This document shows positions 1 to 64,000 of a DNA stretch of 64,000 bases, piece after piece. Positions within the stretch are counted from its first letter, which is position 1; each line of letters begins with the position of its first letter. The translations under genes and the position numbers were made by a program. The stretch lies in contig NZ_RXIZ01000007.1 in assembly GCF_003987855.1 (NCBI RefSeq), forward strand, positions 340,424 through 404,423. The letters run 5' to 3'. Source of the DNA: Hyphomicrobium sp. (lineage in GTDB: Bacteria; Pseudomonadota; Alphaproteobacteria; Rhizobiales; Hyphomicrobiaceae). The notes below the pieces were generated by a model. It saw only the letters and a program-made list of their open reading frames with translations. It did not search any database and was not told the DNA's origin.

Positions 1-458
1 ATCATCGGCGCCATCAGGATCATGCGCGAAAAAGGACTGGTCTCGTCTTGCGCACCCCGCAATAGGATGTTTCCGCCAAGGGAATGGCCGAGCCCGATGA
101 TGGGACTTGGCAACGTTGACCGCACGATCTCGTCGATGAAAATTGCAAGATCGCGATCATACTCGGTGAACCCGACAACGTGGCCCTTGCGCCTGTTCGA
201 CAACACCCGTTCTGACCCACCCTGGCCGCGCAGATCGAACGTAGCGACGGCGAAGCCCCGGCGCCTGAGGTCGGCGATGACCTCGAAATACTTTTCGATG
301 AACTCCCCACGCCCTTGGACAATGCAGACCGTGCCGCGCGAAGGCCCGCGCGTCGCCTCCCACAGGGCCGCCCGCAACTTCAGGCCATCGTAGCCATCGA
401 AGGCGATGACTTTGGCGCCGCTGGGGACGGGATTGATCGCGAGGGAAACGAGTTTCAT
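1..458 (-). CDS. Alpha/beta hydrolase (lysophospholipase-like), 3' end cut by window edge
   Basis: The reading frame starts at an ATG at 458 on the minus strand and is still open at base 1, so 152 residues of the N-terminal part are visible. The nucleophile elbow GHSLGG places the likely catalytic serine at residue 126. The segment TFDLRGQGGSE before it is typical of PldB-type monoacylglycerol lipases or lysophospholipases, and VCIVQGRGEFIEKY resembles the oxyanion-hole strand of that group. No signal peptide is visible, so it is probably cytoplasmic. The Asp and His of the triad lie outside the window. The substrate cannot be told from sequence. It is divergent from hsp20, with about 200 bases between the starts. 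Confidence 0.85.
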   Translation of the reverse strand, partial: MKLVSLAINPVPSGAKVIAFDGYDGLKLRAALWEATRGPSRGTVCIVQGRGEFIEKYFEVIADLRRRGFAVATFDLRGQGGSERVLSNRRKGHVVGFTEYDRDLAIFIDEIVRSTLPSPIIGLGHSLGGNILLRGAQDETSPFSRMILMAPM

Positions 459-544
459 CTGCCGCTCTTGAGGTCGCGTGGCGAAGCAAAAATGAACGTT
501 ACGGTACGCGAACGAAGCTAACACACGAAATTGGCGGGACCCCT

Positions 545-573
545 CTTGAAGCGGTTTTTTCCGCTTCCTAACT
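545..573 (+). promoter_or_regulatory. Predicted RpoH (sigma-32) promoter of hsp20
   Basis: CTTG at 545-548, an 18-base spacer, then CCTAACT at 567-573. The alphaproteobacterial RpoH consensus is CTTG-N17/18-CYTATNT, so all four -35 bases and six of seven -10 positions fit. Transcription would start near 580, giving a leader of about 85 bases that coincides with the predicted RNA thermometer. The spacer is itself a perfect inverted repeat (548-567, six-T loop). Confidence 0.7.
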
Positions 574-577
574 CTCA

Positions 578-664
578 GTCGTGGCTGCCGCAAAGCGGGG
601 TCACGACCTGAAAAGTCCCGGCATGACGCCGGTTCTTACATGTCGCTTCTCATGGAGGATATGT
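578..664 (+). promoter_or_regulatory. ROSE-type RNA thermometer in hsp20 leader
   Basis: Three hairpins follow in order. GTCGTG (578-583) pairs with CACGAC (602-607), enclosing CCGC (588-591)/GCGG (595-598). CCGGC (618-622) pairs with GCCGG (628-632). The last hairpin, 638-664, has ACAT (638-641)/ATGT (661-664) and TTCTC (647-651)/GAGGA (655-659), so the Shine-Dalgarno is fully paired. TCGCT at 643-647 matches the UYGCU motif typical of ROSE elements, and the asymmetric internal loop lies next to it. ROSE elements melt on heat shock and release the ribosome site of small heat-shock genes in rhizobia. Structure was folded by eye. Confidence 0.72.
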
Positions 665-665
665 C

Positions 666-1121
666 ATGCGACACGCTGAATTCGCCCCGTTTTATCGTTC
701 CGCTATCGGCTTCGATCGCCTTTTCCAGGCGCTCGACCGCTCTGTCAGCTTCGATAGCGAATCCACCTACCCGCCTTATAACATCGAACGGACCGGCGAG
801 AACGCTTACCGGATCACGTTGGCAGTGGCTGGCTTCGCTCAGGACGAGTTGAAGATCGAAGTCAAGGAGCAGACGCTCTCCGTTGCGGGCGAGCAGACCG
901 CCGAGCCCGAAGGCAAAACCTACCTGCACCGTGGAATCGCCGCTCGCGCGTTCGAGCGCCGTTTCCAGCTTGCTGACCACGTCGATGTGACGGGCGCAAA
1001 GTTTGAGAACGGCCTGCTGCACGTTGACCTCGTACGCAACGTTCCCGAGAGCAAGAAGCCGCGAACGATCGCCATTAATGCTTCTGCCCCGGTACAGCAG
1101 CTCGAGGCGAAGGCGGCCTAA
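666..1121 (+). CDS. Small heat shock protein, Hsp20/IbpA family
   Basis: This 151-residue protein is an ATP-independent holdase that binds unfolding proteins in the cytoplasm and hands them to DnaK/ClpB. The alpha-crystallin domain runs from about residue 37 to 130 and includes the FENGLL segment near its end. The C-terminal IAI (residues 135-137) is the I-x-I anchor used in oligomer assembly. Length is normal for class A bacterial sHSPs. The ATG at 666 is preceded by GGAGGA (654-659), which is folded into the ROSE hairpin. Expression is predicted to be double-locked: RpoH-dependent transcription and temperature-dependent translation. A hairpin terminator follows. Confidence 0.95.
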   Translation: MRHAEFAPFYRSAIGFDRLFQALDRSVSFDSESTYPPYNIERTGENAYRITLAVAGFAQDELKIEVKEQTLSVAGEQTAEPEGKTYLHRGIAARAFERRFQLADHVDVTGAKFENGLLHVDLVRNVPESKKPRTIAINASAPVQQLEAKAA

Positions 1122-1147
1122 AAAGCACGTGTCGGACATTTAACGAG

Positions 1148-1184
1148 GAACGGCAGTCGTGCTTCCGGCGCGGCTGCCGTTTTG
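1148..1184 (+). terminator. Rho-independent terminator after hsp20
   Basis: AACGGCAG (1149-1156) pairs with CTGCCGTT (1174-1181), followed by a T-rich stretch (TTTTGTATTT). It lies 27 bases after the hsp20 stop. Confidence 0.75.
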
Positions 1185-1642
1185 TATTTATCGCGACTTA
1201 CATGCGAAGAAATATTCTTGCCTGGACCGGCAGGGACTAGGCGAAAAGCTTGAGGCCCAAGTTGCGTGTTACCGCTTGTGCCGCAGTGTCAAATCTGTAG
1301 AATTTGATAGATAGGTCAACATTGCTGTCCTTTGTGCGCCGCTCGGCCGCATCCGGACAGTTGGGTGGTGGCGACCGGCCGTAGCGCCGCTTTACGGCTA
1401 CCGAGTGGCGGCGTGGGAGATAATGAAGGTGCGCGATTACAGGACATGCAGTTTGCAGAGCCGTAACAGCGGCAGCGGGCTTCATTCCAAAAACGATCGA
1501 TTGAAAGCGCGAGCGGACCGAAAACGGCGGTCCGCAGCCTAATCGTCTGCGCCCTCTAGGGACGCGAACAGCGCCCGGCGCGGGCGCCTCTCCTGATACG
1601 AAGTTCTGAATTTTTCGGCCGATTGGCAATACGAGGCGAGAA
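1185..1642. other. Non-coding leader region before gltB
   Basis: 458 bases without a convincing gene. A 130-codon minus-strand frame at 1237-1629 has no recognisable domain and looks fortuitous. Two strong inverted repeats are present: GCGGACCG (1513-1520)/CGGTCCGC (1528-1535), and GCGCCCG (1571-1577)/CGGGCGC (1581-1587). They sit 110 and 60 bases before gltB and could be leader structures or attenuator-like elements. No NtrC/sigma-54 -24/-12 element is obvious. Confidence 0.4.
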
Positions 1643-6370
<4,728 letters not shown>

Positions 6371-6413
6371 CGATCGCACGTCGGATTAGAGATACGAGAG
6401 AAGAAACAGAAGA

Positions 6414-7853
6414 ATGGGCAAGCCGACTGGTTTTCTGGAAATCGACCGCGCTGATCGCAAGTATCGTCCGGTCGAAGAGCGCCTGAAGCACTACAAGGAA
6501 TTCGTCGTTCCGCTTTCCGAGCCTGAAATCAAAAAGCAGGCCGCGCGTTGCATGGACTGCGGCATTCCCTATTGCCACAACGGCTGTCCGGTGAACAACC
6601 AGATCCCGGATTGGAATGACCTCGTCTATCGCGGCGACTGGAAGGATGCCGCCGACAATCTCCATTCCACGAACAACTTCCCCGAAGTGACGGGCCGCAT
6701 TTGCCCAGCGCCCTGTGAAGCCTCCTGCACGTTGAATATCGATGACAAACCGGTCACGATCAAAACGATCGAGTGCTCCATTGCTGATCGCGCATGGGAA
6801 GAAGGCTGGGTGCAGCCGCTGCCGCCGGAGAAGAAGACCGGCAAGAAGGTAGCGATCATCGGTTCTGGCCCGGCTGGCTTGGCCGCCGCCCAGCAGCTCG
6901 CCCGGGCGGGCCACGACGTGCACGTCTACGAAAAGAACGCACGCCCCGGCGGACTGCTCGTCTATGGCATCCCGGACTTCAAGATGGAGAAAGACGTCAT
7001 CGCCCGTCGCGTAAAGCAGATGGAAGCCGAGGGCGTGACGTTCCATTGTGGCATCCACGTCGGCCAGGATCTGTCGGCCAAGTATCTTGAATCCAAGCAC
7101 GACGCAGTGCTGATCGCGATCGGCTCCGAGCAACCGTTTGATTTCTTCGCCAAGTCTCCGGGCCGCAACCTCGACGGCCTGCACTACGCGATGGAATTCC
7201 TTCCGCAGCAGAACCGCCGCAACGCGGGCGAGCCGCAAAAGCCGAAGACGAACGAGATCTCGGCGAAGGACAAGCACGTCATCGTGATTGGTGGCGGCGA
7301 CACGGGATCGGATTGCATCGGCACATCGTTCCGCCAGGGCGCAAAAAGCGTTACACAGCTGGAAATTATGCCGATGCCGCCGGAGAAGGAGAACAAGGCG
7401 CTTTCCTGGCCGCATTGGCCGTTGAAGTTGCGTATCTCCTCATCGCAGGCTGAAGGCGCCAAGACCGAGTATTCAATCTCGACGACGGGCTTTACCGGCG
7501 AAGACGGCAAGGTGAAGAAGCTTCACTACACGCGTGTAAACAGCAACCTGCAGCCGGTAAAAGGCACCGAAGGCGCTCTCGACGCGGATCTCGTGTTGTT
7601 CGCGATGGGATTTTCTGGCCCGGTCGAAACCGACATCGTCAAGGAATTCGCACTTCCGGTGGTTCCCCGCGGACGGTTCAAGGGCCTCGATGCGACCGAT
7701 CGGGATTACAAACTCGCGACATCGCCGAAGCTCTTCTGCGCGGGCGACATTCGACGCGGTCAATCATTGGTCGTGTGGGCCATTCGCGAAGGCCGTCAGG
7801 CCGCGCATGCGATCGACAAGTTCCTGATGGGATCGACTGTTCTGCCGCGCTGA
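6414..7853 (+). CDS. gltD: Glutamate synthase (NADPH) small subunit
   Basis: GltD (479 residues) oxidises NADPH and passes electrons through FAD and Fe-S clusters to GltB. The N-terminal cysteine-rich region has Cys46, 49, 54 and 58 ([13 protein letters not shown]) and Cys97, 101 and 105 (CPAPCEASC), which supply the low-potential 4Fe-4S clusters. An FAD-binding Rossmann motif [10 protein letters not shown] starts near residue 145, and an NADPH-binding GGGDTGSD follows near residue 295. The length and domain order match bacterial GltD. The stop codon lies inside a perfect inverted repeat shared with the convergent gene downstream. Confidence 0.98.
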
Positions 7854-7864
7854 CCGTCAGCGCG
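7846..7864. terminator. Inverted repeat between convergent gltD and SGNH gene
   Basis: CGCGCTGA (7846-7853) and TCAGCGCG (7857-7864) form a perfect 8-base-pair stem with a CCG loop. It overlaps the gltD stop codon and abuts the stop of the opposing gene. There is no T-run, so it would act as a weak or factor-assisted bidirectional terminator. Confidence 0.45.
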
Positions 7865-9211
7865 TTACCCTCGCGGCGGCGGCTCAGCTGTTTTGGCGTC
7901 GCTAGTCGTGTCGGGCTTAGGCGGCCAAATCAGATCATCGGCACGCCCAGGCTTGGGCTGCAGGCGTTCGCCTTTGACCAGAAGCCGGAAGTATGGTGCC
8001 TGCGTTGGCGACAGGCGTCCGCGATCCCGGTTGCCCGACGGCGAAATCGAACTCATCAGGGTCAGGCCGCCCGCGATCTGGTCGACGAGCAGATCGCCGC
8101 GCTGACCTGATGCCTCGCGCCGCGCCATGAGCGCCACGACCGATGCGGGTATGGCCGGCCGCACGATCTGGATGGTCTGCGTCTCCTCGCGCCCATTTTG
8201 TCCAACGAGCTTCAGCACAATTTTCCCGTTGTCTTCCTTCTGATCGCCGGTGCTGTCGGTCGCCGAAGAAGCCGGCGTGCTGCCGTATCCCTTCGCCCGC
8301 ACGATTGGCGCCTGTGCGGCGGCATCGGCGCCCGGCGCCATTGGAGAAGACGGCCCAGGCGTCTTGACGGCATTCCCTGGATTGATCTTCGCCTGCTCAG
8401 GCTCGGCGCCAAGAAGCGGGAGATTTCGGTTGGCCTTGGCCTGGATGAGGTCAGGCCGCAGCTCCTTCTCAACAAAGTGCGCCAGCTTCCGATTGCCGGC
8501 GTCGGTGAAATTCACGCCATCGCGCAACCGAAGCAGCCGGATCGCACCTTCGAGGTCTGGGCCATAAGCGGAATAGGCGCCGTTCTCGTCCGTGAACCCC
8601 TGATAAGAGTCGACGTATTTATAGCCGTTGAGATAGGCGCGCTCGCGCAGAACATCGTTGATGCGCTGCGCCAGATCGTTGGCGTCCGACCGCCCAAGGT
8701 TCGGTATGCCGACCCAGTAGACCGCGGCGTTGCGTGTTTTGAAAGCGCGCATCATCCTGTCGACGCGCCGCGTATATTCGATCATCCAGGCTTCGCTGCC
8801 GATGGGCAGGCGCTTGCCGTCCGCGCCCTTGATCGAGACGCGGTCGTCCTGTCCGGTCATGACGATAGCAATGTTGAACGGCTGGGCGGCGATTGCCTTC
8901 TCGAGAGCGGATATCTTGCTGTCGAAATTCGGCATCGCGATGCCGGCAATCGGCGTCACCTGCTTCTGGATGTTCAAGCGAACATCGGAATTGAAGGCGA
9001 CGGTCAGTCCACCTAGGAGTCCGCGCGCAAAATCATCGCCGAAAACGCTCACCTGATAAACGTCGTTGTCGGGAAACGATGTGAGAAAGGTGCCGGCCTG
9101 ATCGTCCTCGCCCGCCCATGCGCACGGCACAAAGGCAGCCGCCACGAGAATGGCAAGCATGACGCTCGCCATCGTCCGCCAGATTCGGAACTGCCTCGTG
9201 AGGGCGTTCAT
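7865..9211 (-). CDS. Exported DUF459/SGNH-fold protein with degraded catalytic motifs
   Basis: This 448-residue protein has a signal peptide (cleavage likely after CAWA, residue 33) and a DUF459-type SGNH fold over about residues 50-255. The usual GDSL motif reads GDD (58-60), so Asp60 replaces the nucleophile Ser. Block III GxND reads GQDD (residues 120-123). The C-terminal DxxH block reads DGVN (231-234), so Asn replaces the catalytic His. It is therefore probably not a standard esterase and may bind envelope glycans or lipids. The C-terminal 190 residues are Pro/Ala-rich and probably disordered. It is convergent with gltD and downstream of a lytic transglycosylase gene. Confidence 0.8.
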   Translation of the reverse strand: MNALTRQFRIWRTMASVMLAILVAAAFVPCAWAGEDDQAGTFLTSFPDNDVYQVSVFGDDFARGLLGGLTVAFNSDVRLNIQKQVTPIAGIAMPNFDSKISALEKAIAAQPFNIAIVMTGQDDRVSIKGADGKRLPIGSEAWMIEYTRRVDRMMRAFKTRNAAVYWVGIPNLGRSDANDLAQRINDVLRERAYLNGYKYVDSYQGFTDENGAYSAYGPDLEGAIRLLRLRDGVNFTDAGNRKLAHFVEKELRPDLIQAKANRNLPLLGAEPEQAKINPGNAVKTPGPSSPMAPGADAAAQAPIVRAKGYGSTPASSATDSTGDQKEDNGKIVLKLVGQNGREETQTIQIVRPAIPASVVALMARREASGQRGDLLVDQIAGGLTLMSSISPSGNRDRGRLSPTQAPYFRLLVKGERLQPKPGRADDLIWPPKPDTTSDAKTAEPPPRG

Positions 9212-9314
9212 GCGGAAATCTGCCTTTCGCCTGTCCGAACATTGCCGGAGCTTCCGATTCCGCCGCAGAGCATACAGCTTGACGACTCAAGCGCCAACCA
9301 CACTCAGACCCGCC

Positions 9315-10589
9315 TCACCGTCCGGCGGCTTGTGAATCAGCGTGCGCCAATACGCGGTCTGACGGCCAGCAGTCGATCGTCAAGCCATTGGCCTTTTCGT
9401 ACAGGCCGATCTGCTTGCGGGTGTTCGAACCAATTTTGCCGTCCACCTTGTCCATCGGGAATCCGAGTTGCTGCAGGCGGGCCTGCAGACCTGCGACCGT
9501 TTTCGTCTTCGGCTGCGCGAACGACTTCCAGGGTGTCACGAACTCGCCCTCGCCTCGGATCCGGTCACCCAAATTGCCGACGAAGAGGGCATAAAGGTCA
9601 GACGTGTTGTAGAGCCTGATCACGCGAAAGTTCTGAGCCGCGAGAAATGCCGGCCCATAGGCACCCGCAGGCATCATCAGATAAGCATCCGACGCGAGTT
9701 CCGCCTTCGTGAACGGACGGCCACCGGCTTTCTTGAAGCCCATCTTGACCCAATCGCTGATCGGACGCGCATCCGGCGGTCCTTCGAGCGAGCAATCCGC
9801 ATGCGCCGGAGCCACAACCTCATACCCCCACCGTGCGCCCCGAACCCATCCTTTGCCTTCTAGCTGCTTTGCGGTGAAGGCAAGCGCATCGGCCACCGAC
9901 CGCCAGATGTCGATCTTGCCGTCTCCATCCCCGTCGATAGCAAACTTCAGATATTCCGTCGGCATCGCCTGAGTGAGCCCGACAGCTCCCGCCCACGACG
10001 ACTTCATATCGGAACGCGGCACGCCCTGCTGCAGCATGACGAGTGCCGCAATAAGTTCCTCCTGAAACTTCTCCTTTCGCTTGCCGACGTAAGCAAGCGT
10101 CGCCAACATGCGAATGGCATCGTTCGGCGGATGATAGGTTCCGTACGCCGTTTCGCGTCCCCAGATAGCGACCAGCGTATAGCGATCGACGCCAGTCAGC
10201 CCTTCGATGCGCTCCAGTGCTGCCTTGTGTTCGGCAAGGAACTGCTTCCCCTGCACGGCAAGCTTTTCGAGGTACGGCTTTGACAGATAATCAGCGGCGG
10301 TTTTTGTAAACTCCGCCTGTCCGGCATTGTCGACCTTGGGGCGGCCCGGAATATCGAGATCAGGAATGGTGTAATCGGGCTCGACGCCCGCGAATGCCGC
10401 ATCAAACGTCTTGCGGCTGACGCCAGCGGCTTTTGCCTGCGGCCACAGACCGGCGATGAACGATTGGAAATCCTGGCTGGGCTTTGCCGCAACTGGCGCG
10501 GCTGCATAGAACGGCAGCAGAGCTAAAGCCGCGATCCACGTGCCCAAAAAGCGAACTAATGCTGGCATTGCGCCACTGGTCTCCTTCAT
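9315..10589 (-). CDS. Lytic murein transglycosylase, MltB-like, with peptidoglycan-binding domain
   Basis: The enzyme cleaves the MurNAc-GlcNAc bond of peptidoglycan to give 1,6-anhydro ends in the periplasm. The SLT_2/MltB catalytic domain holds the acid Glu in IWGRETAYG, followed by AGAVGLTQAMPTEYLKFA and DGDGDGKIDIW, typical of the family. The last 60 residues (LQARLQQLGFPMDKVDGKIG) are a PG_binding_1 domain. A hydrophobic signal sequence ends near APVAA. I use the ATG at 10589 (424 residues) because GGAG lies 9 bases upstream; ATG 10568 is also possible. It lies 65 bases after galE on the same strand. Confidence 0.92.
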   Translation of the reverse strand: MKETSGAMPALVRFLGTWIAALALLPFYAAAPVAAKPSQDFQSFIAGLWPQAKAAGVSRKTFDAAFAGVEPDYTIPDLDIPGRPKVDNAGQAEFTKTAADYLSKPYLEKLAVQGKQFLAEHKAALERIEGLTGVDRYTLVAIWGRETAYGTYHPPNDAIRMLATLAYVGKRKEKFQEELIAALVMLQQGVPRSDMKSSWAGAVGLTQAMPTEYLKFAIDGDGDGKIDIWRSVADALAFTAKQLEGKGWVRGARWGYEVVAPAHADCSLEGPPDARPISDWVKMGFKKAGGRPFTKAELASDAYLMMPAGAYGPAFLAAQNFRVIRLYNTSDLYALFVGNLGDRIRGEGEFVTPWKSFAQPKTKTVAGLQARLQQLGFPMDKVDGKIGSNTRKQIGLYEKANGLTIDCWPSDRVLAHADSQAAGR

Positions 10590-10654
10590 CGTCGCAATCT
10601 CCGCGAACGGCGACCCGAGCAGCAAGTGGCCGATTTTCAGGGCGGTTTTGCGGC

Positions 10655-11656
10655 TCAGCCGGCCAGAGCCGCAGCCTTCAGCTCATCCACCCGCCGTTCC
10701 CAATTTAATGCCTGGGCAACGATCTGCTCGAGGTCGTCATTTTGCGGCTGCCAACCAAGCCGTTCGCGGATCTTCTCAGAGCCGGCAACGATAGCTGCTG
10801 GATCACCCGGCCGCCGCGGCGACAACACGACCTTGAAATCGACCCCTGACACCCGCTTCACGGCGGAGACCACCTCGATAACGGAATAGCCTTTGGAATA
10901 TCCGCAATTGAATATATCGGAGGCTCCCCCGCCCCGTAGATATCGCAAAGCCACCGAATGCGCGTTGGCAAGATCGGTCACGTGGATGTAATCGCGCACG
11001 CACGTTCCGTCCTGCGTCGGATAATCGATCCCGAAAATTTCAAGTTCCGGCCGTTTACCCAGCGCCGTTTCGCACGCGACCTTTATCAAGTGGGTCGCGC
11101 GCGGTGTCGATTGACCTGAACGGCCTTTGGGATCCGCGCCTGCCACGTTGAAATACCGCAGAGCCACGAAGCGAAAATCATGCGCGCGCGAGGCGTCCGA
11201 AAGCATGATCTCCGTCATCAGCTTTGAAGATCCATAAGGCGACATGGGAGCAGGAGGGGCGCTCTCCAGCACCGGGTTCTCCTCCGGGTTGCCGTAGACG
11301 GCGGCCGTCGACGAAAAGATGAAGTTCTTCACGCCCGTGTCGATGGCGGAAGCGATTAATCCCCGCGATTTCACCGTATTGTTGAGATAATAGCCGAGGG
11401 GATCCACGACAGAGTCCGGGACCACGACCGAGCCGGCGAAATGAATGATGGCATTTACGTTGTGAGAAAGGATCGTTTCCTTGACGAGGGTGTTATCGGC
11501 AATATCACCTACGACCAAAGTCGCGCGGCTATCGACCGCCCACCGAAATCCCGTAGACAAATTATCGATGACGACAACTTCTTCGCCTGCATCCAGAAGC
11601 TCCAGCACCATGTGGCTGCCGATATAGCCAGCACCCCCCGTGACAAGCACGCTCAT
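10655..11656 (-). CDS. galE: UDP-glucose 4-epimerase
   Basis: GalE interconverts UDP-glucose and UDP-galactose for surface polysaccharide synthesis in the cytoplasm. The 333-residue extended SDR protein starts with the NAD-binding TGGAGYIGS, has the catalytic YGSSK (Y-x-x-x-K), and ends at normal family length. The longer frame to 11791 adds a basic, non-homologous 45 residues. I chose the ATG at 11656, which gives the expected MSVLVTGGAGY start. It is divergent from galU, whose product makes UDP-glucose, and 200 bases separate the two starts, so the pair forms a small nucleotide-sugar locus. Confidence 0.95.
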   Translation of the reverse strand: MSVLVTGGAGYIGSHMVLELLDAGEEVVVIDNLSTGFRWAVDSRATLVVGDIADNTLVKETILSHNVNAIIHFAGSVVVPDSVVDPLGYYLNNTVKSRGLIASAIDTGVKNFIFSSTAAVYGNPEENPVLESAPPAPMSPYGSSKLMTEIMLSDASRAHDFRFVALRYFNVAGADPKGRSGQSTPRATHLIKVACETALGKRPELEIFGIDYPTQDGTCVRDYIHVTDLANAHSVALRYLRGGGASDIFNCGYSKGYSVIEVVSAVKRVSGVDFKVVLSPRRPGDPAAIVAGSEKIRERLGWQPQNDDLEQIVAQALNWERRVDELKAAALAG

Positions 11657-11856
11657 AGTTGCAATGAACTCCCGAGTTCTATACCCACGTGCGCGGCTGA
11701 TTCCGCCCACCGATCGGCTCAGACCTAATGGAGACGACGGTCCTGTGCAAATAGACCATTCGACATCCTTAGACGGCACTTTCTCATCCATTCCTGAATT
11801 AAACTGAACCGATGCCCTCCTTGTGGAGCGGCAAATTCGCGTCGCCGGAGCACGTT

Positions 11857-12753
11857 ATGAACGCCGTAAAGAAGAAACCTATTCGCAAAGCCGTTTTCCC
11901 CGTAGCTGGTCTTGGCACGCGTTTCCTTCCGGCGACGAAGGCCGTGCCCAAAGAGATGTTGACAGTGGTCGACCGGCCCGTGCTGCAGCACGTCGTCGAC
12001 GAGGCTCGCGCCGCCGGCATCGAACACTTCATATTCGTCACCGGCCGGAACAAGGGCGTCATCGAGGATCATTTCGACAAGCAATTCGAACTTGAATCAA
12101 CACTCGCTTCGCGCGGCAAGAACAAGGAACTCGAGGCTCTCACGCGCGATCTGCCACAAGCCGGACAGACGAGCTTCACGCGGCAGCAGTCGCCGCTCGG
12201 ACTTGGCCACGCCGTCTGGTGCGCGCGCGAATTGGTTGGCAATGAACCTTTCGCCCTGCTGCTGCCCGATATGATTCATCATGGGCGCACCTCGTGCCTG
12301 GCGGATATGATCAGCGCCTATGAACAGACAGGCGGAAACCTGATCGCCGTCGCGCCGGTGCCCGAAGACCAAACGCACCAGTACGGGATCGTGGGCGTCA
12401 AAGATGTTCAGTCGAAAGTCTCTAAGATCACGAAAATGATCGAGAAGCCGCAGCCGGGAACGGCACCATCAAATCTGCACATCACTGGCCGTTACGTCCT
12501 TCAACCTGAAGTCTTTGCCTTGCTCGAAAAACAGGAGCGCGGCGCCGGCGGTGAAATTCAGCTGACCGACTCGATGATTGCGCTGATGAACGATGCTGAT
12601 CAGCCCTTCCATGCGGTCCGGTTCGATGGAGACATCTACGACTGTGGCTCCAAGCTCGGCTTCCTGACTGCCAACGTCGCCCTGGCCCTCGAGCGCACCG
12701 ATCTTGCAGAAGATTTCCGCCGCGACCTGAAGCGGCTCATCGGAAACGCCTAA
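11857..12753 (+). CDS. galU: UTP-glucose-1-phosphate uridylyltransferase
   Basis: GalU makes UDP-glucose from UTP and glucose-1-phosphate. The 298-residue protein shows the nucleotidyltransferase signature FPVAGLGTRFLPATKAVPKEM at its N-terminus, LLLPDM for the metal/nucleotide site, and EIQLTDSM near the sugar-binding end. The ATG at 11857 has CCGGAG six bases upstream and gives the standard N-terminus; the in-frame ATG at 11812 adds 15 unlikely residues. It is divergent from galE. UDP-glucose here would feed GalE and envelope glycan synthesis, in line with kdsD downstream. Confidence 0.96.
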   Translation: MNAVKKKPIRKAVFPVAGLGTRFLPATKAVPKEMLTVVDRPVLQHVVDEARAAGIEHFIFVTGRNKGVIEDHFDKQFELESTLASRGKNKELEALTRDLPQAGQTSFTRQQSPLGLGHAVWCARELVGNEPFALLLPDMIHHGRTSCLADMISAYEQTGGNLIAVAPVPEDQTHQYGIVGVKDVQSKVSKITKMIEKPQPGTAPSNLHITGRYVLQPEVFALLEKQERGAGGEIQLTDSMIALMNDADQPFHAVRFDGDIYDCGSKLGFLTANVALALERTDLAEDFRRDLKRLIGNA

Positions 12754-12764
12754 AACCGCTTGCT

Positions 12765-12794
12765 CGAGCCCGGATCGAATCGCCTCCGGGCTCG
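12765..12794 (+). terminator. Hairpin after galU; rest of the 12754-13030 gap has no gene
   Basis: CGAGCCCGG (12765-12773) pairs perfectly with CCGGGCTCG (12786-12794), 12 bases after the galU stop. No T-run follows, so termination is likely but not certain. In the remaining bases up to kdsD I see no coding region or clear motif. Confidence 0.5.
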
Positions 12795-13030
12795 CAGTCC
12801 AAATAAAAGCCGTCCGCGGCCGACCGAAAAAATTCGCCATCCACGGAATCTCGTGGCGGCAAGGGCGCGTCCGCAGACGCCCAGAGGGACCGGATTCCTT
12901 GGTTAATTGTTCGCTCTGTGGCGCCTTTCCACCATCCACTCCGCGTTTGGGCGCGAAAAAGTGTTAACGTCGCCTTTCCATTCCCGTATGGTGAGGGGAC
13001 GCTGCACTCGAGTGGGGGATCAAAGACCGG

Positions 13031-14062
13031 ATGCAGAAGGTCATTCCATTTCAATTGCCCGATGGCGAGCGCCGCACGTCGGCCGGTGAAAACGGCGATC
13101 CGACGCCTATTTCGTCCGCGCTACGCACGCTCAATCTCGGCGCCGAGGGCATCGCGCAGCTCGCCCGCGAACTCTCTGGTCCGATGTCAGCAGCCTTCGA
13201 CGAAGCCGTCCGTCGTCTCAAAGCGGTCAGCGGCCGCGTGATCGTGACAGGCATCGGCAAGAGCGGCCACGTCGCTCAGAAGATCGCCGCCACCTTTGCC
13301 TCGACTGGCACCCCGGCCTTCTTCGTTCATCCGAGTGAAGCCTCGCATGGCGACCTCGGCATGATCACGCAATCCGATCTTATCCTGGCTTTTTCCTGGT
13401 CGGGTGAAACGGTCGAACTGAAGCCGATCATCACCTATTCGCGCCGCTTCGCCGTTCCGCTCGTGGCCGTTACATCTCAGGCAAATTCCGCGCTCGGAGA
13501 GCAGGCCGACATCGTGCTCCAACTGCCTAAGGTCAAAGAAGCTTGCCCGCACGGCCTCGCGCCGACGACATCCACCACCATCCAGCTTGCCATCGGCGAC
13601 AGTCTTGCGATTGCGCTGCTTGATGCTCGCGGCTTCACCGCGCACGATTTCAAAATCTTCCATCCAGGCGGCTCGCTCGGTGCAAATCTGAAGTACGTGT
13701 CCGACGTCATGCACAAGGGCGAACGCCTGCCGTTGATTGAAAGCGGCTCGTCCATGGCCGATGCGCTGGTCGCAATGACCGAAAAGAGCTTCGGGTGTGT
13801 CGGCGTGACGGATGCCAAGGGAAAGCTTGTCGGCGTCATCACTGATGGCGACTTGCGTCGCCATATGGGACCGAAATTGCTGACAGCGACGGTCGATGAA
13901 GTCATGACGGCAAAGCCCAAGACAATCGCCCCGTCGATGCTCGCATCCGCAGCCCTCGAACTGATCAACTCGTCTCGGATCACAGCCCTGTTCGTGCTCG
14001 AAAAAGGCAAGCCAGTCGGCGTCGTGCACGTCCACGACCTCCTGCGAGCCGGAGTAGCCTGA
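13031..14062 (+). CDS. kdsD: D-arabinose-5-phosphate isomerase (KpsF/GutQ family)
   Basis: The enzyme converts ribulose-5-phosphate to arabinose-5-phosphate, the first step to Kdo for lipopolysaccharide. The 343-residue protein has an N-terminal SIS domain (about 45-190) with GIGKSGHVAQKIAAT and FSWSGET, the sugar-phosphate loop, and HGLAPTTSTT. Two CBS domains follow (about 215-340; GVITDGDLRR in the first). Length is slightly above E. coli KdsD because of a 25-residue N-terminal lead. The Shine-Dalgarno is weak. It is convergent with nfeD with only 9 bases between the stops. Confidence 0.93.
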   Translation: MQKVIPFQLPDGERRTSAGENGDPTPISSALRTLNLGAEGIAQLARELSGPMSAAFDEAVRRLKAVSGRVIVTGIGKSGHVAQKIAATFASTGTPAFFVHPSEASHGDLGMITQSDLILAFSWSGETVELKPIITYSRRFAVPLVAVTSQANSALGEQADIVLQLPKVKEACPHGLAPTTSTTIQLAIGDSLAIALLDARGFTAHDFKIFHPGGSLGANLKYVSDVMHKGERLPLIESGSSMADALVAMTEKSFGCVGVTDAKGKLVGVITDGDLRRHMGPKLLTATVDEVMTAKPKTIAPSMLASAALELINSSRITALFVLEKGKPVGVVHVHDLLRAGVA

Positions 14063-14071
14063 GATCAGGCC

Positions 14072-14524
14072 CTAAACGCGGGCGACGACGAGAACAGTTC
14101 CGTCGACCCCCGTCACCTTGACGGTGGCGCCCTTCGGTCCATCCTCGCCCTCGGCGACCCACACGGTGTCGCCGACGCGGACCTTGCCCCGTCCATTCAC
14201 AATCGCATCCTCGATCATGACGAGGCGCCCAATATACTGCGCGCCGCGAACATTGAGGTCCCGAACATCGGGATGAGCGGATTCTTCGCGGCTGCGTTGG
14301 CGAACCCAGAAGACCGCAGCCATAGCGATGAGCGCGAAGGCGATCAGCTGCCATTCCCAAGCCAAGCTTGTGGTCAGCGCGATCGCTCCGACGACCAGAG
14401 CCGATATGCCGAACCACACAAAGTGCACGCCTGGTATGACGGACTCCATGACGAACAGGAGCACCGCGAGCGCGAACCAGAGCCATGGACCGAACTCTCG
14501 GATCAGCGACGTAAGTGACTGCAT
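14072..14524 (-). CDS. NfeD family membrane protein
   Basis: This 150-residue short NfeD protein (YbbK class) has two to three transmembrane segments (about residues 10-30, 33-50 and 55-74), then a C-terminal OB-fold domain that includes LNVRGAQYIGRLVMIEDAIVNGRGKVRVGDTVWVAEG. NfeD proteins work with SPFH/stomatin partners in membrane microdomain organisation and quality control. The partner gene lies immediately upstream (37 bases) on the same strand, so the two form an operon, as in many proteobacteria. There is no protease domain, as expected for the short class. Confidence 0.9.
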   Translation of the reverse strand: MQSLTSLIREFGPWLWFALAVLLFVMESVIPGVHFVWFGISALVVGAIALTTSLAWEWQLIAFALIAMAAVFWVRQRSREESAHPDVRDLNVRGAQYIGRLVMIEDAIVNGRGKVRVGDTVWVAEGEDGPKGATVKVTGVDGTVLVVARV

Positions 14525-14561
14525 CGACGCTCGCTCCCTCTGGAAATACGCCCCGTTGCCT

Positions 14562-15542
14562 TTAGGTCGTGGGCACCGAGCCCGGCCGCGGCGTCCGCGC
14601 CGTCTGCGGTTTCAGCGCATCACCACCAAACGCCTCGCCGGCGATCTGCGCGATACCACCAAGCGATCCGATCACGGAAGAAGCCTCAAGCGGCATCATG
14701 AGAATTTTCTGGTTGGGCGACTTCGCCAGGGCTTCGAGCGCCTTCATGTAATTGTTGGCAACGAAGTAGTTTATCGCCTGGACGTTGCCGTTGGCGATCG
14801 CCTCCGAGACCAAAGTGGTCGCTTTGGCCTCCGCCTCCGCAGCGCGCTCGCGTGCTTCGGCGTCGCGATAAGCAGCTTCGCGACGGCCTTCAGCTTCCAG
14901 CACCACAGCTTGTTTTGCACCTTCCGCTTTCAGGATCGCGGCCTGCCTCAAGCCCTCCGATTCCAGGATCTGCGCCCGCTTCTCGCGCTCGGCTTTCATC
15001 TGCCGCGCCATGCTGTCGATGAGATCGCGCGGCGGAGCGATATCTTTGATTTCGATGCGCGTGACTTTCACGCCCCAACTCTCGGTGGCTGCGTCGACGA
15101 CCTGCAACAGCCGATGATTGATCTGATCGCGGTTCGACAGAAGCTCGTCGAGATCCATCGAGCCCATCACGGTACGGATGTTCGTCATCGTAAGGTTGAT
15201 GATGGAGTGCTCGAGATTGTCGACCTCATAGGCGGCCTTCGCCGCATTGAGTATCTGATAGAACGCGACGCCATCGACTTTCACCATCGCGTTGTCGCGG
15301 GTGATGACATCCTGACTGGGAATGTCCATCACCTGCTCCTTCATGTTGAGCTTATGGGTGACGTGCTCGAGAATTGGGATGAGAATATGCATTCCCGGCG
15401 TCAGCGTGCGGGTGTAGCGCCCGAGGTTCTCGACCGTGAAGTTCGAACCCTGCGGAACGATCTTGACCGTCGACCACAGCGCCCAAACCGCGCCAGCCAG
15501 CAGAATAAAGCCAAAAAACCCGAAGCCGCCCAAATCGGACAT
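14562..15542 (-). CDS. qmcA: SPFH/stomatin-like membrane protein (QmcA type)
   Basis: The 326-residue protein has one N-terminal membrane helix (about 7-25), an SPFH domain (about 26-185) with PGMHILIPILEHVTHKLNMKE, and a long charged coiled coil (about 185-260, rich in EAEGRREAAYRDAEARERAAEAEAKA). A Gly/Pro-rich tail ends it. It is expected to form oligomeric rings in the inner membrane and to act with FtsH-type quality control. GGGAG lies 8 bases before the ATG. The 166 bases upstream, up to hemH, presumably hold its promoter. Confidence 0.93.
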   Translation of the reverse strand: MSDLGGFGFFGFILLAGAVWALWSTVKIVPQGSNFTVENLGRYTRTLTPGMHILIPILEHVTHKLNMKEQVMDIPSQDVITRDNAMVKVDGVAFYQILNAAKAAYEVDNLEHSIINLTMTNIRTVMGSMDLDELLSNRDQINHRLLQVVDAATESWGVKVTRIEIKDIAPPRDLIDSMARQMKAEREKRAQILESEGLRQAAILKAEGAKQAVVLEAEGRREAAYRDAEARERAAEAEAKATTLVSEAIANGNVQAINYFVANNYMKALEALAKSPNQKILMMPLEASSVIGSLGGIAQIAGEAFGGDALKPQTARTPRPGSVPTT

Positions 15543-15708
15543 TGCCGTTCTCCCTCACGAGCGAATCAAAATCAAAATGGGTAATTCGCGCGTCGGGTTT
15601 AAGTCCCCGAAACAAACTTTCGGTAAAGATCGGGTAATATCTCGATATCAGGCGATAAAAAGCCTAAGTGAACAGCAATTAGATATGTTGGTCCTTATTC
15701 CGCGTCGG

Positions 15709-16776
15709 TCAGATCCAGCCGGCAAGTTCCTGCCGCACGATGGCCTCGATCACGTCCATGCCCTCGGCGCTATCATTTAGAGCGCGTAGATAGGCAAATC
15801 TTCCCCCGCCATTGGATTCGAAAATGTGGCGGTTTTCGCCGTCCAGCTCTTCCAATGTTTCAAGGCAATCGGCCGAAAATCCTGGTGCGACGAGAGCAAT
15901 TTTCTTCACGCCTTCCTTTGCCAGCCGCTCGACCGTCATATCGGTATAAGGCTGCAACCAGGGATCGCTTCCAAAGCGTGATTGAAATGTCGTGAGCCAG
16001 CGGTCTTCCGGAATTCCCAATTTCTCCCGCAATAGCCGCGACGTTTTCTGACACTGACAATGGTAGGGATCGCCGGCCATGAAATATTTCTGCGGCATGC
16101 CGTGAAATGTAGCGATGATTTTCTCGGGCTCGAAATCGAGTGAACCGAGCTGCGCTTGCATCGAACGCGCGAGTGCGTCGATGTAAGCGGGATGATCGTG
16201 ATAGCTCGGCAGGGTGCGAACCGCAGGCTGCCAGCGCATTTTCGTCAGCGCGCGGAAGGCCTGATCGCAAGCCGTCGCCGTTGTCGCCGCCGCATATTGC
16301 GGATAAAGCGGAACGAACAGGATGCGATCGCAGCCTTGTTCCTTGAGCGCCAAAATCCGGCTCTCCGTCGTCGGATTAGCATATCGCATTGCCCAATCGA
16401 CGATAATCTTTGGTTCGTTGGCGAGACGAAGCTTCAACTGCTCCGCCTGGCTCCGCGTGATGGTCTTCAGCGGGCCTTCGTTTCTCTCGTTATTCCAGAT
16501 GGTGGCGTAGTCGCGCCCTTTGCGTGAAGGCCGCGTCGTCAGGATGATGAGATTGAGGATGGGCCACCACTTCCACTTCGGCTCTTCAATCACCCGATCG
16601 TCGGAGAGGAATTCTTTCAGATAGCGGCGCATCGGCCAGTAGTCGGTGCCGTCTGGAGTACCGAGATTGAGGAGAAGTACGCCGATCCGTCCAAACGCGA
16701 CTTTTGGATGGCCGTCGGGAAACGGCGCGGTCTCGCCATCGAAGCGTTGCTGTTTCGGTACTTCGTTCATCCGCAC
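15709..16776 (-). CDS. hemH: Ferrochelatase
   Basis: HemH inserts Fe2+ into protoporphyrin IX, the last step of protoheme synthesis, at the inner face of the membrane. The 355-residue protein has the family signatures LLLNLGTPD near the N-terminus, FHGMPQKYFMAGDPYHCQCQKT (catalytic His in FHG), TFQSRFGSDPWLQPYT and the C-terminal PGFSADCLETLEEL. Length is normal. There is no clear Irr or RirA box in the 31 bases before the gene, so control, if any, is not visible. It stands alone between the CHAD gene and qmcA. Confidence 0.97.
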   Translation of the reverse strand: MRMNEVPKQQRFDGETAPFPDGHPKVAFGRIGVLLLNLGTPDGTDYWPMRRYLKEFLSDDRVIEEPKWKWWPILNLIILTTRPSRKGRDYATIWNNERNEGPLKTITRSQAEQLKLRLANEPKIIVDWAMRYANPTTESRILALKEQGCDRILFVPLYPQYAAATTATACDQAFRALTKMRWQPAVRTLPSYHDHPAYIDALARSMQAQLGSLDFEPEKIIATFHGMPQKYFMAGDPYHCQCQKTSRLLREKLGIPEDRWLTTFQSRFGSDPWLQPYTDMTVERLAKEGVKKIALVAPGFSADCLETLEELDGENRHIFESNGGGRFAYLRALNDSAEGMDVIEAIVRQELAGWI

Positions 16777-16807
16777 TCCCGGCGCCTATCGCGATTAAAC
16801 CGAGCGA

Positions 16808-17857
16808 TCACGCCCGGCGTTGCGACGGGACCGGAGTCTCGGATTGTGCGGCCAGCCTGGGCTTCGCCTTAGCGGGACGCCTCTCCTTAGGTGGGGCGTC
16901 GGCGCTTTCCGCTGCGGCCTTGACCTGACCCGCAGTCCCTAATTGGCCCGGCTCCGCCGGAACTTCAAGCTGCGATTCCAATTGGTGGCCGTAGCGCCAG
17001 TAGGCGGCGATCCGGCCGACGAACGCCCCCGGCTTTTCGGTAAAGAGACGCCTTGCACCGAATTCGGCAGCCGCCCTGAGCACCTGCTGGTGACGTCTGC
17101 AGACCTCGATCGCGGCCGCCTTTTGCTCCTCGGACATTGACGCGGACTGGGATGCAGAATGCGCCAGAATCGCCAGATCGTGATCGTCGCCGAAATGCTG
17201 AGATAGCTCTCGCGCCGCGTTCGCCCGGGCGTCGAATTCGTCCGGCCAAGCCTTGGAAAGGAGTGCCATTTGCCGCCAATGCCATTGCACGGCTTTACGG
17301 AGTTCATGGAAGTTTTCGTCTGACGGCTCGCCATAAGCGCGCTTCAGGGCTTTCCGGCCGTGCCGATAGCTGGCCTCAAGTCCACCGGCTAGCGCGGCAA
17401 AACCTCGTTTCCCAAGCTTAATGCGCGCCAACTTGCGCGCCTCGCCCGCGAGAAGCCCCCGCGCCTGTTCGGCGACATCCGGCCCCAGCCGTTCTCCTTG
17501 CGCGCCATCCTGGGCCGCAAGGCTGTCCTTGAGCGGAGACAGCGCAGCAGCATCATCGGCGCTTTGATGTGAAAGCTTCGCTATGGTGTCCAGCATCACC
17601 GTCTGGTCGCGACGCTCGGAAAGAAGCTTCGCAATTCCGGCGAGAGCCTTGTTATGCCGCTGTGCCTTGCTGCCGATTGCGCCCGCGGACAGGCGGAGGA
17701 GCGCGCGTAGTCGCTTCAGAGATTTTCGGCACTCGTGCACATTCGCGGCGACGACTTCGGGACCCGCGAGTTCCGTCAGAGCCGACTCCAGCTGCTCCCC
17801 CGCGATGCGGCGAAAGCCCTTGTGAACGGACTCGTCGAGTTTGAATTTATACGACAT
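16808..17857 (-). CDS. CHAD domain protein (likely polyphosphate-associated)
   Basis: This 349-residue alpha-helical protein has the conserved histidine-containing repeats of CHAD domains: VHECRKSLKRLRALLRL near residue 40 and FHELRKAVQWHWRQM near 205. CHAD proteins bind inorganic polyphosphate and decorate polyphosphate granules. There is no CYTH phosphatase domain, so this is a stand-alone CHAD protein. The C-terminal 60 residues are Lys/Pro/Ala-rich and probably disordered. I place the start at ATG 17857 (MSYKFKL); the longer frame to 17932 adds an odd basic stretch. No operon partner is apparent. Confidence 0.85.
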   Translation of the reverse strand: MSYKFKLDESVHKGFRRIAGEQLESALTELAGPEVVAANVHECRKSLKRLRALLRLSAGAIGSKAQRHNKALAGIAKLLSERRDQTVMLDTIAKLSHQSADDAAALSPLKDSLAAQDGAQGERLGPDVAEQARGLLAGEARKLARIKLGKRGFAALAGGLEASYRHGRKALKRAYGEPSDENFHELRKAVQWHWRQMALLSKAWPDEFDARANAARELSQHFGDDHDLAILAHSASQSASMSEEQKAAAIEVCRRHQQVLRAAAEFGARRLFTEKPGAFVGRIAAYWRYGHQLESQLEVPAEPGQLGTAGQVKAAAESADAPPKERRPAKAKPRLAAQSETPVPSQRRA

Positions 17858-17977
17858 ACGCGAAAACGTTCTTTTGAACAGAGCAAGGCGGTAAGATCGA
17901 TACCGCACATCCGAACCACACAAAAGTGTCATAAACGATCGGCGCAGGTCCGACTGGTTAACATACTTTGCGACATT

Positions 17978-18580
17978 TTATGGCGATTGCAATTGTCGCA
18001 ACCAGTCTCGCACGCGCGCTTCAGGATCGGCAGCGGTGATGAAGTCGGTAATCACCGCCAAGCTGTCTGCGCCGGCATCGAGCACGCCCTTCGCACGTTC
18101 CGGCGTGATCCCACCGATGGCAACGAGCGGCAGTCGCCCGATCCTCTTGCGCCACTGTGCGATTTTTTCGAGTCCTTGTGGCGCCCACGGCATGGCCTTG
18201 AGCTTCGTCTCGTAGATGGGCCCAAGCGCGACATAATCTGGCTCGACCGCCAAAGCTCGCTCCAGTTCGGTATCGTCATGCGTCGATATCCCGAGCTTTA
18301 CGCCTGCAAGTTTGATGGCCTCTAGGTCCGCAGCACGCAAATCATCCTGACCCAGGTGAATGAAACGGATACCGGTATCGAGGGCGACCTCCCAGAAGTC
18401 GTTGAGAACAAGTGTGCAGTTCTGTTCCTGGCAAACCGCCGCCGCGCGTTTGGCTTGCGCAGTGACCTCTCCCGCCGAGGCATCCTTGATGCGCAGCTGC
18501 ACGAACTTGACCCCGAGCGGCACGAGACGCTCGAGCCAGCCGCTGTCTGGCACGATCGGGTAAAAGCGATGAGGAAGCAT
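17978..18580 (-). CDS. thiE: Thiamine phosphate synthase
   Basis: ThiE couples HMP pyrophosphate with the thiazole carboxylate phosphate to make thiamine phosphate. The 200-residue TIM barrel has LGVKFVQLRIKD at strand 2, CTLVLNDFWEVA, FIHLGQDD, GPIYETKLK for the pyrophosphate/thiazole site, and PLVAIGGIT for the phosphate loop. It is slightly shorter than E. coli ThiE. It follows thiG by 11 bases on the same strand, as the last gene of a thiS-thiG-thiE operon. Confidence 0.95.
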   Translation of the reverse strand: MLPHRFYPIVPDSGWLERLVPLGVKFVQLRIKDASAGEVTAQAKRAAAVCQEQNCTLVLNDFWEVALDTGIRFIHLGQDDLRAADLEAIKLAGVKLGISTHDDTELERALAVEPDYVALGPIYETKLKAMPWAPQGLEKIAQWRKRIGRLPLVAIGGITPERAKGVLDAGADSLAVITDFITAADPEARVRDWLRQLQSP

Positions 18581-18591
18581 GCTGACGCTGT

Positions 18592-19407
18592 CTATTCGAG
18601 ATCAAAGAAGGGCGTACCGGCTACGGGCGTCGAGGGCACCGCCATGTCGCGCGACGGGATAAGGCCCGCCTCGAAACCGATGCTGCCAGCACGGACCGCC
18701 GCCGCGAAGGCTTCCGCCATTCGTACAGGATCTGCGGCTTTCGCAACGGCGGTATTGAGCAGCACCGCGTCGTAGCCAAGTTCCATCGCCAGGGCCGCGT
18801 GCGAAGGCGCGCCAATTCCAGCATCGATGATCAGCGTTGCATCGGGGAAATAAGCGCGCAGGCTTTTCAGGGCGGTCGCATTCGCGAGGCCCCGGCCGCT
18901 CCCGATTGGTGCGCCCCACGGCATGATGACGTCGCAGCCCGCCCGCTGCAGGCGCTCAGCCACCGAAAGATCTTCCGTCGTATACGGCAGCACCTTGAAC
19001 CCGTCGCGCACGAGAGCCCCGGCTGCTTCTACGAGGCCGAAGACATCCGGCTGCAAAGTGTCGTCATTGGCGATAACTTCGAGCTTGATCCAGTCGGTCC
19101 CGAACAGTTCGCGCGCCATCTGCGCCGTGGTAATCGCATCGCGCGCCGTGCGGCACCCGGCCGTGTTCGGCAGAACGCGCACACCCAGGTCGCGGATGAT
19201 CTCCAGAAACCGGTCGCCCAGCCTGCCCCCGGCCGCTTCGCGCCGCAAGGATACCGTTACGATGTTTGCAGCCGAGGCCGTAACGGCTTCCTTCAAGATC
19301 GCCGGCGATGGATACCCCGCAGTCCCGAGCAGAAGCCGCGACGCGACCGCTTCGCCGTAGATGCAAAGATCCTTCGCTCCGTGCAGTTTTTTGTCGCGGA
19401 TATTCAT
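18592..19407 (-). CDS. thiG: Thiazole synthase
   Basis: ThiG condenses deoxyxylulose-5-phosphate, dehydroglycine and ThiS-thiocarboxylate into the thiamine thiazole. The 271-residue TIM barrel carries the Schiff-base lysine Lys108 in DWIKLEVI, the early [11 protein letters not shown] segment, and the phosphate-binding [15 protein letters not shown]. Dehydroglycine should come from ThiO, encoded 4 kb away beyond an inserted opposite-strand gene. thiS lies 19 bases upstream and thiE 11 bases downstream. Confidence 0.96.
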
Positions 19408-19426
19408 AGTTGGCGAAAACGTCCTT

Positions 19427-19645
19427 CTATCCGCCCTGTCGGGCAGTCACGATCTCGATCCGGTCGCCCCCGTTCAGCGGTGTCGTAGCACGACGTCCCT
19501 CGGACACGAACTCTCCGTTGAGCGCGGTGGCGACCTTTGCGTCCGCAAAGCCTTGTTCGGCGACGAGGGCCTGCAAGGTGGTGGCGCGAGACCGCGCCTT
19601 ACGGCCATTGACGGTCACTTCGATATCCGCCTCGTGTTGTACCAT
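19427..19645 (-). CDS. thiS: ThiS sulfur carrier protein
   Basis: A ubiquitin-like protein of 72 residues ending in the obligatory Gly-Gly (TARQGG), which is adenylated and thiocarboxylated before sulfur transfer to Thi[20 protein letters not shown] and ATALNGEFV are the usual beta-grasp strands. Two starts are possible: ATG 19645 gives a 72-residue protein close to family size, while ATG 19690 gives 87 residues. Neither has a strong ribosome site. The promoter should lie in the 19646-19814 space shared with the divergent acyltransferase gene. No TPP riboswitch was recognised there. Confidence 0.88.
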
Positions 19646-19814
19646 CGCCCGTACTTTCGGCCCTTCCGCCCGACATGGGTAGCTCAACATCGTTTACTAG
19701 AGCGCTCAGAGAATTTTTAGCGGATATAGTCATGTTGGGACAAATTCGCCCCGCCAATCCGCCGCATTGCTCGCTACCAATCCCGTAATCTGCAGTTTCG
19801 AGGACCGTTTATCC

Positions 19815-22800
19815 ATGTTCGCCCGCCTCTTGTCGTCGCGTCGCTTCGCGCCGCTGTTCTGGAGCCAGCTGCTGGCGGCCCTCAACGACAACCTGCTCAA
19901 GAACGCCTTGGCGATGCTCGTCGTCTACAAACTCGCCATGGAGAACGGTCCGGCGTTAGGGACGCTCGCGGGAGCGGCGCTTGTCCTTCCCTTCTTCCTT
20001 TTCTCCGCGCTAGCAGGTCAGTTGGCCGACAAGTTCGATAAAGCGAAGGTCGCGGCGCGGGTCCGGCTGATGGAAATTCCGGTGGCCGTTGCTGCGGCGG
20101 CCGGATTTCTTCTGCCGTCCGTCCCGCTGCTGTTCGTGGCGCTTATCTTGTTCGGCACTCTCAGCGCATTTTTCGGTCCGGTGAAATACGGGCTCCTGCC
20201 GTCGCACCTCGAAGTGAAGGAGCTGCCGTCGGGCAACGCCTTGATCGAAGGCGCGACGTTCATTGCAATTCTGATCGGCACGATCGGCGGCAATTTCGCC
20301 TCGGGCAGCCACGGGGAACTTTTTGCGGTAGCAGTCGCCATAATCGCGATTTCCACGCTCGGATGGTTTTCCGCAAGCCTCATCCCGCCAGCCCCGTCCT
20401 CCGTTCCCGACCTCAAGATCGACACCAACATCGTCACCTCGACCGCCACATTGCTGCGGGATCTGCGGGGCGACAAGCGGATCTGGCAAGGCGCGCTCAT
20501 CACATCCTGGTTCTGGCTCGTCGGCGCAGCTGTTCTCGCGCTTCTGCAAAACCTCATCCCGCAGGTTTTGAACGGCGCACCATCTGTCTACACGCTCGCA
20601 CTGTTCGTATTCGCCGTGTCCGTCGCGGTGGGTTCGGTTGCCGCAGCCAGAGCGAGCGCAAGCAGGCCCAACCTAGCGCTCGTTCCAATCGGTGCCCTGC
20701 TGATGGGGCTGTTTCTTCTCGATCTCGCCTGGCTGACCTCGACCATCCAGCCCGCTGCAGCGCCGTTGACCGCCGCGGATGTGTTCACGTCCGTCAACGG
20801 ATTGCGCATGCTGATCGACCTCGCCGGCGTAGCCGTCGCCGGTGGCCTTTACATCGTTCCGTCGTTCGCCGCCGTGCAGGCGTGGTCACCAGTCGATCAT
20901 CGCTCCCGGGTGATCGCAGGCTGCAACGTGCTTTCAGCGGCGTTCATGACGGTAGCAGGCCTCGGGATCGCGCTTCTCCAATACGAGAAGATTCCGGTTG
21001 CCACCCTTTATGCCGTCCTCGGCCTGGCCAACATCGTTGTCGTCGGGCTCGTCCTCCGTGCATGGGGAGCAGAAGGCGTCAAAGACGTCGCCCTCTTCCT
21101 CTTCAGAACGTTCTTTGGCCTCGAAGTCCACGGCCGCGAGAATCTTCCGAAGGCCGGCCAACGCGCGATCATCGCCCCCAACCACGTCAGCTTGCTCGAC
21201 GCACCCTTGATGCACGCTCTGCTGCCCTCGCATGCCGCCTACGCGGTCGACACGTCAATCTCTAAGGCCTGGTGGGTGAAGCCGTTCCTCAAGCTTGCGC
21301 AGTTCTACACCGTCGATCCGACGCGTCCTCTCGGGATGCGCAGCCTCATCCAGGCTGTCAAAGAGGGGACTTCCATCGTCATCTTTCCCGAAGGCCGTCT
21401 GACCGTCACCGGCGGCCTGATGAAAGTCTACGACGGCACAGCGATGATCGCCGACAAGGCCAACGCACCGGTCATTCCGGTACGCATCGATGGCTTGGAA
21501 CGCTCACACTTCGGCTACCTCAGCAGGGCGCAAACCAAGAAAGCCTGGTTCCCGAAAATCACCGTAACCATCCTCCCACCCGTATGGCTGAAGATCGATC
21601 CCGAACTGCGCGGCAAGGCCCGCCGCCAGGCTGCCGGTGCCGCCCTGCAAGACATCATGACCGATACCGCCGTCCTGACCACGCCGATCGACCAGACTCT
21701 GTTCGAAGCCCTCGCACTCGCGCACCAAACGCGGGATACCGGCAAGCCTGCCATTGAAGATCCGCTTGGCAGCAAACTCAGCTACAAGAAGCTGATCGTC
21801 GGCGCTCAGGTTCTGGGTGCAAAACTCGCGCCGACGCTTCCTCCTGTCGGATCCTCCATAGGCATTCTGCTGCCAAATTCCGCCGGCGTCGTCGTCACCT
21901 TCTTCGCCCTGCAGACCATCGGCCGCGTTCCGGCGATGCTGAACTTCTCCGCCGGCAGCGCCAATGTTCTCTCAGCATGCAAGGCTGCAAAAGTCGACGT
22001 TGTCCTGACGTCACGCGCGTTCGTCGAAAAAGGCCATTTCGAATCTCTCGTTCAAGCCCTCGAGAGCGTGGCGCGCGTCGTATATCTTGAGGATGTCCGC
22101 GCGACCGTTACGTTCGCGGACAAGATGAAGGGTCTCTTGCAGGGCGGTCGTCCGCAGGTCCACGTTGATTTCAACGCGCCGGCCGCAATCCTCTTCACAT
22201 CAGGCTCCGAAGGAACGCCGAAGGGCGTCGTGCTTTCACACCGGAACCTGCTGGCCAACTGCGCGCAGACACTCACGCGCGTGGCTTGCAACGGCACGGA
22301 CAAGGTATTCAACGCTCTGCCCGTATTTCACTCGTTCGGACTGACGGCAGGTGTCTTGATGCCGCTCGTCGCGGGCGTGCCGATCTATCTCTATCCGACG
22401 CCGTTGCATTACCGGATCATCCCGGAACTCGTCTATCAATCGAACGCGACCATCATGTTCGGGACAGACACCTTCCTGACCGGGTACGCCCGCGCGGCCC
22501 ATCCATACGATTTTGCCCGCGTCCGCCTCGTCGTAGCAGGTGCCGAAGCCATCAAAGACCGCACGCGCGAACTCTACATGGATCGCTTTGGAGTTCGCAT
22601 TCTCGAAGGCTACGGCGTAACCGAAACGGCGCCGGTGCTGTCTCTCAACACCCCGCTTGCGAATAAAGCGCATAGCGTTGGCCGCATGTCGCCTCTGATG
22701 GATTATAAGCTTGAGCACGTGCCAGGCATCGAGAACGGGGGCCGCCTCTACGTGCGGGGACCTAACGTAATGCTCGGTTACTATCGCGCCGAACATCCCG

Positions 22801-23258
22801 GCGTGCTCGAACCTCCCGCGGATGGCTGGCACGATACGGGGGACATCGTCGAGATCGATCCGCAGGGCTTCATCTTCATCAAAGGACGGGCGAAGCGCTT
22901 CGCCAAGGTTGGCGGCGAGATGATTTCGCTGTCAGCCGTCGAGGCGATGGCTGCCGAACTGTGGCCGCAACAGTTGTCAGTCGTCGTCGCGCTTCCCGAT
23001 CTACGCAAGGGCGAACGTCTCGTCCTGCTGACGACGGACGCGAAATGCAAGCGGGAAGACTTTCAGAAATTCGCGCGTCAAAAAGGTGCGACGGAACTGA
23101 CGGTCCCTGCCGAGATCCTGGTGGTTACCAAGATCCCGCTTCTCGGCTCCGGCAAGCCCGACTACGTCGCAAGCCTGCAACTGGCCAAAGACGCAATCCA
23201 GGCCAAGGCGGCGGCGTCAGGGGGAGCTGAACAGAGCACCCTCACGCCTGCCGTCTGA
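19815..23258 (+). CDS. aas: LplT-PlsC-acyl-ACP synthetase triple fusion (acyl-[ACP]-phospholipid acyltransferase)
   Basis: The protein (1147 residues from ATG 19815) joins three parts. Residues 1 to about 410 are an MFS lysophospholipid flippase of LplT type with about twelve membrane segments. Residues about 425-610 are a PlsC acyltransferase with NHVSLLDA (NHx4D) and FPEGRLT. Residues about 620-1130 are an AMP-forming acyl-ACP synthetase with FTSGSEGTPKGVVLSH, GYGVTETAPV, HDTGD and a C-terminal catalytic Lys in GSGKPDY. It should import and re-acylate lysophospholipids in the inner membrane. It sits on the plus strand inside a minus-strand thi cluster, and its last 42 bases overlap thiO tail to tail. 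Confidence 0.94.
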   Translation: MFARLLSSRRFAPLFWSQLLAALNDNLLKNALAMLVVYKLAMENGPALGTLAGAALVLPFFLFSALAGQLADKFDKAKVAARVRLMEIPVAVAAAAGFLLPSVPLLFVALILFGTLSAFFGPVKYGLLPSHLEVKELPSGNALIEGATFIAILIGTIGGNFASGSHGELFAVAVAIIAISTLGWFSASLIPPAPSSVPDLKIDTNIVTSTATLLRDLRGDKRIWQGALITSWFWLVGAAVLALLQNLIPQVLNGAPSVYTLALFVFAVSVAVGSVAAARASASRPNLALVPIGALLMGLFLLDLAWLTSTIQPAAAPLTAADVFTSVNGLRMLIDLAGVAVAGGLYIVPSFAAVQAWSPVDHRSRVIAGCNVLSAAFMTVAGLGIALLQYEKIPVATLYAVLGLANIVVVGLVLRAWGAEGVKDVALFLFRTFFGLEVHGRENLPKAGQRAIIAPNHVSLLDAPLMHALLPSHAAYAVDTSISKAWWVKPFLKLAQFYTVDPTRPLGMRSLIQAVKEGTSIVIFPEGRLTVTGGLMKVYDGTAMIADKANAPVIPVRIDGLERSHFGYLSRAQTKKAWFPKITVTILPPVWLKIDPELRGKARRQAAGAALQDIMTDTAVLTTPIDQTLFEALALAHQTRDTGKPAIEDPLGSKLSYKKLIVGAQVLGAKLAPTLPPVGSSIGILLPNSAGVVVTFFALQTIGRVPAMLNFSAGSANVLSACKAAKVDVVLTSRAFVEKGHFESLVQALESVARVVYLEDVRATVTFADKMKGLLQGGRPQVHVDFNAPAAILFTSGSEGTPKGVVLSHRNLLANCAQTLTRVACNGTDKVFNALPVFHSFGLTAGVLMPLVAGVPIYLYPTPLHYRIIPELVYQSNATIMFGTDTFLTGYARAAHPYDFARVRLVVAGAEAIKDRTRELYMDRFGVRILEGYGVTETAPVLSLNTPLANKAHSVGRMSPLMDYKLEHVPGIENGGRLYVRGPNVMLGYYRAEHPGVLEPPADGWHDTGDIVEIDPQGFIFIKGRAKRFAKVGGEMISLSAVEAMAAELWPQQLSVVVALPDLRKGERLVLLTTDAKCKREDFQKFARQKGATELTVPAEILVVTKIPLLGSGKPDYVASLQLAKDAIQAKAAASGGAEQSTLTPAV

Positions 23259-24218
23259 AAGGTACTGCTCAACAATTCGTGCCAGCACCGGTGCTAGCAA
23301 GAAGCCGTGCCGGTAAGCGCCGTTGACCCGCAAAACGGTGCCGCCTGCCTGCTCCACGAGAATGCGAGGGACGTTGTCTGGAAATGACGGCCGGACACCG
23401 GCACTCGTCTCGAGCACAGAAGCTTCGCCAAAGGCCGGATGCAGCGCATAGGCCGAGCCCAGAAGATCGAGCGCCGACTTGAGCGTCATAGGACCATCGT
23501 CCTCTCGCTCGATGACACTCGCACCGATGACGAACCTTCCATCGCCCTGCGGCACGACATAGATCGGCTGCCGTGGATGCAGCAGCCGTACTGGCCGTGC
23601 CAGGCTGATGTCGCCCGTCTGAATGAGAACGCGTTCTCCTCGCACGCCCCTCAGGCTTTTGAGATCGCTTTGTGCCCCCATGCCGCGACAGTCGATAGCG
23701 ATGTCGTGCGAACCGCCTCGCCACTTGGTCCCGAGATGAATCTCGGCTCCCGATTCACGGACTTGTTCAAGCAGCCAGCCGAGTGCTTTGCGTGCATCGA
23801 CATGAGATTCGGATTCGAAATAAAGTCCGCGTTCGAAACGACCCGCCAGCGCCGGTTCTAACTCTTCGATGTGCGCGGCACCGACCGCCAAGTGCCGCTC
23901 GGTCATATTGGCGAAGCGCGTCAGGTCTCCAGCATCGCGGCCATGCGCGACAACCAGCGTGCCGTTGTTGATGGCATGCGGATATTGCTCTCGCCAAATG
24001 CGCAGTCCCTCTCGCCCGAGATCGCGAACGATCGCGGGCGCGCCTTCCGCCTCGCACTCCGGCGCGATCATCGCGCCTGCCCATTGGCTCGACGCGCGCG
24101 CAAAGGGCTCACGGCTTTCTTCGAGAAGACGAACCGCATACCCGGCACGTGCCAGCGTATAGGCTTGCCACAGGCCGAAAATGCCGGCGCCGACGATGGT
24201 GACTTCGCGTTTGGTCAA
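23217..24218 (-). CDS. thiO: Glycine oxidase ThiO
   Basis: ThiO is an FAD-dependent amine oxidase that turns glycine into the imine used by ThiG. The 333-residue protein starts with the Rossmann motif VGAGIFGLWQAYTLARAG, carries the DAO-type SQWAGAMIAPECEAE, and ends with RVNGAYRHGFLLAPVLA. Because ThiO needs oxygen, this is the aerobic thiazole route. It lies 37 bases after ggt on the same strand and could be read through from the cupin-ggt unit. Its 3' end overlaps the convergent acyltransferase gene by 42 bases. Confidence 0.93.
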   Translation of the reverse strand: MTKREVTIVGAGIFGLWQAYTLARAGYAVRLLEESREPFARASSQWAGAMIAPECEAEGAPAIVRDLGREGLRIWREQYPHAINNGTLVVAHGRDAGDLTRFANMTERHLAVGAAHIEELEPALAGRFERGLYFESESHVDARKALGWLLEQVRESGAEIHLGTKWRGGSHDIAIDCRGMGAQSDLKSLRGVRGERVLIQTGDISLARPVRLLHPRQPIYVVPQGDGRFVIGASVIEREDDGPMTLKSALDLLGSAYALHPAFGEASVLETSAGVRPSFPDNVPRILVEQAGGTVLRVNGAYRHGFLLAPVLARIVEQYLSDGRREGALFSSP

Positions 24219-24255
24219 GATTTCAACTCGTCATAGGATTCGCGTCTTCCTAGCA

Positions 24256-26001
24256 TCAATCACCGAGCGCGACACCTTGGCGACGCGGGTCGGCGCCCCC
24301 TTCAAGTATGCCACCGCGCCGCGCGATGGTGTTAATGCCGGACGTCATTGTCGCCGCACTGACGGCTTGACCATAGCTCGTTAGTTCATAGGAGGACCAA
24401 AGGATCGGCAATGATGACTCGATCAAAAACGGGCCACCCTGACTGCCGAAGTTCGTAAGCGCCGCCGCCTGCTGCGCATTCAGACGCCAGTCGATCATTC
24501 CGACGAGCGTCTTGACCACGTAGAGAATGATCTGCGATCCGCCGGGAGAGCCGGTCACGATTTCCGGCGCGCCATCGGGACCCAAAACGATCGTCGGGGC
24601 CATCGAACTCCGTGGGCGCTTACCACCGGCGACCGCGTTGGCGACCGCAGTCCCATTCGCGTCAACTGGTACGAACGAGAAATCCGTGAGTTCGTTGTTG
24701 AGCAGAAATCCCTTGGCCCAAAGATGCGAGCCGAAGGCACTCTCGATCGTCGCCGTCATCGCAAACGCATTCCCTTCATCATCGATGATCGAGATTTGGG
24801 TAGTGCCCGGCACCTCGTAGGTGGCATCGACGCCGTAGGCCTTCTTCGCAAGGCCCGGCGGCAACCCCGGCTCCGCTTTTTGCATCGCCTTTTCCGGAAT
24901 GATAAGTTTGCGGCGTTCGTCGAGATAAGCATCGTCGAGCAACCCCGACGGCACCGGGACGAATGCCGGATCGGCGATATATCGGTTGCGATCTGCATAC
25001 GAAAGCTTCTCGGCCTCGGCGATGATGTTGAGGGCGGGCGCCGTCATCGATGCCGAGGAACCCTGCACCTGCGAAAACGGCTCGATCAGCTTCAACACAG
25101 CGCTCACAGTCAGCGCTCCCGACGACGGTGGCCCGACGCCACAAATCTGCCGCCCGCGATAGCGCGCGCAAACCGGGTCTCGCTCGATCGCCTTATAGTT
25201 GGCGAGGTCGCCGGTGGTCATGTCACCTGGAATGCTTTTAGCATCCATCACGGCTTTGACGATCGCAGCCGCGATATCTCCCGAGTAGAATACGTCGGGG
25301 CCTTGATCCGCGATGGCCCTAAGCGTCGCCGCATACTCCGGGTTCTTCAACAGAGAGCCCGCTGTCCGCAATCGCGAGCCATCCACATAGAAGTATGCCC
25401 TTGCTTCTGGCGCGAAGTCCTCTGGATTTTCCTTCTCCAGCAGTGTCGCCAGCCGCGGCGAAATCGGAAAACCCTTCTCGGCAAGTTCGATTGCTGGCTC
25501 AAATAGCGTCCTCCACGGCAACTTCCCGTGTTTTTCATGAGCCATGTAGAGCGCGCGAAGAAGACCCGGCACTCCGGCGCTCAAACCGGAAAGCACCGCA
25601 TCTTCGAAAGCCATTGGCTTGCCGTCCGTCGTCAGAAAGCGATCCGGCTTCGCTGCGGCAGGTGCCGTCTCGCGGCCATCGATGGTCTTGATCGCACGGG
25701 ATTTCGCATCCCACAGAGTGATGAAGGCACCTCCACCGAGACCGGATGATTGCGGCTCGACGAGACCAAGCACCAACTCCGTCGCAATGCCGGCATCGGT
25801 CGCCGAGCCGCCCCGGCGCAAGATCTCGCGACCCGCTTCCGCCGCTAGCGGCTCGGCCGCGACGACCATGTGCCGCTTCGCAGTAACGAGTGATTTTTCG
25901 AGCGTGCCTGAGGCAGCCTCCGGCGCGGGCCGGAACTCTTGCGCGAACACGGACGTCGCGAGAAATACGCATGCCAAAGCGAGGGGAATTCGAATTGTCA
26001 T
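24256..26001 (-). CDS. ggt: Gamma-glutamyltransferase (gamma-glutamyltranspeptidase)
   Basis: The exported 581-residue Ntn-hydrolase cleaves the gamma-glutamyl bond of glutathione. A signal peptide ends near SVFAQ. The large-subunit part has PQSSGLGGGAF and DGRETAP (glutamate binding). Autocleavage is expected before the first Thr of GTTQIS, where many family members have TTH. The small-subunit part has PRSSMAPTIV and GSPGGSQI, the oxyanion and substrate loops. The ATG at 26001 is favoured: GGAG lies five bases upstream, it yields the signal peptide, and a longer frame would overlap the upstream cupin gene. Confidence 0.93.
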   Translation of the reverse strand: MTIRIPLALACVFLATSVFAQEFRPAPEAASGTLEKSLVTAKRHMVVAAEPLAAEAGREILRRGGSATDAGIATELVLGLVEPQSSGLGGGAFITLWDAKSRAIKTIDGRETAPAAAKPDRFLTTDGKPMAFEDAVLSGLSAGVPGLLRALYMAHEKHGKLPWRTLFEPAIELAEKGFPISPRLATLLEKENPEDFAPEARAYFYVDGSRLRTAGSLLKNPEYAATLRAIADQGPDVFYSGDIAAAIVKAVMDAKSIPGDMTTGDLANYKAIERDPVCARYRGRQICGVGPPSSGALTVSAVLKLIEPFSQVQGSSASMTAPALNIIAEAEKLSYADRNRYIADPAFVPVPSGLLDDAYLDERRKLIIPEKAMQKAEPGLPPGLAKKAYGVDATYEVPGTTQISIIDDEGNAFAMTATIESAFGSHLWAKGFLLNNELTDFSFVPVDANGTAVANAVAGGKRPRSSMAPTIVLGPDGAPEIVTGSPGGSQIILYVVKTLVGMIDWRLNAQQAAALTNFGSQGGPFLIESSLPILWSSYELTSYGQAVSAATMTSGINTIARRGGILEGGADPRRQGVALGD

Positions 26002-26041
26002 TCTGTCTCCGGACTTGGGGTGCGGCGTCACCTTAGCGCGA

Positions 26042-26476
26042 TCAATAGCTCTGCTGGACAAAGCTTTCAGGCGTACCATCTTCGGGATTGACGAAGATGA
26101 TGTCTTTCGGATCTCGCCGCGGGGTGTCGACGGAGAGAAACACGACGGGGTCCTCGAAAATGTCCGGAAGCGCGTGCACCGTGCCTTTCTCGAAGAACAA
26201 CAGCTGACCCGGCCCGAACTCGGCGATCGTCGCCGGGTCCTTCATCCAAAACGTGCCGCGTCCGGAAAACACGTACAGGTATTCATCGCACGTCGCGTGA
26301 TAGTGTGGCGGCGTCGGCTTATAGACGCGAAACACGCGCGCGCTCGCGGCCTCGCGATTCGTCAGATAACGATCCACCAGAAGCGTCGTCGCCGAAGAAG
26401 GAAATGACGATGCGACTTCCGCGATGTCGAACCGGGCGGCGGTAAATGTCGCCGCAGCATCTGCCTTCTCAGTCAT
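26042..26476 (-). CDS. Single-domain cupin protein
   Basis: This 144-residue protein has one cupin barrel. Metal-binding motif 1 is PPHYHATCDEYLYVFSGRG (two His and a Glu), and motif 2 is PGQLLFFEKGTVHAL (final His). RRDPKDIIFVNPEDG near the end is typical of small cupins of unknown substrate. No signal peptide is present. It is 40 bases upstream of ggt on the same strand, so the two probably form an operon, but the functional link is not known. Confidence 0.8.
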   Translation of the reverse strand: MTEKADAAATFTAARFDIAEVASSFPSSATTLLVDRYLTNREAASARVFRVYKPTPPHYHATCDEYLYVFSGRGTFWMKDPATIAEFGPGQLLFFEKGTVHALPDIFEDPVVFLSVDTPRRDPKDIIFVNPEDGTPESFVQQSY

Positions 26477-26627
26477 CTGACAACTCCCTGAATCTGCGCC
26501 AACGGCTACGCAGTGACAATTCCGGCACGCGTCTTAATTCCTTTGTTCATAGGCACGCCGACCGGCTGTCTTTCCTAGCTCCGCCCGCTAATTTCCGGGC
26601 CAGGAGACCCATGAATTGGAGGGGCAA

Positions 26628-26885
26628 ATGCGCTCAATGAAACTAGGATTTATGGCCGCTGCTGTCATATGTGCGCTTTCGGCGACAGCTCAAGCCGGAG
26701 ATTGCGTCAGAGTTGCAGCTGTTGGAGACGGCATGACGCACGATCTCGCGGTGATCATGTCGACCCACGGTCTGGCAAACATCATCGAAGGTAAGGGGCG
26801 CTCCGGCAAGGGGCCGGTGCATACGAAGTGCGAACCCGGCACGTTCGGCACTCAATGCACATCCTGGCAGAACGCCTGCAAGTAA
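26628..26885 (+). CDS. Small secreted Cys-rich protein of unknown function
   Basis: 85 residues with a clear signal peptide (MRSMKLGFMAAAVICALSA, cleavage near AQA-GDC). The mature part is about 58 residues with four cysteines (DC, KCE, QCT, ACK), enough for two disulfides, and a glycine/lysine-rich middle (IIEGKGRSGKG). GGAGGGG at 26618-26624 supports the ATG at 26628. I do not recognise a named family, although similar small periplasmic proteins with a C-terminal CK are common in Hyphomicrobiales. It is divergent from the cupin gene and convergent with dnaE2. Confidence 0.75.
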   Translation: MRSMKLGFMAAAVICALSATAQAGDCVRVAAVGDGMTHDLAVIMSTHGLANIIEGKGRSGKGPVHTKCEPGTFGTQCTSWQNACK

Positions 26886-26899
26886 CGTCGGCATTTATC

Positions 26900-26937
26900 C
26901 TGATCCTCGTCGCCTACTCTTGCGCGATGAGGATCAG
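26900..26937. terminator. Long inverted repeat between convergent genes
   Basis: CTGATCCTCGTCGC (26900-26913) pairs with GCGATGAGGATCAG (26924-26937): 14 base pairs, one of them a G-T wobble, around a 10-base loop. It lies 15 bases after the small secreted gene and 12 bases past the dnaE2 stop, and probably separates the two transcripts. No strong T-run on either side. Confidence 0.6.
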
Positions 26938-26948
26938 CAATCCCACCG

Positions 26949-29900
26949 CTAATGAAAGTCGCGCGACTTGGGAATGATGCGCACATTCCTTGGGTGCCGG
27001 GCCTTCGGCGCTCCTGAAAATCGCGGATGAATCCGTTGCCCGTCTTTGCGGTTTGGATGCGCAGAACCGGGCTCTGGATTTAAAACCTCATCGGCATTCG
27101 CGAGCGGAACACTCATATCAGCGGCCCATTCGGAGAGACGAAGCAGCCAGTCGCTTCGGTCTAGCAGCCTTGCCGCCACGACATGGATGATATCCGCGTG
27201 CTCTTCCTTTTGCTTTTGCACGCGTCCCTCGATCAGGATCAGCCGCGCTGTCATCACGACCTTGCGGAACTTCTCGAGCAGCTTCGGCCAGATCACGACA
27301 TTCGCAATGCCCGTCTCGTCCTCGACGGTCATGAATATCACGTTTCCTGAGCCGGGCCGCTGCCGTACGAGCACCACCCCAGCTACGCGCACCCAGGCCC
27401 CGTCCCTGGCTTGGCCCAGCTGTTCGCACGAGAGCACCCCTTCGCGCGAAAAATCATCGCGCAGGAAAGACATCGGATGGGCTTTGAGCGAAAGCCTCAG
27501 CGTTTGATAGTCGTTGACGACGTGTTCCGACAAAGCCATCTGAGGCAAACGCACATCGGCTTCTTCCCCCATGTCGCGTGCCTCCCCCCAGATGAAGAGA
27601 GGCAGAGGCGGCGCCTGCGCCAGCGCTTTTACCTCCCACAAAGCCTGGCGCCGATCGAGCCCGAGCGAACGAAACGCATCGCCGGCAGCGAGTTTTTCCA
27701 GCATCGGAACACGCAGCCGTCCGCGCGTTGCCAAGTCGGAGAGAGTGCCGAACCCTCCCTCTGAAGATCCACCTCGCAGACACGACCAGCCTGTGAGATC
27801 ACCATCAGAAAGGCCATCGACCAGCCGCAAGCCGAGACGCAAAGCCGGCGCCCCGTCTGCTTTGTCTTCCAGCGTGGAATCCCAGGCCGAGAACGTCACG
27901 TCGGCATCGCGAACTTCGACATCGTGCTCTCGCGCATCCCTGACGATTTGCGCCGGCGCATAAAACCCCATCGGTTGCGAGTTCAAAAGCGCGCACGCAA
28001 ATACTGCCGGGAAATGGCACTTGATCCACGCCGACACGTAGACCAGCAGGGCAAAGCTCGCAGCGTGGCTCTCTGGAAAGCCATATTCGCCGAAACCCTT
28101 GATCTGCGAGAAGCATCGGGTCGCGAACTCTTTTTCGTAGCCGCGCGCCACCATGCGTGAGATCATCTTCTCTTCGAGAAGACCGATGGTGCCGACCCGG
28201 CGGAATGTGGCCATTGCTCGCCGAAGAGCGTTGACCTCCTTATCGTCGAACTTGGCCGCCACCATCGCGATCCGCATCGCCTGCTCCTGAAAGAGCGGCA
28301 CGCCTTTGGTCTTCCCCAGGATCACCCGCAGTTCATCGGCAGGACCATGCTCAGGTGCAGGGGATGGATAGACTTCCTTCTCCAGACCGGAGCGGCGTCG
28401 GAGATAGGGATGCACCATGTCGCCTTGGATCGGCCCAGGGCGCACGATCGCAACCTCGATGACGAGGTCATAGAATTCTTTCGGCTTTAGCCGGGGCAAC
28501 ATGTTCATCTGCGCCCGGCTCTCGACCTGGAACACCCCGATAGAATCCGCACAGCAAAGCATTTCGTAAGTCGGCCCATCCTGTCGCGGCACGCTTGCCA
28601 GCGTGTACTTCCGGCCGTGATGCTTTTCGATCAGATCGAATGCCTTGCGCACGCACGTCAGCATGCCAAGCGCGAGCACGTCGACCTTCATCAGCTTCAG
28701 CGCTGCGATATCGTCCTTGTCCCACTCTATGAAGGTGCGATCTGCCATTGCCGCATTGCCGACCGGCACGACCTCGACCAGCGGCCCGCGCGTCAAGATG
28801 AAACCACCGACATGCTGGGAGAGATGCCGCGGAAAATCCATCAGCTGTTGGGCGAGATGCATAGCTTTAGCGAGAGTTTTATCTGTTGGATCGAGCCCGG
28901 CTCCACGCACGTGCTGCGTTGGCGGCACACCTCCCCCATGCGTACCCCACACCATGCCGGCCAATGCCGAGATCGTGTCTTCCGAAAGGCCGAAAACTTT
29001 GCCGACATCTCTCACTGCGGAGCGCGAACGATAGGAAATGACGGTTGCGGCAAGCCCGGCGCGGTCCCGTCCATAGCGCTCGTAAATCCATTGGATCACT
29101 TCTTCCCGCCGCTCGTGCTCGAAATCGACGTCGATATCCGGCGGCTCAAGGCGTGCCGACGAGACGAAGCGCTCGAATAGAAGATCAACCTCGATCGGAT
29201 TGACCGCCGTGATGCCCAGACAATAGCAGACGACCGAGTTGGCCGCCGAACCCCGCCCCTGGCAGAGAATGTCCTTTGATCGGGCAAAGGCGACGATGTC
29301 GTAAACGGTCAGGAAATACGGTGCGAATTTCAACTCGCCGATAAGGGCAAGCTCCTTCTCGATGCTCTCATGGACCTTTTGCGGAATGCCATCCGGGAAA
29401 TAGGTCTCAGCCCCTTTCCATGCGAGATCCGTGAGATGCTCTTGCGGCGTCTTGCCGGGCGGCACCGGTTCGTCCGGATATTCATATTGAAGATCGTCGA
29501 GTGAAAATTTGCAGGCCCCCGCAATATCGAGCGTGCGTTCGAGCGCGTCTTCATGCCCCCGAAAAAGATCGGCCATCTCGTCAGGGCTTTTGATGTGCCG
29601 TTCAGCGTTGGCTTCAAGTCGAAGACCCGCTTCGCGCAACGTCGTCTTCTCGCGAATGCAGGTGACGACATCCTGGAGCGGACGGCACTGCGGATGATGA
29701 TAGAGGACATCGTTCGTCGCCACGATCGGGGTGGCGCAGCGATCTCCCAGCGCCGCGAGCGCCGAAATCCGCGCCCGGTCGTCGCCTCGATAGGCATGCG
29801 ATGCGGCCAGATAAAGCGGCGCGTCTCCAACTGCCGCTTTGATCCGCTGGAGCGCAACTTCCAGCGGCTCCCTTGCTCCGTTTTCTTCTTCTCGCGGCAG

Positions 29901-30452
29901 GCGGGCGGAAGTAGAAGAATTTTCCTCTCCCTCCAAAGCAGGATCAGGGCCCTGCAGGATGCGATGGCGCGCACCATCAAACGGGAGGATCTTCGCGCTT
30001 TCCCTGGCGGTCACTGGAGCGCGCTCTTCTTGGACTTCGCGCCATTCCCAATCCTCCGGCGGCACCGCGATAAAAATCTGTCCCTCCGCGTGCTCGGCGA
30101 CATCTTCGAGATAGAGCGTGCACTTTCCCTTTTCGGCGCGAAGCTGGCCTGCCGATAGCAGCCTGCACAATCGGCCATAGGCGGCGCGATCAGTGGGATA
30201 GACGAGCAGGCTTGGCGCATCTTCGAGATCGAGACGAGCGCCGATGATCAGATGTATTTTGGGCTTCTCACCCTCTGGAGGTCTCGCCGCCACATGAGCG
30301 CGAACGACGCCAGCGAGCGAATTGCGATCTGTCACCGCGATCGCCGTCAGACCGAACTCGATGGCCTGCTCGACAAGATCCTCGGCGTGTGAGGCCCCGC
30401 GCAAAAACGAAAAGTTCGTTGTTACCTGCAGCTCGGCATAGCGCCGCTTCAT
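26949..30452 (-). CDS. dnaE2: Error-prone DNA polymerase DnaE2 (ImuC)
   Basis: A C-family polymerase alpha subunit (1167 residues) used for SOS mutagenesis and lesion bypass with ImuA and ImuB. It has an N-terminal PHP domain (ELQVTTNFSFLRGASHAEDLV), the polymerase core with catalytic Asp439 and Asp441 in PDIDVDF, a helix-hairpin-helix region and an OB fold (VRVAGVVLVRQRPGSGNVIFMTVEDE). Residues about 160-195 form a low-complexity insertion in the PHP region. ATG 30452 is preceded by GAGG and gives the normal start; the longer frame to 30611 overlaps imuB. It is the last gene of the imuA-imuB-dnaE2 operon. Confidence 0.96.
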   Translation of the reverse strand: MKRRYAELQVTTNFSFLRGASHAEDLVEQAIEFGLTAIAVTDRNSLAGVVRAHVAARPPEGEKPKIHLIIGARLDLEDAPSLLVYPTDRAAYGRLCRLLSAGQLRAEKGKCTLYLEDVAEHAEGQIFIAVPPEDWEWREVQEERAPVTARESAKILPFDGARHRILQGPDPALEGEENSSTSARLPREEENGAREPLEVALQRIKAAVGDAPLYLAASHAYRGDDRARISALAALGDRCATPIVATNDVLYHHPQCRPLQDVVTCIREKTTLREAGLRLEANAERHIKSPDEMADLFRGHEDALERTLDIAGACKFSLDDLQYEYPDEPVPPGKTPQEHLTDLAWKGAETYFPDGIPQKVHESIEKELALIGELKFAPYFLTVYDIVAFARSKDILCQGRGSAANSVVCYCLGITAVNPIEVDLLFERFVSSARLEPPDIDVDFEHERREEVIQWIYERYGRDRAGLAATVISYRSRSAVRDVGKVFGLSEDTISALAGMVWGTHGGGVPPTQHVRGAGLDPTDKTLAKAMHLAQQLMDFPRHLSQHVGGFILTRGPLVEVVPVGNAAMADRTFIEWDKDDIAALKLMKVDVLALGMLTCVRKAFDLIEKHHGRKYTLASVPRQDGPTYEMLCCADSIGVFQVESRAQMNMLPRLKPKEFYDLVIEVAIVRPGPIQGDMVHPYLRRRSGLEKEVYPSPAPEHGPADELRVILGKTKGVPLFQEQAMRIAMVAAKFDDKEVNALRRAMATFRRVGTIGLLEEKMISRMVARGYEKEFATRCFSQIKGFGEYGFPESHAASFALLVYVSAWIKCHFPAVFACALLNSQPMGFYAPAQIVRDAREHDVEVRDADVTFSAWDSTLEDKADGAPALRLGLRLVDGLSDGDLTGWSCLRGGSSEGGFGTLSDLATRGRLRVPMLEKLAAGDAFRSLGLDRRQALWEVKALAQAPPLPLFIWGEARDMGEEADVRLPQMALSEHVVNDYQTLRLSLKAHPMSFLRDDFSREGVLSCEQLGQARDGAWVRVAGVVLVRQRPGSGNVIFMTVEDETGIANVVIWPKLLEKFRKVVMTARLILIEGRVQKQKEEHADIIHVVAARLLDRSDWLLRLSEWAADMSVPLANADEVLNPEPGSAHPNRKDGQRIHPRFSGAPKARHPRNVRIIPKSRDFH

Positions 30453-30462
30453 GCCACGCGCC

Positions 30463-32061
30463 TCATGCAAAAAGCCCGTGCAGGAACCAAGACGGCGGGT
30501 CGCTCGCCCCCTCGCCATCGAACAGTCCGTGGCGAAAAACCCAATAGAATGCGCCCTTCTGATCCTCGATTTTGTAATAGTCGCGCGTGCGTGGGGCTTT
30601 CTGTCCTTCACCGAGATAGAGGGAGAGCCACCATTCGTCGGCGATCCTTTCCGGCCCCTCAGCTCGCACCACGCGCCGCTCGACGCGCCGCCATATGAAG
30701 TTCTTGGGCGGATCGGCGGGAACGCCTGCTGTCACCTTGATGAGTTCAGGCCTCGCCAACAAAAACGCGGGACGATCTAACCGCTTTGGGTATGGCCAGG
30801 GCGGAGCATAGGAGGATACGCGCGACGAACTTTCGGCAGCCAGCACCTCGATCGCAGGCAGACGAACCTGGGCTCTCTCCGGGATATGGCTGCTGTTGGG
30901 TCGCAGTACGGTAACGGCGTTCTCTCCGAAGCGGCTGACGAGCCGGTCGACGAGTTCGGAAGGATTGAGAAAAGGTGAGCTTTGCCCCGCCACAAAACGC
31001 TTCTGTATGGCTTCGCGTTTTCCCGCCTTTACCGCATCAAGCCTTAGAAGATCGACGCCGAACCCTGCGTCCATCGTCGGAAACTTCTCCTTGAGAAGCG
31101 CGATCATGTGCTGGGCATCATGAGACGGCGTGCTCATTGCCGCTGCGATTGAACCGGATGTGCCGTCGGCGCGATAAAACGTCAGGCGCAAGACACGTGC
31201 GCCAAGGTCCTTCGCCGCCAGCGCAGCGGCCAATTCAGCAGCGAGTTCGCTCGCAAAAGACTCCAAAGCTTCCGATGAGATCAGCGGCTCCACGAACGCA
31301 CGCGCCACAGATAGAACCGGCGGCGGCTGCATCGGCTTTCGTGGCTCTTCCGTTTGCCCCAAAGCCTGATCGAGCCGCACGAGCACGGCAGATGCGAGAT
31401 CGGACGAGCGAAAACGTCTCGCCAGGCTATCGCGCGGAATAGCGTAGAGCTGGCCGATATGCCGGAGCCCCAGGCGTTTCAGCAGCAAAACGCAGGAGGC
31501 TTCCAGCCGCAGCGCCTCCACGGGAAGAGACGCAATCGCGTCTCGTGTCTCCAAGGCTGGCGCCATCACCCATGCCGCATCGGGCGGGCACCCGAACCGG
31601 GCGAGCGCATGTGCGGCGCCTAAGGTATCAGCAAGGCCGACTTGCACTGCAATTCCGAACGACTGGAGACGCAGCGCGATGTCATCAAGCAGGGCCTCCT
31701 CACCCCCGAAGAGATGAGCAACCCCGGTGATGTCGATCCAAAGGCCTTCTTTACCGTCGATATGCCGGTTCGGGCCATAGCGGCCGACCCAGCGCGCCAG
31801 CCTCAATAGAGCTATGCGGTCCTGCTCCGGTTCCGCCGGCCGCGAGACGAGGTCCGGATGTGCCGCCCGCGCATCGGTCAGCGACTGCCCGGGCTCGATC
31901 CCCAGACGAGCCGCTTCCCCATTGACGGCAGTGATCGCGAGACCATGCGCGCCACTTTCAACGAGAGCGAATGGCTGGAGAGAAGGCACTGCCGCCGGCT
32001 CTGCGCGTCTCAGCCGGAAGATCGGCCATGACGGAAGCCAGATTGAAACGACGCGTTTCAT
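30463..32061 (-). CDS. imuB: ImuB, Y-family polymerase-like mutasome scaffold
   Basis: ImuB (532 residues) is a Y-family relative without polymerase activity that links DnaE2 and ImuA to the beta clamp. The N-terminus MKRVVSIWLPSWPIFRLRR lacks the first catalytic Asp of active Y-family enzymes, while the WIDITGVAHLFGGE region retains the fold. A C-terminal extension ends in KIEDQKGAFYWVFRHG and WFLHGLFA, typical of ImuB. The ATG at 32061 lies inside imuA (104-base overlap); the stop is 10 bases before dnaE2. The longer frame to 32181 would overlap imuA even more. Confidence 0.93.
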   Translation of the reverse strand: MKRVVSIWLPSWPIFRLRRAEPAAVPSLQPFALVESGAHGLAITAVNGEAARLGIEPGQSLTDARAAHPDLVSRPAEPEQDRIALLRLARWVGRYGPNRHIDGKEGLWIDITGVAHLFGGEEALLDDIALRLQSFGIAVQVGLADTLGAAHALARFGCPPDAAWVMAPALETRDAIASLPVEALRLEASCVLLLKRLGLRHIGQLYAIPRDSLARRFRSSDLASAVLVRLDQALGQTEEPRKPMQPPPVLSVARAFVEPLISSEALESFASELAAELAAALAAKDLGARVLRLTFYRADGTSGSIAAAMSTPSHDAQHMIALLKEKFPTMDAGFGVDLLRLDAVKAGKREAIQKRFVAGQSSPFLNPSELVDRLVSRFGENAVTVLRPNSSHIPERAQVRLPAIEVLAAESSSRVSSYAPPWPYPKRLDRPAFLLARPELIKVTAGVPADPPKNFIWRRVERRVVRAEGPERIADEWWLSLYLGEGQKAPRTRDYYKIEDQKGAFYWVFRHGLFDGEGASDPPSWFLHGLFA

Positions 32062-32896
32062 CACTCCACTCCACGAGAACGGCAGGTTGAGCAGCGCTTT
32101 CCGGACGCGCCTTGCAGCGTTCGAGAGAAATCGAGAACCGGGTGGCTCCCGGCGCCCGAGGATCGAAGCTGTGGGGTGCACTCGGCTGCCGTTGGACGCG
32201 CCAGCGCGTGGCGGTCGCCGCTGCGGGCTCCGAAGCCGGGTGCGTGACGAGGAGGCAGGGCGTTGCCGTCTCCCCTGCCGCGATGCTGAGACGGCGTGCC
32301 GGCGTCAGATCCGCTTCATCGAGAGCCCCGATGACCACCGCCAGGCTTTGCGCCTTGAGTCCTTCCTCGATCGCATTCAGCGCTTCGCTCGCGCGCGCCG
32401 TCTCGACGACGATGAGGCGCGAGGCATCAAGCCCCAGTCGTAGAAACCCGCCCATCATCGGCGAACCGAACTCGAGGGAAAGAGACCGCGGCCAGCACCA
32501 CAGGAGCCAAGGACGTGACGCAGCGCCCCCTTCCGCAGCCAGCCCATCGATACGGCGGATGGCTAAGCGGACGGCAAAGCCGAAACCCGCCATCCAATCG
32601 GCCGCCGAAGCTCCCTCTGCAGCCGAAGGATCTCCCTTCACCTCATGCAAGGCTCCCGCCTCGAAGCCCGTGGGCAGCAGTGCGTCGACGGCGGAACAGC
32701 CGAGCCTCCAGCCCTGCTCCGGCCGGGGTAACGCCGTTGAGTGGCCCCTGCTGGGATCGGCTTCCGCAGCCCACAGACCCCGTCTAGGAGCATGCCGCTC
32801 GAGGCTCAGAATGTGGGAGCGAAGTCCTGCAATGAGGGCCGCCTTCCCGGGCAATGCGGGAGTGGGCGGCAGCGAAGATGTAATTTTTTCACCCAA
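31958..32896 (-). CDS. imuA: ImuA, RecA/SulA-like mutasome protein
   Basis: ImuA (312 residues) is the first gene of the DNA damage-induced imuA-imuB-dnaE2 cassette and partners ImuB. The protein shows a degenerate RecA-like core (GWRLGCSAVDALLPTGFEAGALHEVKG, PWLLWCWPRSLSLEFGSP, RLIVVETARASEALNAIEEGL) with no intact Walker A lysine loop. The C-terminal RWRVQRQPSAPHSFDPRAPGATRFSISLERCKAR region is typical. The start is a TTG at 32896 with GAGG six bases upstream; no in-frame ATG lies near. A LexA box lies 60 bases upstream. The 3' end overlaps imuB by 104 bases. Confidence 0.9.
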   Translation of the reverse strand: MGEKITSSLPPTPALPGKAALIAGLRSHILSLERHAPRRGLWAAEADPSRGHSTALPRPEQGWRLGCSAVDALLPTGFEAGALHEVKGDPSAAEGASAADWMAGFGFAVRLAIRRIDGLAAEGGAASRPWLLWCWPRSLSLEFGSPMMGGFLRLGLDASRLIVVETARASEALNAIEEGLKAQSLAVVIGALDEADLTPARRLSIAAGETATPCLLVTHPASEPAAATATRWRVQRQPSAPHSFDPRAPGATRFSISLERCKARPESAAQPAVLVEWSDETRRFNLASVMADLPAETRRAGGSAFSPAIRSR

Positions 32897-32955
32897 AATG
32901 ACCTCATGGTTAATAGAGGCCGCAGCTCACCTTCTGCTCGGAGCGGGCCTAGAAT

Positions 32956-32970
32956 GTTCCTTATTTGTTC
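32956..32970 (-). promoter_or_regulatory. LexA (SOS) box of the imuA operon; 32897-33235 intergenic region
   Basis: GTTC-N7-GTTC (read on plus; GAAC-N7-GAAC on minus) at 32956-32970 is an exact match to the alphaproteobacterial LexA operator, 60 bases before the imuA start. The remaining intergenic sequence up to the L,D-transpeptidase at 33236 shows no gene; it must hold the divergent promoter of that gene, but I do not see a clear -35/-10. Confidence 0.85.
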
Positions 32971-33235
32971 TAAATGGCGGGGGCTTCCGCGTCAAGCTGG
33001 TTCAGACAAAGAACGAACATCCTGAAGGCCGTCATCGAACCGCAACACAAACGTCCAAAATTTCTAAAACCTCTGGAAAGTCAGGGCCCCGAGCACAATC
33101 CTTAACGTAGTGTGACTTCCCTGCTCTGCCGGGGGGGATGGAGCTGCACTATACCGGCTCTTCATTGTTCGCAGCGCAGGATGCGCCCCATTCTGCGCTT
33201 GGTTGATTGTTGTTCACGAACTGGAGCATCCCCAG

Positions 33236-34483
33236 ATGAGCCTGTCACGTCGCATTAGTGGATTAGCCCTCGCCGCCACCATCATGGCCGGTGGGCTGAT
33301 ATCCGCATCTTCGGCCAAAGCCGAAGATCTCGTCGACTTCCTCTGGGGTGGCAGCCCGGAATACGGTGGCGGCCGCAGCATCGTATCGTTCGACCCTCAA
33401 TATAAGCCTGGCCAGATCATCGTGTCGTTCTCCGACCGTCGTCTGTACTGGATCATGAAGCCCGGCGTTGCGCTGACCTACCCGGTCGCCATTCCTACCG
33501 GTGAAGCGCGCTGGCAGGGCGTGACCAGCGTCACCTCCAAGCGCGTCAATCCCTCTTGGACACCGACGCCTGAAATGGTTCGCGCAAACCCGCGCCTGCC
33601 CCGCTGGGTGCCCGGTGGCCATCCGATGAACCCGCTTGGCATCCGCGCCATGTATTTGGGATCGAGCGCCTACCGTATTCACGGCACCGACGCGCCTTGG
33701 ACCATCGGGCAGGCCGTTTCGCACGGCTGCATCCGCATGACCAACGAGGACGTGCTCGACCTTTATCCGCGTATCCCGGTTGGGACGCGGGTGACCGTCA
33801 CGTGGCAGCAGTTCAAGACCCAGACGATCTCTGACGGCGGCAATCTCGAACGCTACACCGACAAGGATTCCAACCCCAAGGCTGCGGCTTCCGCACCGGC
33901 AAGCCCGCCGCAGCAGACGGCCTCGTCCGAAGCCTCGTCTTCGAGCTATTCCTACAGCGCTTACGGCTCCGGCAAGTCGCAATCGCGCAGAGTCGCGAGC
34001 TCGTCAGACGCCGGCGGCATCGGAAGCCTGTTCTTCTGGGATGAGCCGAAGAAGCAGTCGGTAGCGGCTGACGCGGCCCCCGAGCAGAGCCAGGCTTCGC
34101 AGGACGCCACCAAGGACGACAGCGATCTTGAGGCGAAGCCCGTCGACAAGAAAGTCGCCGAGGAGCCCGCGAAGAAGACGGCGAAGAAGGTTCGCGAAGC
34201 CAGCAGCAATTCTGAAGAGTCGAGCGAGGCGATTGCGCCTAAGAAGAAGTCAAGCAGCCCAGCTCCCGCCAAGGCGAAGACCGCAGAACCTTCACGCACC
34301 GCCGCTTCCCATATGCCGGCTGATCCAGAAGTCAGCCCTGCGATGATGGCAGTGCCGGACCCGGTGAAGCCTTCGCACGCGTCATCCGAGACGAAATCGT
34401 CCGATGCGACGCCTGCCACGAAAGCCTCGGCCTCGGGTGACGACATCGCTCATGTGCAAAAGGCTTCCGTGCAGGTCCAATAA
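33236..34483 (+). CDS. L,D-transpeptidase (YkuD) with long disordered tail
   Basis: The periplasmic enzyme forms 3-3 cross-links in peptidoglycan or anchors proteins to it. After a signal peptide (to about SSAKA) the YkuD domain covers about residues 55-200, with HGTDAPWTIGQAVSHGCIRM containing the catalytic Cys in HGCIR. The last 210 residues are a Ser/Ala/Lys/Glu-rich low-complexity tail (for example KKVAEEPAKKTAKKVREAS) and are probably disordered. I use the ATG at 33236 (GGAG nine bases upstream, 415 residues), not the TTG at 33203. A good terminator follows. Confidence 0.93.
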   Translation: MSLSRRISGLALAATIMAGGLISASSAKAEDLVDFLWGGSPEYGGGRSIVSFDPQYKPGQIIVSFSDRRLYWIMKPGVALTYPVAIPTGEARWQGVTSVTSKRVNPSWTPTPEMVRANPRLPRWVPGGHPMNPLGIRAMYLGSSAYRIHGTDAPWTIGQAVSHGCIRMTNEDVLDLYPRIPVGTRVTVTWQQFKTQTISDGGNLERYTDKDSNPKAAASAPASPPQQTASSEASSSSYSYSAYGSGKSQSRRVASSSDAGGIGSLFFWDEPKKQSVAADAAPEQSQASQDATKDDSDLEAKPVDKKVAEEPAKKTAKKVREASSNSEESSEAIAPKKKSSSPAPAKAKTAEPSRTAASHMPADPEVSPAMMAVPDPVKPSHASSETKSSDATPATKASASGDDIAHVQKASVQVQ

Positions 34484-34510
34484 CGGACCGGACGCGCAAA
34501 CTCCGAAATC

Positions 34511-34542
34511 AAGGGCGGCACCTCCGGGCGCCGCCCTTTTTT
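34511..34542 (+). terminator. Rho-independent terminator after L,D-transpeptidase
   Basis: AAGGGCGGC (34511-34519) pairs with GCCGCCCTT (34530-34538), followed by six T residues (34537-34542). It lies 27 bases after the stop and ends the upstream unit before lipA. Confidence 0.88.
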
Positions 34543-34644
34543 ATATTGGCTCGAGGCGCTCGAATGCCGGACAGGCCCCTTGAGTTGCAATCCTCTCTCC
34601 AAGCCGGGTATGCTGACCTAAGCTCACGCTGCTGACGGCACCCT

Positions 34645-35601
34645 TTGGCAACTTTACTCGACACCCTCGGCCCTTCGCGCCCGCGTCACCCGGAAAAGGC
34701 GGCGCGCGCCGATACGCCTGCGCTCGCCAAGCCCGCTTGGCTGCGCGTGCGTGCACCCGGCTCTGCGGGATACGAGGAGACGCGAGAGACCGTCCGCGCC
34801 CATCGGCTCCACACCGTCTGCGAAGAGGCGGCATGCCCCAACATCGGCGACTGCTGGCAGAAGCGGCACGCGACGATGATGATCATGGGCGGCGTCTGCA
34901 CGCGTGCCTGCGCCTTCTGCAATGTCGCAACCGGCTTGCCGTCCCCACTGGACCTCGACGAGCCGAGACGCGTCGCAGACGCGGTGGCGAAGCTCGCGCT
35001 TGAACATATCGTCGTAACTTCGGTGGATCGCGATGACCTCGACGACGGCGGCGCCAGGCACTTTGCCGAGACGATCCGCGCGATCAGGAGCACCTCACCT
35101 GGTACCACGATCGAGGTTCTGACACCGGACTTCCTTCGCAAGGATGGTGCCCTCGAAATCGTGCTGGAAGCCCGGCCCGACGTCTTCAATCACAACCTCG
35201 AAACCGTTCCCGGGTTGTATCTCAAGATCCGTCCTGGCGCGCGCTACTTCCATTCGCTTCGCCTGCTTCAGAGAGCGAAGGAACTCGATGGCAGCATCTT
35301 CACGAAGTCCGGCATCATGGTGGGGCTCGGCGAAGAACGCGACGAAGTCCTGCAGGTGATGGACGATCTCCGCTCCGCAGGCGTCGACTTCTTGACCATC
35401 GGCCAATATCTGCAACCGACGCGAAAGCACGCAGAGATAAAACGCTACCTCACGCCAGAGGAATTCGATGGGCTTGAGAAGGCGGGACGCGCGAAGGGCT
35501 TCTTGCTCATCGCCGCCTCTCCGCTGACGCGATCATCCTTTCACGCCGGCGACGACTTCCGCCGCCTCAAAGCGGCGCATCGTGACCGGAATTCCCCTTA
35601 G
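34645..35601 (+). CDS. lipA: Lipoyl synthase
   Basis: LipA is a radical SAM enzyme that inserts two sulfurs into octanoyl groups on lipoate-dependent proteins. The 318-residue protein has the auxiliary-cluster motif [12 protein letters not shown] and the SAM-cluster motif [10 protein letters not shown], and ends in [12 protein letters not shown] as in the family. The start is a TTG at 34645: an in-frame stop lies four codons upstream and no ATG occurs before the first conserved motif, so TTG is nearly forced. The Shine-Dalgarno is weak. hyi follows after 20 bases. Confidence 0.96.
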
Positions 35602-35621
35602 CGGCGCCAGTAGAGACAACG

Positions 35622-36410
35622 ATGCCCAGATTCGCGGCCAATCTCTCGCTGCTCTTCACCGAGCTGCCGTTTCTCGATCGCTTCGAAGCTGCAGCGGCGG
35701 CAGGGTTCGATGCGGTGGAATTCATGTTTCCCTACGACTTCCCGGCTGATGAAATCGCCGCCCGCTTGAAGGCGACGGGACTTCGGCTGGCGCTCTTCAA
35801 TTTGCCGGCCGGCAATTGGGCCGCGGGCGAGCGCGGTCTTGCGATCTACTCAAATCTGACCAGCGAATTCCGCGCGAGCGTCGATCGCGCGATCAAATAT
35901 GCAAGCGTGCTCGGCTGCAGGCAGCTCCACTGTCTTGCCGGCATCGTCCCTAACGGCGGCGATATCAGAACGATGCGCAAAACGTACGTTGAAAATTTGC
36001 GGTTCGCCGCGAAGGCCGCTGCAGACGAAGGCATCACGCTCCTCATCGAAGCCATCAACACGCGTGATGTTCCGGGCTACTTTCTCGACTCGACGGCGAA
36101 AGCAGCAGACATCCTGGAAAGCGTGGAAGCCGACAACCTGCGGCTCCAATATGATGTCTACCACATGCAGATCATGGAAGGTGATCTCGCACCCACGATC
36201 GATAAATACCTGAAGCTGATCGCGCACATTCAGATCGCAGACACGCCCGGTCGCCACGAGCCAGGAACGGGTGAAATCAACTACCCCTTTATTTTCGACC
36301 ACCTCGATCGCATCGGCTACAAAGGGTATGTCGGCTGCGAGTATCGCCCGCGCACGTCCACAGTCGAAAGCCTCGCCTGGTTTCGCGATTTAAAGCGCCC
36401 ACCGGCTTGA
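35622..36410 (+). CDS. hyi: Hydroxypyruvate isomerase-family protein (Hyi/OtnI)
   Basis: A 262-residue TIM-barrel sugar-phosphate-isomerase-like enzyme. Metal ligands are expected in LLIEAIN (Glu), QYDVYHMQIMEGD (Asp, His), HIQIADTPGRHEPGTGEINY and the final GCEYRP (Glu). The family isomerises hydroxypyruvate to tartronate semialdehyde, or 2-oxo-tetronate in OtnI members; the choice cannot be made from sequence. In a methylotroph such as Hyphomicrobium hydroxypyruvate is a serine-cycle intermediate, which would fit, but no other serine-cycle gene is nearby. It is downstream of lipA and convergent with cysB. Confidence 0.88.
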   Translation: MPRFAANLSLLFTELPFLDRFEAAAAAGFDAVEFMFPYDFPADEIAARLKATGLRLALFNLPAGNWAAGERGLAIYSNLTSEFRASVDRAIKYASVLGCRQLHCLAGIVPNGGDIRTMRKTYVENLRFAAKAAADEGITLLIEAINTRDVPGYFLDSTAKAADILESVEADNLRLQYDVYHMQIMEGDLAPTIDKYLKLIAHIQIADTPGRHEPGTGEINYPFIFDHLDRIGYKGYVGCEYRPRTSTVESLAWFRDLKRPPA

Positions 36411-36423
36411 AGATGCCGCCCGG

Positions 36424-37362
36424 CTAAGCGTTCGCTTCCGCCGGCGCAGCTGTACCCGCCTTGACGACCTTCTCGGTCAAGCTCGATGAGCACAATTCGA
36501 TGAAGCGATAAGCGAACCCACGAAGAAAGCGGCCGCGCCGAAGTGCAATGCGCGACGTTGATTTCGGAAAAAGACGCGTCGTATCGAGCAGCGTCAAGCC
36601 GGTATCCCGATTGGGGTCGTAGGCCATCGATGCGACGATGCCGATTCCCAATCCAATCTCGACGTAGGTCTTTATGACGTCCGCATCCAGCGCCACCATC
36701 ACGATATCGGGCGTGAGGTTTGCCGCAGCGAACGCCTCATCAATGTGCGGTCGCCCTGTGAAGCCTTCGTGATAGGTGATGATCGGCCATTCCGCGACGC
36801 GCTCCAGAGTCAACGGACTGCCGTCATCGAGCGGGTGCCCCTTCGGCACGATGACACCGTGATGCCAGGAATAGAACGGAAACGACACGTGCTCCGGCGT
36901 ATCTTCCAGCGCTTCCGTCGCGATGCCGATATCCGCCGTCCCGTCGTTCAGCATGGCCGCAATTTCCTTCGGCGTACCCTGCTGCAGAACGAGATGCACG
37001 TTCGGAAATTCCTTTCGGAACGTCGAGATCGGACCAGGCAGAGCGTAGCGAGCTTGCGTATGCGTCGTCGCGATCGTGATCTCGCCGCGATCCGACTTCG
37101 CGAACTGATCCGCAAGTCGCTTGATGTTCGCAGTATCAAGTAGGATACGATCGACGATGAGCGCCAATTCTTTGCCGGGTTCGGTCAGCCCTAACAGACG
37201 TTTGCCGCGCCGCACGAAAAGTTCGACACCAAGCTCGTCCTCGAGATCCTTGATGTGCTTCGAAACACCCGATTGGGATGTGTAGAGCGCATTCGCAACT
37301 TCGGTCAGGTTGAAATTGCGGCGCAGAGTTTCTCGAATAATGCGTAATTGCTGGAAGTTCAC
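36424..37362 (-). CDS. cysB: CysB-type LysR regulator of sulfate assimilation
   Basis: A 312-residue LysR regulator: N-terminal winged helix-turn-helix (about residues 1-60; [25 protein letters not shown]) and a C-terminal effector domain with [15 protein letters not shown], close to CysB/Cbl proteins that sense O-acetylserine or sulfate status. The start is GTG at 37362, sharing GTGA with the cysA stop (four-base overlap), so it is translationally coupled as the last gene of the cysT-W-A-B operon. It is the best candidate to bind the three 28-base motifs at 40353, 41126 and 44861. Confidence 0.9.
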
Positions 37363-38453
37363 GACGTCTGATTACCATTCTGATTGGAGAAAACGCTCAA
37401 CTTTCGTCCCCGCAGTTTAACACGTTGTCCGGCGGATAGACCGAGCGATTGCACCTCCGCACCTGGGATTTCGACTTCGAAGAAGTCTTTTCGGCCTTCG
37501 CGCGCCTCGCCGTTGGCGACAAGTTCGACGCGGGCGACCGACCCATTGCCCAGAATGCGGTTAACGCGCGCCGACACCCCATCAGCGGTCTGCCCATCCG
37601 GAACGATTTCCGTGTCATGGGGTCGGCTGAAGGCGATGACCTCCTGACCATCGGTGAAGCTTTGACCATCATAGTGCAGCTTCTCGTCCCCGACACGAAC
37701 ATATCCGCCTTCCACCTTTCCGCGGAACTCGTTGACCGCGCCGATGAATCCGTAGGCAAAGGCGGTCGCCGGCGTCTCATAGATGTCCCTGGGCGAGCCG
37801 ATCTGTTCGATGCGCCCCTTGTTGACCAGCACAATCCTGTCGGAGACTTCGAGAGCTTCTTCCTGATCGTGCGTCACGAAGATCGAGGAAATGTGCAGCT
37901 CATCGTGCAGCGTGCGCAGCCACCGCCTGAGCTCCTTGCGGACCTTGGCATCAAGAGCGCCGAACGGCTCGTCCAGCAGCAGCACGCGCGGCTCGACTGC
38001 AAGCGCGCGAGCGAGCGCAATTCGCTGGCGTTGACCGCCCGACAGCTGCGAGGGAAAGCGGTTCGCCACCCAGCCTAGCTGCACGAGATCCAGAAGCCGC
38101 GTCACCTTGGCTCGGATTTCCTTCTCGCTCGGCCGTTCGCGGCGCGGCCTCACGCGCAGACCGAAAGCAATGTTCTCGAACACGGTCATATGGCGGAAGA
38201 GCGCATAGTGCTGGAAGACGAACCCGACCCGCCGCTGACGCACATCTTTTTCCGTCGCATCGACGCCGTCGAGCAGGATACGACCGCTGTCGGCATATTC
38301 GAGCCCCGCGATGACCCGCAGGAGCGTCGTCTTTCCGCACCCCGAAGGCCCGAGCAAAGCCACGAGTTCCCCATCCGGGAAATTCAGGGAGACGTCGTCC
38401 AGCGCCTTGAATGTCCCGAAGGTCTTGTTGACGTGTTGGACCTCGATGCTCAT
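37359..38453 (-). CDS. cysA: Sulfate/thiosulfate ABC transporter ATPase
   Basis: CysA (364 residues) powers sulfate import. It has Walker [10 protein letters not shown], the signature [15 protein letters not shown], Walker [13 protein letters not shown] and the switch THDQEEA. The C-terminal TOBE region ends at [14 protein letters not shown]. The ATG at 38453 shares one base with the cysW stop (TGATG) and has GGAG upstream; the longer frame to 38711 lies within cysW and is spurious. It acts with CysT and CysW at the inner membrane and with the sulfate-binding protein encoded at 43763. Confidence 0.95.
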
Positions 38454-39346
38454 CAGGCGATCTCCTCGGATACGGTATGTCGTGCGCGCCATTCGACGTA
38501 GTTTTTCAGCAGCAACGTCACGAGCGCGAGAAGCGCAAGCAGCGATGCGACGGCGAAGGCGGCCGAGAATTGATATTCGTTGTAAAGAATTTCGACGTGC
38601 AGCGGCATCGTGTTCGTTTCTCCGCGGATGTGCCCGGAGACCACTGACACGGCGCCGAATTCGCCCATCGCACGTGCGTTGCAGAGTATGACGCCATAGA
38701 GCAGCGCCCATTTGACGTTCGGGATCGTCACGCGCCAGAACGTCTGCAGGCCGGAAGCTCCGAGGGAAATTGCCGCTTCTTCTTCGTCTTTTCCCTGCGA
38801 CTGCATCAAGGGAATGAGCTCGCGCGCGATGAATGGAAACGTCACGAAGATTGTCGCCAGCACGATGCCCGGCACGGCGAAGATGATCTTGATGTCATGA
38901 TCCCTGAGCCACGGGCCGAACCATCCCTGCAGCCCGAACACAAGCATGTAGATGAGGCCCGCGACGACCGGCGATACCGAGAAGGGCAAGTCGATCAGCG
39001 TGATGAGCAGGTTCTTGCCAGGGAACTGGAACTTCGCGATTGCCCAGGCCGCCGCGACGCCAAAAACCAGATTGAGCGGCACCGACAATGCCGCTGCCAG
39101 AAGCGTAAGCCTGATCGCGGACAGCGCATCAGGTTCAATGAGGGCCTCGAAGTAGGTCTGGATACCTTTGCGGAACGCCTCTGCAAAAACCGCCACGAGC
39201 GGCAGCAGAAGGAAAATCACGAAATACGTGACGCCCAAGCCGATCACCACGAACTTCACCCAGGGTGAGTCGCGGGTTGCCGGATTGGCTTCGAACTTGC
39301 TCGCGGTGTCGGCGCGAGCATCAAGCGTCGCAACGGCGCCAGCCAT
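38453..39346 (-). CDS. cysW: Sulfate ABC transporter permease CysW
   Basis: CysW (297 residues) is one of the two membrane subunits of the sulfate importer, with six predicted membrane segments. The EAA loop is [23 protein letters not shown], the contact to CysA, followed by [29 protein letters not shown], a strong CysW signature. The ATG at 39346 shares one base with the cysT stop (TGATG), so translation is coupled. Its stop is likewise fused to the cysA start. Confidence 0.95.
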
Positions 39347-40182
39347 CAGACGGTCCTCCCCGTGCGCCGCGCGGTCCATGCCTGCAAGCCGTTGACGATG
39401 AGAAGTAGGAAGAACGAGATCACCAACATCACGGATGCTACGGCAGTTGCGCCCTTGTAGTCGAACTGCTCGAGTTTAGTGATGATGATGAGCGGCGTGA
39501 TCTCCGACACCATCGGGATATTGCCAGCAATGAAGATCACCGACCCGTATTCGCCAACTGCACGCGCGAAGGCGAGGGCGAAGCCGGTCAACAGAGCGGG
39601 AAACAGCGCGGGAAACACGACGCGCTGAAACGCCTGCCAGCGGTTCGCCCCCAGGCTTGCCGCGGCTTCCTCGTATTCAGTTTCGAGGTCTTCCAGGATC
39701 GGCTGAACCGTGCGCACCACGAACGGCAACCCGATAAAAGTCAGCGCAACGAGAACGCCGGGTGGTCCGAAGGCGATCTGGATCCCGAACGGTTCCAAGA
39801 GACTTCCGATCCAGCCATTTTTTGCATAGATGGCGGTAAGCGCGATGCCCGCAACGGCCGTTGGAAGAGCGAAGGGAAGGTCGATCAACGCATCAACGAT
39901 CTTGCGCCCCGGAAACGTATAGCGTGTAAGCCCCCAGGCGAGCAGCAAACCGAAGACAGCATTGATCGCGGCCGCCAGCAGCGACGCGCCGAACGTAAGT
40001 TTATAGGACGCAACGACGCGGGGAGATGCCACCGCCTGCCAGAATTGTTCCGGCGTCATTGAAGCGGTCTTGAAGAACACTGCCGATAACGGAATGAGGA
40101 CGATCAGCGACAGGTACACCAGCGTGAACCCGAGCGACAGGCCGAAGCCTGGAAGAACCCTCTTGTTGATGGTGCGCGCCAT
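39346..40182 (-). CDS. cysT: Sulfate ABC transporter permease CysT (CysU)
   Basis: CysT (278 residues) is the first permease subunit of the sulfate importer. Six membrane segments are visible. The EAA loop [29 protein letters not shown] and the motif [26 protein letters not shown] are typical. The ATG at 40182 (MARTINKR) fits the family; the upstream extension to 40329 is basic and spurious. It is 14 bases downstream of a 31-codon membrane peptide gene that appears to be the true first gene of this operon. Confidence 0.95.
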
Positions 40183-40196
40183 GTTCCATTCGCGCC

Positions 40197-40292
40197 CTAA
40201 ACAAGAACGGTCAAAGCGACGATGAAACCGGCGACGGCGAAAACGCTGCCCCAGGCGAGCGCGACGCCAAAATTCTGTATATGTGGGATCAT
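40197..40292 (-). CDS. 31-residue single-helix membrane peptide in the cys leader
   Basis: A frame of 31 codons runs from ATG 40292 to TAG 40197. The peptide begins MIPHIQNFG and continues as one uninterrupted hydrophobic stretch (about residues 10-31) long enough to span the membrane. GGAGG lies 9 bases before the ATG, the best ribosome site in the cys operon. The start is 61 bases from the 28-base sulfur motif, the same spacing seen for sbp and the XRE-cupin gene. It ends 14 bases before cysT. I infer a real small membrane protein, perhaps an accessory subunit of CysTW or a leader peptide. No family is known to me. Confidence 0.6.
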   Translation of the reverse strand: MIPHIQNFGVALAWGSVFAVAGFIVALTVLV

Positions 40293-40352
40293 CGTCCCAA
40301 GCCTCCGCTGAAGCGAACGAGCTGCACATTATGTGAGAGGCCGGCCCCCTCT

Positions 40353-40380
40353 AACGAAGAAGAGTTGCTAAGCATTTTCG
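40353..40380 (-). promoter_or_regulatory. Sulfur-regulon motif, copy A (peptide-cysTWAB operon)
   Basis: One of three copies of a 28-base element, 23/28 identical to copy B at 44861. On plus it contains AAGAAGAGTTGCTAAGC. It is 61 bases before the start of the small membrane peptide. A possible -10 CATAAT lies 19 bases beyond the motif on the gene strand, so the motif sits just upstream of or over the -35 position, as expected for a LysR activator site. Confidence 0.6.
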
Positions 40381-40415
40381 ATTTTGGAGGACGGGCGGGA
40401 GGGAGACCGGGGAAG

Positions 40416-41063
40416 TTAGGCCGGTCGACTGCGCGAATTGGCGCCATCGAACGCGGTGACAACGAGGAATGCCTTTGCGTCATCGCCGCCAGGATTGTTG
40501 AGGTGATGCGGCGCATCGGCGTTGAAGAGAATGGTATCGCCGTTGGCTAGGCGAACCGGAGCATCTTCGCCCACCGTCACGATAATTTCCCCCGACAGCA
40601 AGACTAGGCTCTTCTTGGTGCCCGCCGCCGAGGCTGCAAAGGCTTCCTCGTGGGCCGGACCAATAGTTACCTCGTAGATCTCGACGCTCTGAGGATCGCC
40701 CCATGGGAAAAGCGCGCGGCTCACGAAGCCGCCCTCGCCCGAGGTGACCGTGGTCGCCCGATCGCGCGGGACGATCACGGTTCCGCCTGTGCCAGGGTTG
40801 GAAATGAGGCTCGCGACCGAAACTCTCAGAGCCTCTGCAATGCGCCCGAGCAGATTGATCGTTGGCGCACTTTTGCCGGTCTCGATCTGCCCCAGCATGG
40901 CACGGCTGACGCCCGACAGGTGCGAAAGCTGTTCCAGCGACAGGCTGTGCTTTCTCCGCAGGTGCCGCAGATTCTCTCCGACGACGAGCGAAAGCTTCGT
41001 CGGAATACCATCCGCATGTTGGAAATTGGTGGTTTCTTCTTTCCTTGCCATTGCGATCGCCAT
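40416..41063 (-). CDS. XRE-family regulator with C-terminal cupin domain
   Basis: A 215-residue regulator. A helix-turn-helix of XRE type covers about residues 27-83 (LRRKHSLSLEQLSHLSGVSRAMLGQIETGKSAPTINLLGRIAEAL), and a cupin covers about 130-205 (ending near NADAPHHLNNPG). This architecture often controls amino acid, sulfur or polyamine metabolism with a small ligand bound in the cupin. ATG 41063 is chosen because it puts the gene 63 bases from the shared sulfur motif, as for sbp and cys; a GTG at 41075 is also possible. It lies between the cys operon and the porin gene, so a role in sulfur control is inferred. Confidence 0.85.
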   Translation of the reverse strand: MAIAMARKEETTNFQHADGIPTKLSLVVGENLRHLRRKHSLSLEQLSHLSGVSRAMLGQIETGKSAPTINLLGRIAEALRVSVASLISNPGTGGTVIVPRDRATTVTSGEGGFVSRALFPWGDPQSVEIYEVTIGPAHEEAFAASAAGTKKSLVLLSGEIIVTVGEDAPVRLANGDTILFNADAPHHLNNPGGDDAKAFLVVTAFDGANSRSRPA

Positions 41064-41125
41064 TGCACCGCTCACAGTTGTTTAAACCTCTGTGAATACG
41101 GATAGCCGAGCAACGATATCGGCGG

Positions 41126-41153
41126 AACAAAGAAGAAATGCTGAGCTTATGAG
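41126..41153 (-). promoter_or_regulatory. Sulfur-regulon motif, copy C (XRE-cupin gene)
   Basis: 25/28 identical to copy B at 44861, same orientation; its centre reads AAGAAGAAATGCTGAGCTTA on plus. It lies 63 bases before the XRE-cupin start codon. Confidence 0.6.
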
Positions 41154-41207
41154 CGAACTACGATGACCGCGAGCTTTGCTCAAGCGGCATACGCTTTTGG
41201 TGAAATG

Positions 41208-41263
41208 GCGAGAAGGAGGACTTAAAGTCCCTCTTCTCGCAGGAGTCTGACGGGAGCGTCAGA
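41208..41263 (-). terminator. Tandem hairpins after the porin gene
   Basis: On the minus strand past the porin stop, TCTGACG (41246-41252)/CGTCAGA (41257-41263) comes first. A longer stem follows with GCGAGAAG (41208-41215)/CTTCTCGC (41233-41240) and further inner pairing. Neither is followed by a good T-run. They probably end the porin transcript before the XRE-cupin promoter. Confidence 0.5.
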
Positions 41264-41295
41264 GTTCGTGGCTGCGGTCAGCAGCAATCTTCAGA

Positions 41296-42645
41296 TCAGA
41301 AGTTGATCTTCGCGCCGCCAACGACTTGCGAGAACGAAGACAGGTCCGGTGTCGCCCCGCTTCCAAGAACAACATCGCCATCGGCGTGCTGGTAGAGGAG
41401 ATAAAGGGTCGTTTCCGCAGCCTCGATATTCTGCGCAGCGCCTACAGCCCAGAATTTGACGTTCGCGCCCTGCGTTACAGTCGTTGCCGCGCCCGTGCTG
41501 CTGTTGATGCTCACGAACGAACCGGCGTCATCGCGACGATACTCACCGAAGAAGTTCGTCTTGCCGAGCGGCAGCCACTTCTTCTCGATACCGCCCTGGA
41601 TGAACCAGGTCTCGGAGTCTTTATCGAGGATTTTCGCAGCGACGGCAGCATTGTTCGATCCGTCGTGCTGATTGCCGTAGCCGCCGTAAGCGTAAAGCCC
41701 CGTCGGAACGTGCTGGATCTGAGCCGAAACGCCCCACCACTCGCAGTTCAAGGCATTGTCAGGCGACGAACCAGAACCGTGGCACGGCGTTGACGCGCCG
41801 TCGGTGCTCTGACCGTAACCGGCCCGACCATTGAAGGAGAAATCGCCGAACGTGTTCTTGTAGATGAGTGCGATATCCCAGATGTCGTCTTCGCCCCACG
41901 CCGTCGCGACGTTGAAGCCCGCGAACGTCGGCGAGTCGTAGCGCACGACGTTGCGGCGGCCATCGTCGCCCGGCGTCGAGTTATTGAAGCCGCGGAGGAT
42001 GTTGCCCCACGTCAGATTGTTGCCGACAGCCGCACCGCTCGTCGTCCTGAGGAAGAAGTTCTGAATGTAGTCGGGCGCACCCTCGGCGTCGTAGAAGTTA
42101 CGCGTGAGGGTCGTGTCCGCATCGTCGAGCAAGTGGTAGGTCGCGGTGGCATCCTGGCCAACCGAGACTTTGCCGTAGGTGTTGCTCTTCACGAACCAGC
42201 TGCTTTTGCGGACTACGAGGGTGTTGGCCGTCGTATTGCCGTTGTTCAGCGAACCGTCAGGACTGTCCTGATTCCATCGCGCGGCGTTCGCGCCCCAAAC
42301 GCCGATTTCGAGCGTGTAGCCAGCCGACCAGTCTTTGTCGATCTTCGCCTCGCCGACGAAGCGGAAGCGCGATTGCTCAACCGGGTTGGTGCCGACGTAG
42401 GTGTTGCTCTCGTGGCCGTCGTCCCACCACATGACGCTTTCGTTGACCCAACCAGAAACGGTCAGGCTGACCTTGCGATTGCCCTTGCGCGCCGTGGTTG
42501 CCTCGAGTTCTGCAACGCGCTCTTCCAAATCCGCGCAGCAGTCCCCGCCGAGGTCCGCAGCGGCTGCGGGCATCGCCCAGCCCCCAATCAAAAGCGCGGC
42601 CGCACCGTACCGCCACGCGTTCTTACTTCCCCACACCGGCTTCAT
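41296..42645 (-). CDS. Outer membrane porin, probably sulfur-related
   Basis: A 449-residue outer membrane protein with signal peptide (MPAAAA-DLGG), a short N-terminal coiled coil (DLEERVAELEATTARKGNRK) as seen in periplasmic ends of alphaproteobacterial porins, and alternating beta strands such as VSLTVSGWVNESVMWW and FRFVGEAKIDKDWSAGYTLEIG. It ends in Phe (VVGGAKINF), the outer-membrane assembly signal. It lies between sulfate transport genes, so it may admit sulfate or sulfonates, but it has no clear copy of the sulfur motif upstream. Mature Cys-Cys near the N-terminus (DCCADL) is unusual for a porin. Confidence 0.88.
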   Translation of the reverse strand: MKPVWGSKNAWRYGAAALLIGGWAMPAAAADLGGDCCADLEERVAELEATTARKGNRKVSLTVSGWVNESVMWWDDGHESNTYVGTNPVEQSRFRFVGEAKIDKDWSAGYTLEIGVWGANAARWNQDSPDGSLNNGNTTANTLVVRKSSWFVKSNTYGKVSVGQDATATYHLLDDADTTLTRNFYDAEGAPDYIQNFFLRTTSGAAVGNNLTWGNILRGFNNSTPGDDGRRNVVRYDSPTFAGFNVATAWGEDDIWDIALIYKNTFGDFSFNGRAGYGQSTDGASTPCHGSGSSPDNALNCEWWGVSAQIQHVPTGLYAYGGYGNQHDGSNNAAVAAKILDKDSETWFIQGGIEKKWLPLGKTNFFGEYRRDDAGSFVSINSSTGAATTVTQGANVKFWAVGAAQNIEAAETTLYLLYQHADGDVVLGSGATPDLSSFSQVVGGAKINF

Positions 42646-42767
42646 TTGACTTCAGACCCCCGTCTGTTTGGACAGATTTCGCTTCTGCCTAGCGCTTTGA
42701 TTTCCATCACTTTCTCTGGAACCCTAGAGCGGTGTCAATTGCTCAAGGAACCCATTACACTTTTCTG

Positions 42768-43505
42768 TCATAGCGGAGTGGCTACGTTGCCACCTGCCAT
42801 AGCGGAGTCCGGAGCGTGTACGACCCAGCCCGCCGAACGCAGCAGTGACGCAGCGCGACCGAGGTCTGACCCTTCTCCAATTGTCGACGCACGTGAAAGC
42901 GAGTGCCTTCTCCGGGCCAGCCAATGCCGCCGAACAGGCTGCGTCTGCGATAGACTCAGCGCGGCAAGGCGTTCTGCCGCTCTACGAATTTCCGCTGCGC
43001 GATGCAGCCGCTCAAGAAGCGACAGCGCTTCCGGCCACGGTCCGAATCCAGCTTCAGAGTTGACGTGGCCAGCGGCTCCGAGGTTGATGAAATCCGCGCC
43101 CCACAGCCGCGCCCACCGCTCTGCGGATTGCAGAGACATCCAAGGATCGTTCGTGCTTGCGACAAGAATCACGGGAAAGCCCAAGTGGTTGGTCGGAAGG
43201 AATTCCGCCACTCCAAAGCGCTCCGGATCGGCTGGAGCAACAAGCAACGCGCCGCTGATTCGATTTGAATGATCGCTCGCCGCCTGCACGGCCGCAAGGG
43301 CACCGAAGGAATGAGCCGCGATAAAGGTAGGTCCCTCGGCTTGTACGATCTCCCGGCGTATGCGGCTGGACCAATCTGGGAGGTGCGGATCGTTCCAATC
43401 GCGCTGCGTCACGCGAATGCTGCCCGGGACGCGATGTTCCAGCCAGGTTTGCCAGTGGGTCGGTCCGCTGGATCTCAATCCCGGCACGATCAATGTTGTC
43501 GACAT
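42768..43505 (-). CDS. RBBP9/YdeN-family alpha/beta hydrolase with C-terminal tail
   Basis: A 245-residue serine hydrolase. Its first 170 residues are the compact RBBP9 fold: IVPGLRSSGPTHWQTWLE at the N-terminus, nucleophile Ser in AHSFGALA, Asp in STNDPW, His in AAGHVNSEAGFGPWPEA. The substrate is unknown. RBBP9 proteins are usually 170-190 residues; here some 70 Arg/Ala/Ser-rich residues follow without recognisable fold, which may be a real tail or read-through of a former stop. It stands between the porin and sbp genes on the same strand, which suggests a role under sulfur limitation. Confidence 0.82.
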   Translation of the reverse strand: MSTTLIVPGLRSSGPTHWQTWLEHRVPGSIRVTQRDWNDPHLPDWSSRIRREIVQAEGPTFIAAHSFGALAAVQAASDHSNRISGALLVAPADPERFGVAEFLPTNHLGFPVILVASTNDPWMSLQSAERWARLWGADFINLGAAGHVNSEAGFGPWPEALSLLERLHRAAEIRRAAERLAALSLSQTQPVRRHWLARRRHSLSRASTIGEGSDLGRAASLLRSAGWVVHAPDSAMAGGNVATPL

Positions 43506-43762
43506 GGAATTGTCCTTCGAATGGTGAACCTTAAGAGGAGCTTCTGTCTGCGGGCCTCTGCTGCCGCGCCGACTTCCGTTTGGAGACGCGCCTCAACAAC
43601 AGGTCCTGCGGATGGACGTTCGGATCCACATCGCTTGATTCCATGACATCAAAGGGAGCTTGATTAGCCGCTTCGCACATCGCCCCATCGGGCGCCGGGA
43701 GGATTGGAGGAGCTTTCCGGCACCAGACAGAGCGACGCGCGAGTTCTTTTTGAGCCGAGCTA
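43506..43762. other. Gap between sbp and hydrolase genes
   Basis: No confident gene. A minus-strand frame ending at 43531 could encode about 49 residues (MCEAANQAPFDVMESSDV at its start) but has no ribosome site or known domain. No clear terminator after sbp was seen. Confidence 0.3.
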
Positions 43763-44797
43763 TCAGCTCTTGTTGCCCGGCGTGTAGATCTGGTCGAATA
43801 CGCCGCCATCTGCAAAGTGCTTGGCTTGCGCTTTCGTCCAGCCGCCGAACAACTCGTCGATCGTGAAGGTCTTCACGGGGCCGAACTGGCTCGCGTATTT
43901 GGCAGCGATCTTCTCGTCGCGCGGACGATAGTAGTTCTTCGCCGCGATCTCCTGACCTTCTTCGCTGTAGAGATGCTTCAGATATTCCTCGGCAACCGCA
44001 CGAGTGCCGCGCTTATCGACGACTTTGTCGACGACGGCGACGCTGGGCTCAGCCAGGATGGAGATCGAAGGCGTCACGATCTCGAACTTGTCGGGGCCGA
44101 GTTCCTTGAGCGAAAGATAGGCCTCGTTTTCCCAGGCGATCAGCACGTCGCCAATGCCACGTTCGACGAAAGTCGTGGTCGAGCCGCGTGCGCCGGAATC
44201 AAGAACCTTGGTGTTCTTGTAGATCTTGCTGACAAAATCCTTCGCCGTGTCTTCGCTGCCGCCGGGCTGCTTCAGGGCATAGCCCCAGGCAGCGAGATAG
44301 TTCCAGCGGGCGCCGCCTGATGTCTTCGGATTTGGCGTCACGACCTCAACGCCCTGCTTCGTCAGGTCCGGCCAATCCTTGATACCCTTGGGATTACCCT
44401 TGCGCACCAGGAACACGATCGTCGAGGTATAAGGCGCCGAGTTATCGGGAAGGCGCTTGATCCAGTCCGCATGAACGAGATCGCCGTTCTTATGGAGAGC
44501 GTCGACGTCTGCCGCGAGCGCGAGCGTCACGACATCGGCATCGATGCCGTCGATCACGGATCGCGCCTGCTTGCCGGAGCCGCCGTGCGATTGCTTGATC
44601 GCGACGTTGTCGCCGGTCTTCTCTTTCCAGTACTTGGCGAAAGCCTGATTGTAAGCCTGGTAGAGCTCGCGCGTCGGATCGTAAGAGACATTGAGCAGCG
44701 TGATGTCGTTGGCCGATGCGAGACCAGCAAATCCGACCAGACCCAAGCCCAGCGCGGCGCCAATTGCCGATCTGCGCGTCAGATTCGTGAGTGACAT
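43763..44797 (-). CDS. sbp: Periplasmic sulfate-binding protein
   Basis: A 344-residue substrate-binding protein of the CysP/Sbp family that delivers sulfate to CysTWA. The export signal contains a twin Arg ([23 protein letters not shown]), possibly Tat-type. The mature part begins with [17 protein letters not shown] and has [15 protein letters not shown] and [20 protein letters not shown], the anion-binding loops. AGAGG lies seven bases before ATG 44797; the 44812 start adds five residues. It is 3.4 kb from the permease genes but shares their 28-base upstream motif, 64 bases before the ATG. Confidence 0.96.
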
Positions 44798-44860
44798 GGG
44801 TAATCCTCTCAAGTGTGCGTTAACCTGAGAGCGAACCTATCGGCGTCCCCCGCCTCTACG

Positions 44861-44888
44861 AACGAAGAAGAATTGCTGAGCTTATTAG
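44861..44888 (-). promoter_or_regulatory. Sulfur-regulon motif, copy B (sbp)
   Basis: Reference copy of the 28-base element; its core on plus is AAGAAGAATTGCTGAGCTTA. It lies 64 bases before sbp. Copies A and C match at 23 and 25 of 28 positions with nearly identical spacing to their start codons. Confidence 0.62.
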
Positions 44889-44998
44889 ACGCCGGCAGCG
44901 TAAGAACGTCCGCGTTGCGAATCCCGCAGACGATAGAAAAAACCACACTCTAAACTCTGCCTGGTAGGATTTAACAACTCAAGCCTCCCATCATCGAG

Positions 44999-45571
44999 CT
45001 ACTCTTTGCGTGGCGCCACCGTGTCGGCGATCAGGGTATAACCTGCATCGGCTAGTCCCGTAGAGGCGACGGTTGTATTGATCTTGCCGGTAACCGTGAC
45101 CGGATCGAACTGTCCGCCCACCTCGAATCCCTTGTCGGTCTTGACGTAGATGATCTGGTTGGCGGGCGGCGGCGGCACATGGATGCACGCTCCGACGAAG
45201 GGCACGAGAAGAAACTCCTTTACCGTCGTCGACTCGAAATCGAGCGGAACAACATAGCCGCCGATCGACACGTTCTGTCCGTTCAACTCCGCCACGATGG
45301 CAGGTGGCCGATCATCGCCCGGCTGATGCCGCTTGATCGACATGAACTTCCCCTCCGGCAACGGCGGAGGTGGCGGGCCCGCGTCGGACAACGGCACCGA
45401 TCCGCCAAAGAACGTCTTCGATTTCATGATCGTGTTTGAGGGCATCGTCTTCGGAATGAGATCGGCCCACTTCAGTTGTCTTGGCGCGTCGGCCGAAACC
45501 AGGGAGGTGAGCCCCACCAGAAGCGCGAGGGACACTAGGCCCCTCAGCAGGACAGCGATATTGAGCGGCAT
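44999..45571 (-). CDS. DUF3299 exported protein of an ABC/FtsX cluster
   Basis: A 190-residue exported protein with signal sequence (LLRGLVSLALLVGLTSLVSA) and a DUF3299 domain: ELNGQNVSIGGYVVPLDFESTTVKEFLLVPFVGACIHVPPPPANQIIYV. The conserved GACIHVPPPPANQ may hold a metal ligand (Cys, His). Strong GGAGG stands five bases before ATG 45571; the longer frame to 45703 is rejected. It follows the FtsX-like permease by 23 bases and so is the last gene of the DUF2796-ATPase-permease operon. The function is unknown, probably periplasmic partner of the transporter. Confidence 0.85.
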   Translation of the reverse strand: MPLNIAVLLRGLVSLALLVGLTSLVSADAPRQLKWADLIPKTMPSNTIMKSKTFFGGSVPLSDAGPPPPPLPEGKFMSIKRHQPGDDRPPAIVAELNGQNVSIGGYVVPLDFESTTVKEFLLVPFVGACIHVPPPPANQIIYVKTDKGFEVGGQFDPVTVTGKINTTVASTGLADAGYTLIADTVAPRKE

Positions 45572-45594
45572 GTTCGCCTCCCTCGTATTGTAGT

Positions 45595-46854
45595 TCAAAT
45601 CCTGACCATCATGCCGTCGGCAAGCGATAGCCGATACGCACGCAGCGCCGGTAGCAACCCAGCGAGAAAACCAGCCCCAACGATCGACGCGAGCTTCACC
45701 CATTCGTCAGGTCGCAGTGGATCAATCGCAAGGCTCAAACCGTAGGTCCGGTCGATATAAGGTTGAGCAAGCCATAACCCCGCATAAAGACCAACCGTCC
45801 CAACCACAACGCCTGCAAGCGTCAGCAATCCGCCTTCCGCCGCCAACAGTCCAAGGACTGTCGCTGGCGTTGCCCCAACCGAGCGGAGAATTGCCATTTC
45901 GCGGCGCCGTTCATTGAGCGTGGTCAGAATCATCGTCACCATACCAAGAAGAGCGGTAGCGACGACCATCGCCGATACGACCGAAAGCGCTGTCTCGGCC
46001 GTTCCGACAAGTCCCCATAGCTCTTGCAGCGCCACGCCCGGCATGATCGCCGAGAGCGGCTCTTCCTGATAATCGTTGATGCGCCGTTGTACTTTGAACG
46101 TCGCGAGCTTGGACTTCAGACCGACCATCGCAGCAGTGATGGCGCGCGGCGTGAGATCCATCTTGCGGACTTGATCGGCGGACACACTCTCACCCGGAAC
46201 CGGCGCGCCATTCTGCCAATCGATGTGAATGGCTTCGATCGCTTCCAGACTGACATGCACCGTGCGATCGATCGGCGTACCCGTTTTCGCTAGGATTCCC
46301 GCAACGCGAAACGGCTTGTCGGCATGTTCAACGAAGGAGATGGAGCCGACGCCGTGCGCGACGATGATCTTATCTCCAACCTTGTATCCCAGCTGCTGGG
46401 CAACATCCGAGCCGATAACCGCATCGAACAGGTCCTTGAACGGACCACCCGAGGCAAAGCTCATGCTTTGGCCATGCCGGAACTTGTAGTGCGTGAAGTA
46501 GTCGGCATTCGTACCAAGTACCCGAAAGCCGTGATGACTGTCTCCCAATGACAGCGGAACGATCCATGCCACCTCCGGCATGCTCGCAATGTCCTGATAG
46601 CTCTTCCAGGTCACGTTATTTGTGGCATTGCCGATGCGGAACACCGAATAGAGCAACAAGTTGAGGCTGCCGCTTCGAGCACCGACGATCAAGTCCGTTC
46701 CCGAAATAGTATCGGCAAAACTTTCTCTCGCTCCGGTTCGGACTTTTTCGACGCCAAGAAGCAGCATGACGCTCATCGCGATGGCAAGCACGGTGAGCAC
46801 CGCAGTCACCCAGCGGTTGAGCAACGACTGAAGCGCGAGACGCACGATCATCAT
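45595..46854 (-). CDS. FtsX/MacB-like ABC transporter permease
   Basis: A 419-residue membrane protein with one N-terminal helix (about 13-33), a large periplasmic MacB-type core domain (about 40-280) and three C-terminal helices (about 295-315, 343-365, 385-405). [23 protein letters not shown] is the conserved cytoplasmic coupling segment of the FtsX domain. Such permeases move lipids, peptides or metal chaperones and do not follow the importer fold. Its ATG overlaps the ATPase stop by four bases. It is part of the DUF2946-DUF2796-ATPase-permease-DUF3299 group. Confidence 0.92.
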
Positions 46855-47615
46855 GACAGCGCTCCCCGCTTTGATAGTGCAATGTCCTGCAGACGTACCG
46901 TGCGATCGAAATGCGGGGCGAGGCCCTCATCGTGACTGACCATGATGACGCTCGCGCTCACTTCCTCGCTCTGCGAGAAGAGAAGCTTCAGGAACGCGCC
47001 TTCCGTATTGCGATCAAGCGCCGAGGTCGGCTCGTCCGCAACGATGATTTTCGGCGCGCCGATCAACGCACGAGCCGCCGCGACACGCTGTTGTTGGCCC
47101 ACACTCAAACTCGAAGCGCGGCTCTCGGCAATCACCGTTGAGTCGAGATCCAGGGCTGAGAGCAACCGCTTTGCCACATCCTCGATGGGTCCCTCGCGGA
47201 GCGCCCGCTCGCGGCGCTTCGTCGAGAAGCGCAAAGGCAACAGGACATTGTCGATGAGCGACGCATAAGGCAGCAGATTGAACATCTGGAAAATGATGCC
47301 GAAGTGATCGACGCGAAAGCGATCGCGCGCCGCCCCGCTCAACTTCGCCATATCAAGTCCTGCGACTTCTATTCGTCCGCGATCCGGAACGACGATGCCT
47401 GCCAACAAACTGAGAAACGTGCTCTTGCCGCTGCCCGAAGGACCAAGCAGCAAAAGCTTCTCACCGCGCTGGAGCTCGAAGCTCTCGATGGTGAGAGTGA
47501 AGGGCGACGGCCCGGGCCACGTGTAATGAACGTCGGCGAACGAAACCGCATCGAGAGGGCGAACGCCCTCTCTCTGGGTCATGGCGGATGCCGCCACGAG
47601 TTCGTTCATGATCAC
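46851..47615 (-). CDS. ABC transporter ATPase (MacB/LolD class)
   Basis: A 254-residue ATPase: Walker [10 protein letters not shown], signature [18 protein letters not shown], Walker [13 protein letters not shown], switch SHDEG. It is closest to the LolD/MacB group that pairs with FtsX-like permeases. The signature has SLSVGQQQR in place of LSGGEQQR, a mild departure. It overlaps the DUF2796 gene upstream and the permease gene downstream by four bases each (ATGA), so the three are translated together. Confidence 0.93.
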
Positions 47616-48181
47616 ATCACGCCGGTAAGATCGAGCGTCGGCTTCTCGCGCGTCATTTGCGCCTGCGTCTGCCCTTTCGAGGTCGTGACGTTGACGTTCA
47701 GAAGTTGACCGCCAGCAAAGTCACTGAAGTACGCCGTCTTCATACCGGTGATGTTTTCGGGCGCCTCGCAGGTAATCGTGTAAGTGGCATGGAATTCCGA
47801 GTGCTGCGGCTCGCCTGGCTTGTCGTCATCGTCGTCTTTTTCACCCGGCTGGTGCGTTTCCTTGCGGCTTTCGACGTTGGCCGTTTCCGTCTTGCACTTC
47901 GCTGCTGCCGGCAGCTGGAACACGTTGAGCACGTCGGCAAGCTTTCCTTTTGCTTTTTCGACGGCAGCTTTCTGATCGTCGGTCGTCGCGACGTGCTCGA
48001 AGCCAACGATGTCCATGCCCGGCGACACGAGTTCCATCTCAATCTTCTTGCCTTCGATCGCGATGTCGAGCGTGCCCTGACCGTGGACATGGGGCCCGAG
48101 GTGACGGTGCTCGGCTTGTTCTGCAAGTGCGGGAAACGCGGCGAGGATCGCCAGGGAAGCGATTACGGTCTTGGTATTCAT
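47612..48181 (-). CDS. DUF2796 His/acid-rich exported protein, possibly ZrgA-like
   Basis: A 189-residue periplasmic protein with signal peptide (ending ALAEQ) and a His motif [13 protein letters not shown] directly after it, then DUF2796, with an acidic stretch [11 protein letters not shown] between residues about 110 and 130. ZrgA of Vibrio, a zinc-regulated protein next to an ABC transporter, is of this family, and the His and Asp clusters suggest metal binding. GGAG lies eight bases before ATG 48181; the longer frame to 48301 is rejected. No Zur box was recognised. Confidence 0.82.
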
Positions 48182-48324
48182 GATGATTGCTCCAATAGGT
48201 GACGCGTTGCTGCACGTCATGCGTGCGCGACGCCGAGTGTTGAAAGCCGCGGCATCTGAAGCCGGACGGCCTGATCGGAATTTCAGGAAAGGGGCAAACA
48301 CGACCTCGGTCGCGCAGCCAGTTG

Positions 48325-48693
48325 TCAGCCGACGGAACCAGCGGGCGGGCCACGCGCCCTCGCCATGTAGCTATAGGCCAGTCGCAGCGGCACGGGCTCG
48401 AACGTTCGCAGCCGAACACCCGCTGTTTCAGTAGGGGCCGGCATGGTAAAGATTGCAGGCGTCAGCGACGTCGCAGCAATTGCGGTCGCCCAGCAGAGCG
48501 CGCAGCCGTCTTGATCATGAAGAGGGGGGCAAGATTTTCCGTCACTTGGACGGCACATCCCGGCCGTGAGGGCCCGGGATTCGATGCCCGCGCCGCGTGA
48601 GACATGATGATGAAAATCCGCAACACCGATCTGCACGGCGAACGCGAACAGCGTCAGCCAAAGCAATCTCAGCCGGATCCGTGAGACAGTCAT
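48325..48693 (-). CDS. DUF2946-like small membrane/periplasmic protein
   Basis: 122 residues with an N-terminal hydrophobic segment (about 9-26) followed by FHHHVS, and a Cys-rich part CPPLHDQDGCALCW near residues 55-70, reminiscent of DUF2946 proteins that occur in copper and zinc gene clusters. The C-terminal third is Pro/Arg-rich. GGGG lies just before the ATG. It is 143 bases upstream of the DUF2796 gene on the same strand and probably starts that metal-linked unit. Identity as DUF2946 is tentative. Confidence 0.6.
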   Translation of the reverse strand: MTVSRIRLRLLWLTLFAFAVQIGVADFHHHVSRGAGIESRALTAGMCRPSDGKSCPPLHDQDGCALCWATAIAATSLTPAIFTMPAPTETAGVRLRTFEPVPLRLAYSYMARARGPPAGSVG

Positions 48694-48878
48694 GGGTCCC
48701 CTACTGTCATGTCCCTGGTCAGCAATCGACTGATCTTATGTCACAATCGTGGCGGTCAGGTCGACCATGGCCTAGTTCAGAGAGGCTAGATGCCGAGTGA
48801 AGCTGGTACTACGTGCCGGAACCTTTGGCTGACTTATGCATTTCATGTGCCGGCGGATTCTGGCGGCGCCGCTACGAT

Positions 48879-50855
48879 ATGAAGTTCATTGTGAATAACA
48901 TCCAGCAGTTCTTAGCCGGGATCTTCGCCCTTGCCGCCAATCCAGGCGCGTCCGCCCGCCGGGCGGCGTATTTCCTGTGCCTCGGAATCCTCATTCCTTC
49001 GTTAAGCTTCGCCGCATATCTCCTTAACGAGATGCATGCGCGCGAACTCGGTATCCTGCATCAGTCGGTTCAGGGGCGCGCCCTGGTCGCGGCCTCCGTA
49101 TTCGACGAACAGATGTCGTCTCTCCTACGGATAATAAAAGCGCTGCCCGGAACGCCAGCCACGGCAACTGAGAACACTTACGATCGCCTCCGCTCGGAAC
49201 TGGAGGCTCGTGGCATCGTGCTGTTTACCAGAGGGGCCAATCTCGACCTGTTGTCTCCGGCAAACGGCGCCAACGCAGCGGTCGTCAGTGTAGATACCGC
49301 GGCGCGGTCTGCGGCAGCCGCTGCCCTGACGACACTTGTGCCGCAGATTACGCGATACGGCGCCACCGCAGACGGTGGGATTAACATCTGGTTGGCGTCC
49401 GCATCCAAGAGTGATCCGCCATATCTCGTCCAGGCGCAGGTTCCCTCCTCTTACCTTGCATCGACATTCAAGAACTTCGTCGCCGACGGTCCCTGGTCGA
49501 TCTCGATCGTCGGGGCGGATGGTCAGGTGTATGCCGAAGCCGACGGAAAGCAGTTAACCCCCCGAAAAAGCGAGGTCTCAGGCAACCCTGCCCTCATTGA
49601 AGCGTTCGCTAACACGTCGCAATTTGGCTGGAGGATTACGGCAGGCATTCCGTCCAGGTCATTGGATCAAAACATACGGCGAAACTGGATGACCTTCCTG
49701 GCAATTTCATCCTTGCTCGCCATTGCATCGTTCACCGGCGCGACACTGCTGACGCGGAGTATTATCGAAAGAGATTCAAACCAATTGACGCAATCAGGAA
49801 TGCCGACGCCGTACGATCCGCCAGAGCCGTCACTCCGCCGTCCATCGTCCACTGAAATGGGCGAGGATCGGATTCGCACCGCCTTGAGCGCGGGAAGTGT
49901 AGGCGTGTGGCAATGGAACTTACAGTCCGGCCTTGTGTCTGTGGACGCCGAAGTGGCGGCTTTCCTGGGACCATCCTGGAGCGGAAAAGATCAGGTTGCA
50001 CGTGAGCTTCTTCACCTCATCGACCCGCATGATCGACCAAAGCTGCTGGACGCGATCAGACGAACCATAAGCGCGGGAAAACCGCTCGGAATCGAATTTC
50101 GGGTCCGCCGATCCGAGCATGACATTCGCTGGATTGCGGTGCGCGGAGCCGCGATCGGTCCAAAGGGTAAAATTGCCAGCAGGGGCGCTCGGGCTACGCT
50201 GTTATCGGGTGTTGCCTACGACGTCACCGACCAGAAAGTGAATCTCACACGCACGGACGCTCTCCTGCGCGAGGTTTCCCATCGTTCCAAAAATCTGCTT
50301 GCGTTGATCCTCGCGATGGCACGCCTCACCGCGCGCGATGCCGCTGACGTAAAATCGCATCTCAAGGATTTCACTCTGCGCGTGGCAGGCCTTTCTGCTT
50401 CGCAGGATCTGATTGTGGCGTCGGATTGGCAAAGCGTCGATCTGGCGACTCTCGCGCTGGCTGAGATCGGCGCCGTGGCGCGCACGAGTGCGGACCGTGT
50501 CGCCGTGTCTGGGCCGCCCGTATCGCTTACGCCAGAGGCCGCCCAAACTTTCGGAATGGTGCTGACCGAACTGGCCTTGAATGCGGTTGAACATGGGGCC
50601 TTATCAGCAGCGATGGGCGAGGTGCGGCTGTCGTGGGAGTTCCCCACTGATGAGACGATCTGCATATCTTGGATAGAAACTGGCGGCCCGCCGTACGTCG
50701 CCGACGGACCTAAAGGCTACGGCACATCGGTCGTCGAACGATTTTCGTCGCAGGGTCTGAAGCTCGCTGTACAGGCGTCGAGCGATGTCGATGGCCTGAA
50801 GTGGACCCTCAGCGGACCGCTCGCCAACATCGGCGCGCGTCGCGAGCGCGCATAA
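48879..50855 (+). CDS. HWE/HisKA_2 sensor histidine kinase of the general stress response
   Basis: A 658-residue membrane kinase likely to phosphorylate PhyR. The N-terminal helix (about 25-45) and second helix (about 270-290) bracket a 220-residue extracytoplasmic sensor domain. A PAS domain (about 330-430) follows, then the H-box REVSHRSKNLLALIL with the phospho-His, N-box TELALNAVEHGALS, a WE in VRLSWEF, and GYGTSVVERF. No receiver domain is attached. A GTG at 48813 would add 22 residues; ATG 48879 begins a more usual MKFIVNN. It is next to the nepR-ecfG/phyR genes, so it is the probable PhyK-type input. Confidence 0.88.
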   Translation: MKFIVNNIQQFLAGIFALAANPGASARRAAYFLCLGILIPSLSFAAYLLNEMHARELGILHQSVQGRALVAASVFDEQMSSLLRIIKALPGTPATATENTYDRLRSELEARGIVLFTRGANLDLLSPANGANAAVVSVDTAARSAAAAALTTLVPQITRYGATADGGINIWLASASKSDPPYLVQAQVPSSYLASTFKNFVADGPWSISIVGADGQVYAEADGKQLTPRKSEVSGNPALIEAFANTSQFGWRITAGIPSRSLDQNIRRNWMTFLAISSLLAIASFTGATLLTRSIIERDSNQLTQSGMPTPYDPPEPSLRRPSSTEMGEDRIRTALSAGSVGVWQWNLQSGLVSVDAEVAAFLGPSWSGKDQVARELLHLIDPHDRPKLLDAIRRTISAGKPLGIEFRVRRSEHDIRWIAVRGAAIGPKGKIASRGARATLLSGVAYDVTDQKVNLTRTDALLREVSHRSKNLLALILAMARLTARDAADVKSHLKDFTLRVAGLSASQDLIVASDWQSVDLATLALAEIGAVARTSADRVAVSGPPVSLTPEAAQTFGMVLTELALNAVEHGALSAAMGEVRLSWEFPTDETICISWIETGGPPYVADGPKGYGTSVVERFSSQGLKLAVQASSDVDGLKWTLSGPLANIGARRERA

Positions 50856-50995
50856 CCGGGCCCGACGCCTTACCATCTTTTAATCAGGAGAATGCCGGCC
50901 TCGGCCGGTAAGAATGGTCCATTCGCATGCCAAAACACTGGGATGTTCGCGCGCTGTTCGCTGTTCGAGAAATATGCGCAGGCGACATCGAGCGC

Positions 50996-51020
50996 GGAAC
51001 CCACGCACGGTCGGTACGTT
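50996..51020 (+). promoter_or_regulatory. Predicted EcfG promoter of a small RNA
   Basis: GGAAC (50996-51000), 16 bases, CGTT (51017-51020). This matches the general stress sigma consensus GGAAC-N16/17-CGTT exactly. There is no plausible protein-coding gene right after it, but a hairpin terminator ends 114 bases further on. Confidence 0.65.
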
Positions 51021-51026
51021 AAATAT

Positions 51027-51134
51027 GCGTGACCGCGCCCGATACTCCCTCCCACTCCCCCCGTGGCCCAGGGCGTGGCATCACTTCGAAGAGTTCGCGC
51101 CCGCTTTCCCCCGAGCGGCGCGAACTCTCATTTT
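51027..51134 (+). ncRNA. Candidate EcfG-driven C-rich small RNA
   Basis: A start near 51027 (7 bases after the CGTT) and an end at the T-tract 51131-51134 give about 108 nucleotides. The middle is strongly C-rich, with TCCCTCCC at 51046-51053. A short hairpin, CCAC (51052-51055)/GTGG (51063-51066), shows a TCCCCCC loop. The terminator pairs GAGTTCGCG (51091-51099) with CGCGAACTC (51119-51127), and CCGCT (51101-51105) with AGCGG (51114-51118). C-rich loops can bind Shine-Dalgarno sites. GsrN of Caulobacter, a general stress small RNA, has similar size and C-rich loop. Homology is not claimed. Confidence 0.5.
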
Positions 51135-51178
51135 AAGGGGCGGTTTTCGGCTTCTGACCCTCACATCTCATTTCGTCC

Positions 51179-51204
51179 GGAACCGGCACAAAGGGTCGGG
51201 CGTT
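51179..51204 (+). promoter_or_regulatory. Predicted EcfG promoter of the DUF1328 gene
   Basis: GGAAC (51179-51183), 17 bases, CGTT (51201-51204): an exact match to the EcfG consensus, 42 bases before the DUF1328 start codon. Confidence 0.75.
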
Positions 51205-51245
51205 CACCGATGCACGGCATTGCCGGCAGTACATCGGAGACTTGA

Positions 51246-51419
51246 ATGGGAAATCTTCTTTATTACGCAGTCGTCTTTCTGATCGTGGCAATCGTCGCGG
51301 CCGCGCTTGGTTTTGGCGGCGTTGCCGGCACGGCCATGGAAGGCGCTCGTCTCATTTTCTGGGTTGCGATCGTTCTCTTCGTCGTCTCGATAATCGCGAG
51401 CTTCATACGCCGCGCTTGA
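51246..51419 (+). CDS. DUF1328 (YtjA family) small membrane protein
   Basis: 57 residues, [20 protein letters not shown] at the start, with two membrane helices (about 5-22 and 34-53) separated by a short Gly-rich loop, and a basic end FIRRA. This matches the YtjA/DUF1328 family, whose members are often stress-induced in alphaproteobacteria. The ATG at 51246 follows a weak GGAGA. An EcfG promoter lies upstream and a strong terminator downstream, so it is a single-gene stress unit within the general stress response locus. The biochemical role is unknown. Confidence 0.9.
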
Positions 51420-51441
51420 CGCAGGAATTAGCTAGATCTCA

Positions 51442-51467
51442 AACGGCCGGTGAAACCGGCCGTTTTT
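51442..51467 (+). terminator. Rho-independent terminator of the DUF1328 gene
   Basis: AACGGCCGG (51442-51450) pairs perfectly with CCGGCCGTT (51456-51464), loop TGAAA, followed by TTTTT (51463-51467). Confidence 0.9.
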
Positions 51468-51490
51468 GTTTGCCCGCTTTCCAAGCGAAC

Positions 51491-51520
51491 AAAAAAGGCG
51501 CGAGCCACAGGGCCCGCGCC
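51491..51520 (-). terminator. Rho-independent terminator of phyR
   Basis: On the minus strand GGCGCGGGCC (51520-51511) pairs with GGCTCGCGCC (51506-51497) with one mismatch, followed by six T residues (51496-51491). It lies 27 bases past the phyR stop. Confidence 0.85.
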
Positions 51521-51546
51521 GATATTCCTCATATACATTAAGCGCT

Positions 51547-52353
51547 TTAGGCTGCGCGCTGCCCCGGCTTCCTGGACTTCAAACCGAAGAACAGCGATTG
51601 GCTGATCATCGCTTTGACGACTGCAGGCTCAAACGGCTTGGTAATCAAGAACACCGGCTCTGGTTTGGTGCCAGTCAGCAGGCGCTCGGGGAATGCGGTA
51701 ATGAAGATCACCGGGACGCTGATCGTCTCCAGGATCTCGTTGACCGCTTCAAGGCCCGAACTTCCGTCTGCGAGGTGAATATCTGCGAGCACGAGCGACG
51801 GCGCTTTCTTAGCGACTTCGAGAACTGCTTCCTGATGGGTGCGTGCGACGCCCTGTACCCGATGCCCGATATCGACAACGAGCGCCTCCAGATCCATCGC
51901 GATAAGCGGCTCGTCTTCGATGATCAAAACATCTGCTGAAAGTTGCTCGGCGATCTCCGCTCCGGCCATCTGCAGCAGCTCTGTGACGTGCGCAGGCGTG
52001 ACATCGAGCACCTGAGCCGCTTCCGCAGTCGAGAAACCTTCGACTGACACAAGAAGAAACGCCTGCCGCGGGAGCGGCGTGATCGACTCGAGCCTGCGTT
52101 CCGGCAGCGGCTTGTCGATCTCCGTGGTGTCATCGGATATCCGATTAACGGCCACCGAATTCCAGACCTTCGTGAAGGTGCGGTATAATGCAACGCGTGG
52201 CGCAATCGACCTGTCGAATGCATCCGAGTCCGCAATCAGGGCTTCCAATACCGCTGCAACGTAGTTGTCACCGGACGCCTGGCTGCCCGTCAGCGACCGG
52301 GCGTAACGGCGAAGATACGGAAGATGGGGAGCGATAGATTCAGCGATCGACAT
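51547..52353 (-). CDS. phyR: PhyR, anti-anti-sigma response regulator
   Basis: PhyR (268 residues) is the switch of the general stress response: when phosphorylated, its sigma-like domain captures NepR and frees EcfG. Residues about 5-130 are the sigma-like domain (LPYLRRYARSLTGS, and the sigma-4-like QAFLLVSVEGFSTAEAAQVLDVTPAHVTELL). Residues about 140-258 are the receiver domain with acidic pair Glu146/Asp147, phosphoacceptor Asp191 (VLADIHL) and Lys239. GAGG lies six bases before ATG 52353; the 52383 start is less likely. It is downstream of nepR-ecfG on the same strand. Confidence 0.96.
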   Translation of the reverse strand: MSIAESIAPHLPYLRRYARSLTGSQASGDNYVAAVLEALIADSDAFDRSIAPRVALYRTFTKVWNSVAVNRISDDTTEIDKPLPERRLESITPLPRQAFLLVSVEGFSTAEAAQVLDVTPAHVTELLQMAGAEIAEQLSADVLIIEDEPLIAMDLEALVVDIGHRVQGVARTHQEAVLEVAKKAPSLVLADIHLADGSSGLEAVNEILETISVPVIFITAFPERLLTGTKPEPVFLITKPFEPAVVKAMISQSLFFGLKSRKPGQRAA

Positions 52354-52471
52354 AGTGCACCTCGTAAGCTCGTCATTCAGCAAGAAGGCTACCGGCGCCT
52401 TGATGCGCTAACCTTCCCAGTTATGGCATTCCGTCGGAAGAGGGCCGACAGAACTCGAAAGAACTAGCTTC

Positions 52472-53026
52472 TCATCCGCGACTGACGGTTCGCGTTATCC
52501 CAGCGAACTCGCCGTTGGGGTTGATATTTTCCCCTGCCTCGAATCCAAGCGCCTTGTTCAGCGCAACCCTCGCGCGGTTCACACGACTCTTCACGGTTCC
52601 CACAGCCGCGTTCGTGATCTCTGCAGCTTCCTCGTAGGAGAAACCTTCCGCTCCGACAAGCAGCAAGACTTCCTTCTGATCGTCGCTCAAACAGCCGAAT
52701 GCCTTTTTGAAATCGACAAGATCCATATGGACCTGCTGCTCCGGCAGCACCGACATCCGCTCGGCCATGGCGCCGTCGGCATCCTCGACCTCCCGGCGGC
52801 GCTTACGAAGTTCAGAGAAGTAGGTATTTCGCAGGATTGTGAAAAGCCACGCTTTTAAATTCGAACCCTTCTCGAAACCTTCAAGGTTCGACCACGCTTT
52901 AACGAGCGTATCTTGCACCAGATCGTCAGCGCGCGTTGGATCGCCGCAAAGCGAGTTCGCGAACGCACGCAGATTTGGCACCGCTGCTATCAATAGAGAT
53001 TGCAGGTCGTCGTCGCGTATTGTCAC
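52472..53026 (-). CDS. ecfG: General stress response sigma factor EcfG
   Basis: EcfG (184 residues) is an ECF sigma factor that directs RNA polymerase to GGAAC-N16/17-CGTT promoters. Region 2 (about 15-80) includes DDLVQDTLVKAWSNLEGFEKGSNLKAWLFTILRN, and region 4 (about 115-165) includes DDQKEVLLLVGAEGFSYEEAAEITNAAVGTVKSRVNRAR. Its ATG overlaps the nepR stop by four bases, so anti-sigma and sigma are co-translated. It is expected to drive its own promoter at 53254-53279, the DUF1328 gene and the candidate small RNA. Confidence 0.97.
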   Translation of the reverse strand: MTIRDDDLQSLLIAAVPNLRAFANSLCGDPTRADDLVQDTLVKAWSNLEGFEKGSNLKAWLFTILRNTYFSELRKRRREVEDADGAMAERMSVLPEQQVHMDLVDFKKAFGCLSDDQKEVLLLVGAEGFSYEEAAEITNAAVGTVKSRVNRARVALNKALGFEAGENINPNGEFAGITRTVSRG

Positions 53027-53223
53027 GACTTTCCTCCCTGCCCCTGCTCTTCGCGCTGTTTTAATTTTTGCAGCAAATCGACGAACCGGTCAGGGACCGG
53101 CTCGTTTATCAGTTCAACATATGCCTCCCTCAGCCGCTGCCCAATTTGACCTTGGAGTTCAACAGGTAGAGGTGCCTGTGTAATGACTGCGTCCCCCCGC
53201 TTGGGGTCACTGCCAGTGCCCAT
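53023..53223 (-). CDS. nepR: NepR anti-sigma factor
   Basis: NepR (66 residues) holds EcfG inactive until phosphorylated PhyR removes it. The conserved core is LPVELQGQIGQRLREAYVELINEPVPDRFVDLLQKL, two short helices, followed by a charged Gln/Gly-rich tail. The ribosome site is poor, which may keep the level in step with EcfG. It overlaps ecfG by four bases. An EcfG-type promoter stands 31 bases before the start, so the pair probably autoregulates. Upstream, the cob operon runs in the same direction with no strong terminator visible. Confidence 0.95.
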   Translation of the reverse strand: MGTGSDPKRGDAVITQAPLPVELQGQIGQRLREAYVELINEPVPDRFVDLLQKLKQREEQGQGGKS

Positions 53224-53253
53224 CGTAAAAAGCCTTATTGACGGATTCCGTTT

Positions 53254-53279
53254 AACTTTTGTCGCTTACCCCGGGTTCC
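53254..53279 (-). promoter_or_regulatory. Predicted EcfG autoregulatory promoter of nepR-ecfG
   Basis: On the minus strand GGAACC (53279-53274), 16 bases, AGTT (53257-53254). It differs from the consensus only at the first -10 base. It lies 31 bases before the nepR start codon. Confidence 0.6.
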
Positions 53280-53397
53280 GGCGAACCTTCCAGACATAAA
53301 TGCGCAATGGCCCGAAAAAGTTCCGTAGCCCGATCGCTTGGTAAACAAGCGGACATTGGGCGGTTCCGCAAATCCCAAAGGACGGCCCGTCTAAGGC

Positions 53398-54720
53398 CTA
53401 TTTGTCGATGAAATGGAAGAACGAGCCGGTGGCCAGGCCCCGCCTGCTGCCGCCACCCTGCACCGGTTCTCCGTCCGAGTTCATGGCCTTGAATAGGGGC
53501 GCGTCCGGTTCCGCCAGCACCGTCGCATAGTGAAACTCGTGCCCGGTCAGGAATTCGCCTGGGCTGCCCAGAGGACATGCTTCCAGCAGCTCGACCCTCC
53601 GATACCCGAGATTCATCTTCCTCAAGGCAAAAGAAGTCTCGAGGCCCAACAGCCCGATCATTTCGTGACGGGCTCCATCGGCGTCAATCAAGCCCTCGCC
53701 GAGCGCCATATACCCGCCACACTCTCCGTGGACCGGCCGCGACTTGGCAAATTGCGAGACGGCTGCTCTGAAGCGCCGCGCACCGGCGAGGGTACCCGCG
53801 TGCAATTCCGGATAGCCGCCGGGAAGCCAAATGATATCCGCCGAGCTATCCGGGACCTCGTCGGCAAGCGGTGAGAAAGGGAGGATCTCCGCGCCGGCTT
53901 GTCGCCAGCCGGCAAGAACGTGCGGGTACACGAAAGAAAACGCGGCGTCGCGTGCCAATGCGATGCGTTGCCCGGGCGGCTTTATGCGAACGTCCGGCCG
54001 CACAACGACGCTGCTGCGATCCGCGAGGCCGATCATGGCATCGATATCGATGTTGGCCGCGATGAAGTCGGCCAAGCCGTCAAGGCGGCTCTCGATCTCT
54101 GCGGTCTCTTCGGCTTGGACGAGACCGAGATGTCTCTCAGGCAGGACGACGGCCTTTTCCCGTGGCAGAGCGCCGAGGACAGGAATACCCGCGCGTTCCA
54201 GCGCCTCGCGCGCGAAACGGACATGACGCGCGCTTCCCGTCCGGTTGAGAATGACGCCCGCGAGCGTCACGCCTTCTCGGAAATCCTTAAATCCTCGGGC
54301 CACAGCGGCGGCCGTTTGAGACTGGCCGGAGACGTCTAGCACGAGCACGACTGGCCATCCGGTCTTCGCGGCAATGTCGGCGCTGGCGCCGTTGCCCCAG
54401 TATCCGTCGCGGGCGACACCATCGAAAAGTCCCATCAACGCTTCACAAACCGCGATGTCAGCGTCGTTTCCCGCCTCGGCCAGAACGGCGCCCGCCGTTT
54501 CCCAGCGCATCGCCCAACTATCGACGTTGAAGGAAGGCCGGCCGGCCGCCACAGCGTGGAATGCCGGATCGATGTAATCGGGTCCGCATTTGAATGGCTG
54601 AACCGCGAGGCCGCGCCGCTGCAGCGCCCGCAGCAAGCCGAGCGTAACCGTCGTCTTTCCCGAACCCGATCGCGGTGCCGCAATCATGATACCGCGCGGC
54701 AATGCTTGGCCGCTGGCCAT
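53398..54720 (-). CDS. cobB: Hydrogenobyrinic acid a,c-diamide synthase
   Basis: CobB (440 residues) uses ATP and glutamine to amidate the a and c side chains of hydrogenobyrinic acid. The N-terminal ATP-binding half has the P-loop APRSGSGKTTVTLG and KCGPDYIDPAFH. The C-terminal glutaminase half has GGYPELHA and the nucleophile Cys in VHGECGGYMALGEGL. ATG 54720 shares its A with the cobM stop (TAATG), so it is coupled; the frame up to 54897 is rejected. It is the last gene of the cob operon before nepR. Confidence 0.95.
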   Translation of the reverse strand: MASGQALPRGIMIAAPRSGSGKTTVTLGLLRALQRRGLAVQPFKCGPDYIDPAFHAVAAGRPSFNVDSWAMRWETAGAVLAEAGNDADIAVCEALMGLFDGVARDGYWGNGASADIAAKTGWPVVLVLDVSGQSQTAAAVARGFKDFREGVTLAGVILNRTGSARHVRFAREALERAGIPVLGALPREKAVVLPERHLGLVQAEETAEIESRLDGLADFIAANIDIDAMIGLADRSSVVVRPDVRIKPPGQRIALARDAAFSFVYPHVLAGWRQAGAEILPFSPLADEVPDSSADIIWLPGGYPELHAGTLAGARRFRAAVSQFAKSRPVHGECGGYMALGEGLIDADGARHEMIGLLGLETSFALRKMNLGYRRVELLEACPLGSPGEFLTGHEFHYATVLAEPDAPLFKAMNSDGEPVQGGGSRRGLATGSFFHFIDK

Positions 54721-55478
54721 TAGGCTCGACCTCGGAATCGGCGCTGGTAGTCGACGCTGTAAAGCGCGCTCTCGCGAAAGTCGTCGCGCCCCAACGCTTC
54801 CCCTACGATGATCAACGCCGTGCGCTCCGGCCGCGCCGCAGACACGCGATCGACGATCGATCCGAGCGTACCGCGGATAACCTGCTCGTCCGGCCATGAC
54901 GCCCTGTAGACGACGGCGGCCGGACAGTCCGTGCCGTAGAATGGAAGAAGACGTCGAGTGACATCCTCGATGGAATGAATCGACAAATGGATCGCGAGCG
55001 TCGCCTTCGTCGCTGCGAACGTTTCGAGCTGTTCTGTTTCGGGCATCGACGAGGCGCGCCCGGAAGTCCGCGTCAGAACGACAGACTGGGCAACTTCAGG
55101 CAAGGTCAGCTCTCGCCCGAGCACGGCGGCTGCGGCGGCAAACGAGGGAACGCCTGGAGTGATCGAATAGGCAATGCCCAGTTGATCGAGACGGCGGAGC
55201 TGCTCGCCAAGCGCGCTCCAGATCGAAAGATCTCCCGAGTGCAGCCGTGCAATGTCTTTGCCTTCGTCCGTTGCTTTCACGATGCGCGCTATGATCTCGT
55301 CCAGAGACATGGGTGCCGTGTCCACGATTTCCGCCGCTGGCGGGCAATGCGTCAGCAGAGCTTCAGGGACGAGCGAACCCGCATAGAGACAGACTGGGCA
55401 TCTCGCGATCAGATCGCGTCCCCGGACCGTTATGAGATCGGCTGCCCCTGGACCGGCCCCGATGAAATGGACCGTCAT
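54720..55478 (-). CDS. cobM: Precorrin-4 C11-methyltransferase
   Basis: CobM (252 residues) methylates precorrin-4 at C11 with S-adenosylmethionine to give precorrin-5. The fold is the class III methyltransferase: [18 protein letters not shown] at the N-terminus, [16 protein letters not shown] (SAM loop), [24 protein letters not shown] and [10 protein letters not shown]. Its ATG overlaps the cobE stop by four bases and its stop is fused to the cobB start. Length is normal. Confidence 0.96.
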
Positions 55479-55861
55479 CGCTCTTGTCCTTGCGCACTGC
55501 CGGATTGCGCCGCTGCAATAGTGACATTGCCCACGATGCGTCTCGGCATGATCAGACGCGAACCCTCTCCCGCGCCGGCCAGAGCAGCCGCCTCCGCAAT
55601 CGAAGCCACGCCGAATGATGCCATTGTGCGTTCCGATCGCGTCGCACAGTCATAGTTGCGCGCGCGAAGTGCCTCGATAGAGATCGGCGCGAACGCCTGC
55701 CTTACGGACTGAGCCGCCTCTTTCACCTGGTGGGCGAACGCAGCCTCGCCATAGGTCGCGACCACGTCGCATCCGCCCGCTGCTCGCGCGGCGTCGCCAA
55801 TGGCCGCGATGAAATCAGAGCCCTGAGCCCTACTGTTCGCTCCGATCCCGACGACAATCAT
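55475..55861 (-). CDS. cobE: Cobalamin biosynthesis protein CobE
   Basis: A 128-residue protein of the CobE/CbiG C-terminal domain family: [17 protein letters not shown], then TYGEAAFAH, a tail with [28 protein letters not shown]. CobE is required in the oxygen-dependent pathway, with an uncertain role. ATG 55861 overlaps the cobL stop by four bases and starts the family motif directly, so it is preferred over 55891. The stop overlaps cobM by four bases. Confidence 0.88.
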
Positions 55862-57081
55862 GGGATGCTCCGCGGTTTCTCGACGACCCATTGCATGATC
55901 GGCATTGCGGGTCGCCAGGCCGTGCGCGAACCGACCGGCTCCGCGCGCTCGACGCTAAAGCGCGTCAGGGTGCCGCCATGCCCGTGAAATGCAGCAAGCA
56001 GCGCCAGCTCGGACTCAAGCGTGACCGCATTAGCCACCATCCGCCCTCCCGGCTTCAGTGCCTGCCAGCAAGCAGCGATGACGTTTCCTCCTGCCGTACC
56101 GCAGCCGATGAAAACCGCGTCTGGCGTTGGCAGCCCCGTAAGAGCGTCCGGTGCGGATCCACTTCGAATGTCGAGATGCGGCACTCCAAGCGCAATTGCA
56201 TTCCGTGTTGCCCGCGCTGCGCGACTTTCATCGCGTTCGATACCGATCGCTCTGTTCGCAGGATGTACCAACATCCACTCGATCCCGATCGACCCGCTCC
56301 CGGCCCCGACATCCCACAGAAGCTCGCCTGCGCCAGGACGTAACGACGACAGTGTTACCGCACGGATTTCGCGCTTCGTCAGCTGTCCGTCATTTTCGAA
56401 GTAGCTATCAGGCAAGCCTGAACCAAATGGGATTGGCCGCGCGTCCGGGCCAGCAACGACATTGATGCCGATGATGTTCAGGGGATTGATCTCTTGAAGA
56501 TCGAAGTTCGCCGCCGTGACGCATCGAATACGCTCGCGTTTACCCCCGAGCCCTTCCATCACGATCATCTCGCTCTCGCCGAAACCTGCGGCGGTCAGCA
56601 AGGACGAAATTTCCCTTGCGGTGCCACCGTTCAGCGCCAGAGCGAGAATGCGTCGCCCGCGATGCAGGTATCTGCGTAAAAGCGGCGTGAACCCGGGCAT
56701 ATTGAGACCCAGCGTGGTTATCTCCTGCAGCGGCCAGGCAAGGCGCGACGCGGCAATCGAAAAGCTCGAAGGCGACGGCACGACGAGCATCTCTTCGATC
56801 GGTATCGTCCGCGCTAGCGTCGCGCCCGCGCCAAACCAGAAAGGATCGCCCGACGCCAAGACGGCGACCGGTCGCCCTCTTCGAGCCACGATGGATGTCG
56901 CCGTTGCTTCGAGCGGCTTCTGCCACTCCGCTTTCTCTCCGGGTATGTCTCCGACGAGCTCAAGATGCCGCCGTCCGCCAATGACAAGCTCTGCGCTGTC
57001 GATGAGGCGAAGCGCTGCGGCGGTCAGCCCGTCGCGACCATCTTCGCCGATCCCAATGATGGACAACCAGCGTTCGTTCAT
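55858..57081 (-). CDS. cobL: Precorrin-6B C5,15-methyltransferase (decarboxylating)
   Basis: CobL (407 residues) methylates C5 and C15 and removes the C12 acetate carboxyl. It is the fused form: an N-terminal CbiE-like domain (about 1-200; GIGEDGRDGLTAAALRLI, LASGDPFWFGAG) and a C-terminal CbiT-like Rossmann methyltransferase (about 215-407; LLWDVGAGSGSIGIEWML, AVFIGCGTAGG). ATG 57081 is used; the frame to 57192 lies antisense to cobK. Its start is only 14 bases from the start of the divergent cobK. Confidence 0.94.
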   Translation of the reverse strand: MNERWLSIIGIGEDGRDGLTAAALRLIDSAELVIGGRRHLELVGDIPGEKAEWQKPLEATATSIVARRGRPVAVLASGDPFWFGAGATLARTIPIEEMLVVPSPSSFSIAASRLAWPLQEITTLGLNMPGFTPLLRRYLHRGRRILALALNGGTAREISSLLTAAGFGESEMIVMEGLGGKRERIRCVTAANFDLQEINPLNIIGINVVAGPDARPIPFGSGLPDSYFENDGQLTKREIRAVTLSSLRPGAGELLWDVGAGSGSIGIEWMLVHPANRAIGIERDESRAARATRNAIALGVPHLDIRSGSAPDALTGLPTPDAVFIGCGTAGGNVIAACWQALKPGGRMVANAVTLESELALLAAFHGHGGTLTRFSVERAEPVGSRTAWRPAMPIMQWVVEKPRSIP

Positions 57082-57095
57082 GGCATGGCAGTTCC

Positions 57096-57884
57096 ATGAA
57101 AACGGCACCGAAAAAAAGTCCGTTGCGCATTTTGCTTCTCGGCGGCACCACGGAAGCGAGCGCCCTCGCCGAATTCCTGGCCGGCGCTCCAAACGTTAGT
57201 GCGACTCTGTCGTTGGCAGGACGCACCACCAACCCTCCTGCGAGTACGCTTGCGACGCGCATCGGCGGATTCGGGGGAATAGCGGGGCTGTCCCACTATT
57301 TGCGGGACCAAAAGATCGACCTTCTCATCGACGCGACGCACCCGTTTGCAGCGCGCATCAGCGCGAACGCCGTCGACGCCTGTCGCGCATGCGGCGTACC
57401 ATTGCTTGCTGTCGAACGTCCGCCCTGGACGCCGGTCCCTGGTGACGACTGGATCGAGCACGATACTGTCGAAACAGCGATTGCGGCGCTCCCCGCCGAG
57501 GCTCAGAGCGTCTTCTCCGGATTGGGTCGGCAAGCGATCGACGCCCTCCGCCTCGCTCCTCAACATCGCTATCTGATCCGCGTTGTGGATCCGATCGAGC
57601 TTCCGCCTGATCTTTGGCATTGCGAGTTGCTGACAGCGCGCGGACCATTTCGCACAGGCGACGATGCGCGATTGTTCGCGGATTACGACATCCGCTATGT
57701 GCTTTCGAAAAACGCGGGAGGCAGTGCCGCCTACGCCAAAATCGAAGCGGCACGTCAACTCGGCCTCAAGGTCCATATAGTGCGTCGTCCAGCGCTCGCC
57801 GCGCGAACGACCGTGCAATCTGCTGATGAAGCCATGGCATGGATCAGCCAACATCATCGCTCACGCTCCGATCTCGGCGTATAG
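57096..57884 (+). CDS. cobK: Precorrin-6A reductase, inverted within the cob operon
   Basis: CobK (262 residues) reduces precorrin-6A with NADPH to precorrin-6B, the substrate of CobL. It shows LRILLLGGTTEASALAEFLA, DLLIDATHPFAARISANA, VFSGLGRQAID and VLSKNAGGSAAYAKIEAARQLGL, the usual family blocks. It is the only plus-strand gene between cobN and cobB. Its start is 14 bases from that of cobL and its 3' end overlaps cobJ by 31 bases, so a transcript from cobJ to cobL would be antisense to the whole gene. No strong Shine-Dalgarno is seen. Confidence 0.94.
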   Translation: MKTAPKKSPLRILLLGGTTEASALAEFLAGAPNVSATLSLAGRTTNPPASTLATRIGGFGGIAGLSHYLRDQKIDLLIDATHPFAARISANAVDACRACGVPLLAVERPPWTPVPGDDWIEHDTVETAIAALPAEAQSVFSGLGRQAIDALRLAPQHRYLIRVVDPIELPPDLWHCELLTARGPFRTGDDARLFADYDIRYVLSKNAGGSAAYAKIEAARQLGLKVHIVRRPALAARTTVQSADEAMAWISQHHRSRSDLGV

Positions 57885-58612
57885 ACCCACGCACGTCCAT
57901 CGGCGGCTACGACCTTTCGCGTTTCTCGCGATCCGACCATCACCAGGGTGCGCATATCACAAGGCATCTCTGTCGCGTGTGCGAGCGTCGTGACATCGAC
58001 TTCCTCGTCGGCGCGTCCCACAGCGCGAGCGAACACAACGATGGTTTCCGCCGGCAACACCCCGGCTAATAGATCGAATGCCTGTTTGATCTGCTGAGGC
58101 CGCGCTTTCGACGCCGGATTGTAGAGGGCGATGACGAAATCTGCCTCGGCGGCGAGACGCAGACGCTTCTCGATCGTCGCCCATGATTTCAAATTATCCG
58201 ACAGCGAGATCGCGCAGAAGTCATGACCCAGCGGCGCGCCGATCCGCGCTGCCGCCGCGAGCATCGCCGTGACGCCGGGCTCCACGCGAATATCGATCTT
58301 CTCCGCAGACGCCGGGTTCTTCTCCACCGCCTCATAAACGGCAGCCGCCATTGCGAAGACACCCGGATCTCCGCCCGAGACCAACGCCACGCGGCGGCCG
58401 CTTCCGGCGAGATGGAGCGCGCGTTCCGCCCGCGCCAGCTCTTCCCGATTATCCGTCGCTTCAAAAACCTGGCCCGCCTTTGGCGTGAGCCTATTCACGT
58501 AAGGCGCATAGCCCAGGATCATATCCGCGTGGTCCACGGCCTCGGTGGCAGCAGGTGTTACCCAGCCTTCCGGCCCCGGGCCAAGCCCGACAATCGTCAA
58601 CGTCCCGGTCAT
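57854..58612 (-). CDS. cobJ: Precorrin-3B C17-methyltransferase
   Basis: CobJ (252 residues) methylates C17 and drives ring contraction to precorrin-4. TIVGLGPGPEGWVTPAATEAV, ALVSGGDPGVFAMAAAVYEAV and EPGVTAMLAAAARIGAPLGHDFCAISLSD are its class III methyltransferase motifs; YNPASKARPQQIKQA is the acceptor-site segment. ATG 58612 overlaps the cobI stop (ATGA); the frame to 58672 is rejected. It overlaps the inverted cobK by 31 bases. Confidence 0.95.
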   Translation of the reverse strand: MTGTLTIVGLGPGPEGWVTPAATEAVDHADMILGYAPYVNRLTPKAGQVFEATDNREELARAERALHLAGSGRRVALVSGGDPGVFAMAAAVYEAVEKNPASAEKIDIRVEPGVTAMLAAAARIGAPLGHDFCAISLSDNLKSWATIEKRLRLAAEADFVIALYNPASKARPQQIKQAFDLLAGVLPAETIVVFARAVGRADEEVDVTTLAHATEMPCDMRTLVMVGSRETRKVVAADGRAWVYTPRSERER

Positions 58613-59352
58613 GTAATGCGGCGTCCTTTGCCGCCTGGTAGCAGGATGATCGAGAAGTAGGGGACCACGCACTCGCCGAGTTCAGCCAGTCGGGTCACCC
58701 GCTCTCCCGGCATCGTTCCGCGCTCGACGTAGATCGCATCATCAAAGCGCCCCGCACTATGCAAAGCCGCTTTGATCTTCGCGATATTGTGGCCGACTTT
58801 CATGATGACGGCAGCATCGGCATCCTTCAGATGCTTGGCCAATGCGCCTTCATCCAGCGTGCCCGGCAACACCGTCATCACGTCGTCACCGTAGGTGATG
58901 GGGGCACGCGCTGCCGTCCAGCAGCCGGACATGCCAGTAATGCCGGGGATCACCTTCACGTCGTGCGCGGCCTTGATGCGGTCGTACATATGCAGAAACG
59001 ATCCGTAGAAGAATGGATCGCCTTCGCACAGCAACGCCACATCGCGCCCCGCTTGGAGATGCACGATGATCGACGCCGCACTTCGCTCGTAGAAATCGCG
59101 TATCGCTGAGACGTAGCCGTCGTCACGAAAATCGATCTCGGTCGTCACCGGATATTCGAATGCGGTTTCGATCACGTCGGCGCGTATGTGCGCCGTTGCG
59201 ATGGTCCGCGCGTGCCCAGGCCGCCCGGCTTTACGGAAATGCGCGACGACTGGCGCGGCACTCAGCACACGCGCCGCTTTGAGCGTCATCAGCTCCGGGT
59301 CGCCAGGCCCGAGACCGACGCCGAAAAGCGTGCCGGTTTTCGTCTCGGTCAT
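58609..59352 (-). CDS. cobI: Precorrin-2 C20-methyltransferase
   Basis: CobI (247 residues) methylates precorrin-2 at C20 to give precorrin-3A. The protein has GTLFGVGLGPGDPELMTLKAARVL, ALLCEGDPFFYGSFLHMY and KVIPGITGMSGCWTAARAPITYGDD, all of the family, and a SAM-binding MKVGHNIAKIK. It overlaps cobH and cobJ by four bases each. Length is normal. Confidence 0.96.
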   Translation of the reverse strand: MTETKTGTLFGVGLGPGDPELMTLKAARVLSAAPVVAHFRKAGRPGHARTIATAHIRADVIETAFEYPVTTEIDFRDDGYVSAIRDFYERSAASIIVHLQAGRDVALLCEGDPFFYGSFLHMYDRIKAAHDVKVIPGITGMSGCWTAARAPITYGDDVMTVLPGTLDEGALAKHLKDADAAVIMKVGHNIAKIKAALHSAGRFDDAIYVERGTMPGERVTRLAELGECVVPYFSIILLPGGKGRRIT

Positions 59353-59978
59353 TCGACCTCGCTTGCGAGCGCATTGACGGCCGCCGCAGCCATGGCGCTG
59401 CCGCCTTTTCGGCCTTTCACGATCGCGAACGGCACGCGCCCGTCGGCGGCGAGCGCCTCTTTCGACTCTGCTGCGCCGACAAAACCGACGGGCATCCCGA
59501 TCACAGCGGCGGGCAAAGGCGCGCCTTGATCGATCATCTCAAGCAGGCGGAACAGCGCCGTCGGTGCATTGCCGACAACGACCACGGAGCCAGCAAGCTG
59601 CGGCCGCCAAAGCTCCATGGCCGCGGCTGTTCGGGTGTTGCCGATCTCAGAGGCAATCTCGGGAACACGAGGATCGCGCAACGTGCAGATGACGGAATTC
59701 TGGGCAGGCAAGCGGGCGCGGGTAATGCCGTCGGCAACCATCATGGAATCGCACAGAATGGGCGCGCCGGCTTTGATGGCTGCTTCCGCATCATTCGCGA
59801 ACGTCGGAGACATCACGATATCGCGCGCAACCTCGACCATTCCACAGGCGTGGATGATGCGCACGGCGACGCGCTCTTCCACAGGCGACAAGCCTTCAAG
59901 ATCGGCCTCCGCGCGGATGATGGCGAAAGATCGCGCGTAGATGGCCGCGCCGTCGCGAATGTAATCCTGAACTGTCAT
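59349..59978 (-). CDS. cobH: Precorrin-8X methylmutase
   Basis: CobH (209 residues) moves the methyl group from C11 to C12 to form hydrogenobyrinic acid. The catalytic His43 in RIIHACGMVEVARDI is at the same residue number as in the Pseudomonas denitrificans enzyme. ILCDSMMVADGI, VVVGNAPTALFRLLEMI and GMPVGFVGAAESKEAL are further family blocks. It overlaps cobG and cobI by four bases each. Confidence 0.97.
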   Translation of the reverse strand: MTVQDYIRDGAAIYARSFAIIRAEADLEGLSPVEERVAVRIIHACGMVEVARDIVMSPTFANDAEAAIKAGAPILCDSMMVADGITRARLPAQNSVICTLRDPRVPEIASEIGNTRTAAAMELWRPQLAGSVVVVGNAPTALFRLLEMIDQGAPLPAAVIGMPVGFVGAAESKEALAADGRVPFAIVKGRKGGSAMAAAAVNALASEVE

Positions 59979-61246
59979 GCCGCGGCCTCCGTAATGAGCC
60001 GCGAGATCGCCTCGCTGACATCTTCCGCATTGACGGTCTCGATCACGCGCGGTGAATCGGCCGAGCCGTTCCTGATGATGTCATAGCGTCCTTCGCGGCC
60101 GACGAGCGTCAAGCTCGCTTCGCTACGGCGCGCACAACCTTTTTCGCAGCCCGAGATATGAAGCGAGCAGCCACGCAGCGATCCGCTCAGGGCAAATGCG
60201 AGCCGCTGTGCGTCTGCGCGTGTATTCGTGCTCGCGTTCCGGCAAGCCGGTGAGCCGGGACATACGTCCATGTTGAGCCGGATGTCGGTAGCTTGCGTGA
60301 TCAAGCCCGTTGCCGCTGCGACGTGCAAGAATCCTTCTGCTGAATGACCGCCAGCGATCGGGAACACCAGGACGCGCTGCGGACTGGTATGAACCACATC
60401 GGCGCCTGCACTCGGTGCTGCTTCACACAAAGCATCGAGCTGACCCGCGACGATGCGGCCGAAAGGTAAGCCAACGCCAACTGCGTAAACGATGCCGTCA
60501 TGAGCAAGCGCACCGACAATCTCGCCGCGATACTCGTACCTGCTGCTTCTAGCATCCGAAACACTTAAACCGGCTTTTGCGAAGATTGCGGCCGCCCCAT
60601 GACGCGCCACCGCATCGCGCATGCGCCGAAGATCATCGTTACCGCGCGCGAATTCAACAAACGCACGAGCCAGACGGAGCGCGCCGTCGATCACCTGGTC
60701 TCCCGATTGAAGGCGGCACGCCTCGTCCGAACCATCGAGATGGATAAAAAAATCCTCGCCGTCGGCTACCACCATGACATCGCTCGTCCGCCCGCCGACG
60801 CGCGGATCGGCAACGCCCGAAAGGCTGAAGCCGAATTTACCCGGCAGTGCCCAAAGTTGAGGCTCGCACGCGAGATGCTTTTCAAGCCCCCGTGCGAGGT
60901 AGCGAACATCCGCGCGCCCTGGCTCAAGCCCGCTGAGCGGATCGACCACGACATTGCGCACCGCTTCTGCTTCCGACGAGGAATCTAGCAACCCCGCTTC
61001 CCCCAAAGAGGCCAAGACAGATTCGAACGTTGCGTCAGACACGCCGCGAATCTGCAGGTTGCCCCGGTTTGTGAGATCGATCTCGCCGGAGCCGAAACGA
61101 TCAGCAATCATCGCGATAGCACGCAGCGCCGATAGCGAAACCGCACCAGCTCGAGGTCTTACCCGCACAAGCAGCCCGTCGCCCGAGCGCATCGGACGAA
61201 GCGCGCCGGGACACCAGCCTTTCCTCAAGTCCGCCGCAGACGTCAT
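59975..61246 (-). CDS. cobG: Precorrin-3B synthase, oxygen-dependent
   Basis: CobG (423 residues) is a nitrite/sulfite reductase-like monooxygenase that hydroxylates C20 and forms the lactone of precorrin-3B. It begins KGWCPGALRPMRSGDGLLVRVRP and has two ferredoxin-like halves; Fe-S ligands are in CPGSPACRN and CEKGCARR. Its presence marks the aerobic (oxygen-dependent) cobalamin route. The start overlaps the cobN stop and the stop overlaps the cobH start by four bases each. Confidence 0.95.
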   Translation of the reverse strand: MTSAADLRKGWCPGALRPMRSGDGLLVRVRPRAGAVSLSALRAIAMIADRFGSGEIDLTNRGNLQIRGVSDATFESVLASLGEAGLLDSSSEAEAVRNVVVDPLSGLEPGRADVRYLARGLEKHLACEPQLWALPGKFGFSLSGVADPRVGGRTSDVMVVADGEDFFIHLDGSDEACRLQSGDQVIDGALRLARAFVEFARGNDDLRRMRDAVARHGAAAIFAKAGLSVSDARSSRYEYRGEIVGALAHDGIVYAVGVGLPFGRIVAGQLDALCEAAPSAGADVVHTSPQRVLVFPIAGGHSAEGFLHVAAATGLITQATDIRLNMDVCPGSPACRNASTNTRADAQRLAFALSGSLRGCSLHISGCEKGCARRSEASLTLVGREGRYDIIRNGSADSPRVIETVNAEDVSEAISRLITEAAA

Positions 61247-64000
61247 TCGGCTGCCTCGCGCGGCGAATTAGGCTGAGCGTTCAGCCGTTGCAGATCGTTG
61301 CGACGCGGCTGCCATAGGCCGCGCATAATCGCTTCCTCGAAGCGCCGCCGCATTGCCGCCATAGCCTCGGGATTTTCGCGGTCGAGGAACGCGGCGACAA
61401 CTGGATCCCCGAGATAGGCTTCGTAGAGCCTTTCGAATCCCCCCGTGTCGACGGCACGCGCGCTGGCCGCGAATGCGAAGGCCGCATCGACGCTTTGCGC
61501 CATCTCGGCGCCGCCGCGGAAGCCGTGCCGCATCTGTCCTTCGATCCAGCGCGTATTCGCAGCACGACCGTGAATGACGCGGGCACATTCCTCTTGCAGC
61601 GTGCGCACACGCGGCGATTCCGGATTTGCGGTATCACCGTGGTAGAGAGCGACGCCGTCGTTCCCGAGTGCCGCCGCTGCCGCCGCGAATCCGCCCTCGT
61701 GCGCAGCAAAATCTCCGCCCGTCAGGAGATCGATTTCGCCATGATCCTGCACATGCACGAACGCATCGGCAGCTTTAACGCGCTTGCTGAAGCTCTCTGA
61801 GGCAACCCTTTCCCCGCCTTCGCCGTAAGCCGCCTGCGAGCTTTCGAGATAAGCATGACCAAGCGTGCTGCGATCCTGCCAGTCGCCGCGATCGATATGC
61901 TGCATCACACCGGCGCCAAAGCTGCCGCCGGCCGGACCGAAGATGCGATCGAGTTGCATTTCCCGCGCCCACGCGGCCCGGAGCGGATTATCGGTCTCGT
62001 CTTCCGGCAATTCCGCAACGAGTGCCACGGCCGAATTGAAAAGCGAAAGCTGCGCACCGAACATGTCGCGGAAGAGTCCCGAGATGCGCAGCGTGACGTC
62101 CACGCGAGGGCGCCCAAGCTCCGCCAGCGCTTCCGTCTCGATACCGGTCACGCGATAGGATCGCTGATCCCACACCGGCCGCACGCCGAGCAACGCCAGT
62201 GCCGTAGCCAGCTCTTCTCCACCGGTGCGCAGCGTCGCGCTTCCCCAGAGATCGAGAACGATCGCACGCGGCCAGTCGCCGTGATCGGAAAGATAGCGAT
62301 CGAGGATCGCCTTTGCTGCTCTCCTGCCGTTCGCCCATGCGGTTTGCGTCGGCACGCTCCGCGGATCGACACTGTAAAGGTTGCGTCCGGTGGGAAGAAC
62401 ATCCGACCGGCCGCGGCTCGGAGCGCCCGCTGGGCCGGGCTCGACAAATCGCGCAGCGAGCGCCCGTACGATCGCGTCAAGTTCGCCATCATCCAGCACG
62501 TGGAGCCCATCGCGGATGGCAAGCTCTTTCACATCGCAGAGAAAAGCATCGATCCGCGTCAGAGCCTCCACAGCCGGCATGCCCGCTTGAAGCCCACAGC
62601 GCTCTGCAATTCCGGCGCGAAGCGCCGCATCGACGATCTGTTCGGACAACGCTTTCCGACGGCGGGGATCAAGCCCTTCGGCCGAGGAAAACTCGTCAAC
62701 GAGCCGTTCAACTTCGCTGAGCGGACCCGATAACCCAGCCTCCGTCATCGGCGGCGGCTTATGTCCGAGCGCCACGGCCGCTAGCCGGCGCTTTGCTTGG
62801 GCCGCCTCGCCAGGATCGTTGACGATGAAAGGATAGATCATCGGGATCGGGCCGAGAAGCGCGCGCGGCGCACAGCTGTCACTCCCGGCAACGGACTTTC
62901 CGGGCAACCACTCGAGCGTACCATGCGCGCCGAGATGAATGAGCGCATCGATCTTCGCGACGTGGCGCAGCCAGAGATAGAAGGCGACGTAGCTGTGTCG
63001 CGGCGGCGTGGAGGGATCGTGATATTGCGCCTTCCGATCGAGCGCTTGTCCTCTTTCCGGCTGAAGACCGAAGACAACGTTTCCGGCGAACGAGGCCCGG
63101 AACTGAAACGCGCCATCGGACAACGCCTCGTCTTCGTCCGGTGCGCCCCAAGCCGCAAAGACGCTTTCGCGAAACGACTGCGGAAGCTCTTCCAACGCAT
63201 CCCGATAGGCCTCAAGTGGCCACGCCATGGTCTGCGACGGATCGAACGCCTCCATCAACTCGCGAGGATTGAGAGGGTAATTCTGAACCTCGAAGCCTTC
63301 CCGATTCAGACGCGATGCAATCCTGCACGCACTCTCCAAAGCATCGAGGCCGACAGCGTGCGCGATCTGGTCGGGCCGTCCTGGATAGGTCGACAAAAGC
63401 AACCCGACGCGCAGATCAGCCTTTGCTGAGTGGCGCAACCGCGCCCAATTCGCAGCAAGGTTGGCGACATGGGCAACGCCTTCGTTGTACGGCACATGCC
63501 GTAAAAGCGGCATGCCGATGCTCTCCCCCAACGCATCTTCTTCCTTGAAGGAGATGACGCCCGCGAACAATCGTCCATCGAGCTCCGGAAGCACCACATG
63601 CATCGCCAGATCCGAAGCGCCCAGACCGCGCTGCGACTTATCCCAAAGCTTACGCGATGAATTCGCGAGCGCCACTTGCAGGACTGGACAATCGCCCGCG
63701 TCGAGCGGCGACCCGCCATCGCCGTCACGCGCCGCGAATGCAGTGGCATTGATGATGACGTCGGGCGCAAGCTGTTTAAGCTCACGACGGAGCCAATCTG
63801 CGGCATCGGGTGCCTTGAGGCTCGGAAGAAAAACGGCAGTGACCGCAAGCCCCCGGTGGTCAAGAGCGTCGATCAGGGCATCGATCGGCGCAACATCTCC
63901 GGCAAGAAGATGCGAGCGATAAAAAATGACCGCGGCTGCCCCGATATCGCTCTCGTCAACGGCTCGTTCGCGATAAACACCGAAATTCGGGACGTCGCGA
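61243..64000 (-). CDS. cobN: Cobaltochelatase subunit CobN, N-terminal part beyond window
   Basis: The open frame is continuous from base 64000 to the stop at 61243, giving 918 C-terminal residues of a protein normally about 1250-1300 long. CobN with CobS and CobT inserts Co2+ into hydrogenobyrinic acid a,c-diamide using ATP. Visible blocks are AVIFYRSHLLAGDVAPIDALIDAL, LIHLGAHGTLEWLPGKS (porphyrin-site His residues), LPTGRNLYSVDPRSVPT, LDLWGSATLRTGGEE and GPAGGSFGAGVMQHID. Any cobalamin riboswitch would lie beyond the window. The stop is coupled to cobG (ATGA). Confidence 0.96.
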   Translation of the reverse strand, partial: RDVPNFGVYRERAVDESDIGAAAVIFYRSHLLAGDVAPIDALIDALDHRGLAVTAVFLPSLKAPDAADWLRRELKQLAPDVIINATAFAARDGDGGSPLDAGDCPVLQVALANSSRKLWDKSQRGLGASDLAMHVVLPELDGRLFAGVISFKEEDALGESIGMPLLRHVPYNEGVAHVANLAANWARLRHSAKADLRVGLLLSTYPGRPDQIAHAVGLDALESACRIASRLNREGFEVQNYPLNPRELMEAFDPSQTMAWPLEAYRDALEELPQSFRESVFAAWGAPDEDEALSDGAFQFRASFAGNVVFGLQPERGQALDRKAQYHDPSTPPRHSYVAFYLWLRHVAKIDALIHLGAHGTLEWLPGKSVAGSDSCAPRALLGPIPMIYPFIVNDPGEAAQAKRRLAAVALGHKPPPMTEAGLSGPLSEVERLVDEFSSAEGLDPRRRKALSEQIVDAALRAGIAERCGLQAGMPAVEALTRIDAFLCDVKELAIRDGLHVLDDGELDAIVRALAARFVEPGPAGAPSRGRSDVLPTGRNLYSVDPRSVPTQTAWANGRRAAKAILDRYLSDHGDWPRAIVLDLWGSATLRTGGEELATALALLGVRPVWDQRSYRVTGIETEALAELGRPRVDVTLRISGLFRDMFGAQLSLFNSAVALVAELPEDETDNPLRAAWAREMQLDRIFGPAGGSFGAGVMQHIDRGDWQDRSTLGHAYLESSQAAYGEGGERVASESFSKRVKAADAFVHVQDHGEIDLLTGGDFAAHEGGFAAAAAALGNDGVALYHGDTANPESPRVRTLQEECARVIHGRAANTRWIEGQMRHGFRGGAEMAQSVDAAFAFAASARAVDTGGFERLYEAYLGDPVVAAFLDRENPEAMAAMRRRFEEAIMRGLWQPRRNDLQRLNAQPNSPREAAE

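What the first reader, a model, noticed from the sequence alone, without database searches (positions are those of the whole stretch)
50996..51134. Candidate EcfG-dependent, C-rich small RNA next to the general stress genes
An exact GGAAC-N16-CGTT promoter is followed by about 108 bases with no credible protein. They carry a C-rich core (TCCCTCCC and a TCCCCCC hairpin loop) and end in a 14-pair hairpin plus TTTT. Size, promoter class and C-rich loop resemble the Caulobacter small RNA GsrN, which uses such a loop to bind ribosome sites. If real, it gives this locus a post-transcriptional arm.
Basis: partly seen in the sequence, partly recalled or inferred. Interest (0 to 1): 0.8.

Follow-up and report, generated by a model that had tools for sequence, protein, structure and literature searches.

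The report
Stress-controlled C-rich small RNA in Hyphomicrobium
Beside the master switch of the general stress response, this bacterium seems to carry a small gene for a regulatory RNA with cytosine-rich binding patches; it is kept in most related species and is built like a stress RNA known from Caulobacter, but common descent with that RNA is not shown.

Summary
GGAAC-N16-CGTT lies at 50996-51020, followed by a roughly 108-nt, C-rich, well-folded RNA ending in a hairpin plus TTTT. The motif alone is not above chance (135 genome sites, 163 reversed). Conservation makes the case: 17 of 22 genomes of this Hyphomicrobium genus carry the RNA beside phyR-ecfG-nepR. In the 13 found by blastn, at a fixed distance from the RNA, GGAAC is in 13 of 13 and CGTT in 12 of 13, while the spacer is only 37% identical. 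The C-rich core is near-invariant; stems change in a compensating way. It is unlikely to be a protein gene or the next gene's leader. The fold matches the published outline of GsrN: a 5'-end stem around an exposed C-rich strand and a small hairpin, then a terminator. Homology to a Caulobacteraceae GsrN is not detected. KatG, GsrN's proven target, is absent here and in 11 of 17 carriers. Best reading: an EcfG-driven small RNA pairing with G-rich mRNA stretches; targets unknown, expression untested. Such RNAs at such loci are already in print (PMC5869019, PMC3892343).

The parts
50996..51020 (+). EcfG-type promoter: GGAAC (50996-51000), N16, CGTT (51017-51020)
   Evidence: Read; taken at a fixed distance from the RNA match, GGAAC in 13 of 13 blastn-found loci and CGTT in 12 of 13, spacer 37% identical
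51027..51134 (+). small RNA gene, about 108 nt (start inferred from promoter spacing, not mapped)
   Evidence: Fold z -5.2; found in 17 of 22 genus genomes; reading frame not consistently kept
51029..51084 (+). outer stem formed by the RNA's 5' end: 51029-51040 with 51071-51078 and 51081-51084
   Evidence: Fold; two-sided compensating changes in 7 of 12 pairs on the 20-sequence alignment
51044..51053 (+). C-rich core ACTCCCTCCC, single-stranded up to 51051, proposed first pairing site
   Evidence: Near-invariant in the 13 blastn-found genomes; fold
51052..51066 (+). small hairpin CCAC-TCCCCCC-GTGG with C-run loop, proposed second pairing site
   Evidence: Fold; a like hairpin in 18 of the 20 members' individual folds
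51090..51134 (+). intrinsic terminator, stem 51090-51128 with CCCCC in its loop, then TTTT
   Evidence: Fold z -6.8; 11 of 16 pairs with two-sided compensating changes; short T run, missed by the simple scanner
51179..51204 (+). second EcfG-type promoter GGAAC-N17-CGTT, of the DUF1328 gene, outside the RNA
   Evidence: Found; GGAAC-N17-CGTT 183-211 bases after the first promoter in 11 of 17 genus loci; three of the other six loci lack DUF1328 too
51246..51419 (+). DUF1328 gene (neighbour)
   Evidence: Pfam PF07043, E 4e-14
48813..50855 (+). PAS-HWE sensor histidine kinase gene upstream (neighbour)
   Evidence: Pfam PF07536, PF08447
51547..52353 (-). phyR, anti-anti-sigma response regulator (neighbour; start chosen at the internal ATG)
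   Evidence: Pfam PF22029, PF22233, PF00072 on the longer frame 51547-52383
52472..53026 (-). ecfG sigma factor gene (neighbour)
   Evidence: Pfam PF04542, PF08281
53023..53223 (-). nepR anti-sigma factor gene (neighbour)
   Evidence: Pfam PF18557

Best explanation
A free-standing, trans-acting small RNA of the general stress response. When PhyR frees EcfG from NepR, EcfG-RNA polymerase starts at the GGAAC-N16-CGTT promoter and makes an RNA of about 108 nt that ends at the hairpin near 51134. The 5' end is locked in a stem, which holds out two C-rich patches (ACUCCCUCCC strand and UCCCCCC loop). These pair, probably on Hfq, with G-rich stretches of several mRNAs, changing their translation or stability. 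Shown here: promoter conservation, conserved structure, locus, lack of a consistently kept reading frame, presence of hfq. Inferred: EcfG dependence, transcript ends, pairing with mRNAs, Hfq use. Unknown: the targets and whether the effect is up or down.
For: Carried by 17 of 22 genus genomes, 1.9-2.8 kb from a nepR on the same contig in all 17 (coordinates). Taken at a fixed distance from the RNA match, with no promoter pattern used: GGAAC in 13 of 13 blastn-found loci, -10 box 96% identical, spacer 37%, 40 bases upstream 30%; in 6 of the 12 relatives the blastn match itself began after the promoter. The promoter sits 29-33 nt upstream of 5 of the 11 non-training matches of a model that does not contain it. 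Two-sided changes in 20 of 32 pairs, 90% of cells paired, 0 of 500 shuffles, slid controls at most 9 pairs (alignment fitted to the model). Topology in 19 of 20 individual folds against 94 of 1000 shuffles. Hfq in 22 of 22 genus genomes. Precedents: GsrN (PMC5869019) and ReC64 of Rhizobium etli, which is EcfG-dependent and lies in the ecfG1-phyR region downstream of a kinase gene (PMC3892343, passages read).
Against: No expression data. On the plain MAFFT alignment of the 13 close relatives the covariation is weak (16 of 500 shuffles reach the score; 298 of 500 reach the 4 two-sided pairs). Six of the 11 non-training model matches have no EcfG site. The scans of nepR regions for EcfG site plus C-run plus terminator do not by themselves beat the small reversed-motif control: 8 of 169 against 0 of 29, 9 of 399 against 0 of 97, Fisher p 0.61 and 0.22. 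No plausible target found: the exact core complement is rare, and six katG leaders pair no better than shuffled ones. Five of 22 genus genomes show no copy. The T run is short in the window.
Confidence: 0.75

Rival explanations
1. The C-rich RNA acts chiefly by binding a protein (Rho, Hfq or another C-rich-RNA binder) or free ribosomes, as a decoy, rather than by pairing with chosen mRNAs.
For: The C-rich patches are near-invariant while the stems drift; the terminator loop is often C-rich too; exact complements of the core in the genome are rare (7 against 17 reversed) and none of the six beyond the gene itself is followed by a start codon at ribosome-site distance. That C-rich single strands bind Rho is general knowledge, recalled.
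Against: GsrN, with the same outline, is shown to act by base pairing, proven by compensatory mutation (PMC5869019, passages read). The patches are short and partly inside a hairpin.
Confidence: 0.14
2. It is a 5' leader or attenuator of the DUF1328 gene, with read-through under some condition.
For: DUF1328 follows on the same strand in 14 of the 17 genus loci; the window's T run is short.
Against: DUF1328 has its own EcfG-type promoter downstream of the terminator, GGAAC-N17-CGTT in 11 of the 14 loci that have the gene. In three loci (L017-L019) no DUF1328 match and no second promoter are found while the RNA stays.
Confidence: 0.04
3. The stretch encodes a small protein (the 122-aa frame, or the 35-aa frame that spans the window's RNA).
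For: The frame through the core stays open in 10 of 14 loci and gives a similar peptide around the core (YSLP.PPWPR).
Against: In L012, L013, L020 and L021 it closes within about 40 bases of the core; no start codon is shared by all; RNA length varies out of steps of three (106-112); no Pfam match. The peptide likeness follows from the near-invariant RNA core.
Confidence: 0.02
4. A chance promoter motif next to an unrelated C-rich stretch.
For: The motif alone is not enriched in the genome (135 against 163 reversed).
Against: Motif, spacing and RNA are conserved together with a drifting spacer, and five relatives found by a model without the promoter have it in place.
Confidence: 0.01

Closest known systems
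GsrN of Caulobacter crescentus and Caulobacteraceae (Tien et al. 2018, PMC5869019)
   Same: About 100 nt, EcfG/SigT-type promoter, 5'-end stem holding out a C-rich patch, terminator, typically beside phyR-nepR-ecfG; in a Caulobacteraceae-like locus (L108) the same order of elements folds.
   Different: No blastn match and no model R1 match at the L108 element, though the blastn test is insensitive. Here the C6 run is in a small inner hairpin loop and a second C-rich strand lies beside it. The proven target katG is missing from this genome and from 11 of 17 carriers. Processing, Hfq dependence and function untested here.
ReC64 of Rhizobium etli (Jans et al. 2013, PMC3892343)
   Same: EcfG-dependent noncoding RNA of 88 nt in the ecfG1-phyR region, downstream of a histidine kinase gene; start mapped and direct EcfG control supported there (passages read).
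   Different: Sequence not compared, since the R. etli sequence was not at hand; no function is reported in the passages read.
Predicted GsrN-like RNAs of Rhizobiaceae, Brucella, Rhodopseudomonas, Bradyrhizobium (PMC5869019, Fig. 9 legend and section 14)
   Same: Predicted by the same marks: EcfG site and stress locus; for the Rhizobiaceae also an exposed C-rich 5' loop.
   Different: Hyphomicrobium is not among the genera named in the passages and sections that I read.

Membership tests
GsrN-like EcfG-regulated sRNA (criteria of PMC5869019) | near-consensus EcfG site upstream | tested here: met
   GGAAC-N16-CGTT in the window; without any promoter pattern, 12 of 13 blastn-found loci, the 13th AGTT
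GsrN-like EcfG-regulated sRNA (criteria of PMC5869019) | proximity to the sigT/ecfG-phyR locus | tested here: met
   Between an HWE kinase gene and phyR-ecfG-nepR; 17 of 17 carriers within 3 kb of a nepR
GsrN-like EcfG-regulated sRNA (criteria of PMC5869019) | evidence of intergenic transcription | not testable with these tools
   No RNA data at hand
GsrN-like EcfG-regulated sRNA (criteria of PMC5869019) | exposed C-rich loop held by a stem of the 5' end | tested here: met
   Individual folds, 19 of 20 against 94 of 1000 shuffles
GsrN proper (homologue of the Caulobacter RNA) | sequence homology to Caulobacteraceae GsrN | tested here: inconclusive
   blastn of the window RNA gives no match in 63 loci that include Caulobacteraceae-like L108 and L110, but it also misses L084 and L089, members from the same genus, so it is insensitive. 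Model R1 has no match at the GsrN-like element of L108 or in L110
GsrN proper (homologue of the Caulobacter RNA) | acts on the katG leader | tested here: not met
   No KatG in the window's genome; present in 6 of 17 carriers; six leaders pair no better than shuffled, with start codons picked by rule of thumb
GsrN proper (homologue of the Caulobacter RNA) | cleavage to a stable 5' isoform; Hfq dependence | not testable with these tools
   Needs northern blots; hfq gene is present in 22 of 22 genus genomes
Any Rfam 15 family | score over the gathering threshold | tested here: not met
   0 matches in the window; best sub-threshold match at the site 23.2 of 52 bits, E 0.32

The most novel reading that the evidence does not exclude
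A separate Hyphomicrobiaceae RNA family, not descended from GsrN, with two or three C-rich pairing patches, that arrived at the same design on its own: the general stress locus of Alphaproteobacteria would then have gained a C-rich riboregulator more than once. In this lineage it works without katG, so its essential target must be another, perhaps shared, stress gene.
Probability: 0.3. Interest if true: 0.6.

Novelty: new member of a known kind. Interest (0 to 1): 0.45.

Why it matters
It extends the proposed post-transcriptional arm of the alphaproteobacterial stress response to Hyphomicrobium, with a structure-backed model that matches no Rfam 15 family. Because 11 of 17 carriers lack katG, the genus offers a clean setting to ask what a GsrN-like RNA is for when its proven target is gone.

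Tried and rejected
Rfam: nothing over threshold; the permissive search gave only chance-level matches. The first alignment had reverse-strand loci unturned and is void; one search replaces it.

Model R1 gave 24 matches among 103 family genomes at E 0.1 or better, 11 of them not in the training set. Five of these 11 have an EcfG site at the right place (G004, G007, G061, G101, G102); six do not (L071 in G017, and G066, G069, G077, G094, G095), and I left those six out of alignment A4. Alignment A3 held one wrong-strand match and was replaced by A4. Two members (L084, L089) were found through the promoter scan, so their promoter is not independent evidence. The identities (17 loci: -35 100%, -10 94.5%, spacer 34%) were taken at sites picked with a pattern that demands GGAAC and GTT, so the box figures are partly built in; one search repeats the measure without such a pattern and is the one I rely on.

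The order-wide search of 249 genomes gave 3 weak matches outside the family: two have no EcfG site upstream; L141 has GGAAC-N16-TGTT 36 bases upstream, which my narrower pattern had missed. No stress-locus protein lies in these 3-kb loci. R1 over the 40 class regions gave 8 matches at E 10 or better, the best two at 0.017 and 0.018; one of these (L117) overlaps the EcfG-linked element of L117, the other does not lie at L108's GsrN-like element. The pattern scan of the species genomes gave 21 stretches; 5 match R1, one more (L147, Hyphomicrobium sulfonivorans) is the same type as L079, and the other 15 look like chance.

Outline scans of nepR regions: 8 of 169 EcfG-like sites against 0 of 29 reversed (60 regions); with other rules 1, 4 and 4 loci of 20, 20 and 40 regions, 9 of 399 sites in all against 0 of 97 reversed. 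Among the class regions the two rule sets differ at L108 (only) and L114 (only). Neither beats its control.

Target search: exact core complement and katG leaders, both negative. No genome-wide target prediction was made.

Full report
WHERE IT IS. The window is G000:C8:340424-404423 of a 3.78-Mb genome. Several same-genus contigs have the exact length of named records: G003's contig 5 (1,462,005 bases) that of Hyphomicrobium facile DSM 1565, and those of G008 and G016 records called Hyphomicrobium sp.. I therefore call the genus Hyphomicrobium; H. sulfonivorans carries the element type of G061, which the tool places in another genus of the family. The stretch lies between a PAS-HWE sensor kinase gene (48813-50855, +) and a DUF1328 gene (51246-51419, +), followed by phyR, ecfG and nepR on the other strand.

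THE OBSERVATION. The promoter motif and the RNA elements are as described. The fold is strong (z -5.2), the terminator more so than the 5' part. The motif taken alone proves nothing: 135 sites in the genome against 163 for the reversed motif, and 3 against 6 in the window.

CONSERVATION. blastn of 50960-51250 matches 13 of 22 genus genomes including its own; in the other 12 the match stays within the promoter-to-terminator part, and in six of them it begins only after the promoter. A covariance model of the RNA alone (R1) added G004 and G007, and the nepR-region scans added G015 and G017: 17 of 22 genomes. Of the five without a copy, G009, G010, G011 and G021 have only one nepR match, where 17 of the 22 have two; G018 has two, on contigs of only 5.3 and 5.6 kb. 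Absence in G018, and in G021 (88% complete), is therefore uncertain. Taken at a fixed distance from the RNA match, with no promoter pattern, the 13 blastn-found loci show GGAAC in 13 of 13 and CGTT in 12 of 13 (one AGTT), with 37% identity in the spacer and 30% in the 40 bases upstream. In 5 of 11 non-training model matches in the family the promoter lies 29-33 nt upstream of a match made without it; in 6 of 11 it does not.

STRUCTURE. Individual folds of the members give one plan: the 5' end in a stem that closes around a C-rich strand and, in 18 of 20, a small C-loop hairpin, then a terminator, often with CCCCC in its loop. A scripted test finds a 5' stem enclosing an unpaired C-run in 19 of 20 members and in 94 of 1000 shuffles. 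On the 20-member alignment, which is fitted to the model and so leans towards it, 20 of 32 pairs show changes on both sides with pairing kept, and no shuffle of 500 reaches any of the five measures. On the plain alignment of the 13 nearest the signal is weak. The structure claim therefore rests on the wider set.

NOT A LEADER, HARDLY A PROTEIN. DUF1328 has its own EcfG-type promoter beyond the terminator, as GGAAC-N17-CGTT in 11 of 17 loci. Three loci show neither that promoter nor DUF1328 yet keep the RNA. The frame through the RNA stays open in 10 of 14 loci but closes soon after the core in 4, without a start codon shared by all, and RNA length changes out of steps of three.

HOW IT MOST LIKELY WORKS. 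EcfG turns it on; the stem-held C-rich patches pair with G-rich mRNA stretches, probably with Hfq, which 22 of 22 genus genomes have. This follows the proven case of GsrN, where paired mutations in the loop and in katG restore regulation (PMC5869019; outline, sections 7, 14 and 17, and passages read). The target must differ: KatG is missing in this genome and in 11 of 17 carriers, and in the six carriers that have katG its leader pairs no better than shuffled leaders. The word GGAGGGAGT, the exact complement of part of the core, occurs 7 times, one being the gene itself, against 17 for the reversed word; none of the other six is followed at ribosome-site distance by the start codon of an ORF of 60 aa or more. 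Pairing by shorter or imperfect matches was not tested genome-wide. The target question stays open, and a protein decoy remains a minor rival.

HOW WIDE. In 60 nepR regions of the family and class, 8 of 169 EcfG-like sites are followed by a C-run and a terminator, against 0 of 29 reversed sites; with added structural rules over 80 regions, 9 of 399 against 0 of 97. The controls are too small to make this significant, so spread beyond the genus rests on single cases (L073, L075, L079, L094, L111).

KNOWN OR NEW. EcfG-driven RNAs with a C-rich loop at the stress locus have been proposed for several Alphaproteobacteria (PMC5869019), and ReC64 of Rhizobium etli has been shown to be EcfG-dependent (PMC3892343, passages read). 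Hyphomicrobium is not named in the parts of PMC5869019 that I read. The searches 'Hyphomicrobium' with 'small RNA' (9 papers) and EcfG, small RNA, general stress response and Rhizobiales together (2 papers) listed no title describing this RNA. I also searched GsrN (20 of 64 papers listed), RpoE2 with small RNA, anti-Shine-Dalgarno sRNAs, C-rich stress sRNAs and ReC64; of these I saw the listings, plus passages of PMC12559287 (no mention of GsrN) and PMC7143759. A Caulobacteraceae-like GsrN was recognised in L108. Its loop is complementary to target words printed in PMC5869019, and its PhyR is closest to PDB 3n0r, which I recall as the Caulobacter protein. It has the same order of elements. blastn finds no similarity to the window RNA, but it also misses the same-genus members L084 and L089, and model R1 has no match at that element. 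Hence: the same kind by anatomy and locus; homology to GsrN neither shown nor excluded.

Noticed in passing
L091:8580-8800, L096:3390-3610, L093:7280-7530: In family genus g11 (G064, G063, G066) an EcfG-type site near nepR is followed by a longer stretch (about 190-240 nt) with a shared stem around CCCCCTCCCCGACCCTAG and a second hairpin that holds CTCCCTCCC in two of the three: perhaps a longer version of the same RNA.
   Followed up: partly
L076:1501-1591, L077:1501-1591 and L072:1501-1591: C-rich hairpin RNAs with terminators but no EcfG site. The two g20 genomes (G094, G095) share sequence well upstream of the RNA, which suggests a different promoter and a separate C-rich RNA family.
   Followed up: no
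L071:1501-1597: A second C-rich, terminator-bearing RNA-like element in G017 on another contig, without an EcfG site, beside the stress-locus copy of that genome.
   Followed up: no
L094:10676-10790: In genus g2 (G024) an EcfG-type site in the nepR-phyR region is followed by a simpler RNA: a 10-bp stem around CCCCCCC and CTTCCCTC, then a terminator with a CCCCC loop; a related element is in L098.
   Followed up: partly
L141:1465-1578: In another family of the order (G598) GGAAC-N16-TGTT lies 36 bases upstream of a weak model match whose terminator loop holds CTCCCCCCCC; no stress-locus gene in the 3-kb locus.
   Followed up: no
window 51179-51204 and 51246-51419: DUF1328 gene with its own conserved EcfG-type promoter, a likely member of the stress regulon; gene and promoter are both missing at this place in the H. 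facile group, L017-L019.
   Followed up: yes
G000:C1:465794-465895: A second nepR copy away from the main locus in this genome; 17 of 22 genus genomes have two nepR matches.
   Followed up: no
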